DNA from: Phycicoccus endophyticus | Lineage (GTDB): Bacteria > Actinomycetota > Actinomycetes > Actinomycetales > Dermatophilaceae | DNA length: 64,000 nt | Direction: 5' to 3' | NCBI RefSeq assembly: GCF_011326735.1 | Contig: NZ_JAANCN010000001.1 | Span: 186,001 to 250,000 of the forward strand | In this document: in pieces, positions 1 to 64,000 of the stretch | Layout: each line of letters starts with the position of its first letter | Position numbering within the stretch: the first letter of the stretch is position 1 | Made by a program: the position numbers and the translations under genes | Notes under the pieces: generated by a model | What the model saw: only the letters and a program-made list of their open reading frames with translations | The model's database searches: none | Told to the model about the DNA's origin: nothing

Positions 1-559
1 CCCACTGCGGGTAGCTGAGCCCCTCGCGGGTCTTGGCCGAGCTCGCCGCGCGGGTCTCGGCGTCGTGCCCGTCGATCTCGAGGTGGCCGAGCTCGGAGTT
101 CGGGACGAGCACCCCCTCGTTGAAGATCGCCGTCCCGATGCCCGTGCCGAGGGTGGTGAGGACGACGAGGCCCTCGTGGCCCTTGGCCGCGCCGAAGGTC
201 AGCTCCCCGACGCCGGCGGCGTCGGCGTCGTTGACGACGACGACGTCGTGCTGGAGGCGCTCCTCGAGCAGCTCCTCGATGTGGCAGCCGATCCACGCCT
301 TGTCGATGTTCGCGGCCGTCTTGACGACACCGTGCTGGACGACCCCGGGGATGGTCACCCCGATCGGCGAGTCCCCGCGGACCTCGTCGAAGTGGTCGAC
401 CACCTGCGCGATGACGTCGCACACCGCCTCGGGGGTCGAGACCTCCGGGGTGTCGATGCGCAGCCGCTTCTGGGCGAAGTCGCCGGCCTCGAGGTCGACC
501 GGCGCCCCCTTGATGCCGCTGCCGCCGACGTCGATGCCGAGCGGGTGCCCGGCGCTCAT
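1..559 (-). CDS. ppgK: Polyphosphate glucokinase, partial (C-terminus off the left edge)
   Basis: Phosphorylates glucose using polyphosphate (and ATP), a cytosolic ROK-family enzyme typical of actinobacteria. The first 186 codons are visible. The N-terminus reads [18 protein letters not shown], the glycine-rich phosphate-binding motif 1 of the ROK/ASKHA fold. Further in are [10 protein letters not shown] (catalytic Asp region) and LTTLGTGIG (phosphate 2 motif). The start ATG at 559-557 overlaps the stop of map in an ATGA junction, so the two genes are translationally coupled and co-transcribed from the map promoter. The gene is cut by the window edge. The polyphosphate specificity is inferred from the family resemblance; a plain ROK glucokinase is the alternative. 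Confidence 0.88.
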
Positions 560-1428
560 GCCGCCGCCCCGAGGGTGAGGATCTCCGGCCCGTCCTCGGT
601 GACGAGGATCGTGTGCTCGAACTGTGCCGAGCGCCTGCGGTCGCGCGTGACGACCGTCCACCCGTCCTCCCACATCTCCCACTCGTGGGTGCCGAGGTTG
701 AGCATGGGCTCCACGGTGAAGGTCATGCCGGGCTCGATGACCGTCGCGTACGACGGCGAGGCGTCGTAGTGCGGGATGACGAGGCCGCTGTGGAAGGCGC
801 TGCCGATGCCGTGGCCGGTGAAGTCGCGCACGACGCCGTACCCGAAGCGCTTGGCGTAGGACTCGATGACCCGCCCGATGACGTTGACCTCGCGACCGGG
901 CCGGGCGGCCCGGATACCGCGCATCATCGCCTCGTGGGTGCGCTCGACGAGCAGCCGCGACTCCTCGTCGACGTCGCCGACGAGGTAGGTGGCGTCGGTG
1001 TCCCCGTGGACCCCGTCGACGTAGGCGGTCAGGTCGATGTTGACGATGTCGCCGTCCTGGAGGGGGCGGTCGTCGGGGATGCCGTGGCAGACCACCTCGT
1101 TGACCGAGGTGCACAGCGACTTCGGGAAGCCCCGGTAGCCCAGGGTCGAGGGGTAGGCGTCGTGGTCGAGGAGGTACTCGTGGCCGACGCGGTCGATCTC
1201 GTCGGTGGTCACCCCGGGGGCGACGACGGCGGCGGCCGCGGCGAGCGCGTCGGCCGCGATGCGCCCGGCGACCCGCATCCGCTCGATGGTCTCGGCGTCC
1301 TTGACCTCCGAGCCGGTGAACGGAGCGGGCGCCGGCTTGTCGACGTACTCCGGGCGGGGGATCCGTGGGGGGACGGGACGGCGGGGGGCGACCGTCCCGG
1401 GGGCGACGCTGGCGTGGGTCACGGGCAT
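556..1428 (-). CDS. map: Methionine aminopeptidase, type I with Pro-rich N-terminal extension
   Basis: Removes the initiator Met from nascent proteins; cytosolic two-metal enzyme of the M24 pita-bread fold, 290 aa. The metal ligands are recognisable: Asp in [10 protein letters not shown] and in HGDTDATY, His in [10 protein letters not shown], Glu in FTVEPML and Glu in QFEHTILV. The first about 40 residues are a proline-rich extension ([15 protein letters not shown]) with PxxP motifs, as in the mycobacterial MetAP1c type, where it is thought to contact the ribosome. Start ATG 1428: a TAGACT hexamer lies 6 nt upstream with no Shine-Dalgarno, so the mRNA is probably leaderless. Its stop overlaps ppgK. 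The gene is divergent from the small ORF at 1472. Confidence 0.95.
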
Positions 1429-1434
1429 AGTTGG

Positions 1435-1440
1435 AGTCTA
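1435..1440 (-). promoter_or_regulatory. -10 hexamer TAGACT of map (leaderless start)
   Basis: On the minus strand TAGACT ends 6 nt before the map ATG, which puts the expected transcription start at or next to the A of ATG. No recognisable -35 or ribosome binding site is present. Confidence 0.6.
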
Positions 1441-1471
1441 GGCAGAGCCTCCCCGTGAAGGAGAACCACCG

Positions 1472-1675
1472 ATGCCGTACTGGTACAACGTCGACACCGC
1501 CCAGGTCGAGACCGACGAGCGCCGCAGTAGGGACGCCACCGTCCTCGGCCCGTACGACACCCGGGAGGAGGCGGCCGCGGCCCTCGAGCACGCCCGGGAG
1601 AACACCGAGCGCTGGGAGCAGGAGGACCGCGACTGGGACGAGCGGGGAGCGCGGCCGGCCGGCGGCGAGGCGTGA
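1472..1675 (+). CDS. Small conserved acidic protein, SPOR-like
   Basis: A 67-residue soluble protein beginning MPYWYNVDTAQVETDE, followed by VLGPYDTREEAAAALEHARE and a charged tail. The pattern aromatic-N-terminus, Val-Glu strand, LGPYxTxEEAxxAL helix resembles half of a SPOR repeat, and short actinobacterial proteins of this kind are often labelled SPOR domain-containing; I have no evidence that it binds peptidoglycan. There is no signal peptide. An AAGGAG sequence lies 8 nt before the ATG. It is divergent from map and ends 4 nt from the convergent methyltransferase. Function unknown. Confidence 0.75.
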   Translation: MPYWYNVDTAQVETDERRSRDATVLGPYDTREEAAAALEHARENTERWEQEDRDWDERGARPAGGEA

Positions 1676-1679
1676 GCGG

Positions 1680-2369
1680 TCAGCCGTTGACCAGCCGGTG
1701 CACCGTGAGGGCGTAGTCGCCGTCCGGGGCGAACGGCGCGCGGTCCCACGACGAGTACCGCGCGATGAACGACAGCCCGGCCGCGCGCGCCCACCGGTCG
1801 TAGTCGCCCGGGTCGACGGGGGCCGCGCCGGGCGGCAGGGCGCCGGGCAGGGCGAAGCCCGCCACGAGGTAGCCACCGGGCGCCAGGTGCGCGCCGAGCC
1901 GCTCGAGCACCTGCGCCAGCGTGCCGTCGGCGAGGTAGGGCACGACGTTGCCCGCCAGCACCGCGACGTGGAACTCCTGCTCGGTGCGCAGGTCGAGGGT
2001 GGACAGGTCGGCGAGCACGAACCGGGTGTCGGCGTCCTCGCGGGCCAGGGCGAGCAGGTCGGGGTCGGCGTCGACGCCGAGCACGTCGTGCCCGAGCCGG
2101 GTCAGCTCGCTGGCCACCCGCCCGTAGCCGCAGCCGGCGTCCAGCACGCGCGAGGGGGGCGGGACGAGCGTCGTGACGAACCGTGCCTCGCCGTGCAGGT
2201 CGGCGCCGTCGGCGGCCAGGTCGAGGAAGTGCTGGCGGTAGGCGCGGGCCGCCTCCGGCCCGTGCTGGCGCCGCGACCAGCGGGTCGGCGGGCCGGGGCG
2301 GTTCGGGGGTGGTGCCGTGCTCCACATGCCGCTCGGACGCTCCCTGCGCGCCTGCGGGTTCCCGCTCAC
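1680..2369 (-). CDS. Class I SAM-dependent methyltransferase
   Basis: A 229-aa cytosolic methyltransferase of unknown substrate. The Rossmann SAM-binding motif I is [15 protein letters not shown] (about residues 74-88), followed by the acidic motif [16 protein letters not shown] and the [11 protein letters not shown] motif III region; the C-terminal half ends with a [20 protein letters not shown] strand pair. It lies downstream of panB with a 4-nt ATGA overlap (2366-2369), so it is co-transcribed and coupled with pantothenate synthesis, but nothing in the sequence ties it to that pathway. It converges on the small ORF at 1472-1675. Confidence 0.85.
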
Positions 2370-3238
2370 GCCTCGAAGGAGTGCTCGGGCGCCGGGAAGA
2401 CCCCCTGGGCGACCTCGTCGGCGTAGGCCTGGGCGGCGGCCCGCAGGTCACCCCGCAGGTCGGCGTACTTCTTGACGAACCGAGGTGCCCGCCCGCCGCG
2501 CAGTCCGGCCATGTCCTGCCAGACGAGGACCTGGGCGTCGCACTCGGGCCCGGCGCCGATGCCGATCGTCGGGATGCGCACGGCCGCGGTGACCTCGGCG
2601 GCGACGGGGGCCGGGACCATCTCGAGGACGACGGCGAAGCAGCCGGCCGCCTCGAGGGCACGCGCGTCGGCGACGAGGCGCTCGGCCCCCGCGCCCCGTC
2701 CCTGCACCTTGTAGCCCCCGAGCACGTGCTCGCTCTGCGGGGTGAAGCCGATGTGCCCCATGACGGGGATGCCGGCCCGCACGAGCAGCTCGACCTCGGG
2801 CACCATCGGCGCCCCGCCCTCGAGCTTGACGGCGTGCGCCAGCCCCTCCTTCATGAACCGGGTGGCCGTCGCGAGCGCCTGCTGGGGGCTTGCCTGGTAG
2901 GAGCCGAAGGGCAGGTCGGCCACGACCATGGCGCGCCGGGCGGCGCTGGTGACGGCGCGGACCAGGGGGAGGAGGTGGTCGACCGTCACGGGCACCGTGG
3001 TCTCGAAGCCGTAGACGTTGTTGCCCGCGGAGTCGCCGACGAGCAGCACCGGGATGCCCGCCTCGTCGAAGATCTCGGCCGTGTACATGTCGTAGGCGGT
3101 GAGCATCGCCCACCGCTCACCCCGCTCCTTCATCGCCTGCAGGTGAGGGACGCGCACCCGCCGCTGCGGGGCCGCCTGCACGCCGGTGCCGTAGGGGGCG
3201 GTGGTCTCGGGGCTCGGGTCGGCGGGGCGCTCGGTCAT
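2366..3238 (-). CDS. panB: 3-methyl-2-oxobutanoate hydroxymethyltransferase
   Basis: First committed step of pantothenate/CoA synthesis: transfers a hydroxymethyl group from methylene-THF to alpha-ketoisovalerate to give ketopantoate. 290 aa, TIM-barrel. Family signatures seen: [30 protein letters not shown] (Mg-binding Asp), [29 protein letters not shown] (catalytic Glu region follows in LEMVP), and [19 protein letters not shown]. The first about 28 residues are a non-conserved extension. ATG 3238 has TACGAT 6 nt upstream and no Shine-Dalgarno, so the mRNA is probably leaderless. panC and panD are not in the window. Confidence 0.97.
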
Positions 3239-3244
3239 GACCCG

Positions 3245-3250
3245 ATCGTA
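3245..3250 (-). promoter_or_regulatory. -10 hexamer TACGAT of panB (leaderless start)
   Basis: Minus-strand TACGAT lies 6 nt before the panB ATG; no Shine-Dalgarno is present. The remainder of the 3239-3504 gap up to the protease start holds an AT-richer patch (ACGAAACTTTTACC around 3275-3288) but no promoter I can define for the protease. Confidence 0.5.
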
Positions 3251-3504
3251 GGCCGCGTCCGCACGGCCGTCCTTACGAAACTTTTACCCTCCCCTGGGGA
3301 CCTCCTGGGTCACCACAGATCCGGTTGTCCCACAGGGCATCCCAGGCGGGTTTATGGGGCGCGGACCGGCGATCCGGGCGCCCCGGGCCCCGACCGCCGG
3401 AAAAAAGTCCCGGGCGGACTCTCGATCCTGAGCGATTCCTGTGGTTGGGTCCACGATGCCCCGTGCTGACAGGACGCGGGGCCACACCCCATGGAGGAGA
3501 TCTC

Positions 3505-5814
3505 GTGAAGAGACGACACGTCAGCGTGCTGTCGGGAGTGGCAGCCGCGGCCATCGCCGTGACCCTGGCCCCGGCGACGGCCCAGGCGGTGCCCGCCGCC
3601 CCGGACGCCCCGGAGAAGGGCGCCGCCCGGCAGGACGACCTGCCCAACCCCCTCGCCGAGGCGCAGGCCGAGCTGCGCGAGGACGCGATCCAGCAGCTCG
3701 TGCGCGGCGAGGCCAAGACCAAGATGATCAACGGCAACCGGGTCATCGAGGTCAAGAGCAAGCGCGGCGACCGCAACCGCAAGGGCAAGGGCGACGGCCG
3801 CACGAAGTACGTCAACTACCCCGTCGACCGCGAGGAGGACATCTTCACCATCCTCGTCGACTTCGGCGACCAGGTGAACCCGGCCACCGGCGGCAGTGCG
3901 GGCCCGCAGCACAACCAGATCCCCGAGCCGGACCGCTCGATGGACAACTCGACGTACTGGCTGCCCGACTTCGACCGCGAGCACTACCTCGACATGATGT
4001 TCGGGGACGGCGAGTCGTTCAAGGACTTCTACCTCAAGCAGTCCAACGGTCGCTTCCTCGCCACGGGTGACGTCTCCGACTGGGTGCAGGTCCCCTACAA
4101 CGAGGCCCGCTACGGCTCGAACAAGTACAGCGACGCCTCCACCTACTGGCCGTTCATCCGGGACACCGCAGCGGCCTGGTACGAGGACCAGAAGGCCGCC
4201 GGCAAGTCCGACGCCGAGATCAAGGACTACCTGGCGCAGTTCGACCAGGTCGACCGCTACGACTACGACGGCGACGGCAACTTCAACGAGCCCGACGGCT
4301 ACATCGACCACTTCCAGGCCATCCACGCCGGTGAGGGCGAGGAGGCCGGCGGGGGAGCCCAGGGCGACGACGCCATCTGGAGCCACCGCTGGTACGCCTA
4401 CTCGACGAACGTCGGGGTCACGGGTCCGGACAACAACAAGCTCGGCGGCGTGCCGCTGGGCGACACCGGGCTGTGGATCGGCGACTACACGACCGAGCCG
4501 GAGAACGGCGGCCTCGGCGTCTTCACCCACGAGTTCGGCCACGACCTCGGCCTGCCCGACCTCTACGACACCGCCGGTGGCGACAACGGCACCGGCTTCT
4601 GGACCCTGATGTCCGGCGGCTCGTGGCTCAACCACGGCGGTGACGCCATCGGCACCACCCCCGGCTACATGGGCGTGTGGGAGAAGCTCCAGCTCGGCTG
4701 GCTCGACCCGCAGGTCGTGCCCTACGGCCAGAACACGACCGTCAAGCTCGGCTCGGCCGACAAGGTGACGCGCAGCGAGGCCCAGGCGGTCATCGTCCCG
4801 CTCCCGGAGCGCACGGTGACCACCGAGCACAACACCCCGCACTCCGGTTCGGGTGAGTGGTGGACCGGCTACGGCAACGACCTGTCCGCGACGCTCGCCC
4901 ACGACGTCGACCTCACCGGCGCCTCGAGCGCCGAGGTGAGCGCGTACGTCTCGGGCGACATCGAGGTCGGTTACGACTACCTCTACGGCGAGGTCTCGAC
5001 CGACGGCGGCAGCACGTGGACCCCGGTGGGCGACGGCATCGACGGCTCGGTCGACGGTGACGAGGACAGCGCGCTCGACTGGACCGAGCTGAGCTGGGAC
5101 CTGTCGGCGTACGCCGGCCAGGACGTGAAGTTCCGCTTCCGGTTCGCGACCGACGGTGGTGTCGGCAGCGAGGCGTTCATCGACGACATCACGACGACGG
5201 TCGACGGCGAGGCCACGACCGACGACGTCGAGTCCGGTGCCGACGGCTGGAGCGCCGCCGGTGGCTTCCAGATCATCAACGGGACCACGACGCGCGAGGT
5301 GCAGGACATGTACCTCGCCGAGAACCGGACCTACAGCGGGTACGACACGACGCTCAAGCAGGGCCCGTACAACTTCGGCTGGGCCAACACCAAGCCGGAC
5401 TGGGTCGAGCGCTTCCCGTACCAGAACGGTCTGCTCGTGTGGTTCGCCAACGGCGAGTACGACGACAACAACACGAGCGTCCACCCGGGCGCCGGCCAGG
5501 TCCTGCCCGTCGACGCCCGGCCCAACCCGGTGACGTTCGCCGACGGCAGCTTCCTCGGCAACCGCCGCCAGCCGTTCGACGCCACCTTCGGCCTCGAGCG
5601 CACCGACCGGGTCACCTTCCACAAGAACGGCTCGCCGACGACGGTGCCCTCCTCGCGAGGCATCCCGACGTTCGACGACCGCAACCCGGAGCGGTACTGG
5701 TCCTCGCTCAACCCGTGGAGCTCGACGAAGGTCGCCGGGTCGGGCACGACCATGACGGTCAAGCAGTCGAAGAACCGGGGCCGCACGCTCAAGGTGCGGG
5801 TCGCCTTCAAGTGA
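3505..5814 (+). CDS. Secreted immune inhibitor A-type M6 metalloprotease
   Basis: A secreted zinc protease, 769 aa from GTG 3505, chosen because GGAGGA ends 6 nt upstream and the product then begins with a classical signal peptide (MKRR, hydrophobic core, cleavage expected after ATAQA at residue 28). A propeptide with KSKRGDRNRKGKG follows. The M6 zinc site is HEFGHDLGLPD with His342, Glu343, His346 and Asp352. C-terminal to it is the VEG/beta-sandwich part typical of immune inhibitor A (EHNTPHSGSGEWWTG onwards). It may degrade host or environmental proteins; substrate unknown. It is a single-gene unit closed by the hairpin at 5840-5870, between panB and glnA2. Confidence 0.93.
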   Translation: MKRRHVSVLSGVAAAAIAVTLAPATAQAVPAAPDAPEKGAARQDDLPNPLAEAQAELREDAIQQLVRGEAKTKMINGNRVIEVKSKRGDRNRKGKGDGRTKYVNYPVDREEDIFTILVDFGDQVNPATGGSAGPQHNQIPEPDRSMDNSTYWLPDFDREHYLDMMFGDGESFKDFYLKQSNGRFLATGDVSDWVQVPYNEARYGSNKYSDASTYWPFIRDTAAAWYEDQKAAGKSDAEIKDYLAQFDQVDRYDYDGDGNFNEPDGYIDHFQAIHAGEGEEAGGGAQGDDAIWSHRWYAYSTNVGVTGPDNNKLGGVPLGDTGLWIGDYTTEPENGGLGVFTHEFGHDLGLPDLYDTAGGDNGTGFWTLMSGGSWLNHGGDAIGTTPGYMGVWEKLQLGWLDPQVVPYGQNTTVKLGSADKVTRSEAQAVIVPLPERTVTTEHNTPHSGSGEWWTGYGNDLSATLAHDVDLTGASSAEVSAYVSGDIEVGYDYLYGEVSTDGGSTWTPVGDGIDGSVDGDEDSALDWTELSWDLSAYAGQDVKFRFRFATDGGVGSEAFIDDITTTVDGEATTDDVESGADGWSAAGGFQIINGTTTREVQDMYLAENRTYSGYDTTLKQGPYNFGWANTKPDWVERFPYQNGLLVWFANGEYDDNNTSVHPGAGQVLPVDARPNPVTFADGSFLGNRRQPFDATFGLERTDRVTFHKNGSPTTVPSSRGIPTFDDRNPERYWSSLNPWSSTKVAGSGTTMTVKQSKNRGRTLKVRVAFK

Positions 5815-5839
5815 CCTGACGAGCAACGGCTCTCGCGAC

Positions 5840-5870
5840 GAGGGGGCCCGGGCACCGCCCGGGCCCCCTC
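5840..5870 (+). terminator. Rho-independent terminator of the M6 protease gene
   Basis: Perfect 14-bp GC stem: 5840-5853 (GAGGGGGCCCGGGC) pairs with 5857-5870 around a 3-nt ACC loop, 25 nt after the protease stop. The T-tract is poor (TCGTGTG), as is usual in high-GC actinobacteria. Confidence 0.8.
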
Positions 5871-5918
5871 TCGTGTGCCGTCACACGCAGGACACGTCGA
5901 TGAGGCAGGATGCTGGGC

Positions 5919-7256
5919 ATGGACCGCCAGCAGGAGTTCGTCCTCCGCACCATCGAAGAACGTGACATCCGGTTCGTCCGGCTGTGGTTCACCGACGTCC
6001 TCGGCACCCTGAAGTCCGTGGCCGTCGCCCCGGCCGAGCTCGAGGGGGCCTTCGCCGAGGGGATCGGCTTCGACGGCTCGGTCATCGAGGGGTTCGCCCG
6101 CGTCTACGAGTCCGACATGCTCGCCAAGCCGGACCCCGCGACCTTCCAGGTCCTGCCCTGGCGGGGCGAGAGCAACGGCACCGCGCGGATGTTCTGCGAC
6201 ATCACCCTCCCGGACGGCACCCCGAGCATGGCCGACCCCCGCCACGTGCTGCAGCGGGCCCTGGCCAAGGCCGCGGAGATGGGGTTCACCTTCTACACCC
6301 ACCCCGAGATCGAGTTCTTCCTCCTGCGCCAGGACTGGGTGCCCGGCCACCGCCCGACCCCGATCGACACCGCGGGCTACTTCGACCACACCCCGCACGG
6401 CAGCAGCGCCGACTTCCGACGTGCGGCGATCACGATGCTCGAGGAGATGGGCATCTCGGTGGAGTTCAGCCACCACGAGGCCGCGCCCGGGCAGAACGAG
6501 ATCGACCTGCGCTACGCCGACGCCCTGACCACGGCGGACAACATCATGACCTTCCGCACGGTGGTCAAGGAGGTCGCGCTCGAGCAGGGCATCTACGCCT
6601 CCTTCATGCCCAAGCCGTTCGCCGAGCACGCCGGGTCGGGCATGCACACCCACATGTCGCTCTTCGAGGGCGACACCAACGCCTTCCACGAGCCGGGGGC
6701 CCCCTACCAGCTCTCCCGCGTCGGGCGGCAGTTCATCGCCGGGCTCGTCCGGCACGGCGCGGAGACCGCGGCCGTGACCAACCAGTGGGTCAACAGCTAC
6801 AAGCGGCTCTGGGGCGGGGGAGAGGCCCCGGCCCACCTGACCTGGGGGCACAACAACCGCTCCGCCCTCGTGCGGGTCCCGATGTACAAGCCCGAGAAGG
6901 GCCAGAGCACGCGGGTCGAGGTCCGCAGCATCGACACCGCGTGCAACCCCTACCTCACCTTCGCCGTGCTGCTCGCCGCGGGCCTGAAGGGGGTCGAGGA
7001 GGGCTACGAGCTGCCCCCGGAGGCCGAGGACGACGTGTGGAGCCTCACCGACGCCGAGCGGCGGGCCATGGGCATCCGGCCGATGCCGGCCAGCCTCGTG
7101 GAGGCCATCGAGACGATGGAGTCCAGCGAGCTCGTCGCCGAGACCCTCGGCGAGCACACCTTCGACTTCTTCCTGCGCAACAAGCGGGCCGAGTGGGCCG
7201 ACTACCGCAACCAGGTCACCGCCTTCGAGCTCGAGCGCTACCTGCCCTCGCTGTGA
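5919..7256 (+). CDS. glnA2: Type I glutamine synthetase, GlnA2 class
   Basis: 445 aa; ATP-dependent glutamate ligase of the GSI-alpha type (no 25-residue insertion). It resembles mycobacterial GlnA2 almost throughout: MDRQQEFVLRTIEERDIRFV at the start, HPEIEFFL, SVEFSHHEAAPGQNEIDLR, SGMHTHMS, NSYKRL and EVRSIDTACNPYLTFA. Family members start MDRQQEF, so ATG 5919 is preferred to ATG 5910. Loop residue Tyr363 lies in YELPPEAED, where GSI-beta enzymes carry the adenylylated Tyr. glnE follows 10 nt downstream. Some actinobacterial GlnA2 paralogues are reported to ligate glutamate to polyamines, so glutamine formation is likely but not certain. A CAGGAT hexamer 8 nt before ATG 5919 may be its -10. 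Confidence 0.93.
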   Translation: MDRQQEFVLRTIEERDIRFVRLWFTDVLGTLKSVAVAPAELEGAFAEGIGFDGSVIEGFARVYESDMLAKPDPATFQVLPWRGESNGTARMFCDITLPDGTPSMADPRHVLQRALAKAAEMGFTFYTHPEIEFFLLRQDWVPGHRPTPIDTAGYFDHTPHGSSADFRRAAITMLEEMGISVEFSHHEAAPGQNEIDLRYADALTTADNIMTFRTVVKEVALEQGIYASFMPKPFAEHAGSGMHTHMSLFEGDTNAFHEPGAPYQLSRVGRQFIAGLVRHGAETAAVTNQWVNSYKRLWGGGEAPAHLTWGHNNRSALVRVPMYKPEKGQSTRVEVRSIDTACNPYLTFAVLLAAGLKGVEEGYELPPEAEDDVWSLTDAERRAMGIRPMPASLVEAIETMESSELVAETLGEHTFDFFLRNKRAEWADYRNQVTAFELERYLPSL

Positions 7257-7266
7257 CCCCGCGGCC

Positions 7267-10266
7267 GTGAGCTCCCGCGCCCCGGAGTCCCTGCCGGCGG
7301 GCATCGCCCGGCTCGGCTTCGCCGACGCCCGCCGGGCCCGCGCCCTCCTGGACGACCCCGCCCTCGAAGGCCTCGCCGGCGACCCCGACCGGATCGAGGC
7401 GGGCGGGCTGAGCGAGGCGCTCTCGCGCACCGCCGACCCCGACCTGGCCCTGCTGGGGCTCGTGCGCTTCCTGGAGGCCGTCGGCGCCGACCCCACGGCG
7501 CGCACCGAGGTCGTCGAGACGCTCGCCCGGGACGCCACCGCCCGGCACCGGCTGCTCGCGGTGCTCGGTGCCTCGGGGGCCCTCGGTGACCACCTCGTGG
7601 CCCATCCCGGGCACTGGCGAGCCGCCGCCTTCGCCGTGCCGGTGGCCGCCGGGGAGCGGGTCTCCCGGCTCGTCGAGGCGGTCACCGACCCCGCGCCCGG
7701 GGTCACCCCGGCCGACGCGCTGCGCATCGGCTACCGCGAGCAGCTGCTCGGGGTCGCGGCGCTCGACCTCACCGCCCCGGACCCGCTCGAGGTGCTCGCG
7801 CCCACCGCGGCCGCGCTCGCCGACCTCGCCGCGGCGGCGCTCGAGGCGGCGCTGCGCATCGCCCGGGAGCAGGTGGGGGCGGGCGCGGGCGCGGCCCGGC
7901 TGGCGGTCATCGCCATGGGCAAGACCGGTGGGCGGGAGCTGAACTACGTCTCGGACGTCGACGTCGTCTTCGTCGCGGAGCCCGCGGACGGCGTCCCCGA
8001 GGAGGAGGCGCTCTCGCTCGCCACCGACCTCGCGACCCGGCTGATGCGGCTGTGCTCGGCCGCCACGGGCGCGGGTTCGCTGTGGCAGGTGGACCCCGCC
8101 CTGCGCCCCGAGGGCAAGAACGGCCCCCTCGTGCGGACCGTCGCGAGCCACCGGGCGTACTACGAGCGCTGGGCCAAGACGTGGGAGTTCCAGGCGCTGC
8201 TCAAGGCGCGGGTGGTCGCGGGGGACGCCGAGGTCGGTGCCGCGTACTGCGAGGCCGTGCAGCCGATGGTGTGGCAGGCCTCGAGCCGGGAGAACTTCGT
8301 CGACGACGTCCAGGCGATGCGGCGCCGGGTCGAGGAGCACATCCCCACCGCCGAGGCGGACCGGCAGATCAAGCTCGGTGCCGGGGGGCTGCGCGACGTC
8401 GAGTTCTCCGTCCAGCTGCTCCAGCTCGTCCACGGTCGGGCCGACGAGTCGCTGCGCACCCCCTCGACGCTCGAGGGTCTGCGGGCACTGTCCGCCGGCG
8501 GCTACGTCGGCCGGGAGGATGCCGCCACCCTCGAGACCGCCTACCGCTACCTGCGCGCACTCGAGCACCGCATCCAGCTGTACCGCCTGCGGCGCACCCA
8601 CCTGATGCCGACGGCGCCCGCGGACCTGCGCCGGCTCGGCCGCTCCCTCGGGCACCGCACGGGGCCGGCGGAGGCGGTCCAGGAGCAGTGGCGGGTCCAC
8701 CGCCGGGAGGTGCGCCGGCTCCACGAGCGGATCTTCTACCGCCCCCTGCTCTCCGCCGTGGCCCGGCTCTCGGACCAGGAGGTGCGGCTGACCCCCGCGG
8801 CGGCCCGCGAGCGGCTCTCCGCGCTCGGCTTCCGCGACCCCGCCGGCGCCCTGCGCCACCTCGAGGCGCTCACCGGCGGGGTGAGCCGGCGCGCCGCGAT
8901 CCAGCGTCAGCTGCTGCCGGTCATGCTCGGCTGGTTCGCCGACGAGGCCGACCCGGACGCCGGCCTGCTCGCCTTCCGCAAGGTGAGCGAGGAGCTCGGG
9001 TCGACGCACTGGTACCTGCGGCTGCTGCGCGACGAGGGGTCCGCAGCCGAGCAGCTCGCGCACACCCTCGGGCGCAGCCGCTACGCCGCGGCCCTGCTGG
9101 AGCAGGCGCCCGAGTGCGTCCAGTTCCTCGGTGGCGCCGGCGGGCTGACCCCCCGCTCGCGCGGCGAGGTCCTGCGCCGGATGCGCTCGGCCGCCGGGCG
9201 CAAGGACGACCCCGAGGCGGCGGTGCTCGCGGCCCGGACCATCCGGCGCTCGGAGCTGTTCCGGATCGCCGTGGCCGACCTCGGCGGCAGCATCGGGCTG
9301 ACCGAGGTGGGCAGGGCGATGACCGACCTCACGGCCGCCCTGCTCGAGGTGACCCTCGAGGTGTGCCTCGGCGAGGTCGCCGCGGCGAGCGGGCGCGCGC
9401 CGCTGACCCGGCTGCTCGTCGTCGGCATGGGGCGCCTCGGTGGGGCCGAGCAGGGCTACGGCTCGGACGCCGACGTCCTCTTCGTCCACGACCCGACCGA
9501 GGGGGCCGACGAGGTCGCGGCCCAGGCGCAGGCCCTCGAGGTGGTCCAGCGCCTCGTGGCCCTCCTGCGCCGCAACGGGCCCGACCCCGTGCTCGACATC
9601 GACGCCTCGCTGCGCCCCGAGGGGCGCGGCGGCCCGCTCGTGCGCTCGCTCGCGTCCTACCGCGAGTACTACTCGCGCTGGTCGCTCGTCTGGGAGGCCC
9701 AGGCACTGCTGCGCGCCACACCCGTGGCCGGCGACCCGGGGCTCGCCGAGCGCTTCCTCGACCTCGTCGCGCCCATCCGGTGGCCCCGCGAGGGCCTCGA
9801 CGGCGCCCAGGTGCGCGAGATCCGCACCCTCAAGGCCCGGATGGAGGCCGAGCGGCTGCCCCGCGGCGGCGACCGCAAGACGCACTTCAAGCTCGGCCAC
9901 GGCGGCCTCTCGGACGTCGAGTGGGTTGTCCAGCTGCTCCAGCTGCGGCACGCGGGCCGCCACGCGGAGCTGCGGACCACCTCGACGCTCACCGCGCTCG
10001 AGGCCGCCGCCCGGCTCGGGCTGGTCGAGGCGGGGCACGCCGAGGCGCTCGGCGCGGCCTGGCGGCTCGCCTCGGCGATGCGCAACGCCGGCGTCCTCTC
10101 CCGGGGCAAGCCCGTGGACTCGGTGCCGACCTACGACCGGGACGCCGAGGGGGTCGCCCGCATCCTCGGGCTCGAGGAGGCCACCGCCCAGGGGCTCGCC
10201 GAGCGCTACCGGCGTACGGCCCGCCGGGCCCGGGCCGCCTTCGAGGCCGAGTTCTACGACGGGTAG
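7267..10266 (+). CDS. glnE: Bifunctional glutamine synthetase adenylyltransferase/deadenylylase
   Basis: Switches glutamine synthetase off by adenylylation and on by phosphorolytic deadenylylation. 999 aa, normal length. Two nucleotidyltransferase domains are present: the N-terminal one with GKTGGRELNYVSDVDVVFV (Ser229, Asp230, Asp232) and the C-terminal one with GMGRLGGAEQGYGSDADVLF (Asp734, Asp736), each followed by a helical domain (AGGLRDVEFSVQLLQL; HGGLSDVEWVVQLLQL). GTG 7267 begins 10 nt after glnA2, in an operon order conserved in actinobacteria. The main target in relatives is GlnA1, which is not in the window. Confidence 0.97.
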   Translation: MSSRAPESLPAGIARLGFADARRARALLDDPALEGLAGDPDRIEAGGLSEALSRTADPDLALLGLVRFLEAVGADPTARTEVVETLARDATARHRLLAVLGASGALGDHLVAHPGHWRAAAFAVPVAAGERVSRLVEAVTDPAPGVTPADALRIGYREQLLGVAALDLTAPDPLEVLAPTAAALADLAAAALEAALRIAREQVGAGAGAARLAVIAMGKTGGRELNYVSDVDVVFVAEPADGVPEEEALSLATDLATRLMRLCSAATGAGSLWQVDPALRPEGKNGPLVRTVASHRAYYERWAKTWEFQALLKARVVAGDAEVGAAYCEAVQPMVWQASSRENFVDDVQAMRRRVEEHIPTAEADRQIKLGAGGLRDVEFSVQLLQLVHGRADESLRTPSTLEGLRALSAGGYVGREDAATLETAYRYLRALEHRIQLYRLRRTHLMPTAPADLRRLGRSLGHRTGPAEAVQEQWRVHRREVRRLHERIFYRPLLSAVARLSDQEVRLTPAAARERLSALGFRDPAGALRHLEALTGGVSRRAAIQRQLLPVMLGWFADEADPDAGLLAFRKVSEELGSTHWYLRLLRDEGSAAEQLAHTLGRSRYAAALLEQAPECVQFLGGAGGLTPRSRGEVLRRMRSAAGRKDDPEAAVLAARTIRRSELFRIAVADLGGSIGLTEVGRAMTDLTAALLEVTLEVCLGEVAAASGRAPLTRLLVVGMGRLGGAEQGYGSDADVLFVHDPTEGADEVAAQAQALEVVQRLVALLRRNGPDPVLDIDASLRPEGRGGPLVRSLASYREYYSRWSLVWEAQALLRATPVAGDPGLAERFLDLVAPIRWPREGLDGAQVREIRTLKARMEAERLPRGGDRKTHFKLGHGGLSDVEWVVQLLQLRHAGRHAELRTTSTLTALEAAARLGLVEAGHAEALGAAWRLASAMRNAGVLSRGKPVDSVPTYDRDAEGVARILGLEEATAQGLAERYRRTARRARAAFEAEFYDG

Positions 10267-10317
10267 CCGGCCGCCGCCGAGGCCCGGACGCCGCGCCGGC
10301 CTCCGGGGGCGCGAACC

Positions 10318-10323
10318 TAGACT
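10318..10323 (+). promoter_or_regulatory. -10 hexamer TAGACT of hisD (leaderless start)
   Basis: TAGACT ends 6 nt before the hisD ATG and there is no Shine-Dalgarno sequence; the transcript is expected to start at the ATG. Confidence 0.6.
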
Positions 10324-10329
10324 GAGGCC

Positions 10330-11679
10330 ATGTCCGCCAGCCTGTCCGGCACCATCCCCCGGCTCGACCTGCGGGGGCGCCGCCCCGGCCTGCGCGAGCT
10401 GCGCGCCGCCCTGCCCCGGGCCGAGGTCGACGTCGAGGCCGCGCTGCTCGCCGTGCGCCCGATCGTCGAGGACGTCCGCGACCGGGGTGCCCCGGCGCTC
10501 TACGACGCGGCCCGGCGCTTCGACGGCGTGGCCCCGCCGGCGCTGCGGGTACCGCCCGAGGTCCTCGCCACAGCGGCGCAGGGGCTGGACCCGGCCGTCC
10601 GCGCCGCCCTCGAGGAGTCGGTCCGGCGGGCCCGGGTGGTCCACGCCGACCAGCGCCGCCACGACACGACGACCACGGTGGCCGACGGCGCCGCGGTCAC
10701 CGAGCGGTGGGTGCCGGTGGACCGGGTCGGGCTCTACGTCCCCGGCGGCCTGGCCGTGTACCCGAGCAGCGTCGTGATGAACGTCGTCCCCGCCCAGCTC
10801 GCGGGCGTGCCCAGCCTCGCGGTCGCCAGCCCCCCGCAGCGGGACCACGGCGGGTGGCCGCACCCGAGCATCCTCGCCGCCTGCCACCTGCTCGGGGTGG
10901 AGGAGGTCTACGCCGTCGGGGGCGCCCAGGCGGTCGCCGGCTTCGCCTACGGGTTCGAGGACGAGGGGTCGGTCTGCGAGCCGGCCGCGCTCGTCACCGG
11001 GCCCGGCAACATCTACGTCGCAGCGGCCAAGCGGATGCTCAAGGGTCTCATCGGGATCGACGCCGAGGCCGGCCCGACGGAGATCGCGATCCTCGCGGAC
11101 GCGGGCGCCGACCCCGAGCACGTCGCGGCCGACCTCGTCTCGCAGGCCGAGCACGACCCGCTCGCGGCCGCCGTCCTCGTCACCGACAGCGCCGAGCTGG
11201 CGGCCGCGGTGCAGGAGGCGCTCGCGCGGCGGGTCGCCGGCACCAAGCACACCGAGCGGGTCGCCACCGCCCTCGCCGGCCGCCAGTCGGGCATCGTCCT
11301 CGTCGACGACCTCGACGTCGGCCTCGACGTCGTCAACGCCTACGCCGCCGAGCACCTCGAGATCCACACCGCCGACGCGGCCGCCGTCGCGTCGCGGGTG
11401 CGCAGCGCGGGCGCGGTCTTCGTCGGCACGTGGGCGCCGGTGAGCCTCGGCGACTACTGCGCCGGGTCCAACCACGTCCTGCCCACCGGCGGCTGCGCCG
11501 CGCACAGCAGCGGGCTGTCGGTGCAGTCCTTCCTGCGCGGCATCCACGTCGTCGAGTACTCCGAGGAGGCGCTGCGGGCCGTCGGCGGGCACGTCGTCTC
11601 GCTCGCCCGGGCCGAGGACCTGCCCGGCCACGGCGAGGCCGTCCTCGCACGGGTCCCCGACGTCGAGCCCGGCGGCTGA
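10330..11679 (+). CDS. hisD: Histidinol dehydrogenase
   Basis: Last two steps of histidine synthesis: oxidises L-histidinol to L-histidine with two NAD+; Zn enzyme, cytosolic, 449 aa (normal). Conserved blocks seen: [64 protein letters not shown], the catalytic AAEHLEIH, and [27 protein letters not shown] 10330 follows a TAGACT box at 6 nt (probable leaderless mRNA). It is followed by hisC with its own -10 box at 11721, so the cluster may have two promoters. Confidence 0.97.
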
Positions 11680-11720
11680 CCGAACCCCGGTCGGTCCGCA
11701 CCGCACCCGAGCGGTCCTCC

Positions 11721-11726
11721 TAGACT
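11721..11726 (+). promoter_or_regulatory. -10 hexamer TAGACT of hisC (leaderless start)
   Basis: TAGACT ends 7 nt before the hisC ATG, with no Shine-Dalgarno; same arrangement as for hisD. Confidence 0.55.
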
Positions 11727-11733
11727 CGCCGGC

Positions 11734-12858
11734 ATGGACCCCCGCGCACAGGTCGAGTCGCTGCTGCGCCCCGACCTGCGTGGGCGCACCGCCTACGGTG
11801 CGCCCCAGCTCGAGGTCCCGGTCGCCCTCAACACCAACGAGAGCTCCTACCCGGTGCCCGAGGTCGTCGCGAGCGCCATGGCGCGCGCCGTCGCGCAGGT
11901 CGCGCGCGACCTCAACCGCTACCCGGACCGGGAGTTCACCGCCCTGCGCGCCGACCTGGCCGCCTACCTCTCGCGGGGCGGCGTGAGCGTCGCACCCGAG
12001 CAGGTGTGGGCCGGCAACGGCTCCAACGAGGTGCTCCTGCACCTGCTGCAGGCCTTCGGTGGCCCGGGCCGCACGGCCTTGGGCTTCACCCCCGCCTACT
12101 CGATGCACCCGGTCATCACGACGACGACCGGCACCACGTGGGTCGACGGGATGCGCGGGGTCCCCGGCGCCGGGCGCTTCGACCTCGACGTCGCCACGGC
12201 GCGCGCCCAGGTGCGCGAGCACCGGCCGGACGTCGTCTTCCTCTGCTCGCCGAACAACCCCACGGGGACCGCCCTCGGGCTCGACGTCGTCGAGGCGGTG
12301 TACGAGGCCACGACCGGCCTCGTCGTCGTCGACGAGGCGTACGCCGAGTTCGCCCGGCCCGGGACGCCCTCCGCGCTCACCCTGCTCCCCGGTCGCCCGC
12401 GGCTCGTGGTCACCCGCACGATGAGCAAGGCCTTCGCGCTCGCCGGCGGCCGGCTCGGCTACCTCGCGGGCGACCCGGCCGTGCTCGACGCCCTCCGGCT
12501 GGTCCGGATGCCCTACCACCTCTCGACGCCGACCCAGACGCTCGCGCGCACGGCGCTCGCGCACGCCGACCTCATGCTCGAGACGGTGGGGGTGGTCAAG
12601 GACCAGCGTGACCGGATCGTCGCCGAGCTCACCGCGATGGGGCTCTCCCCGGTCCCGAGCGACGCCAACTTCGTCCTGTTCGGCGGCCTCGCCGACGCCC
12701 ACGCCACGTGGGAGGCGCTGCTCGAGCGGGGCGTCCTCGTCCGCGACGTCGGCATCCCGCACTATCTTCGTGTCACCGCGGGGACGCCGACGGAGACCAC
12801 GGCCTTCCTCGACGCCCTCGCCGCCCTCGTCCCGACCCACGCTGGAGCAGCCCCGTGA
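11734..12858 (+). CDS. hisC: Histidinol-phosphate aminotransferase
   Basis: PLP-dependent transamination of imidazole acetol phosphate to histidinol phosphate (histidine pathway). 374 aa. Fold-type I signatures: [41 protein letters not shown] (PLP-pyridine Asp) and [18 protein letters not shown] with the Schiff-base Lys232. ATG 11734 lies 7 nt behind TAGACT. The stop overlaps the hisB GTG start (12855) in a GTGA junction, indicating coupling. Confidence 0.96.
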
Positions 12859-13469
12859 GCACCGCAGAGACCCACCGCACCGCCACCGTGCGCCGGGCCA
12901 CGTCCGAGAGCACCGTCGAGGTCACCGTCGACCTCGACGGCACCGGCCGGGGCGAGGTGCACACCGGGGTCCCGTTCTACGACCACATGCTGCTCTCGCT
13001 CGCCAAGCACTCGCTGCTCGACCTCACCGTGCGGGCCGAGGGCGACACCGACGTCGACGCCCACCACACCGTCGAGGACGTCGCCATCGTCCTCGGCCAG
13101 GCGGTCCGCGAGGCCCTCGGCGACAAGTCGGGCATCTCCCGCTTCGGCGACGCGACCGTGCCGCTCGACGAGGCCCTCGTCCTCGCGGTCGTCGACGTCG
13201 CCGGGCGCCCCTACGTCGTCCACGAGGGCGAGCCGGCCGGCCAGGAGTACGCCCTGGTCGGCGGCCACTACATCGGCTCCCTGACCCGGCACGTCCTGGA
13301 GTCCTTCGCGTTCCACGCCCAGCTGGCGCTGCACGTCCGGGTGCTCGCCGGCCGCGACCCCCACCACATCGTCGAGGCGCAGTTCAAGGCGCTCGCCCGG
13401 GCCCTGCGGGTCGCGGTCGCCCGCGACCCGCGGGTCGACGGCGTGCCGAGCGCCAAGGGCGCGCTGTGA
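12855..13469 (+). CDS. hisB: Imidazoleglycerol-phosphate dehydratase
   Basis: Dehydrates imidazole glycerol phosphate in histidine synthesis; Mn-dependent, usually a 24-mer. 204 aa, monofunctional (no histidinol-phosphatase domain). Seen: [13 protein letters not shown], two metal-binding HHTVED-type motifs ([33 protein letters not shown]), [17 protein letters not shown] 12855 overlaps the hisC stop; family members begin with a short Ser/Thr-rich segment as here. A 220-aa unknown protein follows 4 nt later. Confidence 0.96.
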
Positions 13470-13473
13470 TGCC

Positions 13474-14136
13474 GTGAGCGCCGAGGCGCGCTCGGGCGCG
13501 GGGCACGGGCTGCTCCTCGTGCGACGCTCGCCCGCGGCCGTGACCCGGTGGCTGCGTCAGGGCCTCGTCGCGGCGACGGTCGCGCCTCTCGGGGCCTGGA
13601 CGGGCGTCACCGTCGCCGAGCGCGCGGCGCGCAGCGCCGCGCCGTACGACGTCGGGCTCGAGGTGCTCGCCGCCCGCCCGGTCCCGCGGCGGGGGCGGCC
13701 GGCCATCGGGCTGTTCGACCTCGGCGGGCGGGCGGTCGTCACGCTCCAGCCGCGCGGTCTGCGCCACCGGCAGCACTGGGTGGTCTGGCAGCCCCGGACC
13801 GGTGTCGTGCAGACGCCGTCGCTGCCCCGCCTCGGGCTGCCCATGCTGCTCTCCGCGGCCCGGGCCGGCTCGACGGCGCGGGCCGAGGACGTCGCCGGCG
13901 TCCTGCGCTCGGGCGAGGGCGAGCCGCTCGACGTGCTCCTCACCCTCCTCGGGATGCTCCACCTCCCCGGGGAGGACCTGCTCGTACGCGGCGACAGCGC
14001 GGGAGCGAGCGACATCGAGCCCGCAGCGCGCGGGGTCGCCGCGTTCGACCGTCTCGTCGCCGACGAGGCCCGCCACCGCGCGGAGTGGGAGGCCGCGTGG
14101 GGCGGGCGCCCCCCCGGGGACCGGGAGCTGCGATGA
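13474..14136 (+). CDS. Unknown 220-aa protein inside the histidine operon
   Basis: I do not recognise a family. Start GTG 13474 lies 4 nt after hisB and its stop overlaps hisH in ATGA (14133-14136), so it is translated as part of the his operon. The product is soluble and Arg/Ala-rich, with strands such as AIGLFDLGGRAVVTLQPRG and HWVVWQPRTGVVQTPSLPRLG, then a helical half (DVAGVLRSGEGEPLDVLLTL) and a charged end. No catalytic motif, Cys cluster or signal peptide is visible. Codon use matches the neighbours, so it is a real backbone gene. The position could mean an accessory role in histidine synthesis or simple co-transcription. Confidence 0.7.
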   Translation: MSAEARSGAGHGLLLVRRSPAAVTRWLRQGLVAATVAPLGAWTGVTVAERAARSAAPYDVGLEVLAARPVPRRGRPAIGLFDLGGRAVVTLQPRGLRHRQHWVVWQPRTGVVQTPSLPRLGLPMLLSAARAGSTARAEDVAGVLRSGEGEPLDVLLTLLGMLHLPGEDLLVRGDSAGASDIEPAARGVAAFDRLVADEARHRAEWEAAWGGRPPGDRELR

Positions 14137-14765
14137 GCCGCGACGTCGTCGTCCTCGACTACGGGAGCGGGAACGTCCGCTCCGCCGTGCGCGCGCTCGA
14201 GCGCGTCGGAGCCCGGGTCGAGCTCACCGCCGACCGTGAGGCGGCGCTGGCTGCGGACGGGCTCCTCGTGCCCGGGGTGGGCAACTTCCACGCCTGCATG
14301 GCCGGGCTGGCCGCCGCCGACGGCCCGACACTCGTCCGTCAGCGGGTGGCCGCGGGTGGCGCGGTGCTCGGGGTGTGCGTGGGCATGCAGGTGATGTTCG
14401 ACGCCTCCACCGAGCCGAGCACCGCGCCGTTGCCGGGCGTGGGGGAGTGGCCGGGGACGGTCTCGCGGCTGCACGCCCCCGTCGTGCCGCACATGGGCTG
14501 GTCCCGGGTCGAGGCCCCCGAGGGCAGCGTCCTGTTCGCCGGGCTCGAGAGCGAACGCTTCTACTTCGTGCACTCCTACGCCGCCCACACCTTCGAGCCG
14601 TCGGCCGCCGCGGGTCACCCGGCCGCGCGCGCGACGTGGGCCACCCACGGCGAGCGGTTCGTCGCCGCCGTCGAGGACGGCCCGCTCACGGCCACGCAGT
14701 TCCACCCGGAGAAGTCGGGGTCGGCCGGGCTGGCCCTGCTCGAGAACTGGGTCCGGGCGCTCTGA
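14133..14765 (+). CDS. hisH: Imidazole glycerol phosphate synthase, glutaminase subunit
   Basis: Supplies ammonia from glutamine to HisF for imidazole ring closure. 210 aa, class I GATase: N-terminus [19 protein letters not shown], oxyanion loop [12 protein letters not shown], nucleophile Cys in [10 protein letters not shown], and the His/Glu pair in [14 protein letters not shown] 14133 overlaps the preceding stop. hisF is not in the window (priA follows directly), so the partner subunit is encoded elsewhere or beyond. Confidence 0.96.
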
Positions 14766-14800
14766 GCCGACCCCCGTCCGCGCGCCCTCGGGCCGCTCGG

Positions 14801-14806
14801 CAGACT
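14801..14806 (+). promoter_or_regulatory. Possible -10 (CAGACT) upstream of priA
   Basis: CAGACT in the 79-nt gap between hisH and priA, followed after about 30 nt by a good GGAGGA ribosome binding site (14835-14840) and the priA GTG. This would be a leadered internal promoter; no clear -35. Confidence 0.35.
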
Positions 14807-14844
14807 GGACCCTGCGCCCCGACCACCCACCACCGGAGGACCCC

Positions 14845-15585
14845 GTGAGCCACCCCGCGCCCCTGCTGCAGCTGCTGCCCGCCGTCGACGTCGTCGACGG
14901 CCGCGCCGTCCAGCTCGTCCAGGGCGTCTCCGGCAGCGGGCAGGAGTTCGGCGACCCGGTCGCGGCCGCCCTGCGGTGGCAGGAGCAGGGCGCGCAGTGG
15001 CTGCACCTCGTCGACCTCGACGCGGCGTTCGGGCGTGGGGAGAACGCCGCGCTGCTCGCGCAGATCGTCGGCCGGCTCGACATCGACGTGGAGATGAGCG
15101 GTGGCATCCGCGACGAGGAGAGCCTGGAGCGCGCGTTGGCGACCGGCGCTCGCCGCGTCAACGTCGGCACCGCGGCCCTCGAGCACCCCGAGTGGACCGC
15201 CCACGCCATCGCCGAGCACGGCGACCGGGTGGCCGTCGGGCTCGACGTCCGGGGCAGCACGCTGGCGGCGCGCGGCTGGACGAGCGAGGGCGGCGACCTG
15301 TGGGAGACCCTCGAGCGGCTCGACCGGGAGGGCTGCGCCCGGTACGTCGTCACCGACGTCGCCAAGGACGGGATGATGGCCGGGCCGAACCTGTCCCTGC
15401 TGCGGGAGGTCTGCGCCCGTACCGACCGCCCGGTCGTCGCCTCGGGCGGTGTCTCCACCCTCGAGGACGTCGCGGCCCTGCGCACGCTCGTGGCCGACGG
15501 GGTCGAAGGGGCGATCGTCGGGTCTGCCCTCTACCGGGGGGCGTTCTCCCTCGGCGAGGCGCTCGAGGTCGCCGGGCGGCCGTGA
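14845..15585 (+). CDS. priA: Dual-substrate phosphoribosyl isomerase A (HisA/TrpF)
   Basis: (beta/alpha)8 isomerase that in actinobacteria serves both histidine (ProFAR) and tryptophan (PRA) synthesis. 246 aa. Catalytic Asp residues are in [15 protein letters not shown] (first strand) and [16 protein letters not shown] (strand 5); phosphate-binding loops are [10 protein letters not shown] and [12 protein letters not shown]. The dual function is family knowledge for actinobacteria lacking a separate trpF; the window cannot show that. GTG 14845 follows GGAGGA at 4 nt. Its stop overlaps the next GTG (15582). Confidence 0.93.
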
Positions 15586-16271
15586 GCCACCCGGGAACGG
15601 GCGACTCCGCGGGCACCCCGTGGGGGGAGCGCACCCTCTCCGCGAGCGGCTTCGAGGGCGATGACGGGCGGGCCGACCCGAGCGTGCGGCGCGCGCTCTC
15701 CGGCACCGACGACCTCGCCCTCGTGCGCGCCGTGGAGGCCGCCCGGCTCCTCGTCCCGGTCGTCGCCGAGCCTGCCGCCGAGATGTCGGGGGTCACCCTG
15801 GTCGCGCCCGACGGGCGGCGCGCCCTGCCGGTCTTCACCGGGGTGGACGCCCTCGCCGCGTGGGACGCGGCGGCCCGGCCGGTGCCGGTCACCCCAGCCC
15901 GCGCCGCCCAGGCGGCCGTCGCCGAGGGGTGTGAGGTCCTCGTCGTCGACGTCGCCGGGCCGGTGAGCCGGGTGCTGCGGCCCTCGATGGTGTGGGCGCT
16001 GGCCCAGGAGCGCCCCTGGGAGCCGGCACCCACCGACCCGTTCGTCGCTCGCGCCGTCGCCGCGGCGGTGGCCGGCGAGCCGGACGTCGAGCACCATGCC
16101 CTCGAGGAGGGCCGGCCCCCGGGGGAGGGGGTGCTCGGGGTGGTCCTCGGGCTGCGGCCCGGCCTGGCCGCCGAGGAGGTCCGGGCGCTCGCCTCCCGCG
16201 TCGGCGAGCGCCTCGCGACCGACGGCGAGCTGCGCGCGCGGGTGGACGGGCTGGCCTTCCGGATCGTCTGA
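15582..16271 (+). CDS. SseB-family protein
   Basis: 229 aa, GTG 15582 overlapping the priA stop. The centre carries the SseB N-terminal domain pattern: [35 protein letters not shown], and [16 protein letters not shown]. SseB-like proteins are cytosolic and of uncertain role (named after enhanced serine sensitivity in E. coli). The C-terminal third ([20 protein letters not shown]) looks like a second alpha/beta half. Last gene of the histidine group before the infC leader. Confidence 0.8.
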
Positions 16272-16298
16272 GGATTTCCCGCGGCCTGGCGCGGCTGG

Positions 16299-16304
16299 TA
16301 GCCT
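16299..16304 (+). promoter_or_regulatory. Possible -10 (TAGCCT) of the infC operon
   Basis: TAGCCT lies 28 nt after the sseB-like stop and would give a long (about 230 nt) leader to the infC AUC start; the -35 is weak. Within the leader is a small hairpin (16398-16403 with 16409-16414) before the attenuator-like hairpin. Confidence 0.35.
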
Positions 16305-16462
16305 TGGGTGTTGACCGACCGCTCCAGTACGGGGCGGTGTGCAAGAGGAGCCTCGGCTTCCACCCGCGTCGACCAGCAGGTCGCCGGGTCCCCGGTCCGT
16401 GACGAGAGGTCACGCGCGTTGCTCGTGCGTGGTCTCCCGTTGCCGGCCGGACGGAGCTCACT

Positions 16463-16491
16463 GGCCCCTCGCGCACCAGCGGCGAGGGGCC
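16463..16491 (+). terminator. Hairpin with T-tract in the infC leader (attenuator candidate)
   Basis: GGCCCCTCGC (16463-16472) pairs perfectly with 16482-16491 across a 9-nt loop and is followed by TTTCTCGTC. It stands 49 nt before the infC start in a leader that otherwise has no ORF, so it may act as a conditional terminator for infC-rpmI-rplT. It could instead be the terminator of the histidine group. Confidence 0.6.
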
Positions 16492-16540
16492 TTTCTCGTC
16501 GCCGGGTCGCCAGCTGCAGCACCCGACGAAGGAGAAGCAC

Positions 16541-17167
16541 ATCAGCGAGCCACGCATCAACGACCGCATCCGGGTCCCCGAGGTGCGGTTGGTCGGCCCC
16601 AACGGCGAACAGGTCGGCATCGTCCGGGTCGAGGACGCGCTCCGTCTGGCGGCGGAGGCCGACCTCGACCTCGTCGAGGTCGCCCCGATGGCCAAGCCCC
16701 CGGTCGCCAAGCTCATGGACTACGGCAAGTACAAGTACGAGACCGCCATGAAGGCCCGTGAGGCACGCAAGAACCAGGTCAACACGGTCATCAAGGAGAT
16801 CAAGCTCCGCCCGAAGATCGACCCGCACGACTACGGCACGAAGAAGGGCCACGTCGTGCGGTTCCTCGGCGGCGGGGACAAGGTCAAGGTGACGATCATG
16901 TTCCGCGGTCGCGAGCAGTCCCGCCCCGAGCTGGGCTTCCGGCTGCTGCAGCGCCTCGCGGAGGACGTCGCCGACCTCGGCACCGTGGAGTCCCAGCCCA
17001 AGCAGGACGGCCGCAACATGGTCATGGTCCTCGCGCCGACGAAGAAGAAGGCGCAGGCGATGGCCGAGCAGCGTCGCCGGCGCGACGAGGCCAAGAGCGG
17101 CCCCGAGCCGGTCGAGACCGACGCGGCCGAGCACGAGGCGGCCACCGAGACCGCCGACGCGGGCTGA
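16541..17167 (+). CDS. infC: Translation initiation factor IF-3, AUC start codon
   Basis: Binds the 30S subunit, prevents 50S joining and proofreads the start codon. Translation from ATC 16541 gives (M)[18 protein letters not shown], the standard actinobacterial IF3 N-terminus; no ATG, GTG or TTG lies upstream in frame near it, and a strong AAGGAG (16529-16534) sits 6 nt before the ATC. The first in-frame GTG (16583) would delete conserved residues. 208 aa; N-domain, lysine-rich linker (KANKxx-like [17 protein letters not shown]) and C-domain ([18 protein letters not shown]) are complete; a variable acidic tail ends it. Rare AUU/AUC starts in infC allow autoregulation by IF3. First gene of infC-rpmI-rplT. 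Confidence 0.95.
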
Positions 17168-17221
17168 GCCCGCCCCCCGACACCCCCACGACGACAGCAG
17201 CAACCCAAGGAGAGCGGCACC

Positions 17222-17416
17222 ATGCCGAAGAACAAGACGCACAGCGGCACCAAGAAGCGCTTCCGGGTCACCGGCTCGGGCAAGGTGATGCGCGAGCAGG
17301 CCGGTCACGTCCACAAGTTCCACGAGAAGACCCCGCAGAAGGCCCGCCGCCTCTCCAAGGACGTGCTCGTCTCCCCGGCGGACACCAAGAAGGTCAAGAA
17401 GCTCCTCGGCAAGTGA
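17222..17416 (+). CDS. rpmI: Ribosomal protein bL35
   Basis: 64 aa, very basic. MPKNKTHSGTKKRFRVTGSG is the family N-terminus. Component of the 50S subunit, second gene of the infC operon; AAGGAG (17208-17213) precedes the ATG. Confidence 0.98.
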   Translation: MPKNKTHSGTKKRFRVTGSGKVMREQAGHVHKFHEKTPQKARRLSKDVLVSPADTKKVKKLLGK

Positions 17417-17463
17417 GCCGGTCCACCCCCCAGAACTGACGAAGCAGAGCAAGGAGAACTCAC

Positions 17464-17838
17464 GTGGCACGCGTGAAGCGGGCGGTCAACGCCCAGAAGA
17501 AGCGCCGGGTCGTCCTCGAGCAGGCGAGCGGTTACCGCGGGCAGCGCTCGCGCCTGTACCGCAAGGCCAAGGAGCAGGTCACCCACAGCCTCGGCTACGC
17601 CTACCGCGACCGCCGGGCCCGCAAGGGCGACTTCCGGCGCCTGTGGATCCAGCGGATCAACGCCGCCGCCCGCGCCCAGGGCATGACGTACAACCGGTTC
17701 ATCCAGGGCCTCAAGGCCGCCGAGGTCGAGGTCGACCGCCGCATGCTCGCCGAGCTCGCGGTCAACGACGAGGCCGCCTTCGCCGCGCTCGTCGAGGTCG
17801 CCAAGGCCCACCAGGGCGCCGAGAAGGTCTCCGCCTGA
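17464..17838 (+). CDS. rplT: Ribosomal protein bL20
   Basis: 124 aa, binds 23S rRNA early in 50S assembly and represses its own operon in bacteria studied. [20 protein letters not shown] and [20 protein letters not shown] are diagnostic. GTG 17464 has AAGGAG upstream (17450-17455). The C-terminal tail after [14 protein letters not shown] is slightly extended. Confidence 0.98.
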
Positions 17839-17849
17839 GCCGAGCCGCG

Positions 17850-18653
17850 GTGCTGACCAACCCCCGGTCGGACCGGGTGCGACAGGTCCGCGCGCTGCAC
17901 AAGCGGCCGGTGCGCCAGCGCACCGGCCGCTTCTGCGTCGAGGGACCCCAGGGCGTGCGGGAGGCCGTCCGGCACGCGCCCGGGCGCGTCCGGGACGTCT
18001 ACGTCACCCCGCAGGCCGCCGAGCGGTACGCCGAGGACATCCTCGCGCCCGCCCGCGCGGCCGACCTGTGGGTCCACGAGGTCTCGGGCGAGGTCCTCGC
18101 GGCGATGGCCGAGGCCCAGGCGCCCCAGGGCGTGCTCGCCGTCGTCGAGGATGCACCGGTGACCCTCGCGCAGGTGCTCGAGGCCGGCCCGCGCCTCCTC
18201 GTCCTCCTCTCCAGCGTGCGGGACCCGGGCAACGCCGGCACGGTCGTGCGGGGCGCCGACGCCGCGGGGGCCGACGCCGTGCTCGTCAGCGAGGCCTCGG
18301 TCGACGTGCACTCCCCGAAGGTCGTGCGCTCCACGGCCGGCTCGCTCTTCCACCTACCCGTCGTCACGGGCCTGGAGGTGGCCGGGACGATCGAGGCGCT
18401 GCGGGCCCGTGGCGTGCGCTGCTACGCGGCCGACGGTGCCGGGAGCACCCTCCTGCCGGAGGCCGACCTGGGCCCGCCGCACTGCTGGGTCATGGGCAAC
18501 GAGGCCCGCGGGCTGCCGGCCCCGACGCGAGCGGCCTGCGACGACGTCGTGCGGGTGCCCGTCTACGGCCGGGCCGAGTCGCTCAACCTCGCGATGGCCG
18601 CCACCGTCTGTCTGTACGCCTCCGCGACGGCCCAGCGTCCGGCCGCGCGGTAG
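17850..18653 (+). CDS. TrmH/SpoU-family rRNA 2'-O-methyltransferase
   Basis: 267 aa from GTG 17850, chosen as the first start after rplT giving the usual N-terminal substrate-binding domain (RTGRFCVEGPQGVREAV). The knotted SPOUT domain shows motif 1 SSVRDPGNAGTVVRGADAAG, motif 2 CWVMGNEARGLP and motif 3 ESLNLAMAATVCLYA. It methylates a ribose in rRNA (TsnR-like location next to rplT, as in Mycobacterium Rv1644); the exact site is not inferable. It is probably co-transcribed with rplT (12-nt gap). Confidence 0.93.
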   Translation: MLTNPRSDRVRQVRALHKRPVRQRTGRFCVEGPQGVREAVRHAPGRVRDVYVTPQAAERYAEDILAPARAADLWVHEVSGEVLAAMAEAQAPQGVLAVVEDAPVTLAQVLEAGPRLLVLLSSVRDPGNAGTVVRGADAAGADAVLVSEASVDVHSPKVVRSTAGSLFHLPVVTGLEVAGTIEALRARGVRCYAADGAGSTLLPEADLGPPHCWVMGNEARGLPAPTRAACDDVVRVPVYGRAESLNLAMAATVCLYASATAQRPAAR

Positions 18654-18656
18654 CGT
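18651..18656 (+). promoter_or_regulatory. -10-like TAGCGT before the histidine kinase (leaderless start)
   Basis: TAGCGT, which contains the stop codon of the methyltransferase, lies 7 nt before the kinase ATG; there is no Shine-Dalgarno. Confidence 0.45.
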
Positions 18657-18663
18657 GCGGCCC

Positions 18664-19746
18664 ATGCCCGAACGGTTCCTCGTGCCGGACGGGGTGGACG
18701 CCCCCTGGCCGGACCTCGTCCCGGACGGCCTCGTCGCCGCCGTCGGCGACGCCCGCACGGTGGCGCTGATGAACGCCCGGGCCGAGCAGATCACCGGGCT
18801 GTGCGCCGAGGACGTCCTCGGCCGGGACCTTTTGCAGGCCCTTCCCCTCCAGGACCTCGGGGGAGAGTCGTGGTGGGCGCTCACCAACCCGTGGGCGGGG
18901 CTGGCAACCCGCACCGGCCACCGGGAGCGGCTGCTCGTCCTGCCCAGCGGCCGCGAGCTGCTCGTCACCGCGCGGTACAACCGCTCCGTGCGCGGCGGGC
19001 CGGTGGAGTCCGTGGTCCTCGCCCTCCGGGACGCGGAGGGGCGGCGGCGGGCGGAGGCGGAGAGCGCGGCCCTGCTCACCGCGGTCGCCCACGAGCTGCG
19101 CTCGCCCCTCACGGGGGTCAAGGGCTTCTCCTCGACCCTCCTGCGCAACTGGGAGCGGTTCACCGACGACCAGAAGCGGCTGATGCTCGAGACGATCGAG
19201 GCCGACGCCGGCCGGGTCACCCGGCTGATCACCGAGCTGCTCGACACCTCGCGGATCGGAGCCGGCCGGCTCACCGTGCACGCCCAGCCGCTGCCGGTGC
19301 GCCCCTGCCTCGAGACCGAGGTCGAGCGACGGGTGGCCGCCGGCACCCCGAGGGAGCAGTTCGAGGTCGAGGTCGAGGACGGGGTGGAGGTCGTGTGGGC
19401 CGACCCCGACCGGCTGGCCCAGGTGGTGACCAACCTCGTGGACAACGCCCTGCGCCACGGCCGGGGTCTCGTGCGGCTCACGGCGCAGCGTTCGCGATGG
19501 GGCGGGCCGCCCGCGGTCGACCTCGTCGTGGCCGACGACGGGGACGGCATCGCGCCCCAGCACCGCGAGCTCGTCTTCTCCCGTTTCTGGCAGGGGGGTG
19601 CCAAGCACGGCACCGGGCTCGGCCTCTACCTCGTGCGCGGCCTCGTCGCGGCGCACGGGGGCCGCGTCGTCGTCGAGGACGCGGCCGGCGGCGGAGCGCT
19701 GCTGCGAGCGACCTTCCCCGACCTCGACGCGCCCGAGGCCCTCTAG
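18664..19746 (+). CDS. Orphan cytosolic PAS-domain sensor histidine kinase
   Basis: 360 aa. N-terminal PAS-like domain (about 15-125: VAAVGDARTVALMNARAEQI), then HisKA with H-box LLTAVAHELRSPLTGVKGF (phospho-acceptor His143), and HATPase with N-box NLVDNALRHG, G1 DDGDGIAP, F FSRFWQGG and G2 GTGLGLYLVRGL. No membrane segment, so it senses an internal signal. No response regulator gene is adjacent. The position between the rRNA methyltransferase and pheS is, from memory, conserved in other actinobacteria, where the partner is also unlinked. It converges on katA with a shared hairpin (19724-19763). Confidence 0.92.
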   Translation: MPERFLVPDGVDAPWPDLVPDGLVAAVGDARTVALMNARAEQITGLCAEDVLGRDLLQALPLQDLGGESWWALTNPWAGLATRTGHRERLLVLPSGRELLVTARYNRSVRGGPVESVVLALRDAEGRRRAEAESAALLTAVAHELRSPLTGVKGFSSTLLRNWERFTDDQKRLMLETIEADAGRVTRLITELLDTSRIGAGRLTVHAQPLPVRPCLETEVERRVAAGTPREQFEVEVEDGVEVVWADPDRLAQVVTNLVDNALRHGRGLVRLTAQRSRWGGPPAVDLVVADDGDGIAPQHRELVFSRFWQGGAKHGTGLGLYLVRGLVAAHGGRVVVEDAAGGGALLRATFPDLDAPEAL

Positions 19747-19763
19747 GGCCCCGGGCGCGTCGA
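19724..19763. terminator. Bidirectional terminator between kinase gene and katA
   Basis: 18-position stem, 19724-19741 with 19746-19763, one A/C mismatch (19736/19751), loop TCTA. It spans the last codons of the kinase gene and ends 10 nt before the katA stop, so it can serve both convergent genes. Confidence 0.7.
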
Positions 19764-19772
19764 CGGTGCGGC

Positions 19773-21344
19773 TCAGGCGCCGGCGGTCTCCGGCAGCGGC
19801 TCGCGGACCTCGGCCTTGTCGTCGTCGGCGACGCCGGGGATCGGGTCGCCGGCGCCGGCACGCACCCGCTGCTCGATCCGGGCGCCGACCTGGGCGTCGA
19901 CGTTCTTCCAGTACACGAACGCGCGCTCGAGGACGTCCTCGCGCACGCCGTCGAGGGCGCCCGCGACGGTCTCGACGAACCGGTCGCGGGCGGCGTCGTC
20001 GAAGACCTCGCGCACGAGCGCCCCGGCCTGGCCCCAGTCGTCGTCCTCGGCGTGCAGGACGTAGGCCTGCCGGACCATCTCGCCGTCGGCCTCCCATCCC
20101 TCCGGCACCGGGCCCTGGAAGGCCGAGTGGCCCCGGCCCATGCTGTTGGGGATGTACGTCGGCCCCGGGTCGACCTGGTAGTTCATCGCCCCGTCGAAGA
20201 CGAGGTGGTTCTCCCGCTCCTGCACCGAGGGCAGCGGCCGGTTGACCGGCAGCTGGTGGTGGTTGGTCCCGACCCGGGCGCGGTGGGCATCGGCGTAGGA
20301 GAACACCCGGGCGAGGAGCATCTTGTCCGGCGAGAAGCCGATGCCCGGCACGACGTTGCTCGGCGCGAACGCGGCCTGCTCGATCTGGGCGAAGTGGTTG
20401 ACCGGGTTCTCGTTGAGCTCGAAGGTGCCGACCTTGACCAACGGGTAGTCCGAGTGCGGCCACACCTTCGTCAGGTCGAACGGGTTGAACCGGTAGTCCT
20501 TGGCGTCCGCGTAGGGCATGGCCTGGATGTACAGGGTCCACGAGGGGAACTCACCCGCCTCGATGGCCTCGAAGAGGTCGCGCCGGTGGAAGTCGGAGTC
20601 GGCGCCGGCGAGCCGCTCGGCCTCCTCGTTGGTGAGGTTCTCGACGCCCTGGTCGGTGTGGAAGTGGAACTTCACCCAGTGCTTCTCGCCCGCGGCGTTG
20701 GTCATCAGGTAGGTGTGCGAGCCGTACCCGTTCATGTGCCGCCACGAGCTCGGGAGCCCGCGGTCGCCCATGAGGTAGGTGACCTGGTGGGCCGACTCGG
20801 GGGAGTTGGTCCAGAAGTCCCACTGCATCGTGCCGTCGCGCAGCCCGGAGTCGGCGAGGCGCTTCTGGCTGCGGATGAAGTGCGGGAACTTCATCGGGTC
20901 CCGGAGGAAGAAGACCGGGGTGTTGTTGCCGACGAGGTCCCAGTTGCCCTCCTCGGTGTAGAACCGGGTGGCGAAGCCGCGCACGTCGCGCCAGGTGTCT
21001 GGCGAGCCGAGCTCGCCGGCGACGGTGGAGAAGCGGGCGAGGGTGCGCACCGTCGCGCCGGGCTGGAAGACGGCGGCCTTGGTGTAGCGCGTGATGTCCT
21101 CGGTGCACGTGAAGGTGCCGAAGGCGCCCGAGCCCTTGGCGTGCGGCTTGCGCTCGGGGATGTTCTCGCGGTTGAAGTGGGCCAGGGTGTCGAGCAGGTG
21201 CACGTCGTGGAGCATCAGCGGGCCGTTGGGGGACAGGCTCAGGCTGTGCTCGTCGCTCTCCGCGGCGGCGCCGTTGGCCATCGTCGAGCCGGTCGGCGTG
21301 CCGAGCTGCTCGGGGTGGTCGTAGGGAGTGGTGTCGGTCGTCAT
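19773..21344 (-). CDS. katA: Monofunctional haem catalase
   Basis: Decomposes H2O2; 523 aa from ATG 21344, chosen because GAAGGAG lies 5 nt upstream; an earlier in-frame ATG lacks this. Active-site block [20 protein letters not shown] with catalytic His68, distal Asn in [14 protein letters not shown], and the haem-Tyr signature [23 protein letters not shown]-terminal extension (about 480-523, acidic) is short, so it is a small-subunit type. Divergent from the MFS gene; a promoter with an overlapping dyad is seen upstream. Confidence 0.96.
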
Positions 21345-21379
21345 GGCTGCTCCTTCGGTGCGGTTTCCCCGTCCCTGCC

Positions 21380-21414
21380 ACCTTGGCACCTTGTCTGGAA
21401 CCAGTCAAGACAAG
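21380..21414 (-). promoter_or_regulatory. katA promoter with overlapping operator dyad
   Basis: On the minus strand TTGACT (21408-21403) and CAAGGT (21385-21380) are separated by 17 nt. A dyad with 7-bp arms CTTGTCT (21390-21396) and AGACAAG (21408-21414), centre 21402, covers the -35/spacer. A peroxide- or iron-responsive repressor (Fur/PerR type, CatR) is the natural candidate; no such gene is in the window. Confidence 0.55.
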
Positions 21415-21472
21415 CGGGGTGGGCGGTGGCCCCGTCCCGCTCGCGTGGCGGGGTCCACCACCTGGTGCCACG

Positions 21473-22657
21473 ATGTCGCGGGTGACGACGGTGACCTTCG
21501 CGCCCTACCGGCGCGTCCTCTCCCGGGCCGGGCTCCGTCGCATCCTCGTCCTCGGGGCTCTGACCCGGGCGCCGATGTTCGCGACCGGCGTGCTCGTCAC
21601 CGTCCACGTCGTCACCACCCTCGGGCGCAGCTACGGGATGGCCGGGATCGTCGGTGCCGCCGTGACGAGCGCGGTGGCGGTCAGCGGGCCGTGGCGCGGC
21701 CGGCTGCTCGACCGGTACGGCCTGCGCCGGGTGGTCGCGCCCTCGGTCCTGGTCTCGGGGACGTGCTGGGCGCTTGCCCCGTTCGTGGGCTACTGGCCCC
21801 TGCTCGTCCTGGCGACCCTCGCCGGGCTCTTCGTCGTCCCGGTCTCCTCGGTCATCCGCCAGGCGGTCATCGCCGCCGTCGACGAGCAGGACCGGCGCAC
21901 CGCGATCTCCCTGGACTCCTCGGTCATCGAGCTGTCCTTTATGGCGACACCGGCCCTCGCGGTGTGGGCCGCGACCCAGTGGTCGACCGTGTGGGTGCTC
22001 TTCTCGGTCCAGGCCCTCGGTGCCGTCGCCGGGCTCGGTCTCTGGCTCGCCGACCCGCCGCTGCGCTCGGAGAGCGAGCCCGGCGCCTCCGTCCACGGCG
22101 TCGGACGGGCGGCGTGGTTCACCGGGCCGTTCCTCACGGTGCTCGTCATGGTCGCCGCGACCGCGGTGATCCTCGCCGGCTCCGACCTGACCTTCGTCGC
22201 CGCCGTCCGCACCCTCGGGGCGGTGAGCGCCCTCGGGGTCGTGCTCGTGCTGTGGGGGCTCGGCTCCCTCGTCGGCGGCCTGCTCTACGGCGCCCTCCCG
22301 CGCGAGGTCCCCGCCCGGTGGCTGCTCGGTGCGCTCGCCCTCGTCACCGCGCCCATGGCTCTGGCGACGAGCGTGCTCCAGCTGGCCCTGCTCGCCCTCC
22401 TCGCGGGTCTGCTGTGCGCCCCGACGATCACGGCGACCGTCGACGAGGTGGCCCGGCTGGTGCCGGCGCAGGTGCGCGGGGAGGCGATGGGCTGGCACGG
22501 CTCGTCGCTCACCGCCGGCGGTGCCCTCGGCGCGCCCTTCGCGGGCTTCGTCGTCGACCACTACGGCGCCGGCGGGGGGTTCCTCGCCGTCGCCGTCGTC
22601 GGCGCCGCGGTGGCCCTGCTCGGGTTCGCCGCCAGGACGCCCCGCCGCGGGCGCTAG
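21473..22657 (+). CDS. Major facilitator superfamily transporter
   Basis: 394 aa integral membrane protein with about 12 hydrophobic segments. The MFS motif A-like loop is GRLLDRYGLRRVV (after TM2); a second copy FAGFVVDHYG occurs near TM10-11. It belongs with drug/sugar-type MFS exporters by pattern, but the substrate cannot be named. ATG 21473 gives MSRVTTVTFAPYRR; no strong Shine-Dalgarno. It is divergent from katA across 128 nt and upstream of the pheS leader, so transcripts may read into the pheST attenuator. Confidence 0.85.
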   Translation: MSRVTTVTFAPYRRVLSRAGLRRILVLGALTRAPMFATGVLVTVHVVTTLGRSYGMAGIVGAAVTSAVAVSGPWRGRLLDRYGLRRVVAPSVLVSGTCWALAPFVGYWPLLVLATLAGLFVVPVSSVIRQAVIAAVDEQDRRTAISLDSSVIELSFMATPALAVWAATQWSTVWVLFSVQALGAVAGLGLWLADPPLRSESEPGASVHGVGRAAWFTGPFLTVLVMVAATAVILAGSDLTFVAAVRTLGAVSALGVVLVLWGLGSLVGGLLYGALPREVPARWLLGALALVTAPMALATSVLQLALLALLAGLLCAPTITATVDEVARLVPAQVRGEAMGWHGSSLTAGGALGAPFAGFVVDHYGAGGGFLAVAVVGAAVALLGFAARTPRRGR

Positions 22658-22667
22658 GGTGGGTGGC

Positions 22668-22727
22668 GTGACGACACCAGCGCAGCGATTTACCGGGCCC
22701 TCGGGCCCGAGCGCGCGCCTGTTCTGA
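22668..22727 (+). CDS. Candidate pheST leader peptide (19 aa, Phe at end)
   Basis: GTG 22668 opens a 20-codon frame reading MTTPAQRFTGPSGPSARLF then TGA. Phe codons are at position 8 (TTT) and as the last sense codon (TTC), just before a strong GC hairpin. A hairpin CGGGCC/GGCCCG lies between them inside the ORF. The arrangement is that of a ribosome-mediated transcription attenuator sensing charged tRNA-Phe. The ribosome binding site is weak (AGGGTGGG). Only two Phe codons, so this is a hypothesis. Confidence 0.45.
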   Translation: MTTPAQRFTGPSGPSARLF

Positions 22728-22736
22728 GCGCCGTCC

Positions 22737-22761
22737 GTGCCCCGGCCGGCTGCCGGGGCAC
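22737..22761 (+). terminator. Attenuator hairpin upstream of pheS
   Basis: Perfect 10-bp stem GTGCCCCGGC (22737-22746) with 22752-22761, 5-nt loop, starting 10 nt after the leader-peptide stop. No T-tract follows. A TAGACT hexamer at 22811-22816 could be a separate promoter for pheS downstream of it. Confidence 0.5.
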
Positions 22762-22851
22762 CACCTCGCCCGGGGGCCGAGCCCCGTCCCTCCCCGCGCG
22801 CGGCGCTCCCTAGACTCACACCGCGCCCCCACCGACGACGAAGTGGACCCG

Positions 22852-23946
22852 ATGTCCGGACCGAACACCAGCTACGACCCCGTCGAGGTCGCGGCCCTCG
22901 ACCCCAGCGCGCTCGACGCGGCCGTCGAAGCCGCCCTCGCGGCCGCCGCCGCGGCGGCCACGCTCGAGGAGCTCAAGGCGGCGCGGGGAGCCCACCAGGG
23001 CGACCGCAGCCCCCTGGCGCTCGCCAACCGCGAGATCGGCGCCCTGCCCCCGAGCGCCCGGGCCGAGGCGGGCAAGCGGGTCGGTGAGGCCCGCGGCCGG
23101 GTGGGGCGGGCCTTCGCCGCCCGCCAGGCCGACCTCGAGGCCGAGCGCGACGCCCGCATCCTCGTCGAGGAGGCGGTCGACGTCACGCTGCCCACGGGCC
23201 GGCGGCCGCTCGGGCGCCGGCACCCCGTGGAGCTGATGTCCCAGCGGATCGCCGACCTCTTCGTCGGGCTCGGCTGGGAGGTCGTCGAGGGGCCCGAGAT
23301 CGAGGCCGAGTGGTTCAACTTCGACGCCCTGAACTTCGACGCCGACCACCCCGCCCGGCAGATGCAGGACACCTTCTACGTCGACCCCCCGCAGGGAGGT
23401 CTCGTCCTGCGCACGCACACCTCTCCGGTGCAGGCGCGCACGCTGCTCGAGCGGGGCGTCCCCGTGTACGTCGCCGCGATCGGCCGGGTCTTCCGCACCG
23501 ACGAGCTGGACGCCACCCACATGCCGGCCTTCCACCAGGTGGAGGGCCTCGCCGTCGACGAGGGCATCACGATGGCCCACCTCAAGGGCACCCTCGACCG
23601 GCTCGCGGCCGAGCTCTTCGGCGAGGGCATCACCACCCGGCTGCGCCCCTCGTACTTCCCGTTCACCGAGCCGAGCGCGGAGATGGACCTGCGCTGCTTC
23701 GTCTGCCGCGGCGAGGACCCGCAGTGCCGCGCCTGCAAGGGCACGGGCTGGATCGAGTGGGGTGGCTGCGGGATGGTCAACCGCAACGTGCTGACCGCCT
23801 GCGGGGTCGACCCCGAGCGCTACACCGGGTTCGCCTTCGGCATGGGCGTGGACCGGGCGCTGATGTTCCGCACCGGGGCGAGCGACATGCGGGACATGAT
23901 CGAGGGCGACGTGCGCTTCGACGCACAGTTCGGGATGGAGGTCTGA
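22852..23946 (+). CDS. pheS: Phenylalanyl-tRNA synthetase alpha chain
   Basis: Charges tRNA-Phe as an alpha2beta2 tetramer with PheT. 364 aa from ATG 22852 (MSGPNTSYDP is the usual start in relatives; GTG 22843 adds three residues). N-terminal coiled coil to about 100, then the class II catalytic domain: motif 1 HPVELMSQRIADLF, motif 2 region RVFRTDELDATHMPAFHQVE, motif 3 FGMGVDRALMFR. A four-Cys cluster CFVCRGEDPQCRACKG precedes motif 3. pheT overlaps by 1 nt (TGATG). Confidence 0.97.
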   Translation: MSGPNTSYDPVEVAALDPSALDAAVEAALAAAAAAATLEELKAARGAHQGDRSPLALANREIGALPPSARAEAGKRVGEARGRVGRAFAARQADLEAERDARILVEEAVDVTLPTGRRPLGRRHPVELMSQRIADLFVGLGWEVVEGPEIEAEWFNFDALNFDADHPARQMQDTFYVDPPQGGLVLRTHTSPVQARTLLERGVPVYVAAIGRVFRTDELDATHMPAFHQVEGLAVDEGITMAHLKGTLDRLAAELFGEGITTRLRPSYFPFTEPSAEMDLRCFVCRGEDPQCRACKGTGWIEWGGCGMVNRNVLTACGVDPERYTGFAFGMGVDRALMFRTGASDMRDMIEGDVRFDAQFGMEV

Positions 23947-26491
23947 TGCGGGTCCCCGTCGACTGGCTGCGCGAGTACGTCGAGGTCCCCTCGGAGGCGA
24001 CCGGCCAGGACATCGCCGCCGCCCTGGTCTCCGTCGGGCTCGAGGAGGAGGCCGTCCACACCGGTGGGGTCAGGGGCCCGCTCGTCGTGGGCCGGGTCCT
24101 CACGATGGAGCCGGAGGCGCACAAGAACGGCAAGACGGTCAACTGGTGCTCGGTCGACGTCGGCGCGGCCAACGGCACCGGCGAGCCCCAGGGCATCGTC
24201 TGCGGCGCCCACAACTTCGCGCCCGGCGACCACGTCGTCGTCGTCCTCCCCGGTGGGGTCCTCCCGACGCCCGACGGTCCGCTCGAGGTGTCCGCCCGCA
24301 GGACCTACGGGCACGTCTCGGCCGGCATGATCTGCTCCGAGCGCGAGCTGGGCCTCGGCGAGGACCACGACGGGATCCTCGTCCTCGAGCGCCGCTACGC
24401 CGAGGACCCGGACGCCCTCGCGCGGTGCGTGCCCGGCGCGGACGCCCTCGCGCTGCTCGGCCTGGACCGCGAGACCGTCGAGGTCAACGTCACGCCGGAC
24501 CGTGGGTACTGCTTCTCCGTGCGGGGGGTGGCCCGCGAGTACGCCCACGCCAGCGGAGCCACCTTCACCGACCCGGTCCAGGCGCTGGCCGCGGCGGCCC
24601 CCGGGCCCACCGCCTCGGGCTACCCGGTCCGGGTCGCCGACGACGCACCGGTCCGCGGGCGGGCCGGCTGCGACCGGTTCGGTGCCCGGGTCGTGCGGGG
24701 GCTGGACGTCGCCGCCCCCACCCCGCAGTGGATGCGCACCCGGCTCACCGAGGCCGGCATGCGCCCGATCTCGCTGGCCGTCGACGTCACCAACTACGTC
24801 ATGCTCGGGCTGGGGCAGCCGCTGCACGCCTACGACCTGGCCACCCTCGGCAGCGAGATCGTCGTGCGCCGGGCGCGGCCGGGGGAGCGGCTGCGCACCC
24901 TCGACGACGTCGAGCGCACGCTCGACCCGCAGGACCTGCTCATCACCGACGGCGGCGAGACGCCGCTCGGGCTCGCCGGCGTCATGGGCGGCGCGAGCAC
25001 TGAGGTCTCCGGGGCGACGACGGACGTCCTCCTCGAGGCCGCGCACTTCGACCCGGTGACCATCGCCCGGTCCGCACGCCGGCACCGGCTGCCCTCGGAG
25101 GCGTCACGACGCTTCGAGCGGGGTGTCGACCCCGCGCTGGGCCCGGCGGCCCTCCAGCTGGCCGTCGAGCTGCTCGTGCGCTACGGCGGGGGAGAGGCCG
25201 GGGAGGAGGTCACCGACGTCGGCAGCCCGCAGCCGCCGGCCCCGGTCGCGATGGACGTCGACTTCCCGAGCCGGCTCGTCGGTGTCGACTACGCCCGCGG
25301 CACGGTCGTGTCGGTCCTCGAGGCCATCGGCTGCGCCGTGGACGGGCATGCCGACCGGCTCACGGTGACCCCGCCGTCCTGGCGCCCCGACCTGCGCACC
25401 GCCGAGGACCTCGTCGAGGAGGTCGCCCGCATCCACGGCTACGCGCGCATCCCCTCGGTACTGCCCACCCCGCCCGGCGGGTCCGGGCTCAGCCACGCCC
25501 AGCGGGTTCGCCGCACCGTGGCCGACGTGCTCGCCGCGCGGGGGCTCTTCGAGGTCTGGGGTGCGCCGTTCGTCGGCGAGGACCGGCTCGCCGCCCTCGG
25601 GCTCGACGTCGCCGCCGAGACCGCCCGCACGGTCCGGGTCGCCAACCCGCTCTCGGACGAACAGCCGTGGATGCGTCCGAGCCTGCTCGCCACCCTGGTC
25701 GACGCCCTGCGCCGCAACGTCTCCCGGGGTGCCAAGGACGTCGCCCTCTTCGAGGTCGGTCTCGTCACCGCCCTCGACGGGCCGCAACGCGCGGCCCCCA
25801 CCGTCGAGGTCGGGGTGCTGCCCCCACCGGAGACGCTCGCGGCGATCCGCGAGGCCGTCCCGCCCCAGCCGCGCCACCTGGCCGTGCTGCTCACCGGTGA
25901 GCTGGACCGTGCCGGCTGGTGGGGCCCCGGGCGACGCGCCGACCTCGGCGACGTGCTCGAGCTCGTCGACGCACTGGCCGAGGCGCTCGCCGTGGAGACG
26001 GTCGTCACCGCCGACGACGTCATGCCCTGGCACCCGGGCCGCTGCGCCCGGGTGGCCCTCGCGGACGGCACCGTCCTCGGGCACGTCGGCGAGCTGCACC
26101 CGACGGTGGTGCAGGCGCTCGGGCTGCCGCCGCGGACGGTCGGCGGCGAGCTGGACCTCGACGCGCTCACCGTCGCCGCCGACCACCCGGTACGGGCTCG
26201 CACGCTGGCGACCTACCCGATGGCCCAGAGCGACGTCGCCCTCGTCGTCGACCGCGCGGTGCCGGCCGCCGCGGTGCGGGGCTCGCTCGTCGCCGGCGGC
26301 GGCGACCTGCTCGAGGCGGTGCAGCTCTTCGACGTGTTCGAGGGCGAGCAGGTCGGAGCGGGCCGCAAGTCCCTGGCCTACCGGCTGACCTTCCGCTCCC
26401 CGGAGCGGACCCTGACGACCGAGGAGGTCTCCGGCCTGCGCGACGCCGCCGTGGCCGCGGCGGCCCGGGACCACGGGGCGGTGCAGCGGGC

Positions 26492-26495
<4 letters not shown>
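23946..26495 (+). CDS. pheT: Phenylalanyl-tRNA synthetase beta chain
   Basis: 849 aa. N-terminal domain MRVPVDWLREYVEVP, EMAP/OB tRNA-binding domain (about 40-160, with GIVCGAHNF), B3/B4 editing domain (RFGARVVRGLDVAAPTPQWM onwards), B5 domain, class II-like core (RPSLLATLVDALRRN) and a C-terminal FDX-ACB anticodon-binding domain beginning near ATYPMAQSDVALVVD. Length and domain order are standard. Start ATG 23946 shares its A with the pheS stop; the stop overlaps the SDR start. Confidence 0.97.
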
Positions 26496-28725
<2,230 letters not shown>

Positions 28726-28729
<4 letters not shown>

Positions 28730-29877
28730 GCGTGACCCAGCCCCGCGGGTTCCGCGCCGCCGGCGTCGTCGCCGGCCTCAAGGCCTCCGGACGGCCCGAC
28801 CTCGCCCTCGTCGTCAACGACGGGCCGGACCACCACGCCGCCGCCGTGTTCACCACCAACCGCGTCCAGGCCGCGCCGGTGACCTGGTCGCGCCACGTCG
28901 TCGCCGACGGCCGCGCCGACGCCGTCGTCCTCAACAGCGGTGGCGCCAACGCCTGCACGGGCGCCCCGGGGTTCCAGGACACCCACCGCACGGCCGAGCA
29001 CACGGCCGACCGGCTCGGCGTGGCGGCCGGGGACGTCGTCGTGTGCTCGACCGGCCTCATCGGTGAGCGGCTGCCGATGGAGCCGCTGCTGGCCGGGGTG
29101 GACGCGGCGGCGAGCGCCCTCGCGCCCGACGGGGGGCCGGACGCCGCCGAGGCGATCCTCACGACCGACACCGTGCCCAAGACCGCCCAGGCGACCCGAG
29201 AGGGCTGGTCGGCCGGGGGGATGGCCAAGGGCGCGGGCATGCTCGCTCCCGCCCTCGCGACGATGCTCGTGGTCCTCACGACCGACGCCGTCGTCGACCC
29301 CTCGCGGCTTCACGCCGCGCTGCGGGAGGCCACCCGGACCACGCTCGAGCGGGTCGACTCCGACGGGTGCATGTCGACCAACGACACCGTCGTGGTCCTG
29401 GCCTCCGGCGCCTCCGGGGTCGAGGTCGACCAGGACGAGCTCACCGGCGCCCTGACCGAGGTGTGCGCCGACCTGGCCCGTCAGCTCGTCGCGGACGCCG
29501 AGGGCGCCCACCACGACATCGCGGTGCAGGTGCGGACCGCGGCGACCGAGGAGGACGCCCTCGAGGTGGCCCGCTCGGTCGCGCGCAACAACCTCCTCAA
29601 GTGCGCGGTGTTCGGCAACGACCCGAACTGGGGACGGGTGCTCGCGGCGGTCGGCACGACGGCGGCGGCCTTCGACCCGGACGACCTGGACGTCGCCATC
29701 AACGGGGTGCAGGTCTGTCGCGGCGGCGGGGTGGGGGAGGACCGCTCGCTCGTCGACCTGGGCGGCCGGGAGGTCCACATCGACGTCGACCTGCACGCCG
29801 GCGACGCCGAGGCGACGATCTGGACCAACGACCTGACCCACGACTACGTCCACGAGAACTCCGCCTACTCCACGTGA
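28726..29877 (+). CDS. argJ: Bifunctional glutamate N-acetyltransferase/ornithine acetyltransferase
   Basis: Transfers acetyl from N-acetylornithine to glutamate, closing the cyclic arginine pathway. 383 aa proenzyme that self-cleaves before Thr179 in the motif [20 protein letters not shown]; the beta chain begins TMLVVL. Also seen: [47 protein letters not shown], and [20 protein letters not shown] 28726 overlaps the ACT gene stop. Whether it is mono- or bifunctional cannot be told. Confidence 0.96.
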
Positions 29878-29884
29878 GGACGAG

Positions 29885-30832
29885 ATGAACGCACCGACGC
29901 AGCAGGCGCTCCGCGGCGCGATCGACGCCGCCGCGCTGCGGGTCGCCCAGGGCAAGGCCTCGACCCTCGTCGCCGCCCTGCCCTGGCTCGAGCGCTTCCG
30001 TGGCGCGCTCGTCGTCGTCAAGTACGGCGGCAACGCGATGACCGACGACGCCCTCAAGGCCGCGTTCGCCCAGGACATCGTCTTCCTGCGCTACGCCGGG
30101 CTGCGCCCGGTCGTCGTGCACGGGGGCGGCCCCCAGATCAAGGGGATGCTCGACCGCCTCGGGCTGGAGTCCGAGTTCCGCGGTGGGCTGCGGGTCACGA
30201 CGCCCGAGGTCATGGACGTCGTGCGGATGGTGCTCACCGGCTCGGTCGGGCGCGAGCTCGTCGGCCTGCTCAACCAGCACGGGCCGGTGGCCGTGGGGCT
30301 CTCCGGCGAGGACGCCCACCTCTTCGGGGCGCGGCGGCGCGGCGTCGTCGTCGACGGCGAGGAGCACGACCTCGGGCTCGTCGGCGACGTCGTGCAGGTC
30401 AACCCGGGTGCCGTGCTCGACCTGCTCGACGCCGGGCGCATCCCGGTCGTCTCGACCGTCGCGCCCGACCTCGACCAGGACGGACAGGTCCTCAACGTCA
30501 ACGCCGACACCGCGGCGGCGGCACTGGCGGCCGCGCTCGGGGCACGCAAGCTCGTCGTCCTCACCGACGTCGAGGGCGTCTACGCCAGCTGGCCCGACCG
30601 GGGCTCGCTGCTCTCCGAGCTGCGGGTCTCCGCCGCCCGCGAGCTGCTCGGGCGGGTCGAGGCGGGCATGATCCCCAAGCTCGAGGCGTGCATCCACGCC
30701 GTCGAGCGGGGGGTGCCCCAGGCGCACGTCGTCGACGGGCGCCAGCCGCACAGCATCCTCCTGGAGCTGTTCACCTCCGAGGGGATCGGGACGATGGTCC
30801 TGCCGGACCGGGACGGGAGCACCGATGACTGA
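29885..30832 (+). CDS. argB: Acetylglutamate kinase
   Basis: Phosphorylates N-acetylglutamate; usually the arginine-inhibited step in the cyclic pathway. 315 aa amino-acid kinase fold: [70 protein letters not shown]-like [14 protein letters not shown]. The N-terminal helix ([20 protein letters not shown]) is the one linked to arginine sensitivity in hexameric family members. ATG 29885 follows GAGGACGAG. Confidence 0.97.
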
Positions 30833-32035
30833 CGCGACGACCGCACCGCTGACCCACGAGTGGCTCGGGCGCTACGAGTCGGCGCTGCTCGGCGTCTTCG
30901 GGCGCCCCCAGCTCGTGCTCGAGCACGGCGACGGCGCCTGGGTGTGGGACGTCGACGGCCGCCGCTACCTCGACCTCGTCGGGGGCCTCGCCGTCAACGC
31001 GCTCGGGCACAACCACCCGGCGCTCGTCAGCGCCGTCTCCAAGCAGGCCGGGCAGCTCGTCCACGTCTCGAACTTCTTCACCACCCCGAGCCAGGTGGAG
31101 CTCGCCGAACGGATCCTCGGGCTCAGCGGCGCCCCCGAGGGGTCGGCGGTCTTCTTCTGCAACAGCGGGACGGAGGCCATCGAGGCCGCCGTCAAGCTCG
31201 CCCGACGCACCGGCCGCACCGGCATCGTCGCCGCCGAGGGCGCCTTCCACGGCCGCACGACCGGCGCGCTCGCCCTGACCCACAAACCGGCCTACCGCGA
31301 GCCGTTCGAACCGCTCCTGCCGGGCGTCGTCCACCTGCCGTGGGGCGACGTGGAGGCGCTCGAGCGGTCCGTCGGCCCGGACACGAGCGCGGTCGTCCTC
31401 GAGCCCATCCAGGGCGAGGGGGGCGTCGTGCCCGCCGCGCCGGAGTACCTGCAGGCGGCGCGCCGCGTCGCGACCGAGGCCGGAGCGCTGCTCGTCCTCG
31501 ACGAGATCCAGACCGGCGTCGGCCGGACGGGCAGCTGGTTCGCCTGCCAGCAGGCCGGGGTCGTCCCGGACGCGATGACCCTCGCCAAGGGCCTCGGTGG
31601 CGGGCTGCCGATCGGCGCGCTCGTCACCTTCGGCCCCGAGGTCACCGGGCTGCTCGGTGCCGGGCAGCACGGCAGCACCTTCGGCGGCAACCCGCTCGCC
31701 TGCGCCGCCGGCCTCGCGGTCCTGGACACCATCGAGTCCGAGGGGCTGCTCGAGCACGTGCGGGCCGTCGGCGAGCACCTCGAGACGCGGGTCACGGCGC
31801 TGGACGACCCCCGGGTCACGGGCGTGCGCGGCCGCGGGCTGCTGCGGGCGGTGACGCTCGCGCAGGAGTGGGCACCGGCGGTCGCGGCGCACGGCCGTGA
31901 CGCCGGCCTCATCCTCAACCCCGTGGCCCCCGACGCCATCCGGCTCGCCCCGCCGCTCGTCGTCACGGCCGAGCAGCTCGACCTGTTCGTCGACGCGCTG
32001 CCCGGGCTGCTCGACCGGGCCGGCGAGGAGGGACG

Positions 32036-32039
<4 letters not shown>
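30825..32039 (+). CDS. argD: Acetylornithine aminotransferase
   Basis: PLP enzyme converting N-acetylglutamate semialdehyde to N-acetylornithine; 404 aa, class III. Seen: [62 protein letters not shown] and Schiff-base Lys255 in [14 protein letters not shown], then [17 protein letters not shown] 30825 overlaps the argB end by 8 nt; the stop overlaps the argF GTG. Confidence 0.97.
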
Positions 32040-34922
<2,883 letters not shown>

Positions 34923-34925
34923 GCA

Positions 34926-35151
34926 GTGCTCGCCCGGCTGCTCGCCGGTGACGTGCTCGACGTCGCGCCGCGGCTGCTCGGAGCGCACCTGACGCACGCC
35001 GGGGTGACCGTGCGGCTCACCGAGGTCGAGGCCTACGGCGGCGCGGACGACCCGGGGTCGCACGCCTTCCGGGGCAGGACCCGGCGCAACGCCGTGATGT
35101 TCGGGCCGCCGGGGCGCCTGTAGGTGTACTTCACCTACGGGGTGCAGATGC
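34926..35151 (+). pseudogene. mpg: 3-methyladenine DNA glycosylase fragment (5' part, in-frame TAG)
   Basis: Native high-GC remnant of an mpg/AAG-family glycosylase, 3 nt after argH. It reads [31 protein letters not shown] (active-site Glu) and [20 protein letters not shown], then TAG at 35121-35123 where the family has Tyr, and continues in frame VYFTYGVQM before homology is lost at about 35145. So one nonsense change and loss of the 3' two thirds. argH-mpg-tyrS is the expected order. The junction with the next gene carries a tandem CAGATGC repeat (35145-35158). Confidence 0.85.
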
Positions 35152-35184
35152 CAGATGCAACCAATACGGCGGACGGAGTGTGGC

Positions 35185-35772
35185 GTGGCCCTGTTTGACC
35201 TCCTAGCCGGCCGCCCCGAGGACGTGGCTCCTCGGCTCCTAGGCGCCACCGTCCGACACGTGACCGATGAGGGGCCCGTGTCACTCGTCTTGACTGAGAC
35301 CGAGGCATACGGGGGAGAGGCTGACCCGGCTTCGCATGCGTGGCGGGGTCGCAGGCCGCGCAACCTCAGCATGTACATGCCCGCCGGGCACGCGTACATC
35401 TACCAAACTCGCCATCACCTCGCGCTCAATGTGGTCACGGGGCCGCAGGACGAGGCGTCAGCCGTCCTCCTGCGCGCCGGCAGGGTGACGGAGGGCGAAT
35501 CCCTAGCTCGTGCCAGCAGAGGCCCGCAGATCGCCGCACAGCGCCTCGCCCGTGGTCCCGCCAACCTCGCCCGATCCCTCAGCCTCACACTCGACCTCGA
35601 CGGTTTAGACCTGATGGGGGAGGGGCCGCTCACTCTGACGTTGGGTGATCAGGTGGCCCGGATTGATGTAGGTCCACGAGTTGGCGTGACCCGCGCTCAA
35701 GATGTCCAGTGGAGGTTCTCAGTCCCGGGAGACTCGACGGTCTCTGCCTACAGGCGTGCGAGCCTGCGCTAG
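35185..35772 (+). CDS. 3-methyladenine DNA glycosylase, second, probably acquired copy
   Basis: Excises alkylated purines in base-excision repair; 195 aa. Complete: [40 protein letters not shown] (catalytic Glu), AYIYQTRHHLALNVVTGP, LARGPANLARSLSL and the terminal VQWRFSVPGDSTVSAYRR. GTG 35185 is preferred because ACGGAG ends 6 nt upstream and the family begins near this Phe; ATG 35155 is an alternative. Composition is visibly less GC-biased, with TTA and CTA codons that neighbours avoid. It follows directly on the broken native copy, so it seems to have replaced it. Confidence 0.9.
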   Translation: MALFDLLAGRPEDVAPRLLGATVRHVTDEGPVSLVLTETEAYGGEADPASHAWRGRRPRNLSMYMPAGHAYIYQTRHHLALNVVTGPQDEASAVLLRAGRVTEGESLARASRGPQIAAQRLARGPANLARSLSLTLDLDGLDLMGEGPLTLTLGDQVARIDVGPRVGVTRAQDVQWRFSVPGDSTVSAYRRASLR

Positions 35773-35978
35773 GAACTGAGCCGCCCCCGAGAGCCGTCAG
35801 GCCATGCCTGTGGATTTGTCTCGCCTGACCTGTGGTCGGGCGGGCTTAAGATGGCCCTGGAACGCGATGGTTACACCGATGTAGTTCACGTGACCGGTTC
35901 GGTTGTGCCGTCGGGTTCCGCGCGGCAACGCAAAGCCCCGACCTCGGGGTGAGCCGACTGCCGGGGCGATGCTTCATC
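35773..35978. other. Non-coding stretch of the islet
   Basis: About 200 nt with no convincing gene. It contains a dyad GTCAGGC/GCCTGAC (35796-35802 and 35823-35829). Base composition stays less GC-rich than the backbone. Confidence 0.4.
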
Positions 35979-36116
35979 GTGGTGGATGAGCGAGTAACCC
36001 GGGTGATCGGGATCAAAACTGGACGGAGCGAGGACTCCATTCGGTCGCGTGCGTCGGACATCGGCGTCAGCCTCAAGCCCACGAACCAGTCCCCGTACGG
36101 CACGAAGAAGCGCTGA
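35979..36116 (+). CDS. Small phage-like basic protein, possible HTH (45 aa)
   Basis: GTG 35979 starts (M)VDERVTRVIGIKTGRSEDS, followed by IRSRASDIGVSLKPTNQSPY and GTKKR-stop. The GRSEDSIRSRASDIGVSLKP pattern resembles the recognition end of small homeodomain-like or SANT-type DNA-binding proteins common in actinophages. An upstream in-frame GTG (35949) would give 55 aa. No clear ribosome binding site. Identification is by look only; it may also be the 3' remnant of a longer gene. Confidence 0.45.
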   Translation: MVDERVTRVIGIKTGRSEDSIRSRASDIGVSLKPTNQSPYGTKKR

Positions 36117-36147
36117 CGCGCAGGGCCTCCATGAGCACGTGGAGGTC

Positions 36148-36201
36148 TGACGCGCAGCGACCGCGCCCCCGACCATGACGGCCGGGGGCGCGGTCGCGTC
36201 A
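36148..36201. terminator. Long bidirectional hairpin in the islet
   Basis: Perfect 13-bp inner stem 36159-36171 (GACCGCGCCCCCG) with 36183-36195, 11-nt loop; outer stem TGACGC (36148-36153) with GCGTCA (36196-36201). It separates the plus-strand ORF ending 36116 from the minus-strand ORF ending 36205, as a two-way terminator would. CTGACGCGCAG occurs twice nearby (36112 and 36147). Confidence 0.7.
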
Positions 36202-36204
36202 GCG

Positions 36205-36372
36205 TCAAGGGGCGGTCACTCCAAGGGGCTTGGTGGCGACTACCGCAGCGGGGTCCAGCCCGCAGTCGGGGCACGCCATAGCGTCGGACGGACCCTCGAT
36301 GTAGTTGAGCCGCTCGGCACTGGCCGTCGTCTCGACCACGTGGCCGCAGTACAGCCGGACTCGCCATCGCAT
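36205..36372 (-). CDS. Small zinc-ribbon-like protein (55 aa), phage type
   Basis: ATG 36372 gives MRWRVRLYCGHVVETTASAE, ending AMACPDCGLDPAAVVATKPLG-VTAP. The paired CGH and CPDCG motifs could bind zinc; similar RLYCGHVVE...CPDCGxDPAxIVAxKPLG proteins occur in actinophages and mobile elements as I recall. The start has no Shine-Dalgarno, and the frame is open further upstream, so the start is uncertain. Function unknown. Confidence 0.5.
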   Translation of the reverse strand: MRWRVRLYCGHVVETTASAERLNYIEGPSDAMACPDCGLDPAAVVATKPLGVTAP

Positions 36373-36534
36373 AACGGGCCGAGGTTGCAGCCGGTGTCGC
36401 AGCCTTATGGCCCTGATGAGCTCGATGGCATCCTGCACGTCCACCCCGCGTACCTCGCCAAGGCGCCAACCTCGCGCGGACTGTCCGACCTGGCCCTTAG
36501 CATCGGTCCCCCAACGGCGACCTGCGAGGAATGC
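36373..36534. other. Islet spacer without a recognised gene
   Basis: Between the divergent small ORFs; mixed composition. One frame is open on each strand, but neither gives a recognisable protein. Confidence 0.35.
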
Positions 36535-36837
36535 ATGACTCTCTCGAAAGATCAGCTCGACAAGCATGAGCTGTGGTCGACGATCGGTCAGGTGCGACCC
36601 AAGATCGCCAGCGCACTGGGCAACGCGGACGAGACCGAGGCTCAGCGACTGGCCGAGTGGCAACACGCCCTCACGTTCACCGAGCGCCTCAAGGATGTGG
36701 AGCCGTGGCGGTTTCCCGATGCCGCGACGCCACCTCCGACGACGGCGACGCGGCGGACGGGGGTGCGGGCCATCCGGCCACTCTGGCAGAGGGTCAGCCG
36801 GCGTCGGCGAGGATGCGCCGCAGCGTGCGCCGCATGA
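36535..36837 (+). CDS. Small unknown protein at the right end of the islet
   Basis: 100 aa from ATG 36535 with GAGGA 4 nt upstream. MTLSKDQLDKHELWSTIGQV, then RPKIASALGNADETEAQRLA and EWQHALTFTERLKDVEPWRF is helical, charged and plausible as a real protein; after about residue 75 it becomes Arg/Thr-rich and runs 44 nt into the 3' end of the convergent APH gene, so the native stop may have been lost at the islet junction. Not recognised. Confidence 0.45.
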   Translation: MTLSKDQLDKHELWSTIGQVRPKIASALGNADETEAQRLAEWQHALTFTERLKDVEPWRFPDAATPPPTTATRRTGVRAIRPLWQRVSRRRRGCAAACAA

Positions 36838-37711
36838 CGTCGGCCAGTGGGTGGCGACGGGGTGTGTAGTAGGCGAGGGCGCCGAGCGCCTGCTCGAGCG
36901 CATTGGCCCGGGCCCGCTCCCACGTCGCGTCGTCGGGGGCCAGCCGGGCCCGGAAGCGTGCTCGGGCCCGGGGCCCGAGCACCGCCCACGCCGGGACGAG
37001 GTCGAGCGCCGGGTCGGCGGTCGAGAGATAGCCCCAGTCGATGACCGCGGACAGCCGACGCCCGTGGAGCAGGAGGTTGCCGGGGATGAGGTCGCCGTGG
37101 CTCAGGACGTACGGCACATCGTCGTCGGCCGCGTCGGGAAGCGCGTGGAGGAGCCGCCGCACGGCCGCCACGTCGACGTCGTCCGGCAGCGGGCCGGAGG
37201 CGCCCTCGAGCCACTGGTGGGCGCGCTCCAGTACCCCGGCGAGCGGGCCGCCGCGGCGACCGGTGTCGCGCGCGGGCACGTCGGGGTGCACCCCGTCCCG
37301 GAGGGCGAGCACGGCGTCGGCGAGGTCGTCGGCGAGGTCGGACCCGTGGGGGTCCTCGACCGCCTCCCGGGCCGCCCACGCGTCCCGGCCCCCGAGCCAG
37401 CGGAGCACGGCCCACGGGTGCGGGTAGCCCGCGGCGGGCGTCCCGACGTGCTCGACCTCGGGGACGGCGACGGTCAGGCGCGGCGCCAGCCAGGGCAGCC
37501 ACCCCACCTCGCCGGCGAGGCTCGCGGCTGCGGCCGGGGTGCGGGGCACCCGGACGAGGTGCCGGGCGCCGAGCCGGTACACCGCGTGGTCCGTGCCGGT
37601 CCCGGCGACGGCGCGCAGGGGCAGGTCGGCACCCGCGGGCCACTGCTCGCGCAGCAGCGCCCGCACCACCGCGGGGTCGGTGGCGTCCTCCTCGTCGTGG
37701 ATGCGTCGCAC
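36794..37711 (-). CDS. APH-family phosphotransferase
   Basis: 305 aa from GTG 37711 (earlier starts would run into tyrS). Protein-kinase-like fold: catalytic loop VLSHGDLIPGNLLL with the HGDxxxxN motif, and metal-binding IDWGYLSTADPALDL; N-lobe HAVYRLGARHLVRVPRTPAA. Family members modify aminoglycosides, macrolides, small metabolites or antibiotics of self; the substrate cannot be read. Divergent from tyrS; convergent with the islet. Backbone composition. Confidence 0.85.
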   Translation of the reverse strand: MRRIHDEEDATDPAVVRALLREQWPAGADLPLRAVAGTGTDHAVYRLGARHLVRVPRTPAAAASLAGEVGWLPWLAPRLTVAVPEVEHVGTPAAGYPHPWAVLRWLGGRDAWAAREAVEDPHGSDLADDLADAVLALRDGVHPDVPARDTGRRGGPLAGVLERAHQWLEGASGPLPDDVDVAAVRRLLHALPDAADDDVPYVLSHGDLIPGNLLLHGRRLSAVIDWGYLSTADPALDLVPAWAVLGPRARARFRARLAPDDATWERARANALEQALGALAYYTPRRHPLADVMRRTLRRILADAG

Positions 37712-37817
37712 GGGCCCATCCCACCCGCTGGTGTCTGCGGCGTCCACCGGGTTGTGCCGTGGCAGGCTGGGCCTGCCGGCGGCCGCCGGCAGGGACCCCG
37801 GCGGAAGGACGTGGCGC

Positions 37818-39113
37818 GTGACCGACATCCTCGACGAGCTCCAGTGGCGGGGGCTGGTGGCCCAGACCACCGACGAGCCCGCGCTGCGCCGGGCACTCGC
37901 CGAGGGGCCGCTCACGGTCTACTGCGGCTTCGACCCCACGGCGCCGTCCCTGCACTTCGGCAACCTCGTCCAGCTCGTCGTCCTGCGTCGCCTGCAACGG
38001 GCCGGGCACCGGGTCATCTGCCTCGTCGGCGGCTCGACCGGCCTCATCGGCGACCCCCGCCCCACCGCGGAGCGGATGCTGAAGACCAAGGAGCAGACCG
38101 CCGAGTGGGTCGCGCGCATCGAGGAGCAGGTGCGCCCCTTCCTCGCCACCGAGGGCGAGAACCCGGCCGTGGTCGTCAACAACCTCGAGTGGACCGAGGG
38201 CCTCTCGGCGCTCGACTTCCTCCGGGACGTCGGCAAGCACTTCCGGGTCAACCAGATGCTGCGCAAGGACGCCGTGGCGGCCCGGCTGGCCAGTGACGAG
38301 GGGATCTCGTACACGGAGTTCAGCTACCAGCTGCTCCAGGGCCTGGACTACCTCGAGCTGTACCGGCAGTACGGCTGCACCCTGCAGACCGGGGGGAGCG
38401 ACCAGTGGGGGAACCTCGTCGCCGGCGCCGACCTCATCCACCGCGTCGAGGGGGCCTCGGTGCACCTGCTGACGACCCCGTTGCTCACCGACTCCGGCGG
38501 GGAGAAGTTCGGCAAGAGCGCGGGCAACGCCATCTGGCTCTCGGCCGACATGACGAGCCCGTACGCCTTCTACCAGTACTGGCTCAACGTCGAGGACGCC
38601 TCGGTCGCCCGCCTCCTGAAAGTCTTCACCGACCTCGACCCGCAGGAGGTGGCCGAGCTGGAGCGCGCTCTGGCGGAGGAACCGTGGAAGCGGGCTGCCC
38701 ACCGTGTCCTGGCCAGCGAGGTGACGACCCTCGTGCACGGCGCCGAGGCGACTGCCGCGGTGCGGGCGGCGAGCGAGGCCCTGTTCGGGCGGGGGGACCC
38801 CAGAGCGCTCGACGCCCGGACCCTGCGCGACGCCGCCGCCGAGCTGCCGAGCGGTCCGGTCACGGTGGGGATGGCGCTCGTCGACGTCCTCGTCGCCGTC
38901 GGCCTCGCCGACTCCCGCAACGCGGCTCGGCGCACCCTCGGCGAGGGTGGGGCGTCGGTCAACGGGCAGAAGGTGGCCGACCCGGAGGCGACGCTGGGTC
39001 CGCGGGACGTGCTGCCCGGCGGGGTGGTGCTCCTCCGCCGTGGACGCAAGAGCCTCGCCGCCGGCCTCGTCGCCGACGCTCCGGCAGAGCCCGACGACGT
39101 GAGCCGAGGCTGA
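37818..39113 (+). CDS. tyrS: Tyrosyl-tRNA synthetase
   Basis: 431 aa, class I. GTG 37818 (GGAAGGA upstream) gives MTDILDELQWRGLVAQTTDE. HIGH-like motif HFGNLVQLVVL after CGFDPTAPSL, TGGSDQWGN for tyrosine binding, KFGKS (KMSKS-like), and a C-terminal S4 domain (GLADSRNAARRTLGEGGASV). No T-box elements are seen in the 106-nt gap before it. Order mpg-tyrS-rrn is as in Mycobacterium except that the rRNA operon intervenes here. Confidence 0.97.
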   Translation: MTDILDELQWRGLVAQTTDEPALRRALAEGPLTVYCGFDPTAPSLHFGNLVQLVVLRRLQRAGHRVICLVGGSTGLIGDPRPTAERMLKTKEQTAEWVARIEEQVRPFLATEGENPAVVVNNLEWTEGLSALDFLRDVGKHFRVNQMLRKDAVAARLASDEGISYTEFSYQLLQGLDYLELYRQYGCTLQTGGSDQWGNLVAGADLIHRVEGASVHLLTTPLLTDSGGEKFGKSAGNAIWLSADMTSPYAFYQYWLNVEDASVARLLKVFTDLDPQEVAELERALAEEPWKRAAHRVLASEVTTLVHGAEATAAVRAASEALFGRGDPRALDARTLRDAAAELPSGPVTVGMALVDVLVAVGLADSRNAARRTLGEGGASVNGQKVADPEATLGPRDVLPGGVVLLRRGRKSLAAGLVADAPAEPDDVSRG

Positions 39114-39186
39114 GAACGGGTTCGACTGTCACACAGGCGCTTTCGTCGGCAGACGGCAGGCCTCGGGCCGCCGGGGGGCAGCCGAT

Positions 39187-39474
39187 TTGTGTTCCGCGGC
39201 GCCGGTCCTCTAATGTTCTCGACGTCAGCCCGAGAGGGAGGAACGGACACCAAGCGGCAGGGCCGAACAGCCCCGCACCAAGTAGGCCGGTCCCACGAGC
39301 TGGCCCCTGGCTCTCGCAGGTGGCTCCGAGCGCTCGACGCCCGAAGCGACAGGTGGAACAGGCGCCCGCAAGGGTGCTAGAGTGAGGGCCCTCGCGAAGA
39401 TCCAAGCGCGATCGAACCGCCCGCTCCCGCAGCGGAGCACGGATTTGACGCCCAAGCATGGACGCGGGTAAGTT
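39187..39474 (+). promoter_or_regulatory. Three tandem promoter candidates for the rRNA operon
   Basis: P1: TTGTGT (39187-39192), 18 nt, TAATGT (39211-39216). P2: TGGAAC (39354-39359), 17 nt, TAGAGT (39377-39382). P3: TTGACG (39445-39450), 18 nt, TAAGTT (39469-39474), the best match. All point into the 16S leader. The intervening sequence codes for nothing I recognise. Confidence 0.7.
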
Positions 39475-39767
39475 TGAACAGTTGCTTCCAGCGACTGGGA
39501 GAACACCGGAAGTAGCCCCGACGACACGCTCGCTGAGCGCGGCGTTGGTGCGCGTCCGAACCTTGAGAACTCAACAGCGTGTCAAAAATCGATGCCAATA
39601 ACCTCGTCGCATCGCGCCGATCACCGACCGACGGTCGGGGAGCGGTCAGATGCACGAAAATCCTTTGGTTGACAACGAACAACAGCGAAAGCGAGTTGTT
39701 CGTGCTCAGCCAGTGAAACAACCCTCCAAGGGTACCGATTTCCCGGTCTCGTATCGGGAGTCATACA
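39475..39767 (+). other. rRNA leader with processing and antitermination-like signals
   Basis: About 290 nt transcribed leader. TTGAGAACT at 39563-39571 recurs in the 16S-23S spacer (41594-41602). A hairpin CGAACAAC/GTTGTTCG with an 11-nt loop lies at about 39675-39701. No ORF is credible here. Confidence 0.6.
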
Positions 39768-44753
<4,986 letters not shown>

Positions 44754-44848
44754 ACACTTAAAGATTTTCGTGTGCTCGCGTCCACTGTGCAGTTCCCGAG
44801 ATACGGTCGGGAGGCCTACGGTAAGTAGGCACGACACATCTCCATAGA

Positions 44849-44967
44849 GTTTCGGCTGTCATAGCGAAGGGGAAACGCCCGGCTCCATTCCGAACCCGGA
44901 AGCTAAGCCCTTCAGCGCCGATGGTACTGCACTGGTGACGGTGTGGGAGAGTAGGACGCAGCCGGAC
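44849..44967 (+). rRNA. rrf: 5S ribosomal RNA
   Basis: About 119 nt, GTTTCGGCTGTCATAGCGAA to GGACGCAGCCGGAC, with the conserved loop CCATTCCGAACCCGGAAGCT. The 23S-5S spacer (44754-44848) carries the 3' strand of the pre-23S stem. Confidence 0.97.
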
Positions 44968-44976
44968 ATACTTTCC

Positions 44977-45010
44977 AGAAAGGGCCCGTCGTTCGCGACG
45001 GGCCCTTTCT
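44977..45010 (+). terminator. rRNA operon terminator
   Basis: Perfect 15-bp stem AGAAAGGGCCCGTCG (44977-44991) with 44996-45010 around a TTCG tetraloop, 9 nt after 5S, ending in CTTTCTC. Confidence 0.92.
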
Positions 45011-45049
45011 CATGCTCGGGGCCCGGCGGTGGCGGCATCCCGCGCTGCC

Positions 45050-45055
45050 TAGACT
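45050..45055 (+). promoter_or_regulatory. -10 hexamer TAGACT before the TPR gene
   Basis: TAGACT about 57 nt before the GTG; unlike the leaderless cases, a GAGG ribosome binding site is present (about 45100-45104). No clear -35. Confidence 0.45.
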
Positions 45056-45111
45056 GACCTCGGGCCCGCCGTGGCGAGAACCGGGCCCGCCGTGACGAAA
45101 GAGGACCGACT

Positions 45112-46029
45112 GTGGCCGAGCACCGAAACCCTTCCCCCCGCGACCGGGGGGGTGAGCGGCCCCGGCGAGCCGCCGGCCCGCGCACCGGGCGACGTCGCGA
45201 CGAGCGCGGGGGGCGGCCGGGCGGGGAGCGCCCGGCAGCGGAGCGAGCCGGCGTCGCGCCGCGGGGCGGAAGCCGGCTCGCGGCCAAGGGGCCGCGGCTG
45301 CCGGAGCCACGCGTCCCCGAGGAGGTCACCGGACGCGAGCTGGACCGCGCGGTGCACCACCAGCTGCGCACGCTCTCGAAGGAGAACGCCGACGGGGTGG
45401 CCAAGCACCTCGTCATGGTGTCGGTGATGCTCGAGGCCGACGAGCTGGACGCCGCGCTGGCGCACGCCGAGACGGCGGTTCGCCGCGCGGGGCGCGTCCC
45501 GGCCGCGCGGGAGGCCCTGGGCATGGTGGCGTACCGACGTGGGGACTTCGCCCGGGCCCTGACCGAGTTCCGTACCGTGCGGCGGCTTAGTGGCTCCGAA
45601 CACCTGCTGCCGCTCATGGTCGACTGTGAACGCGGGCTCGGGCGACACACGCGTGCCCTGGAGCTCGCCTCCTCGCCGCAGGCTCGAGCGCTGACCGGCG
45701 CCGAGGCGCTCGAGCTGGCGATCGTCGTCTCCGGGGTGCGCCGGGACCTCGGACAGCTCGACGCCGCCCTCCTGGCCCTCCAGCTGCCGGCGTTGACGCG
45801 GCGGGGGGGTGCGGGCGTCCACCGGCTCCAGTACGCCTACGCGGACACCCTCCTCGAGCTGGGGCGGGTGGACGAGGCACGGGACTGGTTCCAGCGGGCC
45901 CTCGACGGTGACACCGACGACGAGACGGACGCCGCGGAGCGGCTCGAGGAGCTCGACGGCGTGGTCGTGGAGGACCTCGGCGAGGGAGCCGAGGAGCCCA
46001 CCGCCGACGAGGGCGACGGTCCTCGATGA
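45112..46029 (+). CDS. TPR protein with basic disordered N-terminus
   Basis: 305 aa. The first about 70 residues are Arg/Gly/Pro-rich (RRAAGPRTGRRRDERGGRPG), presumably disordered and nucleic-acid-like. Then three to four tetratricopeptide helical pairs (VSVMLEADELDAALAHAETA, GMVAYRRGDFARALTEFRTV, YADTLLELGRVDEARDWFQR) and an acidic tail. It corresponds by position to Rv1691, upstream of the HAD phosphatase, tlyA and recN. TPRs mediate protein contacts; partner unknown. Last codons overlap the HAD gene start. Confidence 0.88.
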   Translation: MAEHRNPSPRDRGGERPRRAAGPRTGRRRDERGGRPGGERPAAERAGVAPRGGSRLAAKGPRLPEPRVPEEVTGRELDRAVHHQLRTLSKENADGVAKHLVMVSVMLEADELDAALAHAETAVRRAGRVPAAREALGMVAYRRGDFARALTEFRTVRRLSGSEHLLPLMVDCERGLGRHTRALELASSPQARALTGAEALELAIVVSGVRRDLGQLDAALLALQLPALTRRGGAGVHRLQYAYADTLLELGRVDEARDWFQRALDGDTDDETDAAERLEELDGVVVEDLGEGAEEPTADEGDGPR

Positions 46030-46970
46030 CCGCCCTCCTCGAGCGGTACGACGCGGTCGTCTGCGACCTCGACGGCGTCGTCTACCGGGGGACGGACGCC
46101 GTGCCGCACGCCGTGGAGACGCTGAGCGCGCTCTCGGCCCCGGTGGTCTACGCGACGAACAACGCCTCGCGCACCCCGGGGGCGGTCGCCAGTCATCTGC
46201 GCGAGCTCGGGTTGCGCCTCGGGTCGGCGGACGTCGTGACGAGCAGCCAGGCCGCCGCCTGGCTGCTGCATGAGCACGGGGTGAGCGAGGGGGGCATCGT
46301 GCTCGCAGTCGGCGGTGAGGGGGTGACGGTCGCGCTGAGCGAGGCCGGCTTCCGCGCGGTCCGGCGCCCGGAACCGGGGACGGGCGCCCCGGTCGCCGTC
46401 GTCCAGGGGTACGGGCGTGACGTCAGTGCCGCGGACCTGGCCGAGGTGGCGTACGCCGTCGCGGACGGGGCCACCTGGGTGGCGTCGAACACCGACCTCA
46501 CCCTACCGACCGAGCGCGGGACCGCCCCCGGCAACGGGGCACTCGTGGCAGCGGTCGCGGAGGCGGTGGGTCGTGGCCCCGACCTCGTCGCGGGCAAGCC
46601 GGAGCCGCCGCTCTACGCGCTGGCCGCGCACCGGCTCTCGACCGACACCGCGCGTGTGCTCGCGGTGGGCGACCGCCTCGTCACCGACGTCCTCGGGGCC
46701 CGGCGGGCCGGCACCGACTCGCTCCTCGTCCTCACCGGCGTCGACGACCTGGACGCGGTGCTCGCCGCGCCGGCCGACCACCGGCCGACGCTCCTCGCGC
46801 CCGACCTGCGCTGGCTGTGCGAGGACCCGGCCGCCGGTGAGCCGTCCCTGGAGGAGCTGGCCGCGGCCGTCCGGCGTGCGCACGAGGCACGCGACGCCGG
46901 AGAGGACGAGAGCGCCGCCCGGCTGGGCGAGGAGGCCCACCGACTGCTGGACCGGCTGGCCGACCGGTAG
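46026..46970 (+). CDS. HAD-IIA family phosphatase (glycerol-3-phosphate phosphatase type)
   Basis: 314 aa. HAD motif I VVCDLDGVVYRG (nucleophile Asp14, Asp16), motif II VVYATNNASRTP, Lys in AGKPEPPLYALAA and motif IV VGDRLVTDVLGARRAG. Cap C2 between. It matches Rv1692, reported to be glycerol-3-phosphate phosphatase; the activity here is inferred from synteny and family. ATG 46026 overlaps the TPR gene stop. Confidence 0.92.
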   Translation: MTALLERYDAVVCDLDGVVYRGTDAVPHAVETLSALSAPVVYATNNASRTPGAVASHLRELGLRLGSADVVTSSQAAAWLLHEHGVSEGGIVLAVGGEGVTVALSEAGFRAVRRPEPGTGAPVAVVQGYGRDVSAADLAEVAYAVADGATWVASNTDLTLPTERGTAPGNGALVAAVAEAVGRGPDLVAGKPEPPLYALAAHRLSTDTARVLAVGDRLVTDVLGARRAGTDSLLVLTGVDDLDAVLAAPADHRPTLLAPDLRWLCEDPAAGEPSLEELAAAVRRAHEARDAGEDESAARLGEEAHRLLDRLADR

Positions 46971-47013
46971 CGTGGCAGTGGCCGGTGGCGTCCGGCCCGA
47001 AGGAGGAGGTCCC

Positions 47014-47757
47014 ATGGTCAAGCGCTCCATCCGCGCCTACGTCGAGCTCGCCGCCGGGCTCGGCGAGACGACGCGCGCCCGGGCGGTCGAGGCGGCACAG
47101 CAGCTCGTCGCCTTCGCCGGGTCGAGCGGGTCGCCCTCGGCGGTGACGGCACAGGTCGAACGGGTCGCCGGTGAGCTGCTCAGCACTGCCGAGCGCAACC
47201 GGACCCAGCTGACGGGGCTCATCGAGCGCGAGGTGGACGCCGCGGTGCAGCGCCTCGACGCCGCGCGCCTGCGTGCCGACGTGCAGTCCCTCGCGGCCCG
47301 GGTCGCAGCCCTGGCAGCCCAGCTCGAGGAGGTGGGGCGCTCTGCGGGGACGCGCAGCTCTGAACGGAGCCGGTCCGCGGTGCCTGCACCGGATGCCGGA
47401 GCGCCCGCGGGCGTGACGTCGTCCTCGGCGACGGTGATGCCGGTGGCGAGCACCCCCGCGCCCAAGGCCCCCGCGAAGACGTCGGGCGCGAGGAAGGCGC
47501 CGGCCAAGAAGTCCGCGGCGGCGAAGACCTCGGCGGCGAAGACCCCCGCGAAGACGTCGGGCGCGAAGAAGGCGCCGGCCAAGAAGTCCGCGGCGACGAA
47601 GACCTCGTCGACGAAGACTGCGGCGGCGAAGACCTCCGCGACGAGGTCCGGCGCGAAGAAGGCGACGGCCAAGAAGTCTCCGGCGGCGAAGACCTCGGCG
47701 GCGAAGACGCCCGCGAAGAGGTCCACAGCGCCCGCGACCCGCAAGGGCAGCTCGTGA
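47014..47757 (+). CDS. Helical protein with histone-H1-like Lys/Ala tail
   Basis: 247 aa. Residues 1-115 are a helical, phasin-like coiled coil (RSIRAYVELAAGLGETTRAR; VQSLAARVAALAAQLEEVGR). Residues about 150-247 are a low-complexity tail of Lys, Ala, Pro, Ser, Thr with units such as AKTSGAKKAPAKKSAAAKTS, encoded by DNA direct repeats of 75 and 90 bp. The tail resembles the H1-like tail of mycobacterial HupB and of AlgP/PhaF, suggesting DNA or polyanion binding. Strong GGAGGAGG before ATG 47014. It has no exact counterpart in the M. tuberculosis order that I recall. Confidence 0.85.
   Translation: MVKRSIRAYVELAAGLGETTRARAVEAAQQLVAFAGSSGSPSAVTAQVERVAGELLSTAERNRTQLTGLIEREVDAAVQRLDAARLRADVQSLAARVAALAAQLEEVGRSAGTRSSERSRSAVPAPDAGAPAGVTSSSATVMPVASTPAPKAPAKTSGARKAPAKKSAAAKTSAAKTPAKTSGAKKAPAKKSAATKTSSTKTAAAKTSATRSGAKKATAKKSPAAKTSAAKTPAKRSTAPATRKGSS
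47470..47735 (+). repeat. In-frame direct repeats encoding the Lys/Ala tail
   Basis: Three near copies of a unit containing GCGCGAAGAAGGCG (starting 47486, 47561, 47651), spaced 75 and 90 bp, both multiples of 3. Copy-number change would keep the frame. Confidence 0.85.
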
Positions 47758-47918
47758 GCGACCAGCCCGAGGACCGTCCGGAGACCGGCGACCTCGTCAT
47801 CGACTCCGCGCTCGCCGAGCTCGCCGCGTCGCCGGAGGTCGACCTCGACGCCCAGCTCGCCGCGGGCGAGGAGGTCCAGCGCACCCTGCGCTCGCGTCTC
47901 GGTGACCTCGGAGACTGA
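47754..47918 (+). CDS. Small acidic conserved protein (54 aa)
   Basis: GTG 47754 overlaps the preceding stop; reads MSDQPEDRPETGDLVIDSAL then AELAASPEVDLDAQLAAGEE and VQRTLRSRLGDLGD. Position and size match Rv1693, a short conserved protein between the HAD phosphatase and tlyA. It overlaps tlyA by 17 nt. Function unknown. Confidence 0.75.
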   Translation: MSDQPEDRPETGDLVIDSALAELAASPEVDLDAQLAAGEEVQRTLRSRLGDLGD

Positions 47919-48735
47919 CATCGCGCGGCTCGACGCCGAGCTGGTGCGCCGGGGGATGGCCCGCTCCCGAGGCGACGCCCGCGACCTCGTGCGCACGGGC
48001 CTGGTCCGGGTCGCCGGGGTCGCCGCGCGCAAGCCGTCCCAGGCCGTCGACGCCGATACCGACCTCGCGGTCGACGACGCGGCCCCCCGGTGGGTCGGGC
48101 GGGCGGCGCACAAGCTCCTCGCGGCCCTGGACCACTGGGCGCCGCGAGGGCTCACCGCGCAGGACCGCCGGTGTGTCGACGTCGGGGCCTCCACCGGCGG
48201 CTTCACCGAGGTCCTGCTCGCCCGAGGGGCCCGCCGCGTGGTCGCCGTGGACGTCGGGCACGGCCAGCTCGTGCCCACCCTCGCCGCCGACCCGCGGGTC
48301 GAGGACCGCTCCGGCACGAGCATCCGGGGGCTGCGGGCCGCCGACGTCGGTGGCCCCGCGGACCTCGTCGTCGCCGACCTGTCGTTCATCTCGCTCACGC
48401 TCGTGGCGAGCGACCTGGCCGGGCTGCTCGACGAGGGCGGCGACCTGCTCGTCCTCGTCAAGCCACAGTTCGAGGTGGGCAGGGCGCGGCTGGCCTCGAG
48501 CGGAGTGGTGCGCGAGCCCGCCGAGCGCGCCGCGGCGGTCGAGAGGGTCATCGCCGCCCTCGAGGCCACGGGCGTGGCGGTGCACGGCCTCATCCCGAGC
48601 CCGATCAGCGGCGGCGCCGGCAACGCCGAGTACCTCGTGTGGGCCCGCCGAGCGGCATCGGGGAGAATGAGCCCGGACGAGGTCGCCGCAGCCGTGCGGG
48701 CGGCCACCGCGCGGCCCCCGGGAGGACGAGAATGA
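47902..48735 (+). CDS. tlyA: 16S/23S rRNA 2'-O-methyltransferase TlyA
   Basis: Methylates C1409 (16S) and C1920 (23S) riboses in mycobacteria, which makes ribosomes capreomycin-sensitive. 277 aa: N-terminal S4 domain (ARLDAELVRRGMARSRGDAR) and FtsJ-like domain with SAM motif VDVGASTGGFTEVLLARGAR, VAVDVGHGQL, DLSFISL and catalytic Lys in VKPQFEVG. GTG 47902 lies inside the preceding small ORF. nadK overlaps the stop. Confidence 0.96.
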   Translation: MTSETDIARLDAELVRRGMARSRGDARDLVRTGLVRVAGVAARKPSQAVDADTDLAVDDAAPRWVGRAAHKLLAALDHWAPRGLTAQDRRCVDVGASTGGFTEVLLARGARRVVAVDVGHGQLVPTLAADPRVEDRSGTSIRGLRAADVGGPADLVVADLSFISLTLVASDLAGLLDEGGDLLVLVKPQFEVGRARLASSGVVREPAERAAAVERVIAALEATGVAVHGLIPSPISGGAGNAEYLVWARRAASGRMSPDEVAAAVRAATARPPGGRE

Positions 48736-49667
48736 CGAGCCCGTCCCGCCGCGTGCTCCTCGTCACCCATGCCACCCGTCCCGACGCCCAGGAGCTGGCC
48801 GCTGCGGTCGCCTCCCGGCTGCTGTCCTCGGGGATCGGCGTGTGCGCCCCGCTGGCCGACCTCGAGGACACGCCCCTGGGCGCCGTCGAGGGTGTCGGCG
48901 GGGTCGACGAGCGCGCCGACGGCATCGACTGCGAGCTCGTGTGCGTGCTCGGCGGCGACGGCACGATCCTGCGGGGCGCGGAGCTCTCCCGGGGCTCGGG
49001 GGCTCCGCTGCTCGGGGTCAACCTGGGCCACGTGGGCTTCCTCGCCGAGGCCGAGCGCGAGGACCTCGACGCCACGGTCGAGCGCATCTGTGCACGCGAC
49101 TACCGGGTCGAGGAGAGGATGACCCTCGACGTGCGCGCCCGGCGAGGGGGCGAGCTCGTCTTCTCCTCGTGGGCGCTCAACGAGGTGAGCGTCGAGAAGG
49201 CCGCACGCGAGCGGATGCTCGAGCTCACCGTCGAGATCGGCGGCCGCCCGCTGTCGACCTGGGGCTGCGACGGGGTCGTCGTCGCCACCCCGACCGGGTC
49301 GACCGCCTACGCCTTCTCGGCGGGCGGGCCGGTCGTGTGGCCCGACGTCGAGGCGCTGCTCGTCGTCCCGATCAGTGCCCACGCGCTCTTCGCCCGCCCT
49401 GTCCTCGTCGGTCCCGAGACGCACGTCGCCCTCCAGCTGCTGCCGGACAGCGACGCCGAGGCCGTTCTGTGGTGCGACGGGCGCCGAGCCGTCGCCCTCC
49501 CGCCGGGGGCCCAGGTCGAGGTCGAGCGCTCCGGACAGCCGGTCCGGCTCGCCCGGCTGTCCGACGGGGGCTTCACCGACCGCCTCGTCGAGAAGTTCCA
49601 CCTCCCCGTCCACGGGTGGCGAGGTGGGGCGCGCTCCCAGCGGCCCGGGGAGGGGCCCACGCGGTGA
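48732..49667 (+). CDS. nadK: NAD kinase
   Basis: Makes NADP from NAD with ATP or polyphosphate; 311 aa. GGDGT motif in CVLGGDGTILRGAEL, NLGHVGFLAE, NEVSVEK, and the Gly-rich DGVVVATPTGSTAYAFSAGG with the NAD-contacting Ser/Thr. ATG 48732 overlaps tlyA (ATGA); recN overlaps the end. Confidence 0.97.
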   Translation: MTSPSRRVLLVTHATRPDAQELAAAVASRLLSSGIGVCAPLADLEDTPLGAVEGVGGVDERADGIDCELVCVLGGDGTILRGAELSRGSGAPLLGVNLGHVGFLAEAEREDLDATVERICARDYRVEERMTLDVRARRGGELVFSSWALNEVSVEKAARERMLELTVEIGGRPLSTWGCDGVVVATPTGSTAYAFSAGGPVVWPDVEALLVVPISAHALFARPVLVGPETHVALQLLPDSDAEAVLWCDGRRAVALPPGAQVEVERSGQPVRLARLSDGGFTDRLVEKFHLPVHGWRGGARSQRPGEGPTR

Positions 49668-51349
49668 TCGAGGAGATCCGCATCCGCGACCTCGGGGTCA
49701 TCGACGAGGCCGTCCTGCCTCTCCACCCCGGGCTGACGGTGCTCACCGGCGAGACCGGAGCCGGCAAGACGATGGTCGTCACCGGGCTGGGGCTGCTGCT
49801 CGGGGGCCGGGGGGACTCGGGCCTGGTGCGCGCCGGCGCCCGGCGCACCGTCGTCGAGGGTGTGCTCGACCTGCCCGCCGGACATCCGGCGCTCGTCCGC
49901 GCCGAGGAGGCCGGGGCCGACACCGGCGACGGGCTCGTCCTGGTCCGCACGGTGGGCGCCGACGGTCGCTCGCGGGCCCACGTGGGCGGGCGGGCGGCGC
50001 CCGTCGGGGTCCTCGGCGACCTCGCCGAGCACCTCGTCGCCGTCCACGGCCAGGCCGACCAGTGGCGGCTGCGACGGACCGAGGAGCACCGCGAGGTGCT
50101 CGACGCCTTCGGCGGCCCCGAGGTGGCCGAGGCCCTGGCGACCTACCGGGCGGTGCACGCCGAGCTGCAGGAGACCGAGGCCGAGCTCGCCGACCTGCGC
50201 ACCGCCGCGGAGGCCCGCGCCCGGGAGGCCGAGAGCCTCCGGCTCGGTCTCGAGCGCATCGAGGCCGTCGACCCGGCACCGGCCGAGGACGCGCTGCTGC
50301 GGGCCGAGTCCGACCGTCTCGGACACGCCGAGGAGCTGCGTGCGGCCGCGGGCGCGGCGCACACCGTGCTGCACGGCTCCGAGGACGACGTCACCGGTGG
50401 CGGCACCCTCGAGGCGCTCGCGCAGGTCTCCGCCGGGCTCATGGCCGCGGCATCCACCGACCCGGCCCTCGCCGGGCTCGTCTCCCGGGTCGACGAGATC
50501 CGCTACCTGGCCGCGGACGTGGCCGCGGACCTCGGCTCCTACCTGGCCGACCTCGACGTCGACCCGGCCCGGCTGGACCAGGTCGAGCAGCGGCGCGCGC
50601 GGCTGACCGAGCTGACCCGTCTCTACGGGCCGACCGTCGAGGACGTCCTCGCCTGGGCGGGGACCGCCGCGGCCCGGGTCGCCGAGCTCGAGGGCACCGG
50701 CGACCGCATCGAGGAGCTGGCGGAGCGGGTCGCAGCCCTCTCGACGAGACGCGCGCACGCCGCCTCCACCCTCACCGAGCGCCGCCGAGCGGCGGCCGTC
50801 GCTCTCGGGGAGCGGATCACCGCGGAGCTCGGGCACCTCGCCATGGGGACGGCCACCGTCTCGGTGGCCGTCGAGGACGCCGGCCGGTTCGGCGCCGACG
50901 GTGCCGACACCGTCGAGGTCCGGTTGGCGCCCGGACCCGGCGCTCCGGCACGGTCGGTCACCCGGGCGGCCTCGGGAGGCGAGCTGTCGCGGGTGATGCT
51001 CGCGGTCGAGGTGGCGACGAGCGAGGCCGGCCCCGCCGTGCCGACCTTCGTCTTCGACGAGGTCGACGCCGGAGTGGGCGGGCGTGCCGCCCTCGACGTC
51101 GGGGCCCGGCTGGCCGCGCTGGCCCGGCACGCCCAGGTCGTCGTCGTCACCCACCTCGCCCAGGTCGCGGCGCACGCCGACCGCCACCTCGTCGTCGAGC
51201 GGGCCGACGACGGCCACGTCACCCGCAGCATGGTCCGCGAGGCGACGGGAGAGGAGCGGGTCGCCGAGCTCGCGCGGATGCTCGGCGGGTCGGGCACCGA
51301 GGCAGCCCTCGAGCACGCGCGCGACCTGCTCGGTCGCGCCCGGGCCTGA
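49664..51349 (+). CDS. recN: DNA repair protein RecN
   Basis: SMC-like ATPase acting in double-strand-break repair. 561 aa: Walker A LTGETGAGKT (Lys35), long coiled-coil arms (about 150-370), signature ASGGELSRVMLAVEV, Walker B TFVFDEVDAGVGG and H-loop VVVVTHLAQVAAHAD. GTG 49664 overlaps nadK. The tlyA-nadK-recN order is conserved in actinobacteria. Expect LexA control in relatives; no SOS box is visible since there is no intergenic space. Confidence 0.97.
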   Translation: MIEEIRIRDLGVIDEAVLPLHPGLTVLTGETGAGKTMVVTGLGLLLGGRGDSGLVRAGARRTVVEGVLDLPAGHPALVRAEEAGADTGDGLVLVRTVGADGRSRAHVGGRAAPVGVLGDLAEHLVAVHGQADQWRLRRTEEHREVLDAFGGPEVAEALATYRAVHAELQETEAELADLRTAAEARAREAESLRLGLERIEAVDPAPAEDALLRAESDRLGHAEELRAAAGAAHTVLHGSEDDVTGGGTLEALAQVSAGLMAAASTDPALAGLVSRVDEIRYLAADVAADLGSYLADLDVDPARLDQVEQRRARLTELTRLYGPTVEDVLAWAGTAAARVAELEGTGDRIEELAERVAALSTRRAHAASTLTERRRAAAVALGERITAELGHLAMGTATVSVAVEDAGRFGADGADTVEVRLAPGPGAPARSVTRAASGGELSRVMLAVEVATSEAGPAVPTFVFDEVDAGVGGRAALDVGARLAALARHAQVVVVTHLAQVAAHADRHLVVERADDGHVTRSMVREATGEERVAELARMLGGSGTEAALEHARDLLGRARA

Positions 51350-51359
51350 CCGGTCGTGG

Positions 51360-51365
51360 CACGAT
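51360..51365 (+). promoter_or_regulatory. -10-like CACGAT of steA (leaderless start)
   Basis: CACGAT ends 7 nt before ATG 51373; there is no Shine-Dalgarno. It marks a possible promoter for the steA-to-GT4 group after recN. Confidence 0.4.
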
Positions 51366-51372
51366 GGTGCAG

Positions 51373-52545
51373 ATGTCCATCCGTCTCCCGAGCCGTCGTG
51401 ACCCCACCGAAGGGTGCTCCGGGCCCGCTCGCGTCGACCGACGGACCAAGAACCTCACCAAGCGCCTCAGGCCCGGGGACGTCGCGGTCATCGACCACAC
51501 CGACATCGACCGGGTGAGCGCCGAGGCGCTCGTCGCGTGCCGTCCGGCGGCGGTCGTCAACGCTGCCGCCTCGACCTCCGGGCGCTACCCGAACCTCGGC
51601 CCGGAGATCATCGTCGCCGCCGGCATCCCGCTGCTCGACCGGGCCGGCCCCGAGGTGATGGAGCTCAAGGACGGGACCACCGTCCGCGTCGAGGACGGAG
51701 GGTTGCTGCGCGGCTCGACACCGGTGGGCGCCGGCCGGCTGCTCGACGCCGACGCGATCCAGGAGGCGATGACCCTGGCGCGTGCCGGGCTGTCGGCCGA
51801 GATCGAGGCGTTCGCCGAGAACACGATGGACTACCTGCGCCGCGAGCGCGAGCTGCTCTTCGACGGGGTGGGGGTCCCCGACATCCGCACGGAGATCGAC
51901 GGCCGCCACGTCCTCATCGTCGTCCGGGGGTACCACTACAAGGAGGACCTCGAGACGCTGCGGGCCTACATCCGGGAGTACAAGCCGGTCCTCATCGGGG
52001 TCGACGGCGGCGCCGACGCGCTCATCGAGGCGCGGCACACCCCGGACCTCATCGTCGGTGACATGGACTCGGTCTCGGACGCGGCGCTGCGCTGCGGCGC
52101 GGAGATCGTCGTCCACGCCTACCGGGACGGCAACGCACCGGGGGTGGCCCGGGTGCGAGCCCTCGGTGTCGACCCCGTGGTCTTCCCCGCGACGGGCACC
52201 AGCGAGGACGTCGCCATGCTCCTCGCCGACGACAAGGGGGCCTCGCTCATCGTCGCCGTCGGAACCCACGTGACGCTCGTGGAGTTCCTCGACAAGGGGC
52301 GCTCGGGGATGGCCAGCACCTTCCTCACCCGGCTGCGGGTCGGAGGCAAGCTCGTCGATGCCAAGGGTGTCAGCCGGCTCTACCGCACCCGCATCTCGTC
52401 GCTGAGCATCGCCTTGATGCTCCTCGTCGGGCTGCTCGCGCTCGGGGCCGCCCTGTGGTCCACCGCCGGGGGCCGCGCCATGCTCGAGGTCCTCGCGGCC
52501 TGGGCCGACGACCTGGGGACCGCCCTCGAAGGAGTGTTCGGGTGA
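51373..52545 (+). CDS. steA: Cytokinetic/envelope protein SteA
   Basis: 390 aa, homologue of Rv1697 and corynebacterial SteA, which acts with SteB at the division septum. N-terminal region KRLRPGDVAVIDHTDIDRVS and AVVNAAASTSGRYPNLGP, a thiamine-pyrophosphokinase-like Rossmann core with LIGVDGGADALIEARHTPDL and IVGDMDSVSD, and one C-terminal membrane helix (about 340-362, SLSIALMLLVGLLALGAAL). ATG 51373 fits a leaderless start; ATG 51364 is an alternative. Its stop overlaps steB. Confidence 0.92.
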   Translation: MSIRLPSRRDPTEGCSGPARVDRRTKNLTKRLRPGDVAVIDHTDIDRVSAEALVACRPAAVVNAAASTSGRYPNLGPEIIVAAGIPLLDRAGPEVMELKDGTTVRVEDGGLLRGSTPVGAGRLLDADAIQEAMTLARAGLSAEIEAFAENTMDYLRRERELLFDGVGVPDIRTEIDGRHVLIVVRGYHYKEDLETLRAYIREYKPVLIGVDGGADALIEARHTPDLIVGDMDSVSDAALRCGAEIVVHAYRDGNAPGVARVRALGVDPVVFPATGTSEDVAMLLADDKGASLIVAVGTHVTLVEFLDKGRSGMASTFLTRLRVGGKLVDAKGVSRLYRTRISSLSIALMLLVGLLALGAALWSTAGGRAMLEVLAAWADDLGTALEGVFG

Positions 52546-53495
52546 TCGACTTCCGCTACCACCTCGTCTCCATCGTCTCGATCTTCCTCGCGCTCGCGGT
52601 GGGGATCGTGCTCGGGGCGGGGCCGCTCAAGGGCGAGATCGGCTCCACCCTGCAGAACGAGGTGGCCGGGCTGCGCGAGGACAAGGCCCAGCTGAACGAC
52701 GAGCTCGCCGACGCCGACACCGAGGCCGAGGCGCGCAGCTCCTTCCTCGACGCGGTCTCCGGACGCGTGGTCGGCGGGTCGCTGACCGCGCGCTCGGTCG
52801 CGCTCGTCGTGCTGCCCGGCGCCGACGCGTCCGTCAGCGAGGCCGTCACCGACATGCTCGGCACCGCCGGAGCCACGGTCTCCTCGACGACGTCGGTCGG
52901 CGAGGACTGGGTGACGACGGACGAGGCCACCGCCGGCGCCCGGGACCGGGCCGTCGAGGAGGTCACTGCGCAGACCGGCGTCGAGACGACCGGCGACTCG
53001 AGCGACCCGCGGGACGTGCTGCTCGCCCGGCTGCTCACCCGCACCGCGCCCGCCGGCGACAGCGGGCCGGACGACGCGACCGCCCGGGAGGGCCTCCAGA
53101 CGCTCGCGGACGACGGGCTGATCTCCCTCGACGCGCCCGACTTCACGCGGGCCGACCTGGTCGTCGTCGTCGCGGGCACCGTCTCCGACGGTGACGAGGC
53201 CGCGCAGACCGAGACCGCGCAGCGGTGGGTGGCTCTCGCGCAGGCACTAGACGACGCCTCCCGGGGCGTCGTGCTCGCGGCGGACCTCGACGGCGAAGGC
53301 GACGGCGTCTCGGTGCTGGCCAGCCTGCGGGACTCCTCCACGGCGGACGCGGTCTCCTCCGTCGACGACACCGGGGACCCGATGGGCCAGGCGAGCGTGG
53401 TGTACGCACTCGTCGAGCAGGACGGTGGAGGCGCCGGGCAGTACGGGCTGGGTCCGGGCACGGACGCGGCGTTCGCCCCGGTACCGCAGTCGTGA
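52542..53495 (+). CDS. steB: SteB/MctB-like membrane-anchored envelope protein
   Basis: 317 aa, one N-terminal membrane helix right at the start (MIDFRYHLVSIVSIFLALAV), then a coiled coil (QNEVAGLREDKAQLNDELAD) and an extracytoplasmic alpha/beta domain. Matches Rv1698, named MctB for copper resistance in mycobacteria, and SteB in corynebacteria. No Cys/Met metal cluster is evident here, so the envelope role fits better. GTG 52542 overlaps steA; the stop overlaps the next gene. Confidence 0.9.
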   Translation: MIDFRYHLVSIVSIFLALAVGIVLGAGPLKGEIGSTLQNEVAGLREDKAQLNDELADADTEAEARSSFLDAVSGRVVGGSLTARSVALVVLPGADASVSEAVTDMLGTAGATVSSTTSVGEDWVTTDEATAGARDRAVEEVTAQTGVETTGDSSDPRDVLLARLLTRTAPAGDSGPDDATAREGLQTLADDGLISLDAPDFTRADLVVVVAGTVSDGDEAAQTETAQRWVALAQALDDASRGVVLAADLDGEGDGVSVLASLRDSSTADAVSSVDDTGDPMGQASVVYALVEQDGGGAGQYGLGPGTDAAFAPVPQS

Positions 53496-54295
53496 GGCCT
53501 GCGGGTGCGGCGGCCGGGGTCCTCGCGGCGGTCGTGACCACAGGGGCGCACCGGGCGCTCGTCGCCCGGGTGCGCTCGCGCCGGTGGGAGCGCACCAACC
53601 ACGCGGGACGGACGGTCACCCTGCTCGAGGGGCCGGCCTTCGTCGCCGGAGCGGCCGCCGGGGCCACCCTCGGCGGCGCACCCGGGCTCCTCGCCGCCGT
53701 CGGGGCCGGGGCCTTCGGTGCCCTCGACGACCTCGCCGGCGACAGCGGCTCCAAGGGGTTGAAGGGCCATCTCGGCGCTGCCGCCCGCGGAGAGCTGACC
53801 ACCGGTGCGGTCAAGATCGCTGGTCTCGGTCTGACCGGCCTGGCCGCCGCGGCGCTCGCCGACCGTGGCCGGGGCGAGGCGAGCACGCTCGACACCCTCG
53901 TCGGCGCGGGCGTGGTCGCCGGCAGCGCCAACCTCGCCAACCTCCTCGACCTCAGGCCGGGACGGGCGCTCAAGGCGACCGCCCTCGCCGGCACGCCGAT
54001 CGCCCTGGGCGGTGGGGCCGGTGCCGCGAGCGCCGGTGCTGCCGTCGGTGCGGCGCTCGCCGCCCTCGGCCCCGACCTCGCCGGCCGCTCGATGCTCGGC
54101 GACACCGGGGCGAACGCGGCGGGCGCGCTCGTCGGTGTGGCCCTCGTGCACGGCTGTGGACGGCGCGGCCGCCTCGGCGCGCTGGCCGTGCTCGTCGCGA
54201 CCACCCTGGTCTCGGAGCGGGTCAGCTTCACCGCAGTCATCGAGTCCACGCCGGTGCTGCGCGAGCTCGACGCGTGGGGCCGGGGGGGTCGATGA
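53492..54295 (+). CDS. MraY/WecA-like polyprenyl-phosphate sugar-phosphotransferase homologue, short
   Basis: 267-aa multi-pass membrane protein. Motifs of the MraY/WecA superfamily stand in order: RRWERTNHAGRTVTLLEG, ALDDLAGD (Asp79, Asp80, Asp84), KGLKGHL (88-94), ANLANLLDLRPGRALK (146-161) and MLGDTGANAAGALVG (201-215). Family members move a sugar-1-phosphate from UDP-sugar to a lipid carrier; these Asp/Asn clusters are the Mg/UDP site. It is about 90 residues shorter than MraY, lacking N-terminal helices, so activity is not assured. GTG 53492 overlaps steB; murJ overlaps the end. Confidence 0.8.
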   Translation: MRPAGAAAGVLAAVVTTGAHRALVARVRSRRWERTNHAGRTVTLLEGPAFVAGAAAGATLGGAPGLLAAVGAGAFGALDDLAGDSGSKGLKGHLGAAARGELTTGAVKIAGLGLTGLAAAALADRGRGEASTLDTLVGAGVVAGSANLANLLDLRPGRALKATALAGTPIALGGGAGAASAGAAVGAALAALGPDLAGRSMLGDTGANAAGALVGVALVHGCGRRGRLGALAVLVATTLVSERVSFTAVIESTPVLRELDAWGRGGR

Positions 54296-55923
54296 CCCGG
54301 CAGCGGGCCGCCCTCGGGGTCGCCGGGGCGGCGGGCCTGATCTCCGTGGTCACCCTCCTCGCGCGGGTGGCCGGTTTCGGCCGGGTGATCGTCTTCTCGG
54401 AGTCGGTCCGGGCCAAGGGCGTCGGCAGCATCTACCAGAGCGTCAACGCGCTGCCCAACGTCGTCTACGAGGTCGCGGCGGGCGGCACCCTCGCGGCGGT
54501 CGCCGTCCCGCTCATCGCCCACCACCTCGGTGCCGGCGACCGGGACCGGGCCGACCGCCTGGCGTCGGTGCTCCTCACGTGGACGCTCGCCGTCCTCGTG
54601 CCCCTCGCCGCGCTGCTGTTCCTGCTCGCCGGCCCCGTCGTCGGCTGGCTGGTCGAGGCGCGGGACCCCGGTTCGCTGGCGGTCGGCCGGAGCCTCCTGC
54701 GCATCTTCGCCGTGCAGGTCCCGCTCTACGGGGTGGGCATCGTCCTCACCGGGCTGCTGCACGCCCACCGCCGCTTCCTCCTCGCCGCGCTCGCGCCGCT
54801 GCTGTCCTCGGTGCTCGTCCTCGTGAGCTACCTCTGGTACGGCGCGATCGTCCGGGGGGAGACCTCGGCCGCAGTGGTCCCCGACCGGGCCGTGGCCGTC
54901 CTCGGCTGGGGCACGACGCTCGGCGTCGTCGTGCTGTCCCTGCCGCTCGTCGTCCCCGCGATGCGGACCGGATGGCGGTGGCGTCCCGGCCTGCGGCTCG
55001 AGCCGGCCGACCGCCGCCGGATCGGGCACCTGGCCGGTGCCGGGGTCCTGGCCCTGCTCGCCCAGCAGGCCACCGTCCTCGTGACCCTCTGGCTCGCCAA
55101 CCACTCGATCGACCACGGCGTCGCGAGCATCTACGCGTACGTCCAGGCCGTCTACCTGCTCCCCTACGCCGTCCTCGCCGTGCCGATCGCGCAGAGCACC
55201 TTCCCGGGCATCGCCCTCGGTCACGCCGGGGGCGCAGACGTCGCGCCGACGCTCGCCCGCGCCCTGCGGGCGGTCCTCGTCCTCACGGGGGTCGCGGCCG
55301 GTGTCCTCGTCGCCGCCGCGCCGGCCATCGGTGCCTTCTTCGGCATCCTCGACGCCCGCAAGGGTGCAGCGGGTGCGAGCCCCGCGGCCATCGCCGCCCT
55401 GCCCGGCGCCCTCGTCGCCTATGCCCCAGGGCTCGTCGGCTTCGGGCTCCTCGCCCTGCTCACCCGGGCCCTCTACGTCCGGGGGCGCCCGCTGCACGCC
55501 GCGGCGGCCGCTGCGGCGGGCTGGGGGGTCGCCGCCCTGCCGCCCCTGCTGCTCGTCGGCGGGCACGCAACGGCCGGTGCCGTCCTGCGGGCCCTGGGCC
55601 TGGCCTCGAGCGCCGGGATGACCCTCGCCGGCGTCGCGCTCGTCCTGCTCGTCCGTCGCGTCTGGGGGAGCGAGGTGACGCGCGGGCTCGGGCGCACGGC
55701 CGGCGCGGTCGTCGTGGCCCTCGCGCTCGCGGTGGTCGTCGGTGACCTCGTGACACACGGGCGGACCTACGACGGCGTGCTCGACACCGTCGTGTGGGGC
55801 GTCGTCGCCGGTGGTGCCGCGCTGCTCACCGCGCTGCTCGCCGTCTTCTACGGCGACCGGGCGATGATGGGGGAGATCCGCGAGCGAGGCCGGGCGGCCC
55901 GGCGAGGAGGGGGTGTGGGATGA
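54292..55923 (+). CDS. MurJ/MviN-family lipid flippase
   Basis: 543 aa, about 14 membrane helices, MOP exporter fold. N-terminal LARVAGFGRVIVFSES, SIYQSVNALPNVVYEVAAGG and VAVPLIAHHLGAGD match MurJ N-termini. Flips lipid II or another undecaprenyl-linked glycan. Unlike essential MurJ of mycobacteria (Rv3910, elsewhere), this copy sits next to the MraY-like and GT4 genes, suggesting a dedicated substrate. ATG 54292 overlaps the MraY-like gene; the stop overlaps GT4. Confidence 0.9.
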   Translation: MTRQRAALGVAGAAGLISVVTLLARVAGFGRVIVFSESVRAKGVGSIYQSVNALPNVVYEVAAGGTLAAVAVPLIAHHLGAGDRDRADRLASVLLTWTLAVLVPLAALLFLLAGPVVGWLVEARDPGSLAVGRSLLRIFAVQVPLYGVGIVLTGLLHAHRRFLLAALAPLLSSVLVLVSYLWYGAIVRGETSAAVVPDRAVAVLGWGTTLGVVVLSLPLVVPAMRTGWRWRPGLRLEPADRRRIGHLAGAGVLALLAQQATVLVTLWLANHSIDHGVASIYAYVQAVYLLPYAVLAVPIAQSTFPGIALGHAGGADVAPTLARALRAVLVLTGVAAGVLVAAAPAIGAFFGILDARKGAAGASPAAIAALPGALVAYAPGLVGFGLLALLTRALYVRGRPLHAAAAAAAGWGVAALPPLLLVGGHATAGAVLRALGLASSAGMTLAGVALVLLVRRVWGSEVTRGLGRTAGAVVVALALAVVVGDLVTHGRTYDGVLDTVVWGVVAGGAALLTALLAVFYGDRAMMGEIRERGRAARRGGGVG

Positions 55924-57011
55924 GGGTTGCGCTGCTCGTAGGCCCGAGCACCGGCGGGATCGGCACCCACGTCGTCGAGCTCGCCCGCGAGCTACGGGCC
56001 CTCGGCGAGGACGTGCTCGTGGTGACCTCGCCGGTCACCGCCGAGCGGTTCGGCCTGGTGGACGCCGCGCTGTTGTGGCCGGGCGAGGACGCCGGGACGC
56101 CGGGTCGGCTGCGCCGGCTGCGCGCCGTCCTGGCCGCTTCCGACGTCGTCCACGCCCACGGGCTGCAGGCCGGCGTCGTCGGCGCCCTGCTCGCACCGCG
56201 CACGGTGCCGCTGGTGACCAGCCTGCACAACGACCTGGCCTGGGCTGGGGGTGCGCGGGCCAGGGTCGTGGACCGGCTGTTGCGGTACGTGGCCGGCCGC
56301 TCGGTGCTCGTGTCCGGCGCCAGCAGCGACCTGGTGGAGCTGGCGCGTGAGCACGGGGCGCGTCGCGCCGAGCTCGCGCCGGTCGGCTCCCCGTTCGTCC
56401 CGGGCCTCCTCGCCGAGGCACCTCTCGGTGCCGAGGAACGGGCAGTCGAGGCCGAGCGGCTGCTCGCGGGCCGTGGTGTCACGGGCACAGGTCCGCTCGT
56501 CCTGACGATCTCGCGGATCGCGCCGCAGAAACAGCTGGAGACCCTCGTCGCCGCGGCCGCCGCGGTGCGAGACGCCACCTGGGTCCTCGCCGGCGACGGC
56601 GTCGCCCGGCTGCGCGAGGATCTCGTCGCCGCCGCGGCCCACGCCGGAGCACCGCTGTGCGTCATCGGCCCGGTCGCCGACCCCAAGGCCTGGGTGCGCG
56701 CGGCCGAGGTCTTCGTCCTGACGAGCCGGTGGGAGGCCCGGGCCCTCGTCGTGCAGGAGGCGATGGCCGCCGGCACGCCGGTCGTCTGTCCGGCGGTGGG
56801 CGGTCTCGTCGACCTCGTCGACGGGGTGGGCAGGCTCGTCCCTCCCGAGGACGCCCTGGCCGTCGCGGAGGGTGTCCGCGGGCTCCTGGAGGACCCGTCG
56901 GCGCGAGAGGAGCTCTCCCAGGCGGGCCGCTCCCGGGCCGCCGGATGGGAGAGCGGCGAAGAGTCCGCGTGTCGGTGGCGGGGTTGGTACCGCGAGGCCG
57001 GCGCGGGATGA
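55920..57011 (+). CDS. GT4-family glycosyltransferase
   Basis: 363 aa, GT-B fold, no signal peptide. N-domain loop [31 protein letters not shown]-domain [16 protein letters not shown] (nucleotide contact), [10 protein letters not shown] and [20 protein letters not shown] with the EX7E pair. Uses a nucleotide sugar; acceptor likely a lipid-linked intermediate given the neighbours. ATG 55920 overlaps the flippase stop. Last gene of the steA group; pyrG follows after 16 nt with its own -10. Confidence 0.88.
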
Positions 57012-57013
57012 CG

Positions 57014-57019
57014 TATCGT
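57014..57019 (+). promoter_or_regulatory. -10 hexamer TATCGT of pyrG (leaderless start)
   Basis: TATCGT ends 8 nt before GTG 57028, no Shine-Dalgarno. Confidence 0.45.
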
Positions 57020-57027
57020 TGAAGCCC

Positions 57028-58740
57028 GTGGTGCTTCAGACGAAACAGATCTTCGTGACCGGAGGCGTCGCCTCCTCGCTCGGCAAGGGCCTCACCGCCT
57101 CGAGCCTCGGGCACCTGCTGCGGGCTCGCGGCCTACGGGTGACGATGCAGAAGCTCGACCCCTACCTCAACGTCGACCCCGGCACGATGAACCCCTTCCA
57201 GCACGGCGAGGTGTTCGTTACCGACGACGGCGCCGAGACCGACCTGGACATCGGGCACTACGAGCGCTTCCTCGACGTCAACCTGCGCGGCAGCGCCAAC
57301 GTCACGACCGGCCAGGTCTACAACCGGGTCATCCAGAAGGAGCGCCGCGGCGAGTTCCTCGGCGACACCGTCCAGGTCATCCCGCACATCACCAACGAGC
57401 TCAAGGAGCGGATGCGCGCCCAGGCCGCCGGCTCGCCGGGGGTCGCACCGGCGGACGCGCCGGACGTCATCATCACCGAGATCGGGGGGACGGTCGGTGA
57501 CATCGAGTCCCTGCCCTTCCTCGAGGCCGCCCGCCAGGTGCGTCACGACCTCGGGCGCGACAACGTCTTCTTCCTCCACGTCTCCCTCGTGCCCTATCTC
57601 GCCCCGAGCGGCGAGCTGAAGACGAAGCCGACGCAGCACTCCGTCGCCGCGCTGCGCCAGGTGGGCATCCAGCCCGACGCCCTCGTCCTGCGCGCCGACC
57701 GGGACATCCCGGACTCGATCAAGCGCAAGATCAGCCTGATGTGCGACGTCGACCTCGAGGCCTGCGCCGCCGCGGTCGACGCCCCGAGCATCTACGACAT
57801 CCCCAAGGTCCTGCACCGCGAGGGCCTGGACGCCTACGTCGTGCGCCGGCTCGGGCTGACCTTCCGCGACGTCGACTGGACCGCCTGGGACCTCCTGCTC
57901 GAGCGGGTCCACCACCCCGAGCACGAGGTGGAGGTGGCCCTCGTCGGCAAGTACGTCGACCTGCCCGACGCCTACCTCTCGGTCAGCGAGGCCCTGCGCG
58001 CCGGGGGGTTCCACCACGACGCCAAGGTGCGCCTGCGCTGGGTCACCTCCGACGACTGCGAGACCGAGACGGGCGCCCAGAAGGCTCTCGGCGGGGTCGA
58101 CGCGGTGCTCGTTCCCGGTGGTTTCGGCGTCCGCGGCATCGAGGGCAAGGTCGGGGCGCTGCGCTGGGCGCGTGAGCGGCAGGTCCCGAGCCTCGGCATC
58201 TGCCTGGGGCTGCAGTGCATGGTCATCGAGTTCGCGCGCACCGTCGCCGGGATCGAGGGGGCCAGCTCGACCGAGTTCGACCCCGAGACACCGCATCCGG
58301 TCATCGCGACGATGGAGGAGCAGAAGGCTTTCGTCGAGGGGGCGGGTGACCTCGGCGGCACGATGCGGCTCGGCAGCCAGCGCGCGCAGCTGCGGGAGGG
58401 GACGATCGTCGCGCAGGCCTACGGCACGCCCACCGCCGACGAGCGCCACCGGCACCGCTACGAGGTCAACGAGGGCTACCGCGAGCAGCTCGAGGCGGCG
58501 GGTCTGGTCATCAGCGGCACCCACCCCGACCTCGGGCTCGTCGAGTTCGTCGAGCTGCCCCGCGACGTGCACCCGTACTACGTCGCGACCCAGGCCCACC
58601 CGGAGTTCAAGTCCCGGCCCACGCGCGCCCACCCCCTCTTCGCCGGGCTGATCGGCGCGGCACTCGACCAGCAGCGGGCCTCCCGGCTGGTCGAGGTGGA
58701 GCGCCCGCGGACCGCGGAGGCAGCGGAGGCGCGTGCCTGA
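57028..58740 (+). CDS. pyrG: CTP synthase
   Basis: UTP + ATP + glutamine to CTP; 570 aa. Synthase domain: [20 protein letters not shown] (P-loop), [38 protein letters not shown]. GATase domain: [27 protein letters not shown] (nucleophile Cys) and [12 protein letters not shown]. Start GTG 57028 or 57031 (two GTGs in a row); GTG 57028 sits best for a leaderless transcript. The NUDIX gene overlaps the end by 8 nt. Confidence 0.97.
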
Positions 58741-59401
58741 GCCGCTGCGCGACCGGCTGGAGCGGCGGCCGGTCCTGGCTTCCCGCCGCGCCTTCGAGGG
58801 CCGCGTCTGGGACGTGCGCAGCGACCGGGTCGACCTCGGGGAGGCCGGGGTGGTCACCCGCGACTACGTCGAGCACACCGGGGCGGTGGCCGTGCTCGCC
58901 CTCGACGAGCAGGACCGCGTCGTCGTGATCCGGCAGTACCGCCACCCGGTCGGCGCGTTCGCCTGGGAGATCCCCGCCGGGCTGCTCGACGTCGACGGGG
59001 AGCCGGCGCACGTCACCGCCGCCCGCGAGCTCTACGAGGAGGCCGACCTGCGCGCCGGGCGCTGGGCGACGCTCGTGGACCACTGGTCCTCGCCGGGCGG
59101 CTCGAGCGAGAGCCTGCGGATCTTCCTGGCGCGCGACCTGGAACAGGTGCCGGACGGCGAGCGGCACGAACGGACGGGGGAGGAGCTCGGGATGCCGCAA
59201 CGCCGGGTTCCCCTGGAGGAGCTCGTGGCCGGCGTCCTCGAGGGGCGGCTGCACAGCCCGACCCTCGTCATCGCGGTGCTTGCGGCCGAGACGATGCGCC
59301 GGGGCGGCTGGTCCGGACTGCGGCCCGCCGAGGCGCCGTGGCCCGAGCGCAGCCCCGGTCGGGCTCCGCGGGACGCGGGTCAGCCCCCGCCGCCGGCGTA
59401 G
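58733..59401 (+). CDS. NUDIX hydrolase, ADP-ribose pyrophosphatase type
   Basis: 222 aa. Nudix box [24 protein letters not shown] matches GX5EX7REUXEE (Ala where Gly is usual). Preceded by [20 protein letters not shown] and followed by YSSPG-like [17 protein letters not shown], as in ADP-ribose pyrophosphatases; Rv1700 is the syntenic counterpart. The C-terminal 30 residues are Pro/Arg-rich and unique. GTG 58733 overlaps pyrG. Its 3' end overlaps the convergent SipW-LamG gene by 22 nt. Confidence 0.93.
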
Positions 59402-60834
59402 AGCGTCACGACCTCCGCCTCGCCCAGGGCCCGCGCCCAGTAGGCGGCGTCGTCGAGCGCGCCGTCGAAGCGGCCGCTGCCAGGCCCCGGCCACCATCCC
59501 GCCGCCTCGTAGCCGACACGCAGGTCCCCGGCGTAGGCCGAGCTGCGGACCGTGGAGGACCCCGCCGGTGCGCCGTCGAGGTAGAGGCGCATGACACCGT
59601 CGGACACCGTGGCCGTCGCCAGGTGCCAGCGCCCGTCGGCGACCCGCGCCCGGCTGGTCACCGTGCGGGTGCTCCCCGTGTAGGTGCTGTCGGAGAAGAC
59701 GCCGAGGACCAGGCGCCCGTCGTCGACATAGAGATGGCGCTCTCGTGAGGTCCACCCGGTGTCGGAGAACCCGATGAGATCACCGCGCGAGGCGGTGGTG
59801 CGGAACCAGACCGAGAGGGAGAAGGAGCCCGCGACCGACAGTCGTGGCCCCTCGACCCCGCCGGTGAGCCCGTCCAGGTCGAGCGCGCGACCGCCGTCCG
59901 CCGTGCACGGCACCGACCTCGAGGAGCTGGCCCCCCACCAGCTGTACGAGCCGTCCAGGCCGTGACCGGAGGCGTCGGAGACCCGCCCACGGGCCGTGCG
60001 CTCCTCGAACGGGTAGTACAGGGCGGGACCGGTGGTGAGCACCGCGGTGCGGCACGAGACGACCGCGGCCGTCAGATGGGCGACGGGTGAGCTGGTGCTC
60101 ACCGCGAAGGACGCCCCGGTCGAGGTGGCGAACAGGCCCCCGAGGAGGACCGCGGGCGTGAGCAGCCGCGCCGTCCAGGCGCCAGGAGGTGCGTTGGACG
60201 CACCGACCGGCTCTCGCTCGCTCGCGGCGGGTGGAGGCTGCGATGGAGCACTGCCTCCGTCGCCCGGTCCGCCGCGGCCGGTCGTCGGTGCCGACCCGGC
60301 GGCGCGCCGCAGGTCCCGGTCGAGGCCGGTGGCCAGACCGAGCAGCGCCAGCCCGGCGAGCATCCCGCCCAGCCGCAGCCATTCGCCGCCGCGGACCCAC
60401 AGCACCGGCAGCCCCGCGTACGGCACGCGCAGGGCGGCGACCCCGTGCACGGAGCCCGAGGTCACCGCGCTGGAGTCGACCTCCCGGTTGGCGTCACCCT
60501 TGAGGACCAGCCGGCCCGCGTCGTCGCGCCGGACCACGCGGTGCAGCCGGAGCCGGCCGGGGTGGTCGGGGTCGTCGACGAGGAGGACCTGGGGCGGGGC
60601 GACGGTGGCCGGGTCCACCGGGCGGGTCACGATGATGTCGCCCACCCTGATGGCGGGCGCCATGGAGCCGCTGACGACCGTCGTCGGCTGCCACCCGAGC
60701 AGGGCCGGCAGCGTGCTCCAGGCGGCCAGGCCGACGACGAGAACGACCCCGGACCGGGCGAGCGCGGCGACGAGGAGCCGCACCCACGCCAGGAGCGGTG
60801 AGCTGCTCCTGCGCGGGGGTCGAGCGCTGGGCAC
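59380..60834 (-). CDS. SipW-type signal peptidase I fused to a C-terminal LamG domain
   Basis: 484 aa from GTG 60834 (first start not inside the upstream gene). Membrane helix about 27-48; peptidase box VVSGSMAPAIRVGDIIV with nucleophile Ser57; RLRLHRVV with His98 in place of the usual Lys, the ER/SipW type; LKGDANREVD (110-120). A second helix 152-169. A Pro/Ser/Gly linker (175-220), then LLTPAVLLGGLFATSTGASF (224-243), which looks like a SipW-type signal, and a LamG/concanavalin-like domain (about 265-480: ALYYPFEERTARGRVSDASG, FSLSVWFRTTASRGDLIGFS, GVMRLYLDGAPAGSS). The LamG part would be outside the cell. It lies 19 nt after the TasA-like gene, in one operon. No Shine-Dalgarno is seen. 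Confidence 0.88.
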   Translation of the reverse strand: MPSARPPRRSSSPLLAWVRLLVAALARSGVVLVVGLAAWSTLPALLGWQPTTVVSGSMAPAIRVGDIIVTRPVDPATVAPPQVLLVDDPDHPGRLRLHRVVRRDDAGRLVLKGDANREVDSSAVTSGSVHGVAALRVPYAGLPVLWVRGGEWLRLGGMLAGLALLGLATGLDRDLRRAAGSAPTTGRGGPGDGGSAPSQPPPAASEREPVGASNAPPGAWTARLLTPAVLLGGLFATSTGASFAVSTSSPVAHLTAAVVSCRTAVLTTGPALYYPFEERTARGRVSDASGHGLDGSYSWWGASSSRSVPCTADGGRALDLDGLTGGVEGPRLSVAGSFSLSVWFRTTASRGDLIGFSDTGWTSRERHLYVDDGRLVLGVFSDSTYTGSTRTVTSRARVADGRWHLATATVSDGVMRLYLDGAPAGSSTVRSSAYAGDLRVGYEAAGWWPGPGSGRFDGALDDAAYWARALGEAEVVTLYAGGGG

Positions 60835-60853
60835 GGGGGTCGTCGGTGGCCGG

Positions 60854-61450
60854 TCAGCTGTTCTGGGCCTCCCAGGTGAACCCGATGCTCGCCGTCCCGC
60901 CCTGGACACTGTTGGGGGCGTCCGGGTCGAAGGCCAGGTCGAACTTGTACACGCGGCTCTGCTCCCCGCCCGCGGGCGACCAGGTGCCGACGCCCGTGCT
61001 GTACCCGGTGTGGCTGCTGCCGAAGTCGGCGACGCTGCCGCTGTAGACGGTGGCGCCCGAGGACGCCGGGGTGAAACCGTCGCAGCTGCCGAACGAGCCG
61101 CCCGTGCCCTGGGTGACATCGAGCGCGAGCTCGTCGGCGAGGTCCTTGGTCGTCTCGTAGCTCGTGCCGTAGAGCCTGACGGCCGAGGGGAGGGAGCCGG
61201 TGGAGGTCACGGCGATGCACTTGCTGCCCGCGTCGCCCGGCTTCATGTTCGACACGTCGAACGCGGCCGTCCCCGCGTCGTCGTCGGTGAGCTCGACGGT
61301 GCCGGCTGCCCAGTTCCCGGTGGGGTTGGACGTCGTCGCGGAGAAGGCCGAGTGTGAGGCCGTCGCGACGAGCCCGGCGCTGGCGAGGAGGGCCACGGGG
61401 GCAGCGCCCCAGGCGGCGATCCGGGCCAGGCGGGCGGAGGGGGTGAACAT
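60854..61450 (-). CDS. TasA-like secreted protein with SipW-dependent signal peptide
   Basis: 198 aa from ATG 61450 (AGGAG 8 nt upstream). N-terminus MFTPSARLARIAAWGAAPVA, then LLASAGLVATASHSAFSATT and SNPTGNWAAGTVELTDDDAG: the signal and early mature pattern of SipW-dependent proteins such as TasA/camelysin. Two Cys (78 and about 124) may form a disulphide. Mature part is a beta-rich domain (GTAAFDVSNMKPGDAGSKCI, YSGSVADFGSSHTGYSTGVG). In Bacillus such proteins form biofilm fibres; the role here is unknown. First gene of the two-gene operon with the peptidase. Confidence 0.9.
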   Translation of the reverse strand: MFTPSARLARIAAWGAAPVALLASAGLVATASHSAFSATTSNPTGNWAAGTVELTDDDAGTAAFDVSNMKPGDAGSKCIAVTSTGSLPSAVRLYGTSYETTKDLADELALDVTQGTGGSFGSCDGFTPASSGATVYSGSVADFGSSHTGYSTGVGTWSPAGGEQSRVYKFDLAFDPDAPNSVQGGTASIGFTWEAQNS

Positions 61451-61574
61451 GACAGGTCTCCTGACGATCGTGACGTGGTGACGAAACGGCATTTCCCGGA
61501 GGGGTGCGGCCGGACGCTGGTGTGGTCCACCAGACCCCCCTGCCACCCTGCCAGGGCTCGCCGGTCACCGGATC

Positions 61575-61609
61575 GGTGGTTCGGCCAGGGACGGGTCGGC
61601 CGAACCACC
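61575..61609. promoter_or_regulatory. Perfect 12-bp inverted repeat (operator candidate)
   Basis: GGTGGTTCGGCC (61575-61586) and its exact complement at 61598-61609, 11-nt spacer, in the gap between the divergent TasA-like and VOC genes. The right arm covers the -35 position expected for the VOC -10 box, so a repressor could bind there. It might also act as a hairpin. Confidence 0.6.
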
Positions 61610-61620
61610 CCCCTCGCTGG

Positions 61621-61626
61621 TAGAAC
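61621..61626 (+). promoter_or_regulatory. -10 hexamer TAGAAC of the VOC gene (leaderless start)
   Basis: TAGAAC ends 6 nt before ATG 61633; no Shine-Dalgarno. Confidence 0.5.
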
Positions 61627-61632
61627 GGGTCG

Positions 61633-62340
61633 ATGTACCTGGAGAACCTCTGCCTCGACGCCGGTGAGCCCCTGGAGCTCGCCGCCTTCTGGGAGGGGAT
61701 GCTCGGGGGTGGCCGCCTTGCCCACGGGCCCGACCTCGTCGAGCTGCGCCTCGACGTCGAGGGCGGCGCCTCCCTGGACCTCTGCCTCCCGCGGGTGCCC
61801 GGCGGGCGTACGGGCCCCGGGCGGCTGCTCCTGCGGCTCGCCGCCGGTTGCGAGCAGGCGCAGGAGCGGGCCCGCGCGCTCGGCGCCCGCCGGCTCGGCC
61901 CCGGCGGGGGCAGGCCCGCGGCGACGCTGGCCGACCCCGAGGGGCAGCCGTTCGAGCTCGCGCCGGCGGGCACGGGCCACGGCGGCGTCGACCTCGCCGC
62001 CATCGTCCTGGAGAGCGCCGACCCCGGTCGAGACCTGGCCTTCTGGCAGTGGGCCACCGGATGGGAGCAGGTGGACGGGGCCGCCGCGACCCTGCAGCGC
62101 CGAGACGGCGAGGGGCCACGGCTGACGTTGCGCGCCGAGCAGGCACCCAAGGGCGGCCGCGAGAAGAACCCGGCGCATCTCGACATCCGGCTCGAGGGGG
62201 AGGACGAGCTCGAGGCCGCCCTCGACCACGCCCGCCACCTCGGCGCCCGTGAGCTCGACCACGGCTGGGGGCCGCTGCCGTGGCGCGTGCTGCTCGACCC
62301 CTCCGGCAACGAGGTCTGCCTGCTTCCGGCGCGCTCCTGA
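61633..62340 (+). CDS. VOC/glyoxalase-like protein, two domains
   Basis: 235 aa. Two vicinal-oxygen-chelate halves: LENLCLDAGEPLELAAFWEG ... ATLADPEGQPFELAP and VDLAAIVLESADPGRDLAFW ... VLLDPSGNEVCLLP. The first half lacks an obvious metal His at its N-terminal strand; the second has HLDIRLEG and a terminal Glu, so metal use is uncertain. Actinobacterial members of this two-domain type are usually uncharacterised. ATG 61633 fits a leaderless transcript. Confidence 0.85.
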   Translation: MYLENLCLDAGEPLELAAFWEGMLGGGRLAHGPDLVELRLDVEGGASLDLCLPRVPGGRTGPGRLLLRLAAGCEQAQERARALGARRLGPGGGRPAATLADPEGQPFELAPAGTGHGGVDLAAIVLESADPGRDLAFWQWATGWEQVDGAAATLQRRDGEGPRLTLRAEQAPKGGREKNPAHLDIRLEGEDELEAALDHARHLGARELDHGWGPLPWRVLLDPSGNEVCLLPARS

Positions 62341-62343
62341 GCG

Positions 62344-62360
62344 GGCGGCCGACGGCCGCC
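62344..62360 (+). terminator. Hairpin after the VOC gene
   Basis: GGCGGCC (62344-62350) with GGCCGCC (62354-62360), GAC loop, 4 nt past the stop. Short and without a T-tract. Confidence 0.45.
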
Positions 62361-62364
62361 GGTG

Positions 62365-62405
62365 TCCGAATCCGGTTCGGACCGGACGGACCGCGTCCGT
62401 AGGAT
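62365..62405 (+). promoter_or_regulatory. aspS upstream region: dyad and -10-like box
   Basis: TCCGAA/TTCGGA dyad (62365-62370 and 62376-62381, 5-nt loop) followed by TAGGAT (62400-62405), which would give a leader of about 65 nt with GAAGGA (62463-62468) before the aspS GTG. Confidence 0.4.
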
Positions 62406-62474
62406 GGCCGCCGGGCTGCGCGGCAGGACCAGGCCGCGCGGTCGCCCACGACCCTCCGAGACGAAGGACCCTCC

Positions 62475-64000
<1,526 letters not shown>

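Follow-up and report, generated by a model that had tools for sequence, protein, structure and literature searches.

A SipW-like signal peptidase joined to a LamG domain behind a predicted internal SipW-type signal

Signal peptidases are usually viewed as enzymes that act on separate preproteins. The available text of one report describes how SipW cuts TasA, whose P2' residue is Phe, at a site that LepB handles only poorly (PMC10269814), and that of another describes the Clostridium perfringens sipW-bsaA operon, in which SipW is required for export of the matrix protein encoded next to it (PMC7395162). Here we analyze a window of 64,000 nucleotides (the whole stretch of DNA under study) in which one gene encodes a SipW-like peptidase and, farther along the same chain, a LamG domain behind a third hydrophobic segment. 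The pieces are already known; what appears to be new is that a signal peptidase is covalently linked with a substrate-like passenger, and none of the papers listed by a full-text literature search of partial coverage describes this, in line with the remark in an earlier note on this DNA that no such peptidase-substrate polyprotein had been described. A peptidase carrying its own preprotein would be a new coupling of the making, exporting, and freeing of a surface protein, and the fusion offers a compact setting in which to ask if a signal peptidase can work in cis.

Architecture of the fused gene and its neighbor

The earlier note had placed a SipW-type peptidase with Ser57 and His98 at 59380..60834, and its coordinates, frame, and residues prove right. 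The reading frame, from a GTG start at 60834 to a stop at 59380 on the minus strand, is intact. Its parts and the gene upstream are as follows.

59380..60834, minus strand: fused gene for an ER-type (SipW/SEC11-like) signal peptidase, a putative internal SipW-type signal, and LamG; 484 residues, stop codon counted in the coordinates
60700..60798, minus strand: transmembrane helix 1, residues 13-45 (AlphaFold2 models)
60382..60699, minus strand: catalytic domain, residues 46-151, predicted extracytoplasmic
60664-60666, 60541-60543, 60493-60495, and 60475-60477, minus strand: catalytic codons of Ser57, His98, Asp114, and Asp120, respectively
60298..60381, minus strand: transmembrane helix 2, residues 152-179 (152-180 in the second AlphaFold2 model)
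60184..60297, minus strand: linker, residues 180-217, predicted cytoplasmic; low pLDDT
60130..60183, minus strand: third hydrophobic helix, residues 218-235 (217-234 in the second model; AlphaFold2), the putative h-region of the internal signal
60094..60129, minus strand: c-region and predicted cleavage site, residues 236-247, with the cut after TGA241 and before S242-F243 (from the profile peak and the invariance of F243)
60106-60108, minus strand: codon of F243
59383..60063, minus strand: LamG/concanavalin-A-like jelly-roll, residues 258-484
60854..61450, minus strand: TasA/camelysin-like protein, 198 residues, SipW-type signal SHS-AF with the site between SHS and AF; directly upstream of the fused gene and in the same direction

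Several features identify the peptidase as ER type. When 17 related peptidase domains were combined into a profile, it matched the human ER-type enzyme SEC11C at E 4.8e-18. The catalytic Ser, His, and Asp boxes (SGSM, HR, GDxN...D) are invariant in the alignment of LamG fusions, with Ser57, His98, Asp114, and Asp120 each conserved in 16/16, and there is no invariant Lys, as is characteristic of S26B enzymes; the signal-peptidase fold is flanked by one membrane helix on each side, which is also an ER-type trait. The NCBIfam signal peptidase match (residues 36-143) falls under both curated equivalog cut-offs, at 42.3 versus 51.85 for TIGR02228 and 38.7 versus 190 for the Bacillus SipW model NF046067, so the enzyme is a relative rather than an equivalog.

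The LamG assignment of the earlier note is borne out by PF13385, which matches residues 332-475 at 70.9 bits versus a cut-off of 27.6, and by the jelly-roll fold of the AlphaFold model. The topology prediction that the note had proposed yields three helices in that model (13-45, 152-179, and 218-235; mean pLDDT, 77.8), and with the N-terminus inside, the catalytic domain and LamG would lie outside and the linker inside. A cut at the predicted site would leave halves of 24.6 and 25.3 kDa, which differ in calculated pI (11.5 versus 5.8). The ~25-kDa LamG fragment that the note had expected thus fits in size, but a band of that size would not be distinctive, as the other half is also ~25 kDa. In structural searches with the whole model, Foldseek placed binding domains of clostridial neurotoxins at the top, and VIA-align ranked an arabinanase domain first; the neurotoxin matches share only the common jelly-roll, and no functional conclusion is drawn. 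A weak match to the fimbrial protein TafC (NCBIfam, E 0.00078, 18.7 bits versus a cut-off of 410), for which no paper was found, was dropped. A search of the window's own genome gave one match to the fused protein, and promoter and terminator scans found nothing.

The upstream neighbor is a TasA/camelysin-like protein by PF12389 (26.3 bits versus a gathering cut-off of 22.5) and lies far below the TasA equivalog NF046066 (17.9 versus a curated cut-off of 450). It is the one clear TasA-like gene of its genome, where a second match is nonsignificant (E 0.08).

The internal segment and the predicted cleavage site

To score the internal segment, we built a 31-column profile from 65 signals, all taken from separate TasA-like proteins, fused proteins being excluded. 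Within the extension of the window protein, the profile score is highest at F243 (1.6), a value reached by 1/3000 shuffles of the extension's first 150 residues, by 16/3000 shuffles of residues 237-262 that leave the hydrophobic segment intact, and by 0/48 other called genes of the window (best, -9.8). For the training signals themselves, leave-out scoring gives a median of 58.9 with the 5% point at 9.8, and the site, beyond the shuffles yet under that point, is therefore more than chance and a poor copy. The parallel that the earlier note drew with the signal of the adjacent TasA-like protein, resting on two 17-residue strings with 7 identical positions, holds to that extent. The segment has the h-region, the small P1, the aromatic P2', and the likeness to TasA-like signals that mark SipW-type signals, weak as this copy is.

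The site stands out more clearly across the family than in this one protein. F243 is an invariant column in 16/16 aligned LamG fusions, and Phe stands at the site in 19/19 Pfam-confirmed LamG fusions once L067, L144, and L176 are added to the aligned ones; the 19 were chosen by peptidase plus LamG, not by motif, and include near-copies (L004/L005, L031/L032, and L144/L176). A relative in an Acidobacteria MAG (L039; bin contamination possible), with a broken frame and no LamG detectable by Pfam, was removed from the count; it carries AHA-AF. Among 40 motif-bearing fused proteins, the extension outscores the protein's own N-terminal part in 40/40, and the profile peak coincides with the residue picked by eye in 35/40. 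P1 is A, S, or G in 39/40 and P2' is F or W in 38/40, counts that are partly built in because the 40 were picked by eye. Given that SipW cuts TasA, with its Phe at P2', where LepB does so poorly, according to the available text of PMC10269814, the cut is predicted between A241 and S242.

Our preferred reading, to which we assign a probability of roughly two in three, is that LamG is a secreted substrate of the SipW type that has come to share a chain with its own peptidase and is probably freed from it as a ~25-kDa domain, with cleavage predicted from sequence. The architecture, the resemblance of the site, conservation, recurrence, and the gene order are demonstrated. Topology, cleavage, release, and role of the window protein we infer, as follows. 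Helices 1 and 2 would set the Ser/His/Asp catalytic domain outside the membrane; the chain would go back into the cytoplasm, and the third hydrophobic segment would serve as an internal SipW-type signal (TGA-SF, with a small P1 and an aromatic P2') behind which LamG would be exported. The peptidase, in cis or by way of a neighboring copy, would most likely cut after Ala241 and free LamG, which in the extracellular matrix may work alongside the co-encoded TasA-like protein, probably as an accessory that binds glycans or aids adhesion. Neither AlphaFold model shows the site docked in the active cleft, and with pLDDT below 50 at the site region in both, such docking is unsupported by them.

Uncleaved display is a possibility that we regard as unlikely. 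The third segment would be a signal anchor and LamG would stay tethered outside to the peptidase, where it could bind wall or matrix glycans and position the peptidase or the base of a TasA-like fiber. The segment could be an anchor, since over 33 proteins it is on average about as hydrophobic as the true helices 1 and 2 (p 0.28 and 0.11); hydrophobicity, tried as a discriminator between signal and anchor, showed no difference. Also in its favor, two proteins (L144:1504-2601, plus strand, and L176:2816-3922, minus strand) keep the peptidase, a GAAF motif, and LamG, but between catalytic domain and LamG both helix 2 and the third segment are missing; with an even number of helices lost, the passenger would remain outside, which points to the existence of a directly tethered form. 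An anchor, however, leaves unexplained the Phe in 16/16 alignment rows, the match to the signals of separate TasA-like proteins, and the enzyme and TasA-like passengers described below.

A further alternative, which we consider very improbable, is that LamG is freed by the housekeeping Lep-type signal peptidase and that fusion to a SipW-like enzyme is incidental. It draws on general background, as the small residues of TGA make it an acceptable site and such bacteria have enzymes of the Lep type. Against it, repeated fusion to precisely this peptidase type would go unexplained, and an aromatic P2', kept here, is reported to hinder LepB in the available text of PMC10269814.

Recurrence, other passengers, and separate-gene versions

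The search for SipW plus LamG in other actinobacteria that the earlier note had recommended reveals that the fusion is not a one-off. Peptidase and LamG share one frame in 8/186 genomes of the family, counting the one that holds the window, and, in counts made under a strict limit, in at least 6/396 genomes of the order and at least 2/396 of the phylum. Named bearers are Arthrobacter silvisoli, A. celericrescens, Geodermatophilus aquaeductus, and an Intrasporangiaceae MAG; a search of 11 other genomes of the genus found no fusion, one of them matching through a separate LamG gene.

The fetched loci, an uneven sample in which one place was counted twice (L012/L041), contain 112 peptidase domains. 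The tree of these domains, whose bootstrap had not settled, requires 10 changes of the LamG label (assigned to 20 rows, among them the broken L039), of which at least 5 are forced by well-supported branches; judged from this tree, the LamG fusion has been gained or lost repeatedly. The extension reaches at least 80 residues in 53/112 peptidases, and it scores -8.5 or more on the profile in 37/53, while the N-terminal parts score -12.8 or less in 53/53. By eye, 40/53 carry the motif; among the other 13 are tails rich in proline and a different extension containing additional helices. In another branch, SipW-like enzymes (L041:6230-7898 and L040) have a long extension with extra hydrophobic segments. 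A TasA-like gene lies directly upstream of 36/40 motif-bearing fused peptidases versus 32/72 other peptidases and, being found beside those others too, is not special to the fusion.

Passengers recognized by Pfam are RCC1 repeats (L071), WD40 with fn3 (L084), bacterial Ig (L160 and L138), and LamG (L067); a CBM5/12 passenger in L112 is weak and sub-threshold, and the two Curtobacterium fusions scanned (L034 and L036) gave no Pfam match for the passenger. By eye, the aromatic residue in the internal signals of four Curtobacterium proteins (L034, L035, L036, and L038) sits one position further along (AVA-GPW and AEA-APW). In the WD40/fn3 relative (L084:1435-2118), Thr replaces the catalytic Ser, and this peptidase is perhaps inactive.

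Two plasmid proteins, both outside the profile training set, extend the range of cargo. On a Pseudarthrobacter plasmid, the peptidase is followed by a SipW-type signal (profile 32.4) and a glycosyl hydrolase 26 domain by Pfam, and on an Arthrobacter alpinus plasmid, a fused peptidase has a bacterial Ig passenger (profile 25.0). Upstream of each lies a gene for a TasA-like protein (E 6.4e-35 and 1.7e-47, respectively). Both are annotated by passenger only ("glycosyl hydrolase" and "Ig-like"), which makes the class easy to miss. At the plasmid locus L209:4261-6512 (NZ_CP061722.1), a TasA-like gene precedes a peptidase with SipW-type signal and glycosyl hydrolase 26; the product, annotated as "glycosyl hydrolase" only, is given a start at the Met of the SGSMEP box, and the codons for helix 1 and the catalytic Ser immediately precede it in the same frame. 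The passenger of L158:2542-3792 (genome G633) is itself TasA-like (positions 1-147/148, E 1.4e-26, with a model built without the L158 locus), and no second TasA-like match was found within the fetched stretches of that genome. Two further peptidases (L186:2509-3702 and L204:1882-3699) have, by eye, an ordinary AxA internal signal and a C-terminal LPXTG-like sorting signal (LARTG and LAATG), with weak partial TasA-like matches (E 5e-4 and 4e-5); their LPXTG-like ends would suit a released, wall-anchored passenger.

Separate-gene versions also occur. In G160 (same genus) and G178 (same family), separate genes for TasA-like protein, peptidase, and LamG follow one another in this order, and G350 has a peptidase and then a separate LamG gene. 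At the LamG start, the profile gives 10.5 in G178; the separate LamG genes of G160 (-26.3) and G350 (-16.1) go unrecognized by it, which counts against the preferred reading, and have, by eye, aromatic residues near likely sites. The peptidases of all three lie elsewhere in the tree, making these parallels and not direct ancestors of the window fusion.

The proposal in the earlier note that the enzyme carries its own substrate is favored by an internal segment that behaves as a SipW-type signal, by Phe in 19/19, by the TasA-like passenger, and by the separate-gene versions; where it needs widening is in the cargo, LamG being only one of several passengers. Relatives with other cargo suggest a little-noticed family of would-be self-processing secretion proteins, and the fusions point to SipW-like export in Actinomycetota of cargo types beyond TasA-like matrix proteins. 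More tentatively, and with the balance tilted somewhat against it, there may be a widespread self-processing class in which an ER-type signal peptidase would covalently deliver its own passenger (adhesin-like domain, matrix subunit, or enzyme) to the outer face and free it in cis; enzyme and one substrate would then be made one to one, and secretion would not depend on meeting a separate peptidase. The idea of a chance or recent fusion of neighbors without a function of its own, or of an assembly or frame artefact, is compatible with the separate-gene versions and with 0/11 fusions in the rest of the genus, but is hardly credible given the intact frame, the fusions in several families and on plasmids, the conserved catalytic residues and motif, and the label changes on well-supported branches.

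Comparison with known systems

By sequence, the closest solved relatives of the window peptidase are SEC11A and SEC11C of the eukaryotic signal peptidase complex, with which it shares the catalytic domain. These belong to a multi-subunit complex and, to our knowledge, carry no substrate. Viral polyprotein proteases, in which the protease frees its own chain-mates, work analogously but are unrelated and do not cleave signal peptides. In the C. perfringens sipW-bsaA operon, SipW is likewise paired with a matrix protein gene beside it, with the difference that the available text of PMC7395162 describes no peptidase-borne passenger. Bacillus subtilis SipW with TasA and TapA resembles our locus both in an ER-type peptidase encoded with a TasA-like protein and in an aromatic residue after the cut, as far as the available text of PMC10269814 goes. 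In B. subtilis, however, SipW and its substrates are separate, whereas the chain of the window peptidase holds a further substrate-like domain.
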